From Coprinellus micaceus (taxonomy: Eukaryota; Basidiomycota; Agaricomycetes; Agaricales; Psathyrellaceae): a stretch of 64,000 nucleotides of DNA. The stretch spans positions 2,170,001 to 2,234,000 of the forward strand of contig OX596343.1 of the NCBI GenBank assembly GCA_951394405.1, given 5' to 3'. How positions within the stretch are numbered: position 1 is the first letter of the stretch; each line of letters begins with the position of its first letter. Positions 1 through 64,000 of this stretch are shown here, piece by piece. The translations under genes and the position numbers were made by a program. The notes under the pieces are model-generated. The model had not been told where the DNA came from, searched no databases, and saw only the letters and a list, made by a program, of their open reading frames with translations.

Positions 1-495
1 TCGTCATACACAGCTATCTTGTGACTCACACCAATTAGGTATAAATACCCCGTAGTACGACCCATGTAGCCTAGCATGTTATACTTTAATCTTAGTCCCC
101 TTTCGCCCACTCCACCTCTCCGCTCCCCATTCAATAAGCTCCTGCAAGACTTCCGCAACTCCACAAGACTCCCTTCGCATCACAAACCATAGCCAAGACA
201 GTGAACGTCACTGAGAACCTTCCACACTCCACTATTGTCTAGTAGTGAACCTGCCGTGTGACAACGCCAGACTTGCCTAGAAGATTGCCCAACTAGGAAG
301 CATCTGAGAGTATCCATGGACCCCTGACGTGTCATAGAAGAACGTGCAAGTCTGATACCAGTGCAACGTACTATTGTCTAATAGACGTGTGACTGCCTGC
401 ACGACATCCCAGAAGCTATTAGGAATAGGGGGATAGTACGACTAAGAAGCCGACCAGTGACGGACAATGCCAACTCCCTCGCCGAGGTCGTAACA
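1..495 (+). repeat. LTR A of gypsy element (left end outside window)
   Basis: Matches LTR C from 8022 onward and ends with TAACA at 491-495. It has a single copy of a roughly 42-bp unit (around 270-310) that is present twice in LTRs B and C. A TATA-like TATAAATACC lies near 41-50. It is in the same orientation as LTR C and opposite to LTR B. Confidence 0.85.
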
Positions 496-2720
496 ATTTG
501 TTCTTGGAGCGCGGTGTCGATCAGGTTTACAAATAAGTCCGGTGGAAGCATGACGACTTCTTTCGGATCTTCTTCGTCTAAACAGAGATCGGGTCGTCTT
601 GATAGAGCATCTGATTGGAACATCTTGGTACCTGGTCGATGTTTCAATTCGAAGTTGTACTTCAATAGGGTGAGAAATGCTCGGGCTTGTCGGGGACTGA
701 GTCGTTGGGGGTTCTTCCAATACGTGAGGTTCTGATGGTCGGAGTATACTGTTGTTACGAAGGGTGATCCTTGGATGAATGGTCGCCATTCTTCAAGAGC
801 GCGGATAATGGCGAGGAGTTCCCTGTCGTATATTTCGTAGTTTTTCTGGGCGCTGTCGAACATTTTCGACATGAAGCATATCGGATGTCTTGCTCCATGT
901 TCGTCTAACTGAGTTAGAACAGCTCTGGATGCATATTTGGAGGCATCTGCTTCGATCTGGTACGGCTGGTCTGGGTTTGGGAGGTGGAGTACTGGGTATG
1001 ACGTGAATTTCTCTTTAAGGAGGTTGAAGGCTGTGTTACATTCGTCAGACCAGACGAATGGGACGTCCTTTCCTTGTAGAGCGTGTAGTGGGGCAGTGAT
1101 AGTGGAGTAGTTCTTGATGAAGCGTCGATAGAAGTTTCCAAAGCCTAGGAATGATCGCACTTCCTTTAGCTTTGTTGGGATGGGCCATTCGGTTAGTCCC
1201 TTGATTTTGTCTGGATCCATACGGATTTTTCCATGTCCGATGATGAATCCTAGAAAATCAACTTCTGGGACTTCGAATGCACATTTGTCAATGTTGGCGG
1301 GGAGTCCGGCCTTCCTGAGCTTGCGAAGGGTACGGAAAGCTTCTTTTCAACATTCTTCCTTAGTTTCTCCTGCTCCCAGCGTGTCGTCCATGTATACTTT
1401 GACCCATGGTGGTTCTTCGAGTTCTTCAGATGTTTTTACAAGGGCATTTTTGTCGGATCTTTTGACGAGAGCCGTTTCTTCAATGATGTCTGGTCCTTGA
1501 ATGACATCATCCATGAGTCGTTGGAAGGTGGGTGGAGAGTTTTTCAGACCGAAAAACATGACTGTGGGTTCAAACAACCCTCGTTGGGTTGAGAAGGCCG
1601 CTTTCCATTGGTCTCCTTCTTTGATTCGGACGTTGTTGTATCCCCATTTCAAGTCGATCTTGAAAAAGTACTTGGCTTTCTGGAATCTTTTGAGGAGATC
1701 GTCGATTCGGGGGATTGGATAAGCGTCAGATATTGTGTGTTCGTTGAGGTATCAATAATCTTGGCAAAGTCGGAGTTTCCCACTCTTTTTCTTTACGAAA
1801 AATACTGGGGAACCCATAGGTGATTGGGAGGGTCGGATTCGTCCTAATTTCAGGTTTTCTTTGATGAAATCTTTGACTTCTTTCTCCTGATCGGGTGAAA
1901 GAATGTATGGTTTCATTCTTCTTGGTTGAAAACTATCCTTGACGTTGATTGCGTGGTCATATTTCGTACTGGCTGGGAATTTGTCGGCGTTTTTCTTGCT
2001 AAAGACGTCGAGAAATTCGTGATAGGCCTCCGGTAGCTTTGCCTTGATCTCTTCTTCGGTCTTTTCTTCGATTTCGTCATCGAAGTCGTCAAACTCATCG
2101 AATTCGTCAGGGTATTCAGAGTAGGTGGGTAGGATGAGTTTGCGTGATAGCGTGGTTCTTGCAATGTAGATAGGGGCAGGTATCCCCTCTTCTTCTTCGA
2201 GTTCATCGTTTTGGAGATAGAAGACTTCGACTTCTATCTGTGGATCCAGTTCTATTTCGGAAACTTCGATCGGTACTGGGTTGGTGTCAGGTGTTCGCCA
2301 TGTTAGAGTGCCAAGCTTCCAATCTATGATCGGGTTTTCGTCTTGGAGCCAAGGGAAACCTAGAATGATGGTTTGTTTCCCAAGGCCACAAATGAAAAGT
2401 TGGTGGGTCTTGGTCTTCTGATTGATGGTGATAGGGAGTCTGACGTAGTGGGTGATGGTCCCATGCTTATTGGGGGTTCCATCGACATTTTTTGCTTCAA
2501 TGGGGTAGCGGAGTGGGGTGGTCTTGATTCGGTAGTCTTGAGCGAATTTGGAGTCTATGAACTTTCCTCCTGCGCTGCAATCGATGAAACCTCGGGTGTC
2601 GATGTTTCGGTCTTCTTGAGTGATGCGGACAGGGATGTGCATGCTTTGGTTACTTGTCTCGGCTATCAGCATGGATCGGATGCACAGCGATGGAGAGATA
2701 GCCGATTGTTCCTCCTTCAC
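496..2720 (-). pseudogene. pol: pol: protease, reverse transcriptase, RNase H (truncated, two internal stops)
   Basis: An aspartic-protease-like segment (FIDCSAGGKF) is followed by RT with the YMDD catalytic box ([11 protein letters not shown]) and RNase H with conserved DAS, the RELLAI helix and the SDHQNL aspartate. It ends at LPPDLFVNLIDTALQEQI, where LTR A begins. Two in-frame TGA stops break it: at 1752-1754, in RT after RLCQDY, and at 1347-1349, after TKEEC. Both fit CGA-to-TGA transitions. Gag and pol overlap by a few bases at 2717-2720 in different frames, which suits a -1 frameshift arrangement, but this is inferred. The copy cannot make a full polyprotein. Confidence 0.9.
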
Positions 2721-4200
2721 TGAAAATCCGGTTCGAGTTGCATGCTCCTGAACTTGGCGAAGATTCTTTCTTCTTCCGCACCCGTGTATTGGGCCAGAAG
2801 AGACCGGATGTGTCGTGCTGTATCGGCGGTAGGAGGCTTGGAGATAGCTGCGATAGCTCGGCTGTTTGATGGAGATCCGTAACGATTTTGGTATGATTCG
2901 TTACGGGGTTTCTTGGGTTGACGGCATTCTCGGGCGAAGTGTCCTTTTCGTCTGCAGTTGTAGCATTCTTGTTTGTTCATGTATTCCCTTCTCTGGGTTT
3001 GTTCCTCCATGGTCATGGCGTCAACTTCCATGGCATAAGGATCTTTGATTGGCTTCTGTGTGGGTCTAAACCCTTGTGCGACAAATGGTCGTGATAACCC
3101 CATTCGTTGATCGTTTTGTTGTCGGTATTTGTTGTCGAAGGTGATGGCTGCTTTCACCCATTCTTCGAAATCGGTGGGTTCGTCGAGTTGTTGAGCCATT
3201 CTTTTGACTAACCCGTCTCTGAGGAGTGGTTTCAGGTATCCGAGGGCAGTGCGATCATTGCCCTCAAGCTTGAATTCGGCTGCGTCTGCTAGTGTCCTCC
3301 AGTTGGTAATGAAGGTTTGAGCCGATTCCTTCGGTGATTGCTGCTTGTTCTTGAGATAGTAGTGTGCGTCATCTTCCTGGTATTGCTTCTTGAATGTCTT
3401 CTCGAGTTTGGTCCAAAATTTGTTATACTTGTCAGACTTGTATTCTTCTGATTTCATATAGAGTTTCCTCCATATCAGGGCTTCTCCACTTGTTAGCTTT
3501 GAAAGAACAAGGACTATCTTCTTTCGGTCCTTTCCTTCGAATTGTTCTTGTTAGAATTCGAAGTAAAGCTCCACCGAGTCTTTGAAAGCTTGGAAGCGCG
3601 TTCGGTCTCCGTCATAGTCTTTGACGGATACCTTGGCGTCGGATCCGGTGATGGTAGTGGTGCTGATGACTGGTGGGTTCTCGGGGTTCGGGGGATCTCC
3701 GTGTTCGGACATTGTCACGTTGATGTCTTCTTTCTGTTCAGGGGAATTCCCTTCGGTTTGTTCTTTGATTGCTGATGGATACGATACGAGCGGGGGTGGT
3801 GCTGGTGGTCCAAAAAAACTTGGTATTGGATGTTCTGTCTTTGGTGTTGGTGCTCGTGATCCTTGTCTAGATCTAGACACTTGTCTTTCGTATGGTTTAC
3901 CCTGATGGGATACTGGCGATGGTGCTTGCGATCCAAACGGTGTGATTCCGGTGGAGTGGAAACTTAGTGCTAAACTTTCTTCCTTTGCCCTCTTGGTGGC
4001 TTGTTGTTCAAGCAATTGCTTTACTTGTTCCTCGTGGAGATCCTTTGATCTTTGTTTGTTGATCTTGTGGATCTTGATAGCTTGTGCTTGTCGTTCTCTG
4101 TGTTGGCTTATCTGATTTTGCTTAGACCTGTATACAAAGTCTTTTTCGTGTTCGTCTTCATGGTTTGGTACTTGTGCTTGGTCTACCTCAGTTGTATTAC
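2717..4200 (-). pseudogene. gag: gag, capsid and CCHC nucleocapsid (one internal stop)
   Basis: The capsid-type region contains FEEWVKAAITFDNKYRQ and ends with a retroviral zinc knuckle, CYNCRRKGHFAREC (CX2CX4HX4C), followed by a basic tail. A TAA stop at 3551-3553 (after LYFEF) splits the frame, and reading continues in frame on both sides. The N-terminal part (about 4015-4200) is charged and Gln/Lys-rich, coiled-coil-like; no convincing ATG was fixed, so the start is approximate. The 5' leader runs to LTR B at 4437. Confidence 0.85.
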
Positions 4201-4436
4201 ACGGGTATTGGAGTTGGTATGGGCACGGTTGATGTTTGCAGATGGTCCAGACGTTTCCGTCTTCGTTTTCCTCACACCCGTAGTCGAGCCTATCGAGTTT
4301 ACTGAAGGTATGGTGATTTCCAAAGCACGACTGTTCTGGTGTTTCTGGAGTCGGCGGTCTGCTTCGTTGATCCGTGATGTCGTTGGCTTGTTGCGTTCGT
4401 TTAGAACAAAGGCAACATTGTTGGAGCTTGTTATTC

Positions 4437-5226
4437 TGTTACGACCTCGATGAGGGAGTTGGCGTTGTCCGTCACTGGTCGGCTTCTTAGTCATACTATC
4501 CCCCTATTCCTAATAGCTTCTGGGATGTCGTGCGGGCAGTCACACGTCTATTGGACAATAGTACGTTGCACTGGTATCAGACTTGCACGTTCTTCTATGA
4601 CACGTCAGGGGTCCACGGATACTCTCGGATGCTTACTAGTTGGGCGATCTTCTAGTCAAGTCCGGCTTACAGATGCTTCCTAGTTGGGCAATCTTCTAGG
4701 CAAGTCTGGCGTTGTCACACGGCAGGTTCACTACTAGACAATAGTGGAGTGTGGAAGGTTCTCAGTGACGTTCACTGTCTTGGCTATGGTTTGTGATGCG
4801 AAGGGAGTCTTGTGGAGTTGCGGAAGTCTTGCAGGAGCTTATTGAATGGGGAGCGGAGAGGTGGAGTGGGCGAAAGGGGACTAAGATTAAAGTATAACAA
4901 GCTAGGCTACATCGGATAAACTATGGGGTCTTTATACTACTTTGGAATGAGTCATGGGATAGCTGCATATGATGATATAGTGAGGTCATAGTGGAGCGAG
5001 TGGAGTAAATAGTGGGGGAGTGGAGTATTAGTGGAGTGCTTACTGCACATGATGTCAGAGTAGCTGCGGGGTAGCTGCGGAGTCGTAGTAAGCGCATACT
5101 GTGCATGAGTCAGGGGTAGCTGCGGAGTCGTACATACTATGAGTCATAAAAAGAGAAAAAGAGAAAAGAAAAGAAATAAGGTGATCGTGCATACGTAGGA
5201 GGGGAGATGTGAAGCGAAGTGTAACA
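4437..5226 (-). repeat. LTR B, shared by the two halves of the gypsy element
   Basis: A full 790-bp LTR bounded by TGTTA and TAACA, inverted relative to LTRs A and C. A polypurine-like tract lies directly outside its U3 end (5227-5240, read on the minus strand as TGTGAGGGGGGTAT). Gag leader begins at its U5 end. It contains the duplicated 42-bp unit. Confidence 0.88.
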
Positions 5227-5266
5227 ATACCCCCCTCACAAGATTTGAGCCTCTGGCTCGAATGGT

Positions 5267-6307
5267 CTAGTCCCAGCCGTTCCCTTCGTGCTCGAATTGG
5301 ATGTCCCCGTCATCATTCCAACCGCTGTCGAACTTCCACTCCTCGTCGATCTCCATGAGATCGGGCATCTTTTTCTTTTGTTGACGGCGGTGGTTGCGAG
5401 GGGAGCGGCGGGGTTTCTGAGGTTTGGAGGGGCAGTCGGTGGCGTAATGGTTGGGGGCATGCTTCTTGCAATGGATGCAAGCGAAGAGGGTGTGATCAAC
5501 TTGCCAATGGCCCTTTTGCCCACATGCCTTGCACGTGAGCCCTTTGCGCTTCTCCTTTTCCTCCTTTGAGAGTCGGTGCATGGGGTACAGCCCATAGCGT
5601 TTGGTGCGGAGGTTGTAGTTGCGGAGGAGGAGATGGGCCCGGTGCACAGCGATGCGGACCTCGTTGATGTTTTCCTCGAGGACGTCAGTCCAAGATTTCA
5701 AGCATCGCTTGGCGTCTTGGAGTGATTCCTCGAGGATGGCGCGGATATAGGGAGGGGGTGAGGCTGCGATGACGGCGTTGACGAGGTTGTTGATTCTGGT
5801 GATTTCTTCTTTTGCCTGTTCAGCGTGTTGGATGGCGTGGGCCCAGTGCGCGTCGGGGGAGTTGTACTGGGCGGCGGTGATGAGGGTTCCTCCAGTTCCG
5901 GTCTGCTTGACGATGTCTTCGTATGTCTTCATATTGGTGAGGGTGGATTCGGCATAGGCGACCTCTGCATCCGTAAAAGCGATGCGGAGGTCAATGCTTT
6001 CCGGGTCAACGGCGGCGAAGATGCGGCGTGGAAGGTGCACAACGTCGGGGGCGACAAGGAGGGATCCGGTAGAATAATCTGCCCACTGACGATGTGTGGC
6101 AGGAGGAGGGAGGGGCGGTGCGAAGATGGACCAGTGGTCATTTTTGGGGGTGTTCGGGGCCGAACCCAGGGGAACGTAGCCAGCCTGGCGCAAAATCTGG
6201 GCCGCACCCTGCAGGGCATTGATGACGGCGGGAGTAGAAGAGACGGTTGAGGCGTAGGAGGGAGAGGCGGTCTTGGAGGAGGCATTGGAGGTGGTGGTGT
6301 TGGTCAT
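5267..6307 (-). CDS. ORF3 of the gypsy element, Cys/His nucleic-acid-binding type, unknown role
   Basis: This 346-residue open frame lies 32 bases downstream of the integrase stop and just before the polypurine tract and LTR B, the position of env or accessory genes in LTR elements. The start is the ATG at 6307 (MTNTTTSNAS); a few in-frame codons precede it. The N-terminus is Ser/Thr/Pro-rich and the middle is predicted helical (AEQAKEEITRINNLVNAV). Near the C-terminus is a double Cys/His cluster, CKACGQKGHW followed by CIHCKKHAPNHYATDC, then a basic stretch and an acidic tail. No transmembrane segment or signal peptide is apparent, so an envelope role is unlikely. A gag-like chaperone or RNA-binding function is possible but inferred. 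Unlike gag and pol it has no stop codon. Confidence 0.7.
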   Translation of the reverse strand: MTNTTTSNASSKTASPSYASTVSSTPAVINALQGAAQILRQAGYVPLGSAPNTPKNDHWSIFAPPLPPPATHRQWADYSTGSLLVAPDVVHLPRRIFAAVDPESIDLRIAFTDAEVAYAESTLTNMKTYEDIVKQTGTGGTLITAAQYNSPDAHWAHAIQHAEQAKEEITRINNLVNAVIAASPPPYIRAILEESLQDAKRCLKSWTDVLEENINEVRIAVHRAHLLLRNYNLRTKRYGLYPMHRLSKEEKEKRKGLTCKACGQKGHWQVDHTLFACIHCKKHAPNHYATDCPSKPQKPRRSPRNHRRQQKKKMPDLMEIDEEWKFDSGWNDDGDIQFEHEGNGWD

Positions 6308-6338
6308 TGTAGGATGGAGGTGTTGGTTCAATTTGGAG

Positions 6339-7776
6339 TCACAAACCGTTGTCTTTCTTATAGTCTTCCAGAGTCTCTTGGCTATGCTCTAGTTCGTCCT
6401 CTTTGAACCACTTGGTTTCGTCATAGCCAAGCCATTTGACGAGATATTCCACAATTCCATTACATTTGACCCTGTGATTGATGATTCCTTCGACTTCGTA
6501 CTCCTCTTCTCCACCAATGATGTCAGGTGGAGGTTCTGGGTGTGAGGGGCCATGGGCATCGGTGGAGTTGAATGGTGATAGAAGCGAGATGTGAAAAACG
6601 TTGTGGATCTTCCACCCCTTCGGGAGCTTCAATCGATATGCACGGAGTCCAATCAGTTCAATGATTTTGAATGGTCCCAGTCTCTTGGGTTGCATCTTCT
6701 TTGATTGGTATGGAAGCTTCAGGTTCCTTGCTTCTAGCCAGACTTGGTCGCCTAACTTGAATGGCTTCCAAGTCTTGTCCGTTCGTTCGATCATGCGGTT
6801 TCTTGCTAGTTCATGGGCGGATAATGCTTCATCTCGGGACTTTTGAAGCTCCTTGAATCGTTCCTCATTGTCTGGGAAGTTTGTCTTGTCAAATGCTTCC
6901 GGGAGGGCATGAGGTTGAGTTCCCATGATGAGTTCAAAAGGGGTGTGGGTTCTATCAGCATGTTTGCGGGAATTGTGAACGAACTGTAGGATTGGTAGGG
7001 CTTGGCTCCATGTTGCTGGGTTTGCGGAGCAATAGATAGCAAGATATGCTTCTATTTCTTGGTTGACGCGTTCGGTACCTCCATCTGTCTGAGGATGAAA
7101 GGCAGTTGATAGTGCGGAGTTGATTCTGAGGCGTTCTAGAAGGTCGTGGAACTTCTTGGACGCGAATTGGGGGCCTTGATCTGAAATGATTTTGTCGGGA
7201 AGGCCGTAATCGGTGAAAACACGGCGAACAAAAGCATCTGCGGTTTGCTTGGCGGTGATCGTCTTGTTGCAAGGTTCAAGAATTACCCCCTTCGTTAGAC
7301 CATGATCGACCACGATCATTATGGAGTCGTATCCTTTTGACGGTGGTAGGTTGGTGATGAAGTCTACCGATAGTTGGGTAAAGGGGCGGTTCGATTTGGG
7401 TCCGGTGATTGGAAGTAGTGTGGGTTTCACAGGTTGTCGGTTGATTTTGAACTGTTGACATTCTGCGCATCCCTTGACATAGGCTTTGATGAATTTGCAC
7501 ATTCCTGGCCACCAGTAATCTTCTTTGACGGTGTTGAACGTTCCAAGTTCACCGGGGTGTCCGATGGTTGCTGAGTCATGGTGTGATTGAACAATCTTGC
7601 GTCTGAGTTCAATATCGTTGGGAATGTAAGCTTTTCCCTTTCGGAAAAGCATGTGTTTGTCATCTTTGGTTTCCACAGTCCAGTCTTGCAGGTCATTCTG
7701 GAGGTCTGTGGGGCCTTCTTCCAATAGGAGTTTAAGCACATCAGCTGCTTCTAATTCCATTTTGTCGGAGTTGAGG
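6339..7776 (-). CDS. Integrase with C-terminal chromodomain (5' end cut at LTR C)
   Basis: The N-terminal HHCC zinc-binding region (SHHDSATIGHPGE, then CAECQQFK) is followed by the DDE core: LSVDFITNLPPS, the DQGPQFASKKFHDLL aspartate, and the glutamate in TERVNQEIEAYL. A GPY-type segment (KRLGPFKIIELIG) and a chromodomain (EYEVEGIINHRVK, then YLVKWLGYDETKWF) complete it. The chromodomain places the element among chromoviruses, whose integrases target heterochromatin. The frame is open, but it starts inside LTR C because RNase H lies on the far side of LTR B; the residues before ILNSDKMELE are LTR-derived. Confidence 0.9.
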
Positions 7777-8820
7777 ATTTGTGTTACGCTTCGCTTCACA
7801 CCTCCTATCTTACCCTCGCACTGCCACCACTTTATTTCTTTTCTCTTTTTATGACTCATAGTGACGTAGGACTTCACAGCTACCCCGCAGCTACCCCTGA
7901 CTCATGTGGAGTATACGCTCCATGACTCCACAGCGATCTTTGACTCAGACTCCACGCGCTCCACTATGTACTCCACGCGCTCCACTATTTACTCCACTCA
8001 CCCCACTATTACCTCACTATTTCGTCATACACAGCTATCTTGTGACTCACACCAATTAGGTATAAATACCCCGTAGTACGACCCATGTAGCCTAGCATGT
8101 TATACTTTAATCTTAGTCCCCTTTCGCCCACTCCACCTCTCCGCTCCCCATTCAATAAGCTCCTGCAAGACTTCCGCAACTCCACAAGACTCCCTTCGCA
8201 CCACGAACAACAGCCGAGATAGCGAACACCACTAAGAACCTTCCACACTCCACTATTGACTAGTAGTGAACCCGCCGTGTGACAACGCCAGACTTGCCTA
8301 GGAGATCGCCCAACTAGGAAGCATCTGTAAGCCGGACTTGACTAGAAGATCGCCCAACTAGTAAGCATCTGAGAGTATCCGTGGACCCCTGACGTGTCAT
8401 AGAAGAACGTGCAAGTCTGATACCAGTGCAACGTACTATTGTCCAATAGACGTGTGACTGCCCATCTCAGTCACCGTGGAACAACCCCCTTGAAGGGGTA
8501 TGAATTTTCTGTTCCAATGGGGCCTTCGGGGGTCTGTTCCAACCATGTTCCCCTTTCCATTATTCCACCTTCTGGTCCACCATTCCACATTGCTGTTCCA
8601 AATATCCATTCCAATTCCCCATTGGGAACCAAATCTGTTCCATATTCCACCTTCTGTTCCACCATATTCCCCCTTCTGTTCCACCCTTCCACAGCTCATG
8701 TTCCACCCATACCCAGCAGTAGTGGGGGCTTCTGAATGGGTGCAGCTATGCATATAATGTATCTGTTTAGATGTTCTGTAAGTTAATAAGCCCCAAAACA
8801 TGTTTAAGCATAACTGTCTT

Positions 8821-9020
8821 NNNNNNNNNNNNNNNNNNNNNNNNNNNNNNNNNNNNNNNNNNNNNNNNNNNNNNNNNNNNNNNNNNNNNNNNNNNNNNNN
8901 NNNNNNNNNNNNNNNNNNNNNNNNNNNNNNNNNNNNNNNNNNNNNNNNNNNNNNNNNNNNNNNNNNNNNNNNNNNNNNNNNNNNNNNNNNNNNNNNNNNN
9001 NNNNNNNNNNNNNNNNNNNN
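8821..9020. other. Assembly gap (200 N) in the left arm of the foldback
   Basis: The N run replaces left-arm sequence. By palindrome symmetry the missing part should be the reverse complement of about 10250-10690, roughly 440 bases, so the 200 N are probably a placeholder size. Confidence 0.9.
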
Positions 9021-9148
9021 TGTAATTTGCATTGGATTACAAATAAACAGCTAAGGAAACAGACCACACACTCCAAAGATATCTTGAAAACACTCATTGT
9101 GCAAGAACAAAACACTACTTCCTATGAGAGACCAAGTGGTTGTCTATA

Positions 9149-10152
9149 CAGTGTCCCACGGTGTGTTCGGACAGTTAAGAGCAATTACCTCATTGTACGG
9201 CTTTGGTGAGGCTTCTGAATGAGATAGGGGCACCATTGTGTAGGCAAAATACTTGTGTACACGCGCTTTCCAACAGCACGATTTTAGGATGGAAACTCAT
9301 CGAGCTATGAATTTATTTTGATGAAGGGGTCGAATTTCGGCTTGTCCGGCGCGTTCCTGGGTTTTCGGACACGGCCAAATTGGCAGGGGCCAAACAATGT
9401 TAAACATAGGCTCAGAGCCTCCCCGAATGCCGACAAAGGGATTGACTGCCCCAAAATGCACATCATGGCAACTTGGCTGATAGAAAGTGTGTATTGGGTG
9501 TTTGTCGATGGTATCCAGGAGGATTTACGCCCCCAAGTGTGTGCTTACATGAATTATGCTTTCAATACCTTTCTCTCGTGATTCTGGGCGATTTCGGCGA
9601 GAATGCTCTCTCGTACTCCAGAAAAAATTCGAGGAAATCTGTATAGTCCATAAATCGAATTCTAAAGGTCTTAAAATACCATTCCAACTCGCTCTATGCC
9701 CTTGGTATCCATGGTGGACCTGTCAGCATCTCACTATTCTCCCCTGTTTCCACAGAGAGAGGATTTTGACCTGGTTGATTGTGCGAGCCACGGAATACCA
9801 TGCTACGGTCTGGTTGGGGGTCAGACTGCATTTATATACTCAATTCACCATAAAGACTTGGTGGGTACCACCAGCGAAGCGCCTGTCTTCGATTTACGAA
9901 GCAGGGGGCCAGCCTTCCAGACTCGGACAACCTGCTAAGTAAGGAAAAGGTGCCGTGATGGCATGGGGGGCGTACATTTCGGCGAATTCGAAAGCAACTA
10001 GGCATTCCTACATGTTATTTTGGGTGTCTATGGCGAGCGACAAGTCTCTACTTTACGTTCATGCAAAAATATTGGGCGGGAGAGGCCATTTATGACCTCA
10101 AAATGTCGTTTGTCCGAAAACCCAGTATGTCCGAGAACCCCGTGATGCACTG
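9149..10152. mobile_element. TA-flanked mariner/pogo-type non-autonomous element
   Basis: Flanked by TA (9147-9148 and 10153-10154), with imperfect inverted ends starting CAGTG and sharing a TCGGACA block. The uninterrupted site is seen in the second foldback copy near 57420-57435, which confirms the boundaries. No transposase motif was found in its 1.0 kb; the open frames of 80-130 residues show nothing recognisable. Confidence 0.75.
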
Positions 10153-10999
10153 TAACTCTTCTGAAACTTGTTCTTGTACAATGATTGTTTTCAAGATATC
10201 TTTGGAGTGTGTGGTCTGTTTCCTTAGCTGTTTATTTGTAATCCAATGCAAATTACATCCCATTTCCAAATCCAGAAATGGTTAAGTGTGGGAATGTTCA
10301 CAGCCACCCAAAAATGCCAAACATTGATATTTGTTACAGTTTATTTGTAACATGCACATATTGTTCTGGTTAGGTGGTTGAGACTATTTACTCCTGTTAA
10401 TCTATGAAGAAGGGTGTTCTGAATCCATTCTGTAGGCTTAAACATACCTTATATTAACTGGAACATTGTGGGCTGCTCATTGCAGAATTAGAGCAAATCC
10501 ATATATTTTGATGTTTTCAAAGTTGGCAATGGACAAAAGACAACATACAGACCAGATATGGAAGGTAGACGTAAAGGCCTTTCTAATAGAACTCAAATGA
10601 TGATTAGTGGACAAAAATTCATAAAGATATATAACAAACAATCTAAACTGGGATAGAATTATAGTGTTAGTAGACTGTTCCACATGTGGAAGACAGTTAT
10701 GCTTAAACATGTTTTGGGGCTTATTAACTTACAGAACATCTAAACAGATACATTATATGCATAGCTGCACCCATTCAGAAGCCCCCACTACTGCTGGGTA
10801 TGGGTGGAACATGAGCTGTGGAAGGGTGGAACAGAAGGGGGAATATGGTGGAACAGAAGGTGGAATATGGAACAGATTTGGTTCCCAATGGGGAATTGGA
10901 ATGGATATTTGGAACAGCAATGTGGAATGGTGGACCAGAAGGTGGAATAATGGAAAGGGGAACATGGTTGGAACAGACCCCCGAAGGCCCCATTGGAAC

Positions 11000-11394
11000 T
11001 AAGGCTGAGCACGAGTCGATCCGTGGGTATTTATGAGTCAGGTGATTGCCACGAAATTTCCGAACATTTTGGTACCAAAATCATGTAAATCGGTGCAAAA
11101 ATGAATTATCTATGTATTTTTCAAGTTTGGTTCAAATCCATCAAAAACTCGCCACGTTAGGGGCCAACGAGTCCGAAAATAGCCTTGTTTTGACTTGTGT
11201 ACGGGTTTTCTAAAAGAATGGGATGCCCTGCCACATTGGGTAAAGGTAGCAGCCTGAAACTTTGCAAGAGTGTAGCTCAGTCAATTCTGAACCGTTTTGC
11301 ACAATTTTTCTTTCATTGGGTGCAGAATTTAAGCGGCTATTCGGTCCGCAATAAATCACGTGCAATACCCACGGGTGACTCGTGCTCAGCCTTA
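11000..11394. mobile_element. hAT-like MITE (TAAGGC family) in the foldback right arm
   Basis: Inverted ends TAAGGCTGAGCACGAGTC, with 8-bp target duplication ATTGGAAC at 10992-10999 and 11395-11402. 395 bp, non-coding. The uninterrupted host sequence is the mirror left arm at about 8500-8530. The ends resemble those of the MITE at 22675. Confidence 0.88.
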
Positions 11395-11555
11395 ATTGGA
11401 ACAGAAAATTCATACCCCTTCAAGGGGGTTGTTCCATGGTGACTGAGATGGACTGCCCGCGCGACATCCCAGAAGCTATTAGGAATAGGGGGATAGTACG
11501 ACTAAGAAGCCGACCAGTGACGGACAACGCCAACTCCCTCATCGAGGTTGTAACA

Positions 11556-12170
11556 GAGTGCAGGAGAGGGTGTCAAGCAAGTGTTGGGTCAAAGGAAGAG
11601 TCTACAGTGATACAAAGACTATGAATGAATACCAAACAACTACAATGATCAGTGAGGGTTGGCGCCAGGTGAACACTGTCACAGTCAGCCACAGCGACAT
11701 TCCACAAACCTATCGGGGTCGCAAGGCCTCACCTGCTGCTCCTGGCATCACCACGTACTGGGCAAGGAGTACACAGGGACTACATATAGTTTGTATATCC
11801 TGCGGAAGAACAGAGCCTGTAATGATACTAATCACGATGTGTCCGTAGCCACAGCCCTATCCCATCCGTTGACTAAGTCACTCTTTGAGGCCTTCCCCAA
11901 ATACTCCTGCTGTCACCGGATCCCCCGCCAACAGGCTGAGACCCGTCACCCGATAGCCTGAACTTTGGTTGGGTTGTCTTGGGACGTGTCGAGTTGGATA
12001 GAACTCGGTAGCGACATGCAACGCTTCATCGTGCTGCGTCGGAAACTCGGGGATATTCTGTCGCTTCACCTCGAGACGAGGCTCCATTGGTCGGTGTGGT
12101 CATAATCTCCCTCGTCGTTGTCGTGGATTGGCGTCGCTATCATTGAAACCAACGCACCACCCCAATCGCA
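11556..12170. repeat. Repeat R, copy 1 (CpG-rich)
   Basis: About 600 bp, collinear with 25391-25990. It starts where LTR C ends, so the gypsy element probably inserted into this repeat. Short open frames are shared by both copies on both strands, but no known protein family was recognised. This copy keeps many CpG sites that are TpG or CpA in the other. Confidence 0.75.
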
Positions 12171-12179
12171 AAATCAAAA

Positions 12180-15100
12180 CGGAGGACACCAGTCTACCTA
12201 TCCTCATAAAACCGACATCGCTTAAATTGGGGGTTAGGTACCTGCACGTAGACTCCATCTAGTGTCAATTGACCACACATGTCAATATTAAACGCTCCTC
12301 CTCCAGTCCCGCTCTCCTTCCCCAAGCCCCTCGGCTCCCCACCCCATCCCACTCCCTTTATTTATTGCCCACTACCCTCCACTGACCCGCGCTACGCATC
12401 CGTTCCCTATCCTGCACGTCGAGTAGGGGGACGAGTGTGAACCTGCCTCGTCCTTTCGTCTGGTTTGAAGGCGACAGTGCTAGTGGGTCTCAACGCCCTC
12501 TCGTCGAGTCCAATCCAGTCGAGGATCGAGATAAAGCGGATGAGTCTGGTGCTGCGGCGTGCGTGGGGGTAAGTAGTGGATGTCGACGTCGGTCCCGAGC
12601 GTCGAGCGCCGACGTTGAGTGGGAATCGAACAGGGGCACAGCAGTGTCGACCATGACACCCCCGTCGTCGCGGACTCGGGAGCCGCTGTGCGTGGTTGGG
12701 CGGCGTCCCCGTCTTAGCCGAGGTAGACGGGGCTCTGGCTCCCGTTAGCCCAGGTTCACATTTCCCAAGGCCTTGTGGTGTCGCAGGGCCGGCGTCGAGG
12801 GCGTTGAGCACTGCGAATGATATGCGACGACGAGCAGGCTCGGTATAACCACACACTGGATGTCGTATAGGTTCGAGGATGTGCTCACCGCCCATTCATC
12901 TAACCCTCGCTCCTCTGGTCGTGGTCACCACCTTCGGCGCATATGCTCGAGCCATGCGGATTTCAAGATCACGCCCTATGCTTAGCCGCCCAACACGACC
13001 CACTCTGTCCTCCACCTCCGCCTCCCAGAACACAACCTCCACGTCCACAGCGGTCCAGCCGTTCCACTCCACCATCGCTGCCTTCCACCCAACTTCCACT
13101 TCGCGTTAGAGAAAGACCTTCCAAGGGCCAGCACGCATCCGTGAGTTCGGCCTGGAGGTGGAGGTGAAAGAGGTTTAGGGCGGGGTGGTGTTTGGAAGGT
13201 GAGCGGGCGGGCATACAAGGGAAGCGGGTAGGACAGTTGAATATTTGCGTCTTGGGTAGAGCACGAAGTAGCGGTGGATATTGGGGAGAGGGATCCAGCG
13301 GGAGGTAGGAAGCAGGTCGAGGTGATCGGTGCCTCAGGTCGATTCAAGGATGCATGTCGTTTAGGGTTGTCGAGTGTGGTGGTGAGCTGGGAGGCAAGGT
13401 TGAGTACACCGTGCTTAGTCGCTCGAGATGGGATATGTTTGCTTACATCTCGATTTCCCTCGTAGATCGCAGTCTCGGCGATCAAGCACCCCAGATCGTT
13501 CCCGACATTCGCCCGCAATCTGTGCATCCTCCCTTGTCGGTATCGGACGCGACCCTTAGATGTATGACATTCTCCTCCTCGCTGTCTCCCATCTCCAATT
13601 TCCCCTAACCTTCCCAACCCTAATCCTGCATTCAACGGCCCCCTTTGACCAATCCTCGAGTTGTGGCGCTGGGGACCGACGAGAAAGAGGCTGTCGAACG
13701 CGAAGTGTCCTGCCGATTTCTGCGCGTTGGGATCGACGCGTTAACAGGTCCGTGTTTGGAAAAGGGGCGTCGGTGTCGAGATCGCGGGTGTGGGAGCTTG
13801 CATGGGAGGTCGAGAGCCCGCTCCGACGCGTGTCTTTGAGCCTGAGTAGGGAGGTCGAGAGGGGGAGCTGCAGCCTGCCGAATCTGCAAGGCGGACGCGT
13901 TCCCGCGCGTCGCGTTTGGTGTAGAGGGCGTCCAGGTATGATGGACGGAAGGAAGTCAACCTGGGCAGCGTTCGCGTCTCGCTCTCTGGAGACGTTGTGC
14001 TCTCGCCGCCGTTAGCCCAGGTTCAGGGCCTCGTGGCGTTGCAGGGCCGGGGTCAAAGGTGTCCGGTATTGTGCACGATTGCGCGGGATGATGGTTGGAG
14101 GAGGAGACGGAGTGGAAGGCCCAGGGTGCACCGTTGGAAAGAAAGAGAGGGATGTAGTGCGGGTGGAGAGAGGGGGGGACCAGGAAGGATGGGGATGTTA
14201 ACGTTGCTTTCTAGGTCCAGCAGGCGAAGGCGGAGGATAGATCTAGGGCGAGGTGGTGTCGGGCAAGGCGAGCGAGGAATCCGGGGTACGGCGGGCGGAT
14301 ACTCGTGTTTTGAGTAGAGGAGGACGCCGATGTCGATAATGCGGGGCTGAGAGGGATCCAGCGGGAGGTTGGAGGCACGCCGGGGTAGTTGGTCGTGTAG
14401 GACGGATCGCTAGTGTTCTCGTTTAGGATCGTCGAGCGTAGTCTTGAGCTAGGGAGGGTGAGAGCGAGGGAGGTTTGCATGAATGGTCAGTTTTCGTGGT
14501 GTTTGCCCAACAACGGAACGCAATCCTCACCTTCCTCGTCGTGTCTAGATTTCATCGTTTGACCTCTTGGGCACGTCTCAATCACGTCCGTCCGTCCACC
14601 AGACCGCCTTACGCCTCAAATTGGTCTCCGCAACGTCGAACGCGCAGTGTGTGCCAGGAGAGAGGGATGGAATGGGGTGAGGTTGAGGGTTAGTGGATCT
14701 GGGTTGGTTTCGTGAGGTGGATTTGGGTAGGCGGCTCATTCCATCGCATTTTCAAGCGAACCGACGTGTCCTGGTCTTGATGTGCGCGAGAGACGAGTCC
14801 CGTTGATGAGACGAGGGCGTATCTCGGGGAGAGATGCTCGTACTCGAAGCAGGGATTTATCGAGCCCGACAACCAAAGAGATCTCTCCCTACAGCTAGGA
14901 GGCATCGTCGAGCGAGGAAAACGACAGGAGACATTTTGCGAGGCAGAAGGTTGAGATGCATAGTCCGGGCAGAGATATTTGGGTGCCTGCGGCCATTGCG
15001 AGCGATGACGAGCAGGTGCTGTAGAGGACGTTCAATGCTGAGCTCGACGTCGGGAACAGTGACCGCCTGGATCGGGGTTATTAGCGGCTTCCTTCCCAGG

Positions 15101-15760
15101 CCGCACAACATCCAGCAGGCATGCCACCTCCTGGTTCGAACCACCATCTGACCACCAGGGTCGCTCGTCTCCGGCTTCATATCCGATATGCATGCTCATT
15201 GTTCTTGTCTCTCTCTATCTCAACCAAGCGAAATAGCCCGAATATAAACGAATATGGTATCCCAAGAACTCCAGAGGAACCGACCGTTCGGATGTACTCT
15301 CAATAATGTGTCGACTCCAAGCCCTTCAGCCGCGACAACAGATATCGCCAGAGCACCGCAAAAAATGCTTACGCACTCAGCCGTCGTGCCCATCGACCCA
15401 GCCACCTTCCAAAGTTCCCGACTCACCCTCGACGTCACCATCCACCTTCAACCTTCCCTGCGATTGCGGCTGTGGTGGGCGAGGGTGGGTGGGTTCGACG
15501 GGAGATGTAAGGTGGTACGCCGTTGAGGGCGAGGGCGCCGCGCTAGGCCGGGGAAATGGGTAGGACGGCGGTACGGGAGGGTAAAGCAGTTGGTGTGCCG
15601 TTGGACCTCGGTACAGCGACCTGAGGTCCCCTCGCTCCATACGATCGAGGTGCCTACGAGACCCGAGGTAAGCACACACCCCTTCCTCGATACCCGAACG
15701 CGGATACGGACTCACCTTCCTGCGTAGGCATGGCTAGGCTCAGTTCATACGCGCCTGTCC
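12180..15760. repeat. Large GC-rich repeat, copy 1 (unidentified)
   Basis: Collinear with 60530-64000 and partly with 19390-21500. Anchors include the near-identical blocks at 13137-13300 and 61445-61610 and at 15110-15300 and 63323-63500. The unit has an internal duplication: the motif CGTTAGCCCAGGTTCA recurs at about 12744 and 14010. Many frames of 70-220 residues exist on both strands, but none is conserved between copies as protein or matches a known family, so I do not call genes here. TATA-like TTATTTATTGCCCACTAC near 12357 is conserved in copy 2. Confidence 0.7.
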
Positions 15761-15899
15761 GGCCCTCTCTTCGCACCTGCCTGCGGTGAACGTTGCGTTC
15801 ATCGCTAGGGTTGATGACGTGTAAAGTATACTATCGATTTACTCATCTAATAAACAGGTTTCGATGTGATTTGTTTTTCCTTGCTTTTCTTGAGGACCT

Positions 15900-18720
15900 T
15901 GAGAGTGTGTATGAGTGGGGTGGGTAGCTCAGAGGCCGCCGGAGTGACGACGCGATAAAGGATCATGTTGGGTAAGAACCGAGGGGGCGTACGAGGGGAG
16001 CGGGAGGGGACCTACCTCGAACCACGAGGGGCTTCTGGAACGGATCCTTGAGTGGGGAAGGACTATGAAGGGAAAGCGAAGGTGAGTACGCGGTTGAGTA
16101 GATGAGGAAAAGACGACTTACCTTTCGAATTTCTTTTCAGGTCTAGGAAACGAGATGCAACGAATCTGAAAGCCTACCTTGGTGGGACGCGAACGGGTAA
16201 GCCAACGACTTTCTCAAAGAAGCAAGTCGGGACTGACGCTCACTATAGACCCGGTGGCTTTGAGCTGATCCATTGACAACGCGACAGGGATAACGGGTAG
16301 CAGGAGATGCGAGTACGAATGAGGTGTGTACGTGCTTATAGTGGCTGGGTGAATATGTGTATTCTGACGAGTACCTGCTGTCTCTTTTCCAGATGCAAAC
16401 CAGAGGCGACCCAAGGCGGATAAACGCATGCGCTCGGCCTAGTGAACGCTAACACTGTAGAGGCATGACGTTGCCCACGATGTCGTGTGGGGAGCCAGGA
16501 GCGAGGTTGTGGTGAGTAACGAATATTAGATTGAATTAGAACGGACGACCTACTCATGCCGTGCCTCCAACGGGTCTTTTAGCTGCCCAGAGCCCCAAAC
16601 GAAGTCCCAGCCCGAGCACCGACCTTGATCCCACCCCTGGAAGCCACGTCCAGTCGGGGACGTGTTCGAGGTAGGTCCGGACGAGGGTGGGCACCGCTAT
16701 GAAGATGCCGCTATGAAGAATACAAGCTCAGTGTCCGGATTCGCTCGAGGAGGTCTGTGGGTGTGCTCCCCGTTCCGAGGGCTTGATTCGAACCTGGGGG
16801 AGTTAGCTGGGGTCGCAGCGGTCTAAGGAGGGTCAGGAAACGAGGGTAAGTACGTCTTGAGGATATTAGTACGCGAGCGACAGGCTGACCTCGATGCCAG
16901 AAATTCGGCGTTGCGTTCGTCGAGATCTTAACAAGGGGGACTCGAAGACAGCATCATGTCGCGTTGAGGAGGGCGTGAGTCGATGTACTTTACTTAGCAC
17001 TACTCATAGATTGGGTATTGACTGATTTTATTTTACCCTAGCCTTCGTGGGCGTTTGTAGGGTCGCTCCAGGCACCTGCGCAAAGGGTCAGGATGTTGAG
17101 AACGTCAAAATAGAAATTGACGAGTGCTAGGGAGGGTGAATGTTATGCTAGTAATCTCACTTTCACCCCCGAGACGTAATCTAAGTTAACCAACTGACCT
17201 CGGCATTAGGTGGCACACCTACGACGCGTGGAGCGCGCTCGGAGAGGCGTTCAACGCTCCGAGCGCCGTGTGAGATCCACGAGCGGGTTCGTACGCTATC
17301 CAATGTATCCAAATTCCCCGCAGACTAACTTGCCTCGGTTCTAGTCCTTCAACTTCTCATCATCGCTTTGGAGACCTGCACCATTTCCTCGGCCGTCCTC
17401 GCCGTCCTCGTAGCCGGAACGCGTTTCGCCGACTCGGTACATGTCTGCAACGACGGCTAAGATGTCCACGAACGGCGTAGAGACCAAGGGTAGGGTCGAG
17501 TACGAGGGGGCTAGTGAGCGGAGAAGGTAGGAACCAAACCTAATTTCGATGCGCAGAGACCCCACTGATCTCGTTATGTCCGTTTCCAGGTCCAAATACC
17601 CTAAGTAGTTCTGTAGACGAAAGGTGGACCATCGATCCCTCTTTACGAAGAGTAGGAGTTAAACACTGATCTTCCATCTCGTTGCAGAGTCTAGCACCCG
17701 TAGAGCTCTCTGTCACCCTCCCCGAGATCATTTCGCAAACGTCCAACTCCTCCGGAGTTTTCAAGCACCGTCCTAGGGAGATTCGGTGAGAAGGCTGGCA
17801 GCGCTCCGGGAGTTAGGACGAAGCCATCTGTGAGTATCCCACCGCTACAGGATGAAACCCGATGCGCCTTTCTAATCGGCACATGTAGCGACCCAGAGGT
17901 TGCGTATACTGTACAAGCTGAGCCTCAGCGAATAGCTTGGAAGCCTTCAGCGGGTAGAAATTATCCATACGATTCTCTACTTAGGAATCCGCCGATAGGA
18001 ACTTGAATGTATTCGACGCGTCAACTGCGGGTAGCTGAGCGAGAAAGGTAGTGAGGGTCAGTACACTGACCTCGATGAATGCGTGGGGCGATCTATAGGA
18101 GTTCAGTGACTGGGGTAGGCATACCCCTCGGCTAGTACGGGAGTATCCGAGTTACCTTCCGCCTTGCAGCTTGTACATCGCATTGGAGGGGCGTTGAACA
18201 CCTCGAGCGAGGCGTGTGCCAAGTCCGGGCCTACGAACGAGTGAGTGCGCTATCGGGCCATCCGATTTCCTTATGAATTGACGGACCTCGTCTTCTCCTA
18301 GCCTTCGTCGTCTCCCTCGAGAACAGCACCATTTCTCAAGCCCTCACGGCTGTCGTCGTACTCGTAACCCCATTCACCGACCAATTTCACCTCAGCGACG
18401 TCTACGATATCTGCGAGTGGCGTAGGCATCGAGGGTCGGTGTTGGGTCGAGTGCCAGGGGATGGACCAGAAAGCGCCGAACTCAGTGTCGCTGCACAGGG
18501 ACTGTACTAACCTTTCTTCCGTCACCAGTCGCTTGGAACCATGTGTCGGTGCGATGAGAAGCGGCTCTGGCTGGAGGCTCCGATGTTGCGAGTTACGAGT
18601 AGTGGAGAGGGTGGAATGGTTGGAAGAGGTGGGGAACATACATATTAGTTGGATCTGTTGTTGCAATGCTTTATTCGCTGAGGCTCATAGGCAGTCCAGG
18701 TTTCGGTAGGTTAACTTGGG
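15900..18720 (+). other. Intron-dense tandem module, possible degraded spliced gene family
   Basis: At least nine good plus-strand fungal introns are visible: 16082-16140, 16197-16248, 16324-16392, 16512-16582, 16846-16900, 16975-17041, 17136-17209, 17268-17344 and 18241-18301. Each has GTRAGT-like donors, a CTGAC/CTAAC-type branch site and an AG acceptor. Exon-sized pieces between some are open: 16901-16974 joined to 17042-17131 reads about 55 codons to a TAG. About 980 bp separates two paralogous blocks (17200-17600 and 18180-18530), which supports tandem duplication. On the minus strand the same blocks hold paralogous open frames ending NGAGLQSDDEKLKD and NGAVLEGDDEG. I cannot tell which strand is the gene and recognise no family. 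Confidence 0.4.
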
Positions 18721-19389
18721 GAGAGTAGTTCTCGAAGGCAGATGTAAATGAATACTATACTAATGCGAGCGCCCTTCCTTGCCATAGAGCTCCCCGACGA
18801 TGCTGGCTCATGGCGTGATGGGCTGAACCTCCATTCATTATCGTATAGGATAAAATCCATAAGCATTGCTTTCGGAGGGGTCATCGTAATCATGATGAGC
18901 TCGTGACCATTGACATGGTAATATCGCAGTCATCGCCCTTGTTTCTACAGCGCCGTTCAATGCACGGCCTCACGACGTCCATGTATAGAAAAGGATGAAA
19001 GAAAGAAACCCCTCGACCTTCCCTCGGCACGAGGGCCTATGTGCTCACACTAACTATTGAGGGGCCGTGGCAGACCTGGATTCCAGCTTGAGAGCTACGT
19101 TCCTCGGTCTCCTGGAGCTCTCCCCCCTCCTCTCCTCTTCCCCTCTCCAGTGTTTCTGTCCCCTCCATAACACGGGCTCCCCCCCTTACAGCACGACCTC
19201 GACTTGGGTCGTTGCCTTGAGCTGGGTTGTCCTGAGCCGCGTGGAGTTCGGTGAAAACGCGGTCATGGGTCGGTCGCAAGGCGTCGCGTTGCCCTCCGGA
19301 ATCATGTTGGAACGTTCGTCGTGTTGACTTGGGCTCGCAGCCGGAACGCACCTCAAAGATGCTGTCGGTACATTCAGCAGTCCATCCTC
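18721..19389. other. No supported feature
   Basis: Mixed-composition sequence with a minus-strand open frame of 120 residues (19037-19399) rich in Arg and Glu. It has no recognisable domain and is not conserved elsewhere in the window. Confidence 0.5.
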
Positions 19390-21520
19390 GAAAAACCAAT
19401 GTTGCTTAAATTGCGACTTGCCTAGATACATGTGCAGAAACCCTTCTCCACTCCTGACAGAGTCTCTACTTCTTTACCTCCGTCCTCCGTCTTCCGCTAG
19501 CACTCTCCCCACCCTCTCCTTCGCCACCCAGCTTCCCTTTCCGCACATTCACACTCTTCCCCACTACGCATCCATTCCCCATCCCTTACACCCTATAATG
19601 CGAAGGAGAGCGAACCCATCCTGCGTGCCTCCATCTCGAGGGAAGCCCTGGTAGGCGTCGGCATCCCCTCGCCGGATCGAATCGAATCGAATCGAGCGCA
19701 GCCGAAGATCGAGGTGTTCAGTGGGGAGTCAAACCTTTTGAAGGTACTGAGGTGCCGAGCGGGAGGCGCTGAGGCGTTTGATTCAAGGATTGAGGAGCGC
19801 TGGTAAGCGGGAGAAGATGTGAGTTGAGGAACCGATGGCGATGTCAACTATGTTGAGGCTTGGTGCGGAGGTCAAAGGTCAAGTAGTCGGCTGTGCCGAC
19901 CGCGACACAACCGTAGTCGCGAACTCTGGAGACGCTGTGTTTGGTTGGGCGATGGAGTTCCGTTCGGCCTTCACTGGCCCGGGTACATAGGTGCTGACGC
20001 CCTGTGTGTCGGAGATAAGAGTTGAGGTCGTGGATAACAACGATGGGCAGCCCGTTCTAGCAGGTCGCGGTGCACCCACATGGGAGAGTTGCACAGGTGA
20101 GGGTATATGCATGATTACCACCCGGGTATCGTCACCCAGGGCTCGCTACGTAGGTCTTCGTCGTGCGGGTGCTCGCGCCCCCACTTAAGATCTCGACTCG
20201 GATTCTTCACGACGACCCAGCACACCCACGTCCTCGACAACCTCCGCCTCCCAAAACGTAGCCTTCACGTACACCCCGGGTGTAAATCCTCCCAAACCCA
20301 AGACCCGTACCTCGTCGTCACCCTTTTGCCCCTCCCTTCGGAGGAAGAGCCCCCATGGTCCCGCTCATCTCGACAAGCTTGTCCTCCATGTGGGAGGGTT
20401 GAACCCGGGGAAGACGAGTGCGAAGACGACGAGGAATGAGGGAGGGAGATATCGAGGGGCGTTAAAATTCGCGTTTGGGTATAGCGAGTACGAGGAAGTC
20501 GCTGTTGAGCGAGGGAGATGGATCCGGCAGGAAGGAAGTTCCATTCCAGCAAGGGTAGGCACGCTGAGGTGGTTAATGGCATGCACCGGTTCTCGGCGTC
20601 CTAGCGCTCGTATCAGGTCGTCAAGTGCGGTGGTGGGGTCGCAGGATACGAGTGTGCGACGGAGAGAAGGGGACCAAGGAGAGGAAAGTCTGCATGAGAG
20701 GTGAGTTTTTGTTGTGTTAATACACCGATAAAACGCATGCCTCACCTTTGTCGGCGTCTCCGGACCCTAGATCCAACCGCTTCAGCGCGTCCCCGCTGCC
20801 GTCGATCCTTGCAGCATGGCCGCCTTGCGCCTAAACCTCAATTGACATGCACCCTCGGTTTCGAGCTCAGAACTACACTTGATCTTTGAAGAAGCCGCTG
20901 TGTCATCGAGTGCGTGGTGTGAATGAGAAGAGAGGGAGAGAATGGGGATGGCGGGGCGTCAACATTTGGTGGATCGAAAGACTGCCTGCGTTTGGGTGGG
21001 CCTGAAGGCTCCCTCGGTCAACCGTGTTTTTGAGCGATTCGACGCGTCCTGGCATTGTGGCGTGCACGCTCGCAGGAAATGGGCGTCATTGTTGAGGGTG
21101 TTTCTCGGAGACGAAGGCTCATGCCAGGAGCAGGGACGAGGGTTTGTCGAGGCTGTTGGGCAGGGGTCCCTGGAGCTGTCAGGCGTCCTCGAGCGATGGC
21201 AGCGACGGGAGGGTCTTGATGGGGTAGAAACTCGAGGTACAGGATCCACGTAGGGATTTCTGAATTTCTGCGATGTTGTGGGCGACGACAACGAGGACGT
21301 TCAGCACTAGGCTCGGTGCTGTTCGTGACAATGATGTCGATGGTTGGGGTTAGGGTCCCCCCTCCTGCTTTGAACCACGACCGAGGTTGTTCTCTACCAT
21401 CATACCAGGTGCGTATGCTTATCGTTCTCGTCCCTCTCTGTCTCAACGAAAAGAGACAGCTCGAATAGAAATGCATATGAATGTCGCACAAACTCTGAGA
21501 GGCCTCCGGCATCCCTAGCC
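19390..21520. repeat. Large GC-rich repeat, copy 3 (shorter, most diverged)
   Basis: Follows the same order as copies 1 and 2. It starts with the GCTTAAATTG block (also at 12219) and the promoter-like C/T-rich stretch. Blocks near 20740, 21040 and 21400-21500 align with about 14528, 14758 and 15170-15290. No gene is supported. Confidence 0.6.
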
Positions 21521-22674
21521 CCGTCATTTCTTCCCTCACCTGCGGCGGCACCACCAAGGCACCCATGAGGACGCCTTCCTTAGCCATGGATCAGCATGTT
21601 CTCTTTTCATGGTTAGTATATATCGCGGTCTCAAATCCTGATATGTACTTACCAGTGGATCTCTGCCCGCATGCATCAGTTCACACTTAAGCGCCCGTTG
21701 CGCCATGCTGTGTTTGAACCTCGATCTGGGTGACGGTGGGAGGGAGGCTGTGCCCTGCGTTGGAATGGAAGCTGTGGTCCCTGTCCGGATTCGCTCCTTG
21801 CTTTCCTCCACCACTAGGCCGAAGTTGAGGAACTCATCATCCTCCTGTTCCTCCTGTTTCCCTCATCCTCCATTGGCAATACCTGCTGAATGTTTCTCCA
21901 CAAACATACCCTATCCAAGGATCATCCCGACACTACAATGGCAGCGAGACGTCATGTTTCCTCTTCTTCTATCACCGCTGGCACCAACTCCCTCATCACA
22001 CCATCCAACGTCATCGAGCGACCATCTGCTACCAAACGCCAGCTTTCCGTCAGTCTCGACGACGACCTCGCACAGGATGGACATGTCAAGCACCCTCGAC
22101 TTCATCCTGCTACACCTCCCACTTCTCGGAGACTGAGTGCGGTGTCGGGAAGGCACTCTCGCCGAGCTCCATCCTTCCCTGTGTCGGTCAGCGACGCTCG
22201 ACCTGTACCCCTTCAAGAGGACAACCCAAAAACTTGTCTCCGAGACAATGTTAACGACCAGCACAGCAGCGTCGATCCACTTGGTTCCCAGGGGCGTCCG
22301 AATATAACCACATCATGTATGCATGTGTAGTTAGGGCCGCTGAATGTCTTGCTGAAGAATGTTCTCATTTTCTTAGTCCCTTCTCAGTTCACATCCTCGT
22401 CCATGGCGCCAAGCCTAGCAGGGCCTTCTCGGGTGATCCAGCACTTGTTCGCAAATGCCTCGGATTTCACAATTGGCCAGTTCAATAGCTACAATTTCGG
22501 CCAGGCAGGAGGTATGGACCACTCTGCACAGTGTTCTTGCATTACAAAGTGAATTGAGACTGCCAACTTAGACCAGCAAATGCAACTGCTCATGCAACTG
22601 CTTCAAGCAGACCTTGCCCAGCGCAGTCTCTCACAACCTGTCAGATATAACGAGGCAAATGGGGTCACCATCAC

Positions 22675-23143
22675 TAAGGCATGTCACGAGTCCGGGCTAC
22701 CTGCAGGTACTTGCAGGTAGACCCGTGGGAATACCCGTGGGAAACCTGACCTGCAAATCCAGGTAACCCGTGGGAACAAACCTGTACAGATCCAGGTCAC
22801 AGCCTTGAAACCACAGGTACTTGCATGGTGCAAACATCTGGGCCAGATGTCACCACTGGAAGTTATATTGGGTCTGTATGACTGCATTAGTGAGTTGTAT
22901 GATGTAGTTTAGGTGTATATACAATGTTAGACACCATTTTTGGGGGGTGTCCACTAGTATTTGCCCTATACTATGCTTGGCACCTGCACTATTACCTGCG
23001 ACCTGACCTGCGACGACCTGGACTCACAGGTACAGGTGACCCGTGGGAAAATACCCGCACAGATCCAGGTAAGGCATATTTTTCTGCAGGTACCTGCCCC
23101 ACAGATCCAGGTCAACCTGTGGGTGCACTCGTGACATGCCTTA
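22675..23143. mobile_element. hAT-like MITE (TAAGGC family) inside the ULD-type gene
   Basis: Inverted ends TAAGGCATGTCACGAGT and an exact 8-bp duplication ACCATCAC at 22667-22674 and 23144-23151. 469 bp, non-coding, with repeated CAGGTACCTG- and CCCGTGGG-like motifs. Removing the element plus one duplication restores an uninterrupted reading frame. The ends are close to those of the MITE at 11000. Confidence 0.92.
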
Positions 23144-23696
23144 ACCATCACTGATGCTCTTGGCACCAAGATGGTCCTGCCACCCAGCATAATGCGTGAA
23201 TTCCCAGTATGACTAGCTGTTATCTGCCTAGTCGTCTGTGCTAACATAGCCAAAGGATGTTCATGACCTCATGCTGAAGCATTTCTGGGGAAAGATAGGG
23301 GAGGAGCGTGTGGCTCAAAAAAGGTATTGTATGGTCACAGAACACAGTGGGATACTTGTCCAGGCTGAGGACTGGGGTTGTGTCTTGAACTCAGGTGAGG
23401 GACTGATCATGTGTATGACAGTTGAGAGGGTATGGGCAGAGTCAGTGCAGGACACTTGCCCCCAATGTGGCAAGACAAGACTTGGGACATACTATGAAAA
23501 TGATGGTTGGATCAAGTGGTATGTATCCTGTTTCCACTTGATCAATTTTTGCTGTGCACTGAGCATTATTTTGTATAGTCGAAGATGTACCAAGTTGTTC
23601 CCATGCTCAAGCAAGAAGCCCCAAAACATTAACAATCCTCCTTGTCATGACAATGGGATTGGATGTTTCCGACATGTTCAGCAAACCTTTGTCCAA

Positions 23697-24799
23697 GTGG
23701 GTATTTTATACTCATAAATGAAGACTGCTTATGACTCTCCAGGGAGTATGTGTATGTCACTGTGTCTCTTGACATGTGTGGGCCTGGGTGGAATTGCTGA
23801 TCAGGCCCTTTGCTCACTCTTCAGGATGTAGGTTGCCATGCCTCTTGGTGTGTGCAGGTGGAATTGTTGATCTAGCCCTTTCCTCACTCTCCAGTTTGTA
23901 TGTTGCCATGCCTTCTGACATGTGCAGACAGAATAGCTGATCTGGCCCTTTCCTCACTCTCCAGACTGTATGTGGCCATGTCTTGTGATGTGTTGGGTGG
24001 GACTGCTGATCTGGCCCTTTCCTCACTCTCCAGACTGTGTGTTGCACTGCCTCTTGACATGTGCAGGTGGGATTGCTGATCCTGCCCATTCCTCACTCTC
24101 CAGTATGTATGTTGCCATGCATTTTGACATGTGCAGACAGAATGTCTGATCTGGCCCCTTGCTTACACTCCAGGAAGTATGTTGCCCTGCCTCGTGACAT
24201 GTGCAGGCAGAATGGTTGACCAAACCCATTATTTACTCTTCAGACTGTATGTTGCCATACCTATTGATGTTTGCAGGTGGAATTGCTGACCTGGCCCTTT
24301 CCTCACTCTTCAGACTGTATGTTGCCATACCTATTGATGTTTGCAGGTGGAATTGCTGATCTGGCCTTTTTCTCCCTCTCCAGGATGTATGTTGGCATGC
24401 CTCTTGATATGTGTAGATAGAACTGCTGATATAGCCCTTTCCTCACTCCCCAGTGGGTATGTTGGCATGCCCCTTAATGTGTATAGGTGGAATTCCTGAT
24501 CTGGCCCTTTCCTCACTCTCCAGGATGTATGTTTTCATTGCTCCAGATTCCTGCAGCTGGATGCTCACTTCATTTTCTTTTCAGAAAGTAAGTCATTCTC
24601 CATCTCAACTCTGTATCAGCTCCCACATACAAGTGCTCCAATTATCACTTTCTTGCTATCCAGCAAGTATGTCCTTTATTTCCTTCAACATCTATCTTCT
24701 GTACTTACCCTCTCACAGTGGGTATGTCATAACACATATATATGAATACCATCTATCCCCTAAATGTTCCATGGGTCTTATCTTTCCCTGTGTACTCAG
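23697..24799 (+). other. Codon-by-codon intron array: 15 successive 3-nt exons
   Basis: Exon triplets: GGA 23743-23745, GAT 23825-27, TTT 23895-97, ACT 23965-67, ACT 24034-36, TAT 24104-06, GAA 24174-76, ACT 24244-46, ACT 24314-16, GAT 24384-86, TGG 24454-56, GAT 24524-26, AAA 24585-87, CAA 24664-66, TGG 24719-21. Each has a YAG acceptor directly before it and GTATGT, GTAAGT or a close variant directly after it. Joined they read GDFTTYETTDWDKQW, followed in frame by RKAIQQEES and a stop. Introns before TTT through the second GAT at 24524 are 66-67 nt and homologous (GTATGTTGCC...CTGATCTGG...CCTCACTCTCCAG). The first two and last four differ in length (46, 79, 58, 76, 52, 78 nt) and sequence. 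All are phase 0. As DNA the region looks like a 70-bp tandem repeat of about 11 units. Splicing is inferred from sequence only. Confidence 0.7.
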
Positions 24800-24900
24800 C
24801 GCAAGGCCATCCAGCAAGAAGAGTCAAGATGTGTGTACATTTCCTTCCATGCTGGCCCTTTGACTAATTATCCTCACTCACAGTTGAAGAACTGCCATAA

Positions 24901-25390
24901 TAGGGCAACCTCCACTTCAAGTACAAGACTGCAAGTGTATGAATAGCAAGTCCCAGTATGTCTCATACACAGACTACCTTCATTTGCTTATACCCCACCC
25001 AGTTCAGCAAGTAATCCTCACAAGATTGGTGGTTCATGTGGATCTTGGGCATTGTAGTCATGGGTTTTGTTGTGTCTCTCCTTTCTTTCTCCTTCTCTTT
25101 GAATATGTTCCTTTTCTGTGATGGACGTCAGACATACTGTCCCTGGTCCTGCCTTCATGTGATCCAAACCTGTTCCATGATTCATATTATTTCCATTTAT
25201 GCACACATTGGCTTTGAGACGCATGGACAAGAGCATGAAATTTGAATTCAGGTCAGAACATCAACTCTGTCATGTTTTTCATCTGGTGATTTTAGTCCAT
25301 GGTATATGCTTGGCACTCAAGACTGACACCGTAAACAAGGAGCAATGTTGATCTACATTGATGTCAGGTGTACTACAGGACAGCCTGAGT
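24901..25390. other. 3' flank of the ULD-type gene, nothing supported
   Basis: AT-richer sequence with no recognised gene. It probably holds the 3' untranslated region. The upstream part of repeat R may extend into it. Confidence 0.4.
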
Positions 25391-25990
25391 GCAGGAGAGG
25401 GTGTCAAGCAAGTGTCAGCTCAAAGGGAGAGTCTATAGTAATACAATGACTGTGAATGAATATTAAACAACTATGATGATTGGTAAGGGTTGGTGCCAGG
25501 TGAACACTGTCACAGTCAGCCACAGCGACGTTCCACAAACATATCAGGGTTGCAAGGTCTCACCTGCTGCTCCTGGCGTCACCATGTACTGGGCAAGGAG
25601 TACACAGGGACTACATATAGTTTGTATATCCTGCGGAAGAATAGAGCTTGTAATGATACTAATCACAATGTATCTGTAGCCATGGCCCTATCCCATCCAT
25701 TGACTAAGTCACTCCTTGAGGCCTTCTCCGAACTCTCCTGCTGTCACCAGGTCCCCTGCCAACAGGCTGAGACCCATCACCTGATAGCCTGAAGTTTGAA
25801 CTTTGGTTGGGTTGTCTTGGGACATGTCGAGTTGGATAGAACTCAGTAGCAACATGCGACACTTTGTCGTGCTGTGTTGGAAACTTAGGGATATTCTGTC
25901 GCTTCACCTCAGAATGAGGCTCTGTCCATAGGTCTGGTCGTAGTCTTTGTTGTCGTTGTCATGGGTGGCATCGCTATAATCACTGTGTTC
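25391..25990. repeat. Repeat R, copy 2 (CpG-depleted)
   Basis: Collinear with 11556-12170. Many CpG sites of copy 1 are TpG or CpA here (for example TTGGTGCC for TTGGCGCC), as expected for decay of methylated cytosines. Confidence 0.75.
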
Positions 25991-26339
25991 CACCTAAAAT
26001 TGATTTTTGTGGTCCAGGTGGGAAAAGCTGACCTTGAACTATCTGGACATGTCATGAACCGCCTGTGATCACCTTGCCTTGGACTTTCAAGCCCACCTTG
26101 CTCGTTTCGTCCCAGACAACACCATTGCAACTGGGAACACTGGTTTCCCCTCAGCCCATGGGCTTGAACCATCTGGGAATGCCAAGTTGGACTCACCTTG
26201 GCCTTGGTCTGGACATCCAATGTCCAGACCACCTTGAACTGACTGCTCCAGCAGGGGGAAGTTGGTTCAAGATGCTCCCAGCTGGCGAAAGGTGAGCAGG
26301 CCCTTATATAGCCACATTAATATTTTCTTCCCTTCGTTG
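25991..26339. other. No supported feature
   Basis: Unique-looking sequence with CCTTGG/CCAAGG repeats (CACCTTGCCTTGG, CACCTTGGCCTTGG). It is probably intronic or flanking sequence of the acidic ORF downstream. Confidence 0.35.
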
Positions 26340-26432
26340 CACCTGGGTCACATCATTTCCCAGCAAAATTAGCTGGGCATACTGGGGGGGTAGGCCCAGC
26401 TAATTTTGCTGGGAAATGATGTGACCCAGGTG
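26340..26432. mobile_element. 93-bp palindromic micro-MITE, CACCTGGGTCAC ends
   Basis: Arms of about 39 bp are perfect inverted repeats around a 14-bp loop. The flanks CTTCGTTG (26332-26339) and CTTTGTTG (26433-26440) differ by one CpG-type transition, giving an 8-bp target duplication. The ends resemble CACCTAGGTCAC of the 2.6 kb element beginning only 150 bp away. Confidence 0.82.
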
Positions 26433-26540
26433 CTTTGTTGACCACCTCAAACCATGTCCTGGTTTTGTGCCCCATGTCACTAGTACTCTCAGAGGATGAC
26501 ACCCTGAGCTTGTCTTGTTCTCCATTATCTTAGGGTGTAG

Positions 26541-29528
26541 CTCAATGATGTGAGGCAGGCTATGTGGTCTGCCCTCATGGACCCACCTAGGTCACCCAGC
26601 TGCCCGGCTTAGAGCCGGCCAGCTGGGTCGCCAGCTGGGCTGGGCTGAGTGCGGGCTCAGCTGTAGGACGCTGGCTGAGCTGTAAATCAGTGAGCTGAGC
26701 TGCTCGCTGAGCCCAGCTGAGCGATGTTCAGCTGAGCTGGAGTGGACTCAGCTTGTGCGGCTGAGCTGGGGGTGCGTGCTCAGCTGCCCTCAGCTGACCT
26801 CAGCCAACACATAGCTAGCTCAGCCCAGTGTCATCGGGCTGAGCCTCACACCCACATAACCCAGCTGAGCTGGTCTATGTGGCTGAGCTGAAGCTGGCTC
26901 AGCTCAGCTGAGGTGTGATGGTCACATGGTGACAGATGTGACCAATATGTGACACAACAAACAAAGACAAACATGACAAACAAACAAATGATGATGGCAT
27001 ACATACACAAATAGATATGATGTCATAGATCCAAAATGATGCTCATTTAGATAAGACTATTGATATTCGCATGTGTGATATCATGGTCAATTCTTGTCCG
27101 ATAAGGGTGATTTTGGTATCGTTAGAAAGCGCTTGGCGGCCTCTATCTGGATTTGTATAGTAGGTAATCAAATGAGGTACTGACACATGTCAAATAGTGG
27201 TTTTCTCAATACTAGGATTTGCAAGGACACCATTTGGCTTAGTTTGGTGGAGAATGTGATTAGCAAAACCTTTCCAGCACAAACTGGGTGGACAGGAAGG
27301 GCCAGGACTACTGCAGTTTCAGGAGTATTTGGATAATTAGAAGACAAGTTTCAGTGGTAGAGGCAAGTGAACACATGTAATGTGGTCATCCAGCTTCCTA
27401 CTACCACCCATAAATCACACAAGATCACATCCCCTGATTTTGCTTGACCGCATAGGGTGTTATGTGAGGGCCAGTACCACCATGCAACATGCAACGGTCC
27501 CTTACACGCTGGGGTTCAGATGTATTTGGGTTATTAGCGAACAGATCTTGACATTGGGGGGTGGCAGACACATGCAGTGTAATCACCCAGCCATATGCTA
27601 TCACCAATAAATCACACAAGATCCCCTCATCAAATTTGCCTGACCTCATATGGTGGTGTGCATGGTAGATGCATGCTTGTTCCATGGCATGGGCTTATAA
27701 ACACACACTCTCAGCTCACTTAGAAGGTATTGGGATAGTGACCTCATATGGTATGGACTGCAGCTTTGAGTACCAGACAAGCCCCATGCATTGCAACCAG
27801 CTCTGAAATAAGCTGTGCGAAAACCGATGTATCACTTGTTTGAGGCACCCGCAATAGTTCACACACATTTTGGTCTATGGAATTGGGAGAAGGTCATCCA
27901 CGAATACAAATATCAAAAGACACCTAAGCAAACAGACCACCCATTGCTATGATATAGCCCAAACCGTCCATTTGGTACCAGTTGTAACTGAAGTGCAAAG
28001 TTGTTCAGCACAACTGCTGCAAGCTGGCAGTGTTCCTGCTACATCTTGGGCATGTGTGCTCCGTTTTCTTTCCGGTCTTTTGTATTCTGCATCATTTTAA
28101 AGCCTGGTTTTTATGTGTATGGTGGACGACTGTCCCACGGTCTCCATCATACTGAATGGGCATGAATATAGCTGTCACTCATCACTTTTGGCACTTTGAG
28201 CTGAATTCAGCAGGACTGGTGTGCATTTAAGATGGGGGAGATCCTGTAAGAGGTAGTACGGAACACATATAACACTTTCAAATATTTATTTGGCCATCTG
28301 GAGTGTCAGGGCAGCATGAAATGACCTTCGCACTTGCAGATCACGAGGTTTTTACAGTTTTTGGTTGTTTTATGAAGACAGGGGATAGGTAAAAGTGGTA
28401 TAAGTGGTATTACAGAGACTCTGCACCACCCTCACACCGTTTATACAATAACTGGGCATCAGAGAGCAGGCATTGAGATGGAATGGCACTCGCAAGCACC
28501 CAAATCATGAGAAATCGACGAAAATGCTTATTTGTGACAGCTGTATTGAATGGGTTCTGGAAACGTTACATGCATTGAAAAGCCCCGAATAAGGGCTTTC
28601 GAACGGTACCAAAACCATCCTTATCGGCCAGGAACTGAGTGCAATCAGGCTCATCGCAATCAGCCTGTTTCTTATCTAAATGAGTGTGACATCATCCTGT
28701 GCCTGACGATCATGACCTCATTGATAGATCTTATCACCATGACATCATAATTATTTTTATTTGATATGATGTCATTATCCAATTTTGCGAGGTGTGACAT
28801 GGATGTGACAAACATATACAAACATACACAAAGCGTGACAGATGCGTGACAGAGGCTCAGCCCTGCGGCTGAGCCAGCTGAGCTGAGATGGGCTGAGCCA
28901 GCCCTTTCGCAAAATATTTTACAAATGTTGGGCGTGGTTATCGTCGGCCCAGCTAAGGCTGCTCAGCTAGACTCAGCTGGACTCAGCTGGACGGGCTCAG
29001 CTGGGATGTGAGCTGAGCCCACCTTGCATAAGCTGAGCAACATCTCACCTGGCTCAGCTAGCCGCTCAGCTCACTGATTTACAGCTCAGCCGGCGTCCTA
29101 CAGCTGAGCCCGCACTCAGCCCAGCCCAGCTGGTGACCCAGCTGGCCGGCTCTAAGCCAGGCAGCTGAGGCCAGCTGAGTCCGGCTTAGAGCCAGCTCAG
29201 CTGGGTGACCTAGGTGCATGGACCTTGATGACGATGAGATCAACGACAGCTTGAGGGAGGCGTATGGCTGTGGGGACGCCCTGAAACCGTGCTCCAATGA
29301 CGGAGATGCCAATGCCATGGAAGATATCAAAAGCAGGCTCACAGAACGCAGGGGAGAAGACCAGAATTCCGAGGAGGACGAGACAGACTGCAGGGAGGGA
29401 GCTGATGTAAGCAAGGAGGAGGAGGAGGAGGAGGAGGAGGACAGTGAGGCAGATACAACTATCCTTGTCAGTGTGCACAAGTTTACCCATTCCCCTACTC
29501 CCAAGAACGATATTGGCTGCTCCCCATG
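26541..29528 (+). pseudogene. Acidic ORF fragment interrupted by the 2.6 kb element
   Basis: LNDVRQAMWSALMD (26541-26583) continues in frame at 29225 once the element and one CATGGACC are removed: LDDDEINDSLREAYGCGDAL, then an acidic region with eight Glu in a row near 29420-29445, ending at a stop at 29526-29528. A further open stretch in another frame (29640-29740, VDVWFKWALKKSQVPRML) may be a later exon. No family was recognised; a decayed transposon or host gene is possible. Confidence 0.45.
26584..29216 (+). mobile_element. 2.6 kb non-autonomous hAT-like element, copy 1
   Basis: Ends CACCTAGGTCACCCAGCTG are inverted repeats. The 8-bp duplication CATGGACC lies at 26576-26583 and 29217-29224. 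Both subterminal regions of about 300 bp are packed with CAGCTGAGC-type repeats able to form many hairpins; the centre is unique sequence without a transposase. Copy 2 at 46959-49627 is nearly identical in reverse. This copy lacks about 36 bp next to its left end, equal to the length difference. Confidence 0.9.
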
Positions 29529-29740
29529 AACCAAGCACTTGAGAAGCTGGCAGCGCAAGGAGATGAGGGAGCTCAAGGCCATATCAGTCTCTTGACGTCC
29601 TCCACACCCCGTACCAACACTCGAAGAACAGCAAGCAGAGTGGGTCCTTCACTATGGTCCTCACCCCGTCGATGTATGGTTCAAATGGGCGCTCAAAAAG
29701 TCGCAAGTACCTAGGATGTTACTCTCGACTCTGGTTGAAT

Positions 29741-29964
29741 CTGTTGGAAGTGGTCAATCGACAGCCTAGACTTGATATTGGTGCAGTGCTATATGTGACT
29801 GTATCCCACACGGTGACGAGCCTGTGTATGGGGAATGTTTAAGGCCCCATAGTATCAACATCTGCACACTGTCTATCCATAGGGTGGTAGCTCAGTGGTA
29901 GAGCGTCCAGTCTAGTCAATGGATGGTCCCAGGTTCGATTCCTGGTCACTCCAATACTTTAACA
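29741..29964 (+). repeat. tRNA-like dispersed repeat, copy 1
   Basis: Nearly identical to 38396-38618. The last third (29881-29953, 73 nt) folds like a tRNA: an acceptor with 6 of 7 pairs, a D arm GCTC/GAGC, a perfect T arm CCAGG/CCTGG with loop TTCGATT, and good A-box and B-box promoter motifs. The anticodon arm is poor (four pairs, 8-nt loop, no U33), so it is probably not a working tRNA. It may be a SINE-like or tRNA-derived repeat, although the tRNA part lies at the 3' end rather than the usual 5' end. Confidence 0.65.
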
Positions 29965-30766
29965 GAATTGCTGGCACGTTGCTTGTCAGTATGTTGGATG
30001 AAGACCCGGTGATGGTGACCACTGGTGTCAGAGCGTACAAGGTAAGCTATCTGGCGATTCAGGTTGGTTTTTGCTAAAACTCTTTTCCTCTAGCATATCG
30101 ATAATACGAGCATCTACGAGCATCTACAAGGATGATTCTACCTTCACGTTTGAGTTCACAATACAAGTTCCTGCAAGCAGTGGCTTCATGTGCTACTACC
30201 TGACTAGCCCCACCTTCATCCTCGATGCATGGAAAGGCATTGCAGGGGATCGCTCTGCTCCGCTTTGGGTTGACTATCACATCAGCCCCAGCCCCATGTA
30301 CTGGACATTGCGATTGGAGGCTATTGAGATGGTTCAGAAGCCTGTGAGATGCCCCACTCGACAGCTGTGCTAAGGAGAACCCTGGAACAAGGAGATCGAG
30401 CATGGGCGCTTAGCAGATTATATTTGTGATCTTATCGCACCCAAATACAAGATGCCGAGAACTGAGAACCGAAGGGAAGCAACTTGTCTGCCTGGTGTGG
30501 TAGGGATGCTCAGCGCGCCCAAGGACAACCCTAAGAGCCTGTTCGGATACCAAACCATTGAACTTGTTGTGGTTTGATGCCGGCCCAAATGTACTAATTA
30601 GGTAGTCGTCCCAATAAAACAATTACTTCACACGCGTTATCGGTGATCAGAATCGACAGTACCTCCCCTCCTGCTCGTGTTTGCCTCATGTACGATTATA
30701 TTGGGGTCAATCGGAGTCTCATTAAACATTCCCCCTTTCTTCCTTTCCTTCATTACGCCCCCTAAT

Positions 30767-31814
30767 ATGCCGCCTAAGAAACAGAGGGTATGGGTCTTCA
30801 ACGAGGAGGATGCTATGCTGGACTGCCTTGAGGAAAACAAGGCAGAGGCAGGGGATGGTGTCTCCTTCAAGCGGCCGACGTTCCAGAAGGCTGCTGAGGT
30901 CATCGCTCCCCTTCTCGTCAAAGGCCTGGCCAAGGATTGGGCATCGTGCCAGAACAAATGGGACACCGTACGTGAATGTTTCATTTATTTGGCTTCATTT
31001 AACTAACATCGACAAAAATAGATGCGCAAGGCCTTCGGTGTCGTAAACGCAGTTAAGGAGCTCTCGGGGGTGCACTGGAGTGATGAGACTGGAGCATCCA
31101 TCGGCCCCGAGGGTGCGTCAATGTGGACAGACTACACAGCCAAACACCCTTTGGCCAAGCCGTTCCGCAATAAGGGATACCCGCACTATGCCAAGATCGC
31201 GCGCTTGCTCCCGACCAGCACCTCCACGACGACTGTCTTTCACCCCCTTGCCTCTCAGTCTGCCTCTGCCCCTCCTGCCACAGGGTCTAGTCCCCTAGAG
31301 CCCACGCCTAGCCCCGAGGACGAACCAGCAGCTGTCTCTGATGACGAGGTATGTTGGGTCCGATCGATCGATTTTAATCAGTTGTTTATCTGTGTTTCAT
31401 CCTCAGGGAGACGTCACTGCCACCCCGATCGCTGCTCCTACATCCGGCAAGCGTGTGCGTGAACCATCGACACCTGTTCCCCAGGCCAAGCGCATCCGTA
31501 CGAACGCCGGGTCCACTGCCCTTCAGGCCATGGCCACCTCCATCGATAATTTCACCCTTGCCATCACTGCTGCCCTCACTGCCCCCGCAAACGCCGTTGA
31601 CCCCACCCCTCGTCGCCGTGTCAATGCTGTCACCACTGCCACCAAGAAAGAGACCTGGCTCACCCACGACCAGCTCATGGCGCTCGTGGTGATCCTCCAG
31701 AAGGACACGGCAGCCTGCGACGTATACCTCTCCTTCATCGATTATGATGAGATGCGGATGGATTGGGTTGCCAAGCAGATCAACCTTCCCTCTATCCTCG
31801 TCCCTCTCATTTGA
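30767..31814 (+). CDS. Myb/SANT-like DNA-binding protein of the Harbinger element
   Basis: Exons 30767-30967, 31022-31348 and 31407-31814 give 311 residues with phase-0 introns (GTACGT..AATAG and GTATGT..CTCAG). The N-terminus MPPKKQRVWVFNEEDAMLDCLEENK with KDWASCQNKWDTMRKAF matches the trihelix/SANT-like domain of PIF/Harbinger ORF1 partners, which bind DNA and help import and position the nuclease. A Pro/Ser-rich linker, a basic KRIRT patch and an Ala-rich tail follow. It is convergent with the nuclease gene, with 130 bp between stop codons. Confidence 0.85.
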
Positions 31815-31944
31815 TCCACTCTCACCATACGTACACTCGTTTAGTCCTTTCACTGCCTGAAACATCAGGCTACGCTCATTTTCATACTTAGCTATATAAT
31901 CTTGTTGCTTGAATCCATGTAGTAGACACATATTAATAGTACGT

Positions 31945-33332
31945 TCAGTTGTCGATATCCATCCCCGCTCCCTCTGAGTCAAGATAGGCAGTGTATTGGT
32001 CCCACATCTCCTGTGCAACACGATCCCGGTACCGTGTTGCTCGAGTCTTCTCTGTTGAAGTGACTGCTTGGGTCGACAAGGCGCCATAATTATCAAAGTT
32101 GTGCATAGCTCCAGGGTTCGGATCCAAGTCATCTGCGCTATTGGTGAGGTATGTCTCAATGTCTTCAGGGTCGTGTTCCATGAGAAAATTGTGAACAGCT
32201 GCGAGTGCTGCTGGAATTTGTGCTTGAATACTGAGCGAGAATTGAGGTGGCCGGGTTAGAATCTCCCACTTCATCTTCATGACCCCAAATACCCGCTCTA
32301 CGACATTCCGTGCTCCTGCATGACGAAGATTATAGAGTTCTTCTTTTTTTGCTGGCCTGAGTGGTGAGTTCTAGTGTTAGCACAAGGAACACACCTGACA
32401 TGGTTCTGCCCTGCTCACCTTTGATTAGCACGGCCCCATTCTGCCAAATGATACCGTGTGCCACGGTAGGGAACGAGAAGGTGATCACAAATCCCAAACC
32501 CTGCGTCAGCTAGGTATACCTTGCCATTTGGAACACGAAAGTCAACATCCCGCGCTTGTGCCCACATGGTGGCATCAGCAGTTGAGCCTTTCCACCCACT
32601 CAACATATACAGGAAACGCATGTCGAAGGAGACGGTGGCGAGACAGTTCTGTGTGACACCACCCTTCCGATTACGTGCAGCGGCACGTTCCTCCGATGAG
32701 GGGCAGCAGTTGATGTGGGTGCCATCAATGGCGCCTAGGGCATTGTTGAAGAATGGCGAGAACTTGGGATTGCTGGAAATGAACTCGGGTACTGGAGCAT
32801 CATTCTCTGGCAGCTTGACATATTTGGCGTAGAATGGGCCCGACGAAACCGCACTCAAAACCGCACGGAAATATCTAGATGTCATTGTCAACCCATCATA
32901 CATGGATTAATGGAAAGAAAGGTACTTCGATATGGTTTCATTTGACCGTTGGAATCTCTCGCCAACGTGCCGGACTGAGAGACCAGTCACGCACATGTAC
33001 AAGAAAATCGCAGCCTGCTCCTCCACCGTCACACCTTTCCTTGAGTCATCAGCACCACATATGACACGCAGCTCATGAACAAACAGTAGGAAGACATGCA
33101 GTGACATCCCCAGCTCTGTTCTAATTCGCTCCGGGTGCCCGTTCATGAGCTCCTCCACCCATTCCCGCCCTGTCAACTTCGAAGTGTGATAGTCCTGTTT
33201 CCAGTAGTGGGCTGATGAATAGAGCTGTACAGCAAACGCAGCAATCTGGATAAGGTATGAGGCAGCGAGGATCAATTTTTTCCTCCGGTCGGGAGAGAGA
33301 AACGGTGAGGAAGAGGAGCCCCAAGTCGCCAT
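31945..33332 (-). CDS. HARBI1-type DDE nuclease (transposase) of the Harbinger element
   Basis: Exons 33332-32926, 32874-32419 and 32356-31945 (minus) give 424 residues. The introns of 51 and 62 bp have proper GT..AG ends, and joining restores ISKYFRAV and NQRPAKKEEL. The helix-turn-helix-like part (VRHVGERFQRSNETISK) precedes the DDE_Tnp_4 core: GAIDGTHI (first D), YLADAGF (second D) and RNVVERVFGVMK (catalytic E), all present. The start is the ATG giving MATWGSSSS. Length and order are usual for fungal Harbinger transposases. There are no stops or frameshifts. Confidence 0.9.
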
Positions 33333-33729
33333 TCGGAGCAGGGGTAGCAAGTGCTGCCACTAACCCAGTCCCACCATAATATATTCATTGATTCCCCTTA
33401 GATATTCTGAGAAATGGGGTCAGAAGTGGTGTATATAAATAATATACATGCGAGGGAACGTCCAAATCCCCGAAGATAAAGCGACGGAGGCCATTCAAAG
33501 TCAAAAGACCGAAGCTTCGCCAGAATAGGCGCTCGCGGGGCGGTGCCCTGATCGCGGGAAATTTTGACCGAAATAGTCGCTTTACCCTTTTGGGCCGGCA
33601 TCAAACCATAACAAGTTCAATGGTTTGGTATCCGAACAGGCTCTAAGCGCCCGTGTGACATCACCCAATGCCGCAACTGGATTTGGTTGCAGCGGCAATT
33701 ACATCACCGTGCGCTTCTCTTACCTCAAC

Positions 33730-33822
33730 CATCTCAGTCACCATGGAATGACCCCCTTTAAGGCCTATTAAATGTGCATTCCAATAGGCCTTAAAGGGGG
33801 TCATTCCATGGTGACTGAGATG
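33730..33822. mobile_element. 93-bp palindromic micro-MITE of the foldback family
   Basis: Ends CATCTCAGTCACC/GGTGACTGAGATG are the same as those of the foldback elements. Arms of about 40 bp are perfect inverted repeats. CCTCAAC is duplicated at 33723-33729 and 33823-33829 (8 bp if the ambiguous C is included). Confidence 0.88.
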
Positions 33823-33939
33823 CCTCAACCACGATGTTCTGCCAGCATATCGACACAAGACCATCGTACATGGCGGAGAACGCACATTCAAAGGGCACGG
33901 TTGGGCGGCATCGGCTAGGAAGGAGGATTAGAGTTGAGG

Positions 33940-35607
33940 CCCAGTTTGTTTTCACATTCTTTTCTTATCATCTCTACACCATCCATTTCACCAACGAGTG
34001 CACCCGACGGTGATTCGATGACGGCGAGCATGTCCCCTCCCTCCACCGCAGCTCGAGCCATCCAGAGTTTGGGCCACTCTGAGAGGTGATGGCAACCCCC
34101 AGCTCTGATGTGTGGTGCAGAGAATGTAAGGGAGCACAGACATGTCTCGTCGGAATCAATGACACTGAAGATCGCCTCTGAGGTTTCGCTATAGCAACCC
34201 TATTTTCCATTTGTATCTATCTCTCTATTTCACGTTCCTGAGCACGAGGAGCCCGGCGCACGAGCACACGTAGATGGGCTCCAATATATCCTCCTGGTCT
34301 CGGACCCTCCTGTATCTCCCTATCTTTCTCCTACCTACGACCACGAACTACCTACCTTGTTCCCTTTCCTGAGAGCCTGAGCCTGAGCTGAGCCAAGCAA
34401 TACAAGCCCCATTGAGCCGCATATCCGATAGGTAGACCATTTTATCTCATCTATCTACTGACTACCAGTCTGTAGGTATCGAACCTATTCCCTCCTCCCT
34501 CGTCTGTTTGATGACCTTCGAACCTTCCTCAAATTCTGCGGCCAGAAACTCGTTTCTTCCACACTGGCACACAAGAGTCGTGATCCCACACATACCAAAC
34601 CGGGCATGCCCAGGCACGGGACCAATGCTAAATCCACAGAGACGCGTAGAGATCGAAAAGACGTGTAGATACCGCAACGAGTAAAGATCATCGAGAGACG
34701 TACAAGCCATACACAAGCGAGCATGCATAGGGAATATCTGTTGTCACTGACGGACTCATGAACGGTCGACGGGGCGGGGTCACGGATAGGGGCAGTTGGA
34801 GAAACCTCATACATGGATAGCCTCATGATCACAGGTACCACCGGTCACCACCAGCTAGCCAAGTAATGATCGGAAGTTGCATGGTTGATAAGCACCTGCA
34901 TGTGGACACAGGGGTCTTGATCACGAATGTGAATACTGCAGGAGTGTAGGCCTGGAGATAGGCGGTGTGCCAAGGGGGACCCTCATGCGTCCCACTCACA
35001 GCTTCAACGCCGAGACTAATAATAGCCACCCCAATGTGTGCTAGTTTCCCTGTTTTCTCTTTTCTCTCTATTTCTATCTCTTATCCACATGTTTATGCTT
35101 ATCTTGTTATGTTCCTGGTCTCGATCTCGATCTCTTTTTGTTTATATGTTCACTCTCTCTTATCTATGCACAGCCACGAAAATCTGTATATAACCTAGCG
35201 ATCCATAGATGCAAAATACCATAGCGGCCCTAGTGCAGATTTGTTTGTTTTGGTTCGAGTACATGCGACTGTGATTCAGCGGCTCCTAGTGAAATTGGAC
35301 ATTACTGTTTGCCTGTCTATCTTAGCGAAATCGTGATCAAGTTGTGCTCAGAGTTGCGAACAAAGTGTGTCAGACTGTCCCAAGAAAGATTGTGTGTGCT
35401 ATCTCGCATTTTGTGAGATCTTGAAGTCCTTGAGTCGAGCTTTGTGTTCCTCGGACCTATGCTTGAAGTTGCTTAGAGAACTCCTATGTTCCCCCTTCGC
35501 ACTCGCGTCTTGTTGCATCTAGTTTGTTGATCTTGTATCACAGCTGTAAACCGGCTCCCCGCCCGTACTCACGCATGTGTATTATCCCCAATCCCCCCCT
35601 TAAGAGA
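33940..35607. other. No supported feature
   Basis: Mixed sequence with T/C-rich tracts (34200-34330, 35040-35160). No open frame with recognisable motifs, no paired inverted repeats found by eye. Confidence 0.45.
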
Positions 35608-35612
35608 GAGAG

Positions 35613-36376
35613 TGTTACAACTCGGTTGGGGTGTCTCCAACAGTCGGCTCTGTCTTGTCAATCTCTGGTATGCTCGATATCGGCGATCATAGTCGTTCTA
35701 CCAGTGTCCGCGGTTTGGCGGCCGTTCGTCACGTCTTGGGTTGGGGGTGATGTCAACGATCGCTTCTCTCCTTACTTATGTGTCTACGTCGTAGGTGTCT
35801 ACGTCATGGTCTTGGTTGTTCTCCTCGTTGGGATCTTCTTAGAGGATGAGGTCTTTCGTGGTGTCTAAGAGTTGCTTGATGTCATCGATATGTGCGAGTT
35901 TTAGAATGGTGGTTGAGCTTCGGTTTCCACCAGGTATCGTAGAGAGGGGAAATGGGAGAGTGGAAAGAGGGTAGTCACAGGGTTGATACAAGGATAACAA
36001 GCTAAGGTACATCAGTATGTCGTAGGGGTATATATACTGAGAGGTACAAGTCGCTATGAGTCACTACGGGTCCGAGCTGAGTCAGGGCATGGCTGCATAT
36101 ACTACAGAATGCTGTGCGGTGCTGCGTACGAGTAAGCAAAGCTGCGCGAGCTGAGTAAAACGAAGCTGCGCAAGGCTGTGCCTATACACATCATACAAGC
36201 TGCGCAAAGCTGCACTAAATGAGTCATAAAAGAATGGGTGTCTAGCACTAGTAAAAAAGATAATCTATATTACATAAAAAGAAAGAGATAGCCACTAGAA
36301 GATAAAATGAGTCCGCGACGAGATAAGATAAAAAGATAGGGGCAAAAGATATAGTACGTGAAGCTTAAACGTAACA
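35613..36376 (+). repeat. Solo LTR of a related gypsy family
   Basis: TGTTACAACTCGG at the left and AAACGTAACA at the right, flanked by exact 5-bp GAGAG (35608-35612 and 36377-36381). Shares the ATAACAAGCTA and TATA region layout with LTR B but is clearly diverged. The absence of an internal region implies LTR-LTR recombination. Confidence 0.85.
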
Positions 36377-36847
36377 GAGAGTGTGTGTTGGTAGTGTGTT
36401 TGTTGGTTGTGGTTGTGTGCACGCATTCATGTCTAGCCCGTAGCACCCGCATCAGCGTATGGAGCCCTTTTGTGCTTGTGGGGTTGAGGAGGGGCTGACG
36501 ATTTCAAACTCCAATGGCAGCGCTGATGCCATGGTTGAGCGTTGTCTCTAGCTTCAAGACCACCACGATGTAACCTCCCCTGGGCCATTTCTTGAGTGTC
36601 CCCCAGTCTGCACTGGGCGCTAGATACAAATATTGAACAAAATCAACTTGCCAAACTCAGAGCACTCAATAGTGGTGTGTGTGGTGCACGCTCATCTTGA
36701 ATCACCTTGACTTTCCTGGAATTCTTGGTTCCAGCTCCAACCATCTTGCTGGCTTCATGACACGTCCTTTCTCTTTTTCTCTCTTCTCTATCTCTCTGTC
36801 CAGCACCATCACTCTTCTAGGCCCCTCCTGGAACACAAAATTAGAGA

Positions 36848-38330
36848 ATGACCAAGGTACAGAGCTATGATCTCGTTCCAGTCACCATCCCACCTAACAA
36901 TTATCAGGACAAGAAGAAGAAAAATCGCTACAATGTTCCCTGTGGGTGCTAACAGTGTGGTGACGTGAAGCAGGTTCCTCAGCATGTACAGCAGCAGCAC
37001 CTCAAGCGCGACTGTCTGGAAGAACAGGAGCAGCTGGCTGCCCTGCTACAAGCTCACCATGCCGCTCAACAGGCCGCCACTGCCATTCCAACATCTGGCA
37101 GAACCGTTCGGGCGGTCTTCTCAAATCTGGTTCCATCCGACCAGGCCTACCTTGCAGACTACGTCCCCCTTGAAACACATCAAGGGCAGGGCACAATATG
37201 GGATTTGGAGCTGCAGGCAGCAGCTGTTCGTCAGGATGGCACCATCTATGGCAACACCAGCCTCCCTGCACCCAGCGACATGGGTAACAGCATCGACACC
37301 ATGGAACTCCAGACCCCGGACACAGCACCCACTCAGCCCGAGTATCAAGCCAAGCAGCAAGACCCTATATGTGATGATGACTGGGAAGATCTGCCAGAAG
37401 ACGTCTCTACCCCATTGAACACAGCTTCCGTAGCACCGAGCCCAGTGCCTCCACCTCCACCCAACAGCAACTCTGCTCCCAGCATGGTGCCTCAGTGTGT
37501 TCACCCCATCGCATCATTTGTGCCCATGTCAAAAGAGCAAGAAAACTCGCCAGATCCGTTCCTAACCTCCATAGCTACAACACCTCCATCACCCCCACCT
37601 AGGCCAGACGAGGTTCACCCTCAGCCAGGCATCTACCTCCTTTATATGCTGGCTTCCTGGCTTCACCTCCAATACCACCTTCCCTTCCAAGCCTGCAACG
37701 TACTCGTCACTGTAGGCTTGCTAATCATCAAGTCCTTTGCCATCATCATTTCCGACCCCACACCGTTGGTCACCCTTCCACGCATCATGGCCCAACTCAA
37801 CGTGGAACCGGTATTTGACATTCTCCCCCTATGCCCCCAATGTCTTGAAGTCTATCCCCGTTCACCTGATACATCCTCAACCTGTCAGAAATGCTCATCT
37901 CCAATGTTCAAGCCCACCAAGTCTGGAACACTCCCTTCACCCAACCAGCCGCGTACTCCATTTCTCCAAGCACCCTTTATGAGCATCCAATTGCAGTTAG
38001 CGAACATCCTTCCCATCCCTGGAGTTGAGGAAGAGATGGATCAATGGCATGCAAAGCCCAGGCATGCACATCGGTACACAGACATCTTCGACAGTGCTGT
38101 TACCAAGTCTCTGCAAGCTCCCGACAGCACCCCCTTTTTCAAAAATGGGCTTGGTGATGAGAAGGGTCCCGATGGGGAGTTGAGGATAGGTCTTACTCTT
38201 GGTTTAGATTGGTACCTCTCAATCCTTCATGGGCATTTGATTTCCATTCAATGATGTTCTCTCAGGTTCTCATATCTCCATAGCCAAATCGCACTTGTGT
38301 AGTAGCCAATGCTCTGCATGGCCTGTTATG
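36848..38330 (+). pseudogene. CACTA (EnSpm) Tnp2-type transposase, N-terminal part
   Basis: A possible start at 36848 is followed by a TAA (36950-36952) inside a zinc-finger-like CGC.QCGD segment. From 36965 a long frame runs through Gln/Ala-rich and Pro-rich linkers, with CPQCLEVYP...TCQKCSSPMF (zinc ribbon) and DIFDSAVTKSLQAPD, GELRIGLTLGLDW. An intron (about 38210-38273) then gives FSYLHSQIA. These are landmarks of basidiomycete Tnp2 proteins (transposase family tnp2). Frame loss follows, and the gene resumes at 45600. Confidence 0.8.
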
Positions 38331-38395
38331 AGTCCTCCTTGTAAGTGGTCACAGCATCCCATGTACTGAAATACATGTCCATACATATGTTCAAG

Positions 38396-38618
38396 CTGTT
38401 GGAAGTGGTCAATTGACAGCCTAGACTTGATATTGGTGCAGTGCTATATGTGACTGTATCCAACAGGTGACGAGCCTGTGTATGGGGAATGTTTAAGGCC
38501 CCATAGTGTCAACATCTGCACACTGTCTATCCATAGGGTGGTAGCTCAGTGGTAGAGCGTCCAGTCTAGTCAATGGATGGTCCCAGGTTCAATTCCTGGT
38601 CACTCCAATACTTTAACA
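38396..38618 (+). repeat. tRNA-like dispersed repeat, copy 2
   Basis: Same unit as 29741-29964. The tRNA-like 73-mer is at 38535-38607 and differs by one base in the T loop (TTCAATT), which weakens the B box. Confidence 0.65.
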
Positions 38619-38658
38619 CAAGCAGGTTAACAAAAAAAGAAAAATTAATCCTGCATGT

Positions 38659-40434
38659 TGTAGGTTGGCAAGACGTGCTGTCTGCTCTGAAGGCTCAAGC
38701 AGCAAGTACGAATATAGATGGTGACTGTAGCATACAAGAATGAACTACTGAATATGAAGCGCAACCATGAGTGATGGTGTCGCTAGATCATGCGACTCGA
38801 CGTGTTTCGCACATAGTCCCTGAGTAACCACCACATCCCCTCCTCACTTTCTAAAATCAAGACCGTTGATTTTACCCTTCTCCAGAACTGACTCTCCAAC
38901 TAGAAAGAACCCTTCCTACTGATCTCCTTGCTGAAGGCATTGCGAATCCATTTGATTGCTGGACGAAGTCGTTGCCCTTAGAGTATTCAGTGCTGAAAAC
39001 CGTGGTGTACATCGAGAACATGGCTTGAGCTGGAGTGCTACGGCTTGTTGTGCTCCAAATGCACTTCCCTAGCTTGAGATACCAAGAGGCGACTCTGCAG
39101 TTGTGTATCATGTGCGAACAAGAGCCACAAAAGTAGCATCTATGAAGACCGGTGTCTGGCATGAACCTCGAGGTTGGCCGTCAGGGTACTGGAACGGGCT
39201 GAGAAACATGCTGCATCACATTTGGAATGGCGCTATATGCATAGAAATTCAGCGAAATGTGGGGGACTTGCTGGGCAGCTCCTAGATAGAAAGGAATAGG
39301 TCCAGGTGCTTGCAGCCATGACGGAGGCGGGATCCTATCGACGAGATCACCTTGGACGGTCTTGAGATGGATGTAGAGTGTGGCGTAGCTCTGCTCGGTG
39401 GGGATGAGACTCCATAATCACCAAACAATACACTCAACTTCATCTAAGTGCTCCTTCTCAACCTCCCATCTCGTATCTCTTGCTCCTTCTTCTCTCTCTT
39501 CTTTCTTTATCTCCTTCCACTTCTTCCACTCTCCAAACTCCCTAAACTCCTGATACTCTTCCTCCTCTTCCCTTCTCTTATCCCGCTTTCTCTTTCACCT
39601 AAACTCATACTCCTCTGAACTTGAATCGCTTGACATCGAATAGCATCTCCTCCTACTTCTCCTGGTCATCCTCATGTCGTTGGGGCATCATTCTTATCGT
39701 TGAACCGTTGTCCCTTCGCCGTGTGCGGTACGTCTTCATGTCGTCCTTTTGTTGTTCCCGATAATTAGCCCGTTGGCTCTGTCATGACCGTGTGTTGAAA
39801 TCTTGGTGGTGTTCATGGCTTGTATGCTGGAAGCTCTATGCGTATCCAATATCTGTTCGTCCGTTCAATCCAATCTCTCCTCTTTCTCTCGCTCGTTCCG
39901 ACACTCTCCTCGTGAATCCGTGGCTTCTTCAACTACTCAATATCCTCTCGCCGCCTCTGATGGTGCTCCGTTGTCCTGACTGAATCAGACTCTTCTTCCT
40001 GGTGCGTGTTGCATGTGCCCGCCTTTCGGTACATTAATCGATGCCCATGGCGATTCTCCTGTGAAGCACATTCGATCTTGAGGCTCCTCCTCATTAGAAG
40101 GTGTGTATGGGACTCTCTGTCACAGAGGGCGACAAGATCCAGCCTGATGTTGATGTCGATCGGTTATTGTTGTTGATCTTTGTAGTTGTCGTCATGCGAG
40201 TAAGGGGGTGTAATAGGGTCTAAGAACGACCCCACACCCCTCATGGTGGGCTCCAGATGTAGGTCGGTGAGATGAGCTGTCCATTCTGAAGTCTCGAGCA
40301 GCAAGTACAAATAGAGATGGTGACCATAGCATACAAGAATGAACTACTGAATACGAAGTGCGACTATGAGTGATGGCATTGCTAGATCACGCGACTCGAC
40401 ATGTTTCACGCATAGCCCCTGAGTAACCACCACA
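38659..40434 (-). mobile_element. Small gag-only LTR retrotransposon (TR-GAG-like)
   Basis: Two 177-bp direct repeats (38659-38835 and 40258-40434), read on the minus strand as TGTGGTGGTTACTC...CCTACA. A purine tract GTGAGGAGGGGA adjoins the 3' LTR (38836-38847). ATGT flanks both sides, though the exact 5-bp duplication is ambiguous. The 1.4 kb interior holds only gag remnants, with no protease, RT or integrase, so it would need another element's enzymes. Confidence 0.8.
38872..39162 (-). pseudogene. Gag C-terminal fragment with CCHC knuckle
   Basis: CYFCGSCSHMIHNC fits CX2CX4HX4C, followed by RVASWYLKLGKCI, as in the C-terminal part of fungal gag proteins. Upstream on the minus strand (39165-39380) a gag-like stretch LYIHLKTVQGDLVDRI is open, with a stop between them. 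An Arg/Glu-rich region lies further upstream (39450-39600). Confidence 0.65.
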
Positions 40435-40531
40435 ATGTTGTACATGACTTGGCATCCACCCCGTCCATAACACACACCAGAGAACCCCCTCACACAGGTT
40501 GCAGTCTTCAACTGCTACAAATATCCACACT

Positions 40532-43500
40532 TAAGGGTCCAACGTATTAAACTACTTACTGAGTATACTCAGTATCTACTGCTTAGATTAGTGATTAGGA
40601 GTAGACAAAGTTGTGAGACCTAAGCACTCATTAATCAAGCAGTAATTAGTTTCCTACTCAGTGGTCGGAATGGCTCAGAATTGAGCCGAGACTGAGTCAG
40701 CGTGAACGCCTGGATGGCGCAATCGTGTGTTTCCATATGGTACACACTTTGCTGATGGGCTGCCGTCGTTTGTTTGGTTGGGACGGTCCTCGATCTTCGA
40801 CGCCGTAATATGGACCCACAAGCACTTCTAAAGCTCAAATAAAGTCCAAAATGTGCGTCAGACCCCATCCTGATGTGCGCGGAACAATTTTCAACTTTAT
40901 AAAACATTGTAGTGTATGGAGAGAGCTCGATACATCGATAGGGGACTCTACGGGGCTTCTGCAGTGTTCCACTCCGACATGTTTGTGCCATCAATCCTCC
41001 CCAGCGACACATATACCTTTTTTTCCGAACGATTTTTGGCCTGACAACCATGCCCCCTGCCCTCAACCCTTTCAACGAGTTTGAGGCGCTCGCCGCAACC
41101 CTGACCAACCTGGTCAAGGGTCTCCCAACCGCCATCCCTTTGGCCAAAGCCAAGTCCCGCATCGTCACCGTCTTTACCAACAATCCCGTCCCCTCCAATC
41201 CACTTGAGCAATGGGAGGTCTTCGACAAGCGCATGAACGCGCTCTTTGGAGAAGACCTACGAGATGCCAAGACCAAGCGCCTACCGAACATCCAGCGAGG
41301 CAAGCATGGTCTCGATCTTGTCCTCTCCTATATCCAGGAGATGATGGCGTCAAGCTCCCTTGACTGGGTGGCTGCCATGCCCAAGATCCAGAGACTCGTC
41401 GATGAGGTGAAGGCCGTCAAGTGAGTTACCTATTTTATCTTCGGAGAGGAACTCCGAACATGCAGCTTAGGCACTCATCTCTCACAGGGATGCCGCTTCG
41501 AAAAAGACCCCAGCTACAGGCAAGTCAAAGAAGTCTGCCGGTATTGGCAGCAAGGGCAAGGAAAGGTCGACCCTCGCACTACTCGGATCGGGTGAGGACG
41601 AGTCAGAGGACGATGATTATGCCCCTCCCCGCCGTGAACCGAAGGATACGGACGATGAATCAGAGTCCGAGTTCCCAAGGGAGATCCACGATGCGGACGG
41701 GGAAGAGAACAGTATCGAGACTGATGCCTTCCGTGCTCTGGTGCGTCACATCCCATCCATTTCAGAGAGTTAGGGTTGAGGCACTCACTGTCCATACAGA
41801 TGACTGCGCGAGCGTCAAAAAAGCGCCAGCATGAGGTCGAAGAACCTCCTACCAAGACATCCACCTCCAACCCCCGGAAGGTATCCATTCAACTTCTATC
41901 CTTGTGGGAAGGTTGCTGACCATTGATTTAGTGCACTGTTTCTGACTTTGTTGAGCCCGTTGAGTCGGGCGATGAGTCGGATGGTGGATCGGCGCGTCGA
42001 AAGGTTGATGAGGCTGTTGCTACTGCTGCAGCTAAGAAGTCGTCGCGGCGGGGTCCTTCCAACACTAGCCGAGACCAGTTCAAAGATGCTGTCCCTGAGA
42101 CTGTGGTCGAGAACGGCGTGACATGGTTGAAGTGGTCGTTTCGGTGCAGGCACTGTGGGGCGTGAGTGGCATTATTTGTCGTCCTTTGTACACCATGTTT
42201 GGCTTACTGTCTTTCAACAGCATTCGGAAGTTCCCTCGTACCATCGACTTCCCGGGCTGCAAGATTGAAGATGAGCCATCCTTACCCAGGACCAGTAACC
42301 TCGCTACACATCTCCGTGTAGAATGCAAGCCCTACCTGAAGAAGAAGGCCGCACAGGCTGCTGGCGCTGGAGAGCCCGATGGTGACGAACCAGTGTCTGC
42401 TCATTACAACCTGGCCCCCGTTCGTGATGTCATGGCTGAGTACCTTGCGAAGGGCCAACTCAACCCAGCTATAAACCCCACCAAGGCTGGTTTCCTGAAG
42501 ATATTCGCCCTCTGGATTCTAGATGAAGACCTCCCGTGGACGACTGGCGAAGCCCCGATGCTCGACAAGCTCTTCAAGTACCTGAGCATCAAGCACGAGC
42601 TCCCCAGTGACACCACCGTTCGAAACGAACTCGCCCGCATCTATGCTGACCTGCATGGGAAGGTTGTGAAGGAGTTCTCGGTACGATTTCCGTGTTTTTG
42701 TTCATTCTATTTGGGCTTATCTACGGTGAACAGAACATCAAGTCTCGCATTTCGTACTCGACTGATACATGGACTACACGCCAGATGACCTACACGTTTG
42801 CGTGCACCATGGCATCCTTCATTGACGACGACTGGAATCTCATTGAGCGGGTCATCGACTTCAAGGCCCTGGAGGAGAATGAGCACGAAGGAGTCTATGC
42901 GGCCCGTGCCTTCGTTCAAGGTGCTCGAGGGATTGGGTCTTTGGATAAGATGAGTACCCCGTTCGTTTCACGAGCGCACTACAACTACTGACACAAAATG
43001 TTTATACTTCATGGCCCTGGCGACTGACAATGCAACTACGAATGACGAGATCTTCCGAAACGTCAGCCGGCACCTCCTTTCGCTCTACAAGATCAACGAA
43101 CACGCCGATGGCCACATCCGCTGCCTAGCGCACGTCATCAACCTTGTCGTTCAAGCCATCCTTGCGGGCCTCGATGAAGCCGACTCACTGTATGAAGACC
43201 CCATCAACGAGCTACGGAACAACGACGCCCACGACTACTACCTCCAGAACAAGGATACTCCCATCCATTATGATGTCACCCTGGATAGTGCCCAGGAAGA
43301 GCTCGAAGCTGCGCGCAATGACGACATGACCATGGAGTTTTTGGATATCAGCGAGTTCGACGATGAGCTTCTGGGCATTGATGATGAGATCGAGGATGAG
43401 CTGAAACAGCTCGGGTTGACAAGCGCCCTGAAGAAGGTGAGTGTTATGAATTTACGCATGCTCCACCTTCAAGCCGTTGACACACTGGTTACCAGCTTCG

Positions 43501-45002
43501 GTTCATCGTCAAGAAAATCGCCTCATCTCCCCAACGTCGCCAGCGGTTCTACAAGTTCTCTGAGGGGATCTATGGGGACCGCCGTGCAGATGAGAACAGC
43601 CGCGACAGCGCATTATTGAGGCTGCTGATGGTGGTCCGGGACGTTCGGACAAGATGGAACTCGACTCACGCCATGCTTTCTCGTGCGCTCCTTCTCCGTG
43701 AGGTGAGCTCAATGTCTCTATTTGCGTCGGACATGCTTGCTGAAAAGGTCATAGGCAATTGATGAATGGGTCATTCGCACTCCGGAGTACCGACATATCA
43801 TGCTCAGCAGGGATGAATGGAAGGAACTTGAGAGCTTGGAGGGTATTCTTTCAGTGTGTTCCCTTATCATCCTACGCATCTGGTATCTCACCCTTTGGTC
43901 AACTAGCCGTTTGCCGAGGTTACAAAGCAAGTCTCAGGATCAACCTACCCGACCATCCCCTTCAGTCTCCCCATCTACTACCGCCTTCATTCCCACCTCA
44001 AGTCGGTTCTGAGCACACCTAGTGCTCCTACCCGGATCTGCACTGCTATTGGGCTTGGGCTTTCAAAGCTCAACAAGTACAAGACCCGCGCCGAGAGCAG
44101 CCACTACCTTAAGATTGGGACTGGTACGTCCACTCAGAGCCTCTTCATACCCCGTTCACTGACCTGGTTGTATAAATCAGCCCTCCACCCATCCATGTGT
44201 GCTGCATGGTTCTCTAAGACTGCCGACTTCAGCCCCAATCCCGTCACGCACCAGCAAGACCAGGAGAAGAAGGTTGACGACCTCAAGACCATCTTCAAAG
44301 GTGTTGCGGAGAAGTACCAACGTGAACTCGCCGAAGAAAGGGAAGCCTCGACGCCCTCCATTCCATCTGCTTCATCATCCGCTCAGCCACTCCAGCGCTC
44401 TGGGTCGTCAGGGAGCTTCCTGGCCGACTTCTGCGATGTCCCCGACGTCAACCCTATTGAGGTTCCGACCGTCACACCCGCGGCTGCTCTGAAGGATGAA
44501 TTGGACCGGTATTGGCAGTTCGAAGGGGGACGGGGTGATTTGTTCGATCCATTGGGCTGGTGGAAGGTGCGTACACTACGTTCTTGCTTAATATGCTAAC
44601 TAAATGCCATCCTTGTAGAAGAACACTGTTCGGTTCCCCGTACTCTCACGGATGGCTCGGGATTACCTTGCAATCCCCGCCACGAGCGTCTCCGTTGAGC
44701 GCACATTCTCCAAATCTCGCCGCATTTGCACCGAGCTTCGCAGTTCACTACACACCTTGACCATCACCCAGTCTCTCCTCACGAAGCTATGGATCAATAG
44801 CAAGCATTTCCAGCTCATCGAACCTTCTCAACACCCCCAGAAGCGACGTAAGATCTCTGAGGACGACTAAATTTGGGGTCCCTCGAAGAACTGAGTAGAA
44901 ATTGGCACTAATTAATTAGACTATACTGATTACTATGTAGTATCTCATTACCAACTACTTACCCCTCGAACCCTAATCATAATCTATTTAGTTGGACCCT
45001 TA
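40532..45002 (+). mobile_element. hAT transposon, 4.47 kb, near-complete
   Basis: Short inverted ends TAAGGGTCCAAC and an exact 8-bp duplication TCCACACT at 40524-40531 and 45003-45010. It carries one multi-exon transposase gene with all expected domains. It was inserted into sequence already separating the two Tnp2 parts. Confidence 0.93.
41050..44870 (+). CDS. hAT transposase with BED-type zinc finger and dimerisation domain
   Basis: Spliced from about eleven exons. Clear introns are 41421-41487, 41741-41799, 41881-41931, 42162-42220, 42681-42733, 43437-43495 and 43703-43754, with others near 43856, 44125 and 44567. A basic, acidic-patch N-terminus precedes a BED-like finger (FRCRHCGA...HLRVEC), the RNase H-like core with SYSTDTWTTRQ (first D), ALATDNATTND (second D) and RTRWNSTHAML, and the C-terminal hAT dimerisation motif YLAIPATSVSVERTFSKSRR with the conserved E. 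One problem: the intron opening at about 42951 (ATGA|GTACCCC) has no AG at the expected acceptor (CTTCAT at 43007-43012), so splicing there may fail. Otherwise there are no stops. Confidence 0.85.
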
Positions 45003-45010
45003 TCCACACT

Positions 45011-45590
45011 TTGCTTGCATTTAACCCAGACTTGATTTATTGTCCAAGAAATTAGTTGCATCCTTCTGGAATTGAATCCATGCACACTCGAAAAATAGGA
45101 CCAAAATAGGAATGCACTTTCCCAGACTTGAATTTGTGCCCCCTTGGATGGCCATCACAGCCACCAGGACCAGACTTGCATGACTTCACCCTCTGCCACA
45201 CCAGTGAAGCCTGTGGTGGGGCATGACATCATTGCCTTTAACAAGTTTGGTTGTAACATGTTAGAATAAGAATTAAAAGAAATACTTTTACAATCAATAT
45301 ATATTGGGTGCACACTCTCAACCTGTACAAAATTCAAATAATGGGCAAAGAATGTGGAATCCAAGCACCACTTGGGCATCCACCATAGGAAAGGGATGGC
45401 ATCACGCATGGCCCAGCCGAACAGCACATAAACAAGGTCGAAATCAAGCGTCACCAGTCCCAGCCAGCACATGCGACTGGCCAAATTGATTGCATCACTC
45501 ACACATCACAAATGATGGCACCTTCCTAAAGTTGAATTCAAGTGTCACAGCACATGACTCCAGCCAACGCCGTTCCACAACAGAACGAGC
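45011..45590. other. No supported feature
   Basis: AT-rich, non-coding. Together with 40435-40531 it is the sequence into which the hAT inserted, lying between the Tnp2 parts. Confidence 0.4.
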
Positions 45591-45599
45591 CTCCTAAAG

Positions 45600-46958
45600 T
45601 CGGACTTGTAACTGTCACATTCCTCCTGCCCCATATCTATCAGTATCGCCAATCTACCTGCCCCCTGTGCTACCAGACGTCCAACCTCATGTTAGTTGCC
45701 ATCATGCCTGGTCCAAAGGAGCAACCTCCCAACAAATGCCAGCGCTTTCTGCAGGTCCTTGTGAATGAGCTCCTACAACTATGGCAGGATGGCTTCACTG
45801 CCATGACACCCCTTGGTCGCCTGGTACAGATCATCCTCATATGTGTCTGCTGTGACAAGCCTGCGGCACACAAGGTTGGAGGATTTGGCTCCCATTCACA
45901 TACCTTCTTCTGCATGAGGTGCTGGATATCCCAGGGTGACAAAGGGAGTCCTTCTGCATTCCAGGAGGGTGGTGAGCATTCCTCAGGCTGTGATATTCTT
46001 GACTTTGTTAAGTTGACAGGATACTGGTTCTATAGGCTTTCGCATTCAAACCAATGCTGAGCATAGGTTGACTGGGTATGAGTATGGTATCCTCAGCTCG
46101 GACACAGCCAGGGAGAGTCATGTAAAGGAGAAGGCTGCTCGTTGGAGTGAACTGGCCCGACTACCGTATTTTGATCTTGTACGGATGATTGTTATCAACC
46201 CAATGCACAATTTGCTCTTGGGTCTGTGCTTTCTTTCATCTATGTGCAGATATTGTACTGACGAAAACCTTAGGACTTGTAAAGACACATTTTTATCACA
46301 TCTGGGTTCAGGGGGAAATCATTCGGAAAACAAAGGAGCTCCATGCTCTTCATGAGTTCCTCAAAAAGGTAAGTATCCTCTCTCTCTCTTCATTACATAT
46401 GGTACTCATGCATACATCTATAGTTCCAGCTACCTGCATATGCCAGCAGGCTCCCAGCCTTAGTTGGTGAGCCTGCTGGTGGTTCCCTTACAGCAGATCA
46501 ATGGATGTTGCTGGTGATCGTTGTTGGCCCCATCGCAGTGAGCTAAGTTTCACCATTTCTGTGGTTCATCTCCTCATCACCTTCAGGTACCTCAAATATG
46601 GAACAACTACATGGGTGACTCCAAGATAGCCGATGAACAAACAGAAGGCGTCAATCAAATCACAACTCAAAAAATGGGCAAAAGACAACCAGGCAAAAAA
46701 AGAACGGGCAGCAGCAAATAAAGCAGCAGCAGCAGCAGCAGCAAAGACAGAAAAGGCAGCAGCAAAGCAGTCTAATAAGCATGCTCAGACAGATGACAAC
46801 ACAGCCAACCCACCTGCAAGTCAAACAGATCCTTCTATGGAGCAGCAGGATGACAACGACAAGCTGGTTGCCTCATGCCTACACCTGGGACCCCAATGGC
46901 CCATCGAACTTTCTCAAGCTTTTGCATGCTATCTGCCTGCTCTTGATGTGTGATATCA
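45600..46958 (+). pseudogene. Tnp2-type transposase, central part
   Basis: Landmarks in order: YQTSNLMLVAIMPGPKEQ, VCCDKPAAHKVGGFGSHSH, and after an intron to 46037 FRIQTNAEHRLTGYEYG and ELARLPYFDLVRMIVINPMH. Then LVKTHFYHIWVQ, FQLPAYASRLPALVGEPAGG and, after a further intron, VPQIWNNYMGD. An Ala/Lys-rich coiled-coil-like linker follows, then NFLKLLHAICLLLMCDI. Introns have normal GT..AG ends. At least two frame changes (near 46630 and 46870) and one near 45640 mark it as dead. It is cut at 46958 by the 2.6 kb element. Confidence 0.85.
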
Positions 46959-49627
46959 CACCTAGGTCACCCAGCTGAGCTGGCTCTAAGCCGGACTCAG
47001 CTGGCCTCAGCTGCCCGGCTTAGAGCCGGCCAGCTGGGTCACCAGCTGGGCTGGGCTGAGTGCGGGCTCAGCTGTAGGACGCCGGCTGAGCTGTAAATCA
47101 GTGAGCTGAGCGGCTAGCTGAGCCAGGTGAGATGTTGCTCAGCTTATGCAAGGTGGGCTCAGCTCACATCCCAGCTGAGCCCGTCCAGCTGAGTCCAGCT
47201 GAGTCTAGCTGAGCAGCCTTAGCTGGGCCGACGATAACCACACCCAACATTTGTAAAATATTTTGCGAAAGGGCTGGCTCAGCCCATCTCAGCTCAGCTG
47301 GCTCAGCCGCAGGGCTGAGCCTCTGTCACGCATCTGTCACGCTTTGTGTATGTTTGTATATGTTTGTCACATCCATGTCACACCTCGCAAAATTGGATAA
47401 TGACATCATATCAAATAAAAATAATTATGATGTCATGGTGATAAGATCTATCAATGAGGTCATGATCGTCAGGCACAGGATGATGTCACACTCATTTAGA
47501 TAAGAAACAGGCTGATTGCGATGAGCCTGATTGCACTCAGTTCCTGGCCGATAAGGATGGTTTTGGTACCGTTCGAAAGCCCTTATTCGGGGCTTTTCAA
47601 TGCATGTAACGTTTCCAGAACCCATTCAATACAGCTGTCACAAATAAGCATTTTCGTCGATTTCTCATGATTTGGGTGCTTGCGAGTGCCATTCCATCTC
47701 AATGCCTGCTCTCTGATGCCCAGTTATTGTATAAACGGTGTGAGGGTGGTGCAGAGTCTCTGTAATACCACTTATACCACTTTTACCTATCCCCTGTCTT
47801 CATAAAACAACCAAAAACTGTAAAAACCTCGTGATCTGCAAGTGCGAAGGTCATTTCATGCTGCCCTGACACTCCAGATGGCCAAATAAATATTTGAAAG
47901 TGTTATATGTGTTCCGTACTACCTCTTACAGGATCTCCCCCATCTTAAATGCACACCAGTCCTGCTGAATTCAGCTCAAAGTGCCAAAAGTGATGAGTGA
48001 CAGCTATATTCATGCCCATTCAGTATGATGGAGACCGTGGGACAGTCGTCCACCATACACATAAAAACCAGGCTTTAAAATGATGCAGAATACAAAAGAC
48101 CGGAAAGAAAACGGAGCACACATGCCCAAGATGTAGCAGGAACACTGCCAGCTTGCAGCAGTTGTGCTGAACAACTTTGCACTTCAGTTACAACTGGTAC
48201 CAAATGGACGGTTTGGGCTATATCATAGCAATGGGTGGTCTGTTTGCTTAGGTGTCTTTTGATATTTGTATTCGTGGATGACCTTCTCCCAATTCCATAG
48301 ACCAAAATGTGTGTGAACTATTGCGGGTGCCTCAAACAAGTGATACATCGGTTTTCGCACAGCTTATTTCAGAGCTGGTTGCAATGCATGGGGCTTGTCT
48401 GGTACTCAAAGCTGCAGTCCATACCATATGAGGTCACTATCCCAATACCTTCTAAGTGAGCTGAGAGTGTGTGTTTATAAGCCCATGCCATGGAACAAGC
48501 ATGCATCTACCATGCACACCACCATATGAGGTCAGGCAAATTTGATGAGGGGATCTTGTGTGATTTATTGGTGATAGCATATGGCTGGGTGATTACACTG
48601 CATGTGTCTGCCACCCCCCAATGTCAAGATCTGTTCGCTAATAACCCAAATACATCTGAACCCCAGCGTGTAAGGGACCGTTGCATGTTGCATGGTGGTA
48701 CTGGCCCTCACATAACACCCTATGCGGTCAAGCAAAATCAGGGGATGTGATCTTGTGTGATTTATGGGTGGTAGTAGGAAGCTGGATGACCACATTACAT
48801 GTGTTCACTTGCCTCTACCACTGAAACTTGTCTTCTAATTATCCAAATACTCCTGAAACTGCAGTAGTCCTGGCCCTTCCTGTCCACCCAGTTTGTGCTG
48901 GAAAGGTTTTGCTAATCACATTCTCCACCAAACTAAGCCAAATGGTGTCCTTGCAAATCCTAGTATTGAGAAAACCACTATTTGACATGTGTCAGTACCT
49001 CATTTGATTACCTACTATACAAATCCAGATAGAGGCCGCCAAGCGCTTTCTAACGATACCAAAATCACCCTTATCGGACAAGAATTGACCATGATATCAC
49101 ACATGCGAATATCAATAGTCTTATCTAAATGAGCATCATTTTGGATCTATGACATCATATCTATTTGTGTATGTATGCCATCATCATTTGTTTGTTTGTC
49201 ATGTTTGTCTTTGTTTGTTGTGTCACATATTGGTCACATCTGTCACCATGTGACCATCACACCTCAGCTGAGCTGAGCCAGCTTCAGCTCAGCCACATAG
49301 ACCAGCTCAGCTGGGTTATGTGGGTGTGAGGCTCAGCCCGATGACACTGGGCTGAGCTAGCTATGTGTTGGCTGAGGTCAGCTGAGGGCAGCTGAGCACG
49401 CACCCCCAGCTCAGCCGCACAAGCTGAGTCCACTCCAGCTCAGCTGAACATCGCTCAGCTGGGCTCAGCGAGCAGCTCAGCTCACTGATTTACAGCTCAG
49501 CCAGCGTCCTACAGCTGAGCCCGCACTCAGCCCAGCCCAGCTGGCGACCCAGCTGGCCGGCTCTAAGCCAGGCAGCTGAGGCCAGCTGAGTCCGGCTTAG
49601 AGCCAGCTCAGCTGGGTGACCTAGGTG
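46959..49627 (-). mobile_element. 2.67 kb non-autonomous hAT-like element, copy 2 (inverted)
   Basis: The same element as 26584-29216 in reverse orientation, with exact 8-bp duplication TGATATCA at 46951-46958 and 49628-49635. It is near-identical in the parts compared by eye, implying recent movement. It retains the 36 bp missing from copy 1. No transposase; the mirrored open frames of 66-86 residues are not credible genes. Confidence 0.92.
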
Positions 49628-50640
49628 TGATATCACTGACTGGGAGATTAATGAAGCTGGATCTCTCCTCCGCAGCTACTGCACAGAGCTTCTGATGGTG
49701 GTTTTATCTATTGTTTACATCTGTGCCTCCCTGTTGACGCAAATGACAGTTGTATGGCCCTGACATCATCAAGCCCAATCATCACTATGCGACTCACCCC
49801 AGAATGTGTTCGGGACTTTGGCCCCCTTCATGAATTCTGGATGTTTCTGTTTGAATGATTGAATAAGGTTTTGAAGAGCTACAAGACAAATAACTGGAAT
49901 GGGGATGAGCTTGAGATGGCTTTCTTTCAGGAATTCCGCAGAACGATTGCCACCTCTCGTCTTGTGGCAAGGTCTACAGTCAACAACAAGACTGGGATCT
50001 TTAAAGATGCAACCAGATCAATGTTTGCTGTGTCTGCTGATGAACACAGTACTGTTCAAGCCCTCGCCAAGGAGCTCAATAAGGTGCAGATGGATGGTGA
50101 GTTGGTTCTCAGGAGTCAGCGATCATCAGTATCTGACAGACTTACACTTTGCAGATGGCATTGCGTACTCGCTGAGCCCTCAGTTCACATCAACCCAACT
50201 AACAAGTGGAATGTATTACCTTGCCTTATGCTATCTCTCAGCATAGTACCCTCTCACCAACCTTCACTCGCTCAATCATCCCAACCCCTCTCCTGGCTCC
50301 CTTCCCCTTCCAAACAAGGCATGGTTCTTCAACTATGTGGTACTGCAAGGATGCCAGTACTTGTCATCAAGCCGTACGACAAACAAAGCCAACTCAATGG
50401 TCCAAGCATTCGTTTCAGATCGAGGTGACACCTGTGTGGGCGAACTGATTGACATCATGCATATAGAGGTTAACAAGCAGTACAAGTATGTGGGCGAACT
50501 GATTGACATCATGCATATAGAGGTTAACAAGCAGCACAAGTATGTGTTGGGCCACTTCCGTTGGCTCTGTCCTTTCAGCGAGCTTGGCATCGACCCCGAA
50601 CAAACAATCTGGGGACCATAGTAAGTTAAATTCATTCCAT
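49628..50640 (+). pseudogene. Tnp2-type transposase, C-terminal part
   Basis: Continues directly from the central part once the element and one duplication are removed: CDITDWEINEAGSLLRSYCTELL, then ECVRDFGPLHEFWMFLFE, a TGA at about 49856-49858, and LNKVLKSYKTNNWNGDELEMAFFQEFRRTI, a strongly conserved Tnp2 block. After an intron near 50096-50155 the match fades. The tail includes the duplicated GELIDIMHIEVNKQ. The CACTA terminal repeats were not identified. Confidence 0.8.
50435..50542 (+). repeat. 54-bp in-frame tandem duplication in the Tnp2 tail
   Basis: Two units of 54 bp (18 codons, starting at 50435 and 50489) encode GELIDIMHIEVNKQYKYV and the same with one His for Tyr. The near-identity indicates a recent duplication. 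Confidence 0.85.
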
Positions 50641-51590
50641 CTCACTTTCATGCTGACAGCATGACAATATGAACAGCCAGTCAGTCGGTGCGAAGTTGTG
50701 GCATGATGGACCATCAAGAACATTGTCTTCATATTCAGCCCTACTCCCGTTGCATTTCATAGATCACCACATAGCGCTACATCCAATCCACTTGGGAGAC
50801 ATTATGGCATATACAACTATCAGCCTTGTTGTACGTGCCCAAGTTCTTCCTATATTCTGTCTGCCTGACATGCCATCTACAGAATTAAAGTCTACCTTAA
50901 TATATCAAGCAGATGAGGCGGAAGATGCTGCAGTGGCAGTATTAGTACTGCCATCATGGCCATTCTCATCCCTAGTCTCCTTCTTCAAAGCTTCAAGCTC
51001 ATGTACATACATATGCCAAGTCGGTGGGGATCAGGTCCTCGTCAGGGATGTTGATCAGTTTGGGGTCAAAGCCTTTGGGGTCATTCTTCATCAGAAAGGC
51101 CTCCTCCTTGTACTGACAAACCCAGCGTTCATTATATGCAGCTTTCGGAAGAAAGGGCGGAATGTTGCTTGTTGATGCCTCGTTGAGAGGGGCCTGCCTC
51201 TGCTCAATGGTTTGACCCGTGTTCTGTCTGTTTCAGGAAAATTCTTGCTTGTTGATGGCAAGTAATAGCCGTGTTAGCTGGGAGGGCTGGTGGTGAGTCG
51301 TCTTTTTCTCATACAACCATTTAGAGACTGAGGTGCTCGCAACTCACCCAGGTGGCTTGGGACTTCAGGGGCTTGATCTTGAACCTTCTTGTCTGTTCGT
51401 CCCCATCCGTTTCCTCTGCTGATACAACCTCTCTGACAATGTATGTCTTTAGGGACTCAGGTGAGATGAGGACCTTGGTGGGGCTTTTGAGGCAATACTC
51501 AGCAAGCCCATTTTCACAACAACCACCCTTTTTCTTATCTCATTCGTTCCTCCTATTCTTGATGCCACTTGCATCCTTCTGTGCCTGCTT
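50641..51590. other. Probable 3' flank of the CACTA element, nothing definite
   Basis: An open frame at 50669-51175 (168 residues) shows no recognisable domain and includes stretches that may be exon remnants of Tnp2. No terminal inverted repeat was found. Confidence 0.35.
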
Positions 51591-52084
51591 CATCTCAGTC
51601 ACTATAGAACGACCTTCTTGAAGGCCTATTAATTTAGTGTTCCAATGGGGCCTTAAGGGGGTCATTCCACTCATGTTCCCCCTTCCACTATTCCATTTTC
51701 TGGTCCACTATTCCACATTTCTGTTCCAAATATCCATTCCAATTCCCCATTGGGAGCCAAATCTGTTCCATATTCCACCTTCCATTCCACCCTTCTACAG
51801 CTTACTGTAGCGCGCTGTATGGAAGGACCTGACGAGGGAGCGTGACACTTCGGCTTACAATGGAATGAAGGAACTGCCCGAGCATGACATGTGACACCCC
51901 CCACCCTGAAGGAACTGGACCCAGGGAGGCCCCAAGAGTGCCTGGTTGATAGGCACACCCAATGCGAACAGCCTTGGGAGGGGCGCTGTGCTCTAATGTG
52001 CTCTCCAATTTGCACCTTTTGGAGTCCCTAGACTCTCTAGGGAGCGAAAACCATTCCTATCACTGTACCTAGCACTACCAATTA

Positions 52085-52522
52085 CAGCCGTTTTCATAAA
52101 GCTTGACACTCCGCACGTGTGATGAATATATAAAGTCAAAAATCAAACAAATCCGCCAACAACCCGTAGGGCAAGGGAGCGACTCTGGGAGTGCCCAAGG
52201 GGAAGCTAGACGTCCTTTAGAAAAATTGGGATGCATTTTTGGGTCACCAACATGTCGTTCTGCTTTTAGGTGGTGTCCGGCCCACTAATCAGGCAGCTTG
52301 GCATACCGACACCCATGGGCCTGCTAAATCTCTCAGGAGAATAGATTGACTGGCCTCTGTGGGGCACAAATGATCAATAGGGGACTACTATATAGTTTTT
52401 TAGATAGCCCAAGGCCTACAACGGGCCCGAATCCCCTCGACGCAGTGACTGTGCACAATATGATTTACTTTTCAATAGATTGATGCGCGCAAGCGGAGTG
52501 TCAAGCTTTATGAAAACGGCTG
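52085..52522. mobile_element. Mariner-type MITE, 438 bp
   Basis: Inverted ends CAGCCGTTTTCATAAAGCTT (about 30 bp, nearly perfect) and TA duplicated at 52083-52084 and 52523-52524. Non-coding. Confidence 0.9.
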
Positions 52523-53025
52523 TAATCATTGAAATCAAGTATATTATTCAGTCGTACAACGAGGGAAAGAGAAAAGCTTCAATAGCAATAATCGTAGGGC
52601 CGCCGCACTCCCCAGAAAATTCCCTTCAATGTCCAACCCAGAGAGCTCATGGGGTGTGCCCCAGGAGCTTGCGTCACACATCGGTTGCCTTGCTGCTCTT
52701 CTTGATGGCCTCCTGGTGAGCCTTCCGATCCAGTCTAGAGAGGCAGCATATCTCTTTGGGCTGGATTAAGATGATGTGGAGGAAGAAGGTGTTCTGTATG
52801 CATTCAATAGGAATCTCGAGATTGTCTTCAAGACTCACCAGAATCCAACTCTCGTCCTGAATCAATGTGGCCCATGTATGAAGACCTTGGTTGGAATGTT
52901 TTGTAGTGTTGCAAACAAGGTGGGGACATGGGAGAAGGAAAGTTGAGACAGTCATCTCTGGAGATGGCTCGAGAGGGTGATAGGGGCAGCAGAAAGGGTG
53001 AGTTTTACAAACAGTTTGAAAGCCA

Positions 53026-54523
53026 TTGTTTACTCATGTCTGCAGACCTACCCAAAAGATCATTGAGTCTTCCTCAGAGGAGGACACTGAACTTCCAGCA
53101 AGGACTCCGTGGACAATGGTAGCTCAACGGCAAGCTCTGAAGAAGCCTTCACAGGTTGTAGACCTTGTCAGCTCAGACAAAGGCTCGGATTCGGCGTCCA
53201 GCACATACCTAGTGATGGTCACGGGTAACCCATGGGTAGCGGCGCAGCGACCCGTACCCGTACCCGTGGGAACCCTAACCCGCAGCCCGGTGGGTTTCCC
53301 GCGTCGAACGGGCCCAAGAACACCCAAAACGGGTCAGAAATGGTGGAGATATGAGTGAATTGAATAAATCACTCATAACCCGCCGAGTTTTCGTCCGTTT
53401 TGGACGTTCTTGAGCTCGTTTTAAACGCCACGGGTATGTGGACGTCTACCCGTACCCGTACCCGCGCATACCCGTCCCGCAAACCCTGCGGGTTTCCAAT
53501 ACCCTTGACCATCACTACACACACCACAGTTCCCTGATCACCATCAATCCTCCGCCCAGTGATAGTGCGCCTTTCGTCATAGCCCCTGCTGCCGTTCCCA
53601 AGGCTAAGGCTTCTTGCCCTCCTCCTAAACAATGACGAGTGGTAGTGGTGAGCAGCAATGACCATGATTCTGAGGTGGAGGTCATGGGTGTGAACAACTT
53701 GAAGTCCTCTGTTGTACTTCGACAGTGTTTGCTTTTTGACTTTGGGGCAAAGGTGATGAAAGAAGAGGCAGCCGTGCAGATGCAAAGGGTGATAGAGAAG
53801 CTCGGTGTTGACCAAGAGAAGATGCGGGCTGAGGAGGAGCCATGGAAGGAGCGGTGGAATGAACGGAAAAGAGAGAAAGCATGCAATCGTCAACGGAAGT
53901 GCAGGGCAAACAAGCGTCTAGCCAAGGGCGGTCAGGGACAGAAGGCTAAGGATGCAGTGCTTGGGGTGGACAGTGGGAAGGGAGTTGTTATGTCTGCAAT
54001 GCTTTCAAAGCTCCCAGAGCTCTCACACCCAGGAGAGAGTTGGAAGAAGTGGTGAAATGGCAAGAAGGGTGGTGTTGTTCAAGCTACTCACAAGTGTGTC
54101 AACTGGTTCAACCCTTTCCTCTGGAGCGCAATTGCTTGCATTGCACCCCAAGTCTGCTTCTCCCCGACCATGATTGTGTCCCACCTTCAATGAGAGCAGC
54201 CCGCGCTCTATGGTCACCTGCACAAGCACATTGTGTCCCTGTGGATTTTGAAGACAAAGAACAAATGGTCGAAGAAGGTGCTGGCAAAGATTGAAGTGGG
54301 TGCAAGCTTGAAGGGGAGTGGGAGGGTTGGCGTGCTGACACTGTATCCCGAGATTGTGAAGGAGGTCAAGGAGAAGCTCGAGAAGCTGAGGGACACCGGG
54401 ATCACAATTGATCACACGCTGGGTCGATCGATCTTCATCGCGATTATCACTGCGAGGAAACCAGAGATCCTGAACAACCTTGGGTTTAAATGCAGCAAGG
54501 TGAGCCTTTTTTCATTCCAATGA
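53026..54523 (+). pseudogene. Upstream coding region of the pogo element, broken
   Basis: Pieces in one line: IESSSEEDTELPARTPWTMV (53050 on), interrupted by the MITE at 53210, resuming with an acidic/basic segment after a TGA at 53633-53635 (VVVVSSNDHDSEVEVMG), then a basic coiled-coil-like region (RKREKACNRQRKCRANKRL). Downstream, VKEKLEKLRDTGITIDHTLGRSIFIAIITARKPEIL resembles the segment before the DDE core in fungal pogo transposases. Frame changes near 54050 and 54230 remain. A CENP-B/psq-type DNA-binding domain was not clearly recognised. Confidence 0.55.
53210..53517. mobile_element. hAT-like MITE, 308 bp, TAGTGATGGTCA ends
   Basis: Inverted ends TAGTGATGGTCA, with flanks CACATACC (53202-53209) and CACACACC (53518-53525) differing at one base. 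The interior is rich in ACCCGTACCCG/CGGGTACGGG repeats. Removing it with one flank leaves the surrounding frame open. Confidence 0.85.
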
Positions 54524-54550
54524 GTGCTTGACATGCTAAGAGCTGTCTAG

Positions 54551-56615
54551 CAATGGGTGGGGCAGTTCTTTGAAAGTGTCATGGATTGGAGTGTTCGGTG
54601 TGGCACATGCCCTGCTGCCAAGGTCCCCAATGATGCTGAGGTGCAGATGGAGCATGCCCTCTTCTGCATTGTCCACCTGATCAACCTGTATAATGTTCCC
54701 CCAGGCCTTATTGCCAACATGGACCAGACAGGTGTGATCCTTCTCATGTTGAAGAAGCGAATGTTTGCGGAAACCGGTGCCAAACAAGTTGACATCACAC
54801 ATCACGATGAGAAATGCACCTACATTTTGTGTGTTGCGGTGATCCCAACAGGTGAAACCCTTCCATTTCAGCAGGTCTGGAGTGGTAAGACAAAGGCAGC
54901 GTTATCTGATGTAAAAGCAGCTGGCTACAACAAGGCCATTGTCAAGAAATTCGATTTTGTTACTGCCAATAGCTCCAAGAAGAATAGCCATTTCAGTAAC
55001 TTCAAGACAATGAAAGAGGTGCGCTTCATGTGTTTGCATTTAAATTTCTGTCCATTGATGCGCTTTGCACCACCTTAGTGGATGGAAAATGTCCTTCTCC
55101 ACTACATTGAGACATACATTCGGGTTAACGGCCTCCCAGCTGACCAGAAGGTGATTCTATTGATATATTGCTATCCAGTTCACATCGGCGAAGAGTTCCA
55201 CCTTCACGTCTTCAACGAATATCCAAACATATTTCTTTTATTCATCCCTGCAGGGTGTAAGTCCACTTACTTGCATATTTGTATCCCACTTCTCAGAAGT
55301 TTAATCTCATCTCACATGGCAGGCACCGGACTCTTCCAGCCCACTGACATTGGTTTGAATCGCATCCTCAAACACTTCCTCTGCCAGTAAGCACTTGAGT
55401 ATCTTGTGGATGCTCACACCAAACAGCTGGATGCCAGGCTTCAACCAAAGGACGTCAAGGCCACCATGTCCTTGCCAAGCTTACAGAACACCTCAATTGA
55501 GCCCCTTGTAAAGCTCTATCACTATCTGAAGACTCCTAAAGGACGCGAGCTCATTAAACAGGTGTGTTGCTGCTTGGCATCATTTGGCATTGTTTGAATG
55601 TATTTTCATTTGCTTCTAGGCCTGGGATAGGTGCACTGCAGGAGAGTGGAACCTTGAAGCCAAGTCTTTGACTTCCTTGAGGACCAAAGCCACTTACCAC
55701 CTCTATCTTGAAAAGGATATCACCCTCAGAACAGAGATCCAGAACAAGACAAGGGGCCTCTGGGATTAAAATTTCGGACCAGAGGTCGAAATTCTTGGTT
55801 TGGCTATGGCAGGACCCCTACCTACCTACCTGTGGGAGTAACCTTCCTATTTAGGAAGGTAAATGACAGTCTTGGCACATGAGTTGGGTCTATTTGCCTT
55901 GTTACCAACTGCTTACTGGCTTGGGGGAGGGTCTGGGAAGGGTGGATTCAATGGCCTATGTCACCTATGTGACTGAAAATAAATTACTACATTACAGGTG
56001 CTATCTTCAAGCCATGGGATCAAGTACAACTGGCCCATGTCAGCAGTCATTGTGATCTCTCACCCCACACTTTCCTGGCAGTATTCATCTATCTATGCTT
56101 GTTTAAGGCTGGATGAGCACAAATCTCTCCATTTTTACACATAATTTCACCATCCAAGTGTGTACCACCCTATGAATCACCCAAATCTTTCCTTTTGGGT
56201 CACTTTTGGGTGAGGTCAAAATTCTCCAGACCCAACCAGTCAGACCCCTACCTACCTAGACCTCTGGTCCAGGATTTTAATCCTGGAGGCCCCTTGGAAC
56301 AAGATTGGTCGTGAGGCAATGATCAGTGCAGGTTTAGTTGCCGAGGAGGTTTTCAAAGGGGAGGATGCTTACGGTGTTGATGATGGGTCTGAAATCCCAC
56401 TCAGTACGGTAGTGAAGGATCTTATTGGGGGGTCTTTTAATGTGGGGGAGCATGGTGAGACCATCTTCCGCAACACCTTTTGCGTTGAGCCGGAAACAAT
56501 TGACCACAAGCTCAATGGCAGTTTGGTGGCTACTTCACCTGCAGAATCCATTTGGTCATACACCACAGATGGCCAAACATGGTCCAGTACATTATCTGAG
56601 TCTCACACTACGTAG
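54551..56615 (+). pseudogene. Pogo-type DDE_1 transposase, catalytically broken
   Basis: After an intron (54500-54550), QWVGQFFESVMDWSVR leads to the DDE core: ANMDQTGVILL (first D), ETGAKQVDITHHDEKCTY, TLPFQQVWSGKTKAAL. After another intron ending at 55079 comes VILLIYCYPVHIGEEF, where the second catalytic Asp expected before CYPVH is Tyr. TGLFQPTDIGLNRILKH keeps the third D. An in-frame TAA follows at 55388-55390, and the 547-bp MITE interrupts QNK|IGREAM. The C-terminus ends at 56613-56615. The lost Asp alone should abolish activity. Confidence 0.85.
55750..56296. mobile_element. hAT-like MITE, 547 bp, CAAGGGGCCTC ends
   Basis: Inverted ends CAAGGGGCCTC continuing about 35 bp with few mismatches, and exact 8-bp duplication GAACAAGA at 55742-55749 and 56297-56304. 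Non-coding; contains CCTACCTACCT runs near both ends. Excision would restore the transposase frame. Confidence 0.93.
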
Positions 56616-57442
56616 CATGAACGCGATTTTTCAATAAATAATCAGCATTTTCAGCCTTTTTCCAACCTATTTTCCAGAGGAACCGACCCTCTGTGACATG
56701 TGACACCGCCGAAACGAAGGAACATTGAGGAGGCCTGTGACAGCGTGATGTTCCTTACATACAGCGCGCTACAGTATGTTCCACCCATATCCAGCAATAG
56801 TAGCAGCTTCTGAATGGGTGCAGCTATGCATATAATGTATCTGTTTAAATGTTTGTCAGCTAATAAGCCCCAAAACATGTTTAAGCACAACTGTCTTCCA
56901 CATGTGGAACACTATGACACCATCCCTGTTTGGATTTTTTGCTTTGTATCTCTGTGAATTCTTGTCCAATAATTATCATTTAAGTTCTTTTAGAAAGGCT
57001 TTAGCTTCTGCATTCCATTCATGGTCTGTATGTTGCTCTTTGTCCATTTCTAACTGTGAAAACATCAAAATATATGGATTTACTCTTATTCTGCAACAAG
57101 CAGCCTGCAGTGCTCCAGTTAATATCAGATATTTTCAAGTCTACAGAACAGATTTAGAACATGCTTTTGCATAGAATAAGAGTAGTATATAGCCTCAACC
57201 ACCTCACCCAAACAATATGTGCATGCTGCAAATAAACTGGAACAAATATCAGTGCTTGGCATTTTTGGGTGGCTGTGAACATTCCCACACCTAACTATTT
57301 CTGTATTTGGAAATGGGATGCAATTTGCATTGGATTACAAATAAATAGCTAAGGAAATGGACCACACACTCCAAAGATATCTTGGAAACACTTGTTGTAC
57401 AAGAACCTGTTTTGGAAGAGTTATAGAGAACCACTTGGTCTC

Positions 57443-57802
57443 TTAACCACAGCGAGCACCTGCCATTATGTGAGGGAGCGGCTGGGCTGGCTGAGAAGTG
57501 GTGTCCACAGGGAGTGGCCTCTTCTGTCCTATAGCATACCCAGGCCTGCTAGCATCTGAAGGATGCATGTTGCCATATGCTGGCTGCTGCTGTTGGTGGA
57601 TGTTGTGGTATTGTCCCGGGATGACAGTGCCATGGTGCGTAGGGATGCTGTAGGGGTTTGCAGGGTTGAACATGTTCTGGTATTGATGGGCATGTCCACC
57701 AGGTACTGGGGGGACTGGTGGGTAGAGACTATTTGGGGGGATGGGGGGCGTTGACTGGTTGGGGCCCCTGGGTGGTGTGGGGCTGCCAGGGGGGTCTGCC
57801 AT
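57443..57802 (-). pseudogene. Pro/Gln/His-rich N-terminal ORF fragment, cut by the foldback half
   Basis: Starts MADPPGSPTPPRGPNQ at 57802 and remains proline-rich, with a GQYHNIHQQQQPAYGN stretch, ending at a TAA that overlaps the foldback junction at 57443. The composition suggests the disordered N-terminus of a host or transposon protein whose remainder was removed or displaced. No family recognised. Confidence 0.4.
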
Positions 57803-57929
57803 TGGTAGGCTGGTTACTGGTAGGCTCAGTAGAGCAGGTACCTTATCTAGATGTCAAGGGATGGGTGTGGTAGCAGAGGATGAGGAGCAATGCTATTTAT
57901 TTTGTGTACATTTCTCAGACCTGGGTTAG

Positions 57930-58660
57930 ACTTGAATTGAGTGGCTCCAGCTCAGTTGTAAAATTCCAGTTTCAATTCAGTCTGGTTCAACTTCAATCAA
58001 GCCAAGTTCCAGATGACCTTGAACGGCTCATTCCAGGTGAATAAAGTGTAATCTAAACACACAATCCCAGGTGAAACCACCTGCACTTGATCTCACAAGT
58101 TTGGTTGTGTTGGGTTGACCTTGGATCAACCAAAACTCGTTGGATCGTGGCCGTCTGCCACCTGCAGCAGATTTGCGGCGGACGCTGGCTCCAGCCTAGC
58201 TTGATTTTGCCTGTGCCTGAGGCCTTCGGGGCCAAGTTGGCTGCATGCCTGACATGTTCCATTCTAAGGGTAAAGTACTCAAGTTTGAATGAGACAAAAT
58301 GGCAGCCCCCAAAGACTTGCTGAAGGTCAAGGGCAAGAATGGCAAGGCTTGGCTGAGGTTGGTCAATACTTGGTGCTATGCCTGATTGTAGATCAGACGA
58401 ATGTACTGTACAATATGATGCTACTAGTATCATTCAGAAAATGCCTGAGGAGAGTATGACGTGTTCCTCATGGGGTAATGCTTACCTGTGCGCAGCGACA
58501 TGTCACTAGCACTCCACAATGTCTTGCTGGTGGAAATGTAATTATTTATTGTTAATATATCTCCGGCCTCCTTTCTCAATACAACCTATTAGCCCAAGCC
58601 TGCACGGTTATTCTGCTTCTCATTGACCCCCTTGAGCTCAAAAAGGAACGCTAGAAGTCA
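57930..58660. other. No supported feature
   Basis: Non-coding by eye. Contains the motif CACCTGCAGCAGATTTGCGGCGGA and short direct repeats of GGTCAA/TTGACC; no domain or element boundaries found. Confidence 0.4.
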
Positions 58661-58661
58661 G

Positions 58662-59076
58662 TAAGGTAGACCCGGTGGCTGATTCACCAATGGTCACGTG
58701 AATTGGGATGAGACGGTATTTGGTGATTGGCACTCGCAATTTGAGGATGAAGGTCTTGGTAGCTTCTGAGGGTAAGGAAGAATGTATTTTGAACAACTCC
58801 TTGCAGCCAGAATTTTGATTTATGTCTTCGATGCCTCCTCATCGCCATCGGGATGTTGGAGAGAGGCTTGATGGGCTTCACACACTGTGACCCCATTTGC
58901 TCCTCTCAAAAGCAATATTCAAAAATTCTGGCTGCAAGAAAATGTGTGTATTTGTTTCTGTTCTCGAATGAGTATTCTTTTCAGACCTCATCCTTAGAAT
59001 TGCGAGTGCCAATCGAAATATACTCCTCCAGAGCCATCACGTGACCATTGGTGAATCAGCCACCAGGTCTACCTTA
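58662..59076. mobile_element. Inverted-repeat element, 415 bp, TAAGGTAGACC ends
   Basis: About 40-bp inverted ends (TAAGGTAGACC..GGTGGCTGATTCACC) with one mismatch. Inner inverted blocks (AATTTTTGAATATTG-type and GCAGCCAGAATTTT) add foldback structure. No matching 8-bp flanks were found, so the superfamily is uncertain; the TAAGG start recalls the hAT elements here. Confidence 0.75.
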
Positions 59077-59628
59077 GGTTGATCCATCGCAACTCACAGT
59101 CATGATCGTCTACCTCGAGTACCAGGTCAGCTGTTAATTGCAGCTGCCCTGCGCTATTTAACACAATGAAACCAGTCTACTTGATTTCATGCGAATGGCC
59201 CATATATAAAGCCAGAGCAGATAGACTTATGCTTGCTAACACACACCCCAATTCACCTTCTTCGCACTCTCTAGCGGCCTCCAGCGCTCAGCCTATGAGT
59301 CTTCCCGCACTTACCCCATTAAAATGGAGATTTGGGAAAGCCCACAATGTCGCAGTGGTTCTCTCTAACCTCTCACAGGTGTGGAACACGAATATCTTCG
59401 AAGTCGTACACCATACGGCACATCCGCCGCATCCGCCGCAATTGCGGCGGATGTCCAGGATCCGACTTGTCCTCGGATCAACTGAAACCGGAAATTCAAT
59501 TTTGGGCGAAACACAGTGAATTGAAATTTACAGCCAACACGGGATCACAACCGCCAATCAAAAGGGAGCCGAAAGATAAATGGCCCGTTCATCAGTGAGT
59601 ACGGGTACGATTGGTATATAGAGATTTA

Positions 59629-60080
59629 CAGTCGTTTGCATATCTCTTTTCACAAACGAATTCCACAGTTTCGACTTGCGGCTGCAGTGGTGACCATCAA
59701 GATTGATGTCACGCTCGAGAGACTGCCCGATTCGGCGCTGGACTCATGATGTTGGCCTCCTCGTTCATCACCAATCGTCTCCTGGTCGGCGCAAAAGCAG
59801 CGCTCCTTCCTCTCCTCCGTACCATTCACTTCCTTTTGGCCCCTCTACCTGCGAAAAATATCCAAGATGTCCTGAAAACCCATGAACCTCTGGTCAGCGA
59901 CGTCAGTGCCGTTGTTCGTGTGAGCGCCAGGAATTCAGTGCTTGGATCCGGCGTGCCCAGCAACCGATTTGCTCCCCGAACGCGGTGGTTGTATGACCCT
60001 GCCGCTACCGGCAACGTTGATGTGACCTTGTCACACAAGAAACTGAGAATTTTTTGCGAAAAAAGATATGCAAACGACTG
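59629..60080. mobile_element. Mariner-type MITE, 452 bp
   Basis: Inverted ends CAGTCGTTTGCATATCT and TA duplicated at 59627-59628 and 60081-60082. An open frame of 155 residues starts inside (59746) and runs past the right end to 60213. It has no recognised domain and may be fortuitous or captured sequence. Confidence 0.85.
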
Positions 60081-60089
60081 TAGGCACGA

Positions 60090-60529
60090 GAGCGGTCACA
60101 GTCACATCAAGGGAACCGGGGAACTCGGGAAACGGGGCCGACGCCGACCACGCTACCCAAAGAGGGTGGGCGCGTTTTCATTCGCGACAGTCCCCACATT
60201 CTCATATGGGTAGCTCCCTCCCGCTCTGCATCGCACCCCTCCCTTCGGGGGGGCCCCACGATGCTTCGGGGAGGGTCCCAGGGCCCCCGATATGAGACCG
60301 TCAGTCACATACGTGGGGCCCCCGTTCCTTGCTGCCGCTCATCTTTTTGCTCGGCCCAAGGGCCTCAGAATTGACAGACGGATGGCTACGGGGGTACAGG
60401 AGGGCGGGAAGGGGACGCAGGGCGGGAGACAGGCGTGGTGCCGATGTGCCGAACGTCTGTTGTCCACGCCGTGACTGTGTGACAGATTGTGTGATGGATC
60501 TGAATATACCAATCGAACAGGTCCTCGTT
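60090..60529. other. GC-rich spacer, nothing supported
   Basis: Contains G/C runs with hairpin potential (60205-60300) but no gene or element boundary. Confidence 0.4.
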
Positions 60530-63500
60530 CATCAGTCTATCTGTCCTCGTAAAGCCGGCATCGCTTACATCGGGAAAGGTACTGCGATACTTGTATGGAG
60601 ACCTCATCGAGGGTCAGTCGACCATGAGCCATACTACTCCCCACATACTCTCCTCAATAGTAATCACTCCTCCCCCAACCCATCTCGCCTTCCGAGCCCA
60701 TCTTTCTTCCTTTATTTATCGCCCACTACTCTCCCCTCACGCGCACTACGCATCCGTTCCCCGTCCTGGACGTCTGGCGGTCTGGTATCAAGGAGGTTCT
60801 GGTAGACCTCGACGCGCGCCGAGTCTAATCCAATCGAAGGGCGAGGTATGAATCGTAAAGCGCAGGAGTCGAACCGATCGGGGATACTGGGGCATATGAA
60901 GGGCTAAAAAGTGGAGGACGACGGCGCGAGTCGATGTCGATCCCAAGCGTCGAACGTCGACTTGGAGTTGAGAATCGCAGGATAAGCCGACCGTGATGCC
61001 ACCGTCGTCGTGGACTCTGGAGCCGCCGCGTTCGGTTGGATGGTGTTCCCGTCTCGCTCGAGGTAGACGGGGTGGTCTCGTCCCCTTCACAGTTCGAAAG
61101 GCCTTGCAGTCTCGCAGGGCCAGGGTCAACGGTGTCAGGCATTGTGGATGATAGGATGGTGATGATGAGCAAGTTCGGTACGAGCACACACTGGGTGTTG
61201 TAAGGTCCGAGGGTGGTGCTCACCACCAGATCGTCGTAATCTAGGCCTCGCTGTTCCGGTCGCCGTCGGCGCCTTCCCACCGAAACAATGAGGATCTGAA
61301 GGCCGCGCTCTTTTCTCTACCCTATCCCCCACCAGAATACAACCTTCGCTTCCGCGCGTTCCGACCGTTCCACTCCATCCATCACTGCCTTCCACCCAAC
61401 TTCCACCTCGCGTTAGAGGCAGAGCCTCCGAGATCCAGCACACATTCATGAGTTCGGCCTGGAGGTGGAGGTGAAAGAGGTTTAGGGCGAGGCGGCATTG
61501 GGGAAAGTGAGAGTGGGTACGCGAAGGAGGCGGTGTACGATGGATGTGTATTTGGGTAGAGCACGAAGTCGCTGTTGATATTGGGAAGAGGGGTCCAGCT
61601 AGGGGTAGGAGGCACGTCGGGGTGAGGATGTGGTGACCTGGGAGGCAAGACGAAACGAAAGGTGAGTACGTCGTGGTTGGTCGCTCAAGATGACTTGTCC
61701 TTTCTTACCTCTTGATTTCTCTCGTAGGTCGCAGCCTCGGCGATCCAGCACCCAAATCGTTCTCAACATCCGCCCGCAACCTGTGCATCCTCCCATCTCC
61801 GTATCGGACGCGACCTTGGCGGGTACAACGTTCTCCTTCGCGCCCTCTCCCACTTCCACTTTCTCCCATCCCAATCCTCCATTCAACAGCTCCCTACGAC
61901 CGATCCCCGAGTTCTGGCGCTGGGGATCGATGGGAACGAGGTCATCGAACGCGAGGTGGGCCGCCGATGTCTGTGCGTTGGTGTCGACGCGTTAACAGGT
62001 TCGTGTTTGGAAAGGGGGCGTCGGTGTCGAGCTCGCGGGAGGGAGGGAGCCTGCCCCGATGCGTGCCTTCGAGCCTGAGCGGAGGGGTATCGAGGTGGCG
62101 AGGTTTGAAGGGAAGCCGCCGAATCTGGAAAGCGGACGCGTTCCCATACGTCGCGTTTGACGGAGAGGCCGTTGGCGTCCGGGCATGGAGGACGGGAGGA
62201 GGTCAATCTGGGCAGTGTTCACGTCCCGCTCTGTGCAGACGGCGTGCTCTTGCCCCCGTTAGCCCAGGTTCAAGGCCTCGTGGCGTTGTAGTGTCGCGGG
62301 GCAGGTCTCAAGGGCACCGAGCATTGTGCACGATTGCGCGGGATGGTGGTTGGAGGAGGACGAGACGGAGTGAAGGCCCAGGATGCACCGTTGGAAAGAA
62401 AGAGAGGGAGTGCGGCTGGAGAGAGAAGAGGAACCGGGAGCGAAGAGGATGTTAACGTTGCTTTCGGGGTTCAGCACACAAATCGGGGGGCGAAGGCGGA
62501 GGATAGATTTAGGGCGAGGTGGTGTTGGGGAAGGCGAGCGAGGAATCCGGGGTACGGCGGATGAATATTCGCATTTTTGGGGGAGCACGGAGTCGCTGTC
62601 GGAGGGGATGTAGGAGCCACGCCGAGGTGATTGGTGTAGGACGAATTGCTAGGTGTATGCCAAAGCCCTGGTTGCCGTTATGGGTCGTCGAGCGTGGTGG
62701 TGAGCTGCACGGCAGATGAGAGTGAGAGGGGTCTGCATGGAAGGTCAGTTTTTATGGCGTTTGCCCAACAGAGGAATAAGGTCCTGACCTTCTTCGCCGT
62801 CTCTGGACTTCAGGTGTGACCTCTGGTGGGCATCTCGATCGCATCCGTCCTTCCACCAGGCCGCCTTACACCCCAACCTGACTCTGCGCCATCGAACACG
62901 AGAAGGGGGGGAAGGGAAAGCGGGGTGCCGGCGGCTAGTGCCAGTGGATCTGGGCTGAGTTCGTGAGGTGGATTTGCATAACGGCTCATTTGATCGTGTT
63001 GTCGCATGAACAGACGTGTCATGGTCTGGATGCGCGGGAGACAAGTGTCGATGAAGGGGCGAGGGCGTATCTTAGGGACCATTGCCCAGACCAGGGACGA
63101 CGAGCTGAGCTGACGAGTACGAGATCTATTCCTGCAGCCGGAAGGCGTTGTCGAGCGAGGAAAACGACGGGAGAGAAGGTTGAGATGCATAGTCCGGGCA
63201 GGGATCTTTGGACGCCTGCGGCCATTTCGAGCAACGACGGGCAGGTGTTGTGGGCTGAGCTCGACGTCGGGAACAGTGATCGCCTGGATCGGGGTTAGGG
63301 GCTTCCTTCCCAGGCCAAACGGCATCCGGCAGGCATGTCACCTCCTAATTCGAACCACCATCTGACCACCGAGGTCGCTCGTCTCCGGCTTCGTCTCCGG
63401 TATGCATGCTCACCACCCTCGTCGCTCTCTATCTAAACGAAGCGACATAGCCTGCATAGAAACGAATATGATATATCAAGAACTCCAAAGGAACCCACCC

Positions 63501-64000
63501 GTTCGGGCGTGCCCTCGATAAAATACCAACTCCAAGCTCTTCAGCCACAACAGCAGATATCGCCAGGGCACTCCAACGAACGCTTACGCACGCAACCGTC
63601 GCGCCGACTCGCCCAAGCACCGTCCACCTCCCCGACTCACCCTCGATCTCTACCTCCTTGGGCCTCCGTCCACCTTCACCGTTCCCAACACCCAACCTTC
63701 TCCACCCTTCAACGTGCTTCAACCCCCGCCTCCGAAGCTTCGACCGTTCCAAGTACCACCACACGACAACCAACATAACCTCTTCCTGCCCAACCCCCAG
63801 TGCCCATCTCCGAACTTGGGGAATGCCCATGGTACCGGCAGGAGGGGGCTAGGACGACGTTCGGTCGTGGGTTTGCGACCACGGCCGGGGCGGGCGAGGG
63901 AGGGTGGATTCGAGGCGAGGCGTAGGGGGTGTTACGTCGTTGAGGCCGAGGGCACAACGCCAGGCCGGGGGTGGATAGGTTGGGGGTATGGGAGGGTAAA
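60530..64000. repeat. Large GC-rich repeat, copy 2 (continues past the window)
   Basis: Collinear with 12180-15760 over its whole length in the same orientation, including the TTTATTTATCGCCCACTAC block (60713), the 61445-61610 block, the CGTTAGCCCAGGTTCA motif at 62257 and the 63323-63500 block. Frames are not conserved as protein between copies. Function unknown. Confidence 0.7.

Follow-up and report, generated by a model that had tools for sequence, protein, structure and literature searches.

Runs of exons of only three base pairs are known from the NACHT-ANK (nank) genes of the truffle Tuber melanosporum, for which tens of alternatively spliced 3-bp exons, credited to Iotti et al. 2012, are mentioned in the available passages of four papers and are said there to diversify the C-terminal recognition part of the protein (PMC4986451, PMC3689799, PMC10197012, PMC9815663). 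The micro-exon genes of Schistosoma likewise combine very short exons (3-81 bp) with variable products, but they encode secreted parasite proteins, their exon sizes are mixed, their introns reach 5 kbp against 46-127 nt in the arrays described here, and the abstract states no run of one-codon exons (PMC10526429). The P450 genes of the basidiomycete Phanerochaete chrysosporium also have very small exons and short introns; the smallest exon, however, is 6 bp, the microexons are scattered, and the excerpts at hand describe no runs of one-codon exons (PMC1184071). The bicycle genes of aphids are likewise fast-evolving paralogues known by their gene structure, but form an insect effector family (PMC9168663), and the WD-repeat nonself-recognition genes of Podospora likewise exchange tandem units under selection on few residues per unit, with the variable residues lying in coding beta-propeller repeats and not in one-codon exons (PMC4986451, PMC9815663). 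Our literature search, with most subscription papers outside its coverage, found no one-codon-exon array in a basidiomycete. A Coprinopsis long-read annotation paper reportedly treats microexons, and the aphid bicycle genes have exons of other sizes than the 3-nt arrays.

In the present study we analyzed a window of 64,000 nucleotides from Coprinellus micaceus, in which an earlier note had read a run of fifteen one-codon exons, its author knowing of isolated microexons of this size but of no run so long; runs of 3-bp exons have been reported from the truffle, as cited above. The kind of structure is already known from the truffle, and what is new here is another phylum, another protein family and the hypervariability of the codons. 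As in the truffle NACHT-ANK genes, the runs of 3-bp exons (here nine arrays of 13-51 triplets, predicted) belong to a fungal family with many paralogues. Truffle NACHT-ANK, however, is described as an ascomycete NLR with NACHT and ankyrin domains and reported alternative splicing, whereas the present family carries ULD_2 and a zinc ribbon and its splicing is predicted from sequence. We consider it probable that this ULD_2/zinc-ribbon family has a C-terminal tail written as one-codon cassettes which are kept diverse; the splicing and translation of the codons, the exchange of cassettes and a role in recognition are what we infer.

The window gene is modelled from 21938 to 24900 on the forward strand (Table 1). 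Its protein matches ULD_2 (PF22893) with 46 bits, against a curated cut-off of 24.5 bits, and the protein of a second copy, L041, does so with 62.6 bits; in Pfam scans of these two proteins and four relatives ULD_2 alone was above cut-off, and neither NACHT nor ankyrin was found. Judged by its cysteines the window protein probably carries a zinc ribbon as well, the Pfam zinc-ribbon matches being below cut-off. The intron-chain search of the array segment gave sixteen GT-AG introns, all in phase 0, with fifteen exons of 3 nt between them; the introns of the best chain measure 46, 79, 67 (nine times), 66, 58, 76, 52 and 78 nt, and the joined triplets read GDFTTYETTDWDKQW (15 codons). This reproduced to the nucleotide what the earlier note had claimed, namely sixteen introns spaced by 3 nt, fifteen non-stop triplets and phase 0 throughout, followed by RKAIQQEES and a stop codon. 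When equal exon lengths of 0-9 nt were tried over this segment, complete chains were obtained with 3 nt (24 chains, the best having 16 introns) and otherwise with 7 nt alone (2 chains), the latter being a by-product since a second GT lies inside GTATGT. All 16 donors fit GTRNGT and all 16 acceptors are CAG. In the chance control, no chain was longer than four introns, either in 300 dinucleotide shuffles of the array segment or in 20 shuffled sequences of 20 kb, and in the remainder of the window 3-nt-exon chains did not exceed three introns on either strand. Position 24814 is a second in-frame acceptor for the last intron of the array. Other equal exon lengths (1, 2, 4, 5, 6, 9, 12 and 15 nt) were also tried across the window and rejected, as only 12 nt gave one five-intron chain, which has a stop inside and was taken as chance.

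Table 1. Predicted features of the window gene and its array (positions in the window)
Feature	Position	Strand	Basis or remark
Exon 1 of ULD_2 gene, ATG at 21938	21938..22316	+	corresponding borders in twin L002, clean frame
Exon 2, contains LFANASDFTIGQFNSYNFGQAG, by eye like N-terminal motif of relatives	22377..22511	+	gene model
Exon 3, broken in window copy by insertion 22675-23143	22572..23206	+	gene model
hAT-like insertion, 469 bp, 17-bp perfect inverted ends, 8-bp target duplication ACCATCAC	22675..23143	.	sequence comparison
Exon 4, ULD_2 domain (PF22893) and first half of putative zinc ribbon	23256..23518	+	Pfam, gene model
Exon 5, second half of putative zinc ribbon up to FRHVQQTFVQ; last ordinary exon ahead of array	23579..23696	+	gene model
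Whole array, 16 phase-0 introns and 15 one-codon exons	23697..24799	+	chain search
Tandem array, 70-nt units (67-nt intron and codon), 10.7 copies	23787..24533	+	repeat analysis
One-codon exon 1, GGA (G)	23743..23745	+	
One-codon exon 2, GAT (D)	23825..23827	+	
One-codon exon 3, TTT (F)	23895..23897	+	
One-codon exon 4, ACT (T)	23965..23967	+	ATT in twin L002
One-codon exon 5, ACT (T)	24034..24036	+	
One-codon exon 6, TAT (Y)	24104..24106	+	
One-codon exon 7, GAA (E)	24174..24176	+	
One-codon exon 8, ACT (T)	24244..24246	+	
One-codon exon 9, ACT (T)	24314..24316	+	
One-codon exon 10, GAT (D)	24384..24386	+	
One-codon exon 11, TGG (W)	24454..24456	+	
One-codon exon 12, GAT (D)	24524..24526	+	
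One-codon exon 13, AAA (K)	24585..24587	+	AAA or CAA in the six C10 copies
One-codon exon 14, CAA (Q)	24664..24666	+	CAA, AAA or GCA in the six C10 copies
One-codon exon 15, TGG (W)	24719..24721	+	TGG in 6/6 C10 copies
Penultimate exon RKAIQQEESR, 31 nt, phase 1 at end	24800..24830	+	gene model
Last exon, FEELP then stop TAA	24884..24900	+	gene model

The genome (50.3 Mb, 17 contigs) holds nine arrays with introns 3 nt apart, six on contig C10 and three on contig C3. DNA searches combined with the chain search placed the six C10 arrays within 0.3 Mb; they have 15, 15, 16, 14, 13 and 17 codons, and the tails read GDFTTYETTDWDKQW, GDFITYETTDWDKQW, RRWPQENPGLRWLQKW, QAWSPPLAARFQKW, QDLMADPIIAKQW and QISFLQQLFGPSPDKAW. 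The C3 group was reached via a genome search with ULD_2, which found nine loci over the cut-off, and consists of L041 with 51 triplets, L042 with 23 counted up to a truncation (its 3' end is missing) and L057, a decayed copy without the ULD exon, with 19 counted, plus a fragment in L058. Complete gene models were made for two copies only. L041 has 58 exons, 51 of them successive one-codon exons, in an open clean frame of 323 residues which ends in SRFHVLEE, and L002 (C10:2118413-2119743), the twin of the window copy (L001), has 22 exons, 15 of one codon, in a clean frame of 381 residues which ends in SRFEELP. The chain finder took 3-nt exons only, and its result is that unbroken chains with 14-52 introns exist. 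Intron length in the counted chains is 46-127 nt, mostly 64 nt on C3 and 66-67 nt on C10, and donors are GTRNGT in 182 of 192 introns, one donor being GC. The rule, which the earlier note had extended to unique introns outside the repeat, held at both ends of all six C10 copies. Its reading of the triplets as one-codon exons, with splicing predicted, is likewise supported, at the level of sequence, by the eight further arrays and by the frame resuming at a similar last exon in L041 and L002. Two irregular introns were seen on the reverse strand: one GC-AG intron in the 52-intron chain of L041, past the intron end at 5205 (TTG, then GCAAGT), and one in L008 (4359-4485), in which a CT microsatellite has raised the length to 127 nt with triplets still on both sides.

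The C10 and C3 arrays both begin right after an FRH motif (FRHVQQTFVQ in the window), and in DNA searches the C10 units and the C3 units did not match each other. In the other ULD_2 loci on C9, C3 (3984627), C13 and C2 (L043-L046) a chain of four or more was found in none of the four, and by eye the C9 gene seems to run on in ordinary exons past the same FRH point. The loci G000:C3:3984627 and C13:983530 (L044 and L045) have equal scores on two contigs, which suggests a duplicated segment; L057 has a 5' flank in common with L044, its ULD exon being missing.

At least four of the nine arrays lie in damaged genes (the window copy, L008/L006, L042 and L057), complete frames having been checked in two copies only. 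In L008/L006 the exon preceding the array has a TGA close to its start. In the window copy the 469-bp insertion puts a stop in frame unless it is spliced out; the site is empty in the twin copy L002/L009, the twin being 99% alike to the window copy over the query, and the ends of the insertion are absent from L008-L012. Open frames at 42099-44599 on the forward strand, which seem to resemble a hAT-type transposase, are a possible source of this insertion. Near the 5' end of L057 (3293-3370) two 9-nt stretches, ATGGCCCAG and AAACTTGAA, lie by eye between CAG and GTRAGT and are perhaps fused one-codon exons, and near its 3' end CAC stands where CAG is expected, a lost acceptor. The 3-nt rule breaks down in this decayed copy.

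The persistence of arrays in damaged copies would also suit removal of the whole array as one long intron of tandem intron-like units, in which case the triplets would never be in the mRNA, and L041 stays in frame after such removal. In L041, however, this would amount to a 3493-nt intron beside upstream introns of 58-62 nt; moreover, splice sites are retained in nearly all units and in the unique end introns, and it is the triplets, not the bases adjacent to them, that vary most (see below). The choice of triplets bears on the same question. Among 168 triplets we found no stop codon where 12.6 were expected, and none of 20,000 shuffles, in which bases were exchanged within the columns of each array, was stop-free; this set was curated by hand to leave out L002 as the twin of L001, the first L042 triplet (truly an upstream exon), the last L042 GAA and the decayed ends of L057. 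Among the 97 distinct triplets there were likewise no stops against 6.1 expected (P 0.0004). However, the reverse complements of stops were nearly as rare (1 against 11.7 expected) and therefore the stop evidence is moderate and counts for less than it seems. TTA, CTA, ATA, CTG and AAG are also missing, and 0.8-5.5% of comparable three-triplet sets, by choice of arrays, are wholly absent. That the missing triplets are not stops only, but also sense codons and the reverse complements of stops, is a point for removal of the whole array. More weight attaches to the frame resuming at a similar last exon in two dissimilar copies (SRFHVLEE, SRFEELP) and to the triplets being the most variable positions, and we regard whole-array removal as unlikely.

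In 42 centred units of L041 the exon positions, with 1.92, 1.66 and 1.56 bits, are the three most variable of 67; the next, an intron position, has 1.47 bits, and 52 of the 64 intron positions are below 0.4 bits. The mean pairwise difference within each of eight arrays is 0.54-0.74 for triplets against 0.10-0.39 for intron interiors (Table 2), the triplets being near saturation and the introns ranging from young to old. In L010, L008, L012, L011, L001 and L057 one or more exon positions rank below some positions of the intron, and of the three codon bases the wobble base varies least in six of the eight arrays, the exceptions being L008 and L057.

Table 2. Mean pairwise difference of triplets and intron interiors within eight arrays
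Array	Triplets	Intron interiors	Ranks of exon positions among 63
L041	0.695	0.099	1-2-3
L042	0.744	0.217	1-2-3
L057	0.726	0.292	1-8-2
L001	0.630	0.249	2-1-13
L011	0.558	0.117	1-2-25
L012	0.536	0.110	1-2-15
L010	0.631	0.388	3-6-25
L008	0.659	0.281	4-2-3

In L041, 31 unit pairs which are identical over 60 intron bases differ by a mean of 0.87 triplet bases, and identical 64-nt surroundings enclose TTG, CGA or TTC, up to three bases apart. Between L011 and L012, whose ULD exons have a dS of 0.055, differences were counted at 19 of 42 aligned bases in triplets and at 61 of 1183 outside them (Fisher P 5e-13), a comparison in which units may be paired with non-orthologous partners. The twins L001 and L002 differ at 16 of 1118 bases, 1 of 45 in triplets, with no codon excess. 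The dN/dS of the ULD exon is 0.26-0.63 in 14 of the 15 C10 pairs, the twin pair having one silent change only. In the exon ahead of the array (exon 5 of the window gene), L011 and L012 show 10 replacement differences to 1 silent, and dN/dS ranges from 0.25 to 2.76 over the 15 C10 pairs; diversification may begin already there, upstream of the array.

Unlike in neutral concerted evolution, the codons are not homogenised as the introns are, which therefore points either to selection for diverse codons or to protection of the codons during intron conversion. In the latter case the codons would be real without diversifying selection, each kept by purifying selection while gene conversion homogenises the introns; the identical surroundings in L041, which hardly came to enclose TTG, CGA or TTC by point mutation alone, and the fairly constant last three codons across C10 fit this well. 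Conversion tracts would then need to miss the triplets repeatedly, however, and the tails differ among paralogues, the recent pair L011/L012 included. We consider this combination rather doubtful, though it is the strongest of the alternatives, and favour selection for diverse codons, since even copies of recent origin have dissimilar tails.

We propose that the C-terminal tail would be an array of cassettes, each made up of one codon and a complete intron of short length, about 64 or 67 nt. Fungi with short introns splice chiefly by intron definition, under which an exon of 3 nt would require no exon recognition: once the preceding intron is removed, the upstream exon would end in these three bases. 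The codons could then be joined or skipped in any combination with the frame kept. Unequal exchange could add, remove or reorder codons with the frame intact because the cassettes are tandem repeats, and with the codons themselves held diverse, length and sequence of the tail would differ from copy to copy, one residue per step. The codon blocks of L041 (TTC-AAC twice, AGG-x twice, TTC-GAA three times running) are consistent with exchange between tandem cassettes.

The near-identical introns with unlike codons between them could also have arisen from introner-like mobile introns which landed at each codon boundary of a formerly continuous exon. Such an origin leaves insertion at exactly every three bases without explanation, and TTC-GAA three times running looks rather like tandem duplication of intron plus codon. 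Furthermore, the DNA matches of the array units, which are at least those in the C10 and C3 clusters, include none that is dispersed among the matches listed, and dispersed introners were rejected as a candidate; we hold this origin to be highly improbable. Just as little credence is due to the idea that the array is an expression device, in which the introns matter as enhancers, decoys or small-RNA hosts and the codons are filler. Dozens of tandem introns have a precedent in SNHG14 (PMC11608373), but filler codons need not vary more than introns, and searches detected no common sequence in C10 and C3 introns. Non-coding RNA was likewise rejected as a candidate: an Rfam scan at E up to 1 of window positions 21900-25100, with the C3 arrays outside it, gave one sub-threshold match, outside the array, and none in the window array itself.

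Relatives of the window protein were sought among the best 7999 candidates scored, which yielded 23 related proteins, 22 of them from Ephemerocybe angulata, Coprinellus aureogranulatus and micaceus, Candolleomyces eurysporus and Coprinopsis marcescibilis, all Psathyrellaceae, and one from a JGI record. Two of the 23 (P0008 and P0010) end in SRFEELDG and SRFEELAD, like SRFEELP of the window, and in eight annotated relatives that were aligned the likeness stops near the same FRH point. The earlier note would have taken homologues without YETTDWDKQW as a refutation, which they are not, because this peptide is hypervariable. The N-terminal motif of relatives, reading for example SNFSVNGSTFNAIQGDM, was set by eye beside the text description of the NLR05/08/22 group, an amyloid-like N-terminal motif of basidiomycete NLRs which the source, in the part available, describes by hydrophobic residues, a G[DN] pair and a 25-residue core. 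A genome search with the motif of one relative gave a single weak match (E 0.036), which lies next to the ULD_2 exon of C9 rather than at a known NLR, and the link of the family to NLR amyloid-like motifs is weak.

Analogy with truffle NACHT-ANK and with further nonself receptors of fungi makes it most likely that the tail serves as a recognition surface pressed to diversify, a role which we infer because the paralogues are clustered, the tails variable and the core constrained (ULD dN/dS), and because of the truffle precedent. More tentatively, and short of calling it probable, we suggest a mushroom nonself-recognition system in which a sensing tail of single-codon cassettes would be edited residue by residue through genomic exchange between cassettes, the frame staying intact, with optional skipping, and whose origin would be independent of the truffle NLR arrays. 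If the codons can be skipped, L041 could in principle give up to 2^51 in-frame forms. Should the preferred reading of diverse one-codon cassettes be true, runs of codon-sized exons, as many as 51 of them successive, would occur also in a basidiomycete family with different domains, and the codons, not the introns, would be what evolution acts on. It would provide a system where recombination alters a protein by single residues, and splicing of 3-nt exons by intron definition could be tested in organisms that can be cultured. Such tails may escape gene finders, as the annotated relatives whose similarity stops near the FRH point suggest.

The window has some further features. Long open frames on the reverse strand at 378-7901 look like a putative Gypsy-type retrotransposon, and those at 32415-33359, also on the reverse strand, presumably resemble a Harbinger-type nuclease. 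By eye we also noticed that gcacctgggtcacatcatttcccagcaaaattagctggg and its complement form an inverted repeat, about 39 nt long, at roughly 26339-26433.
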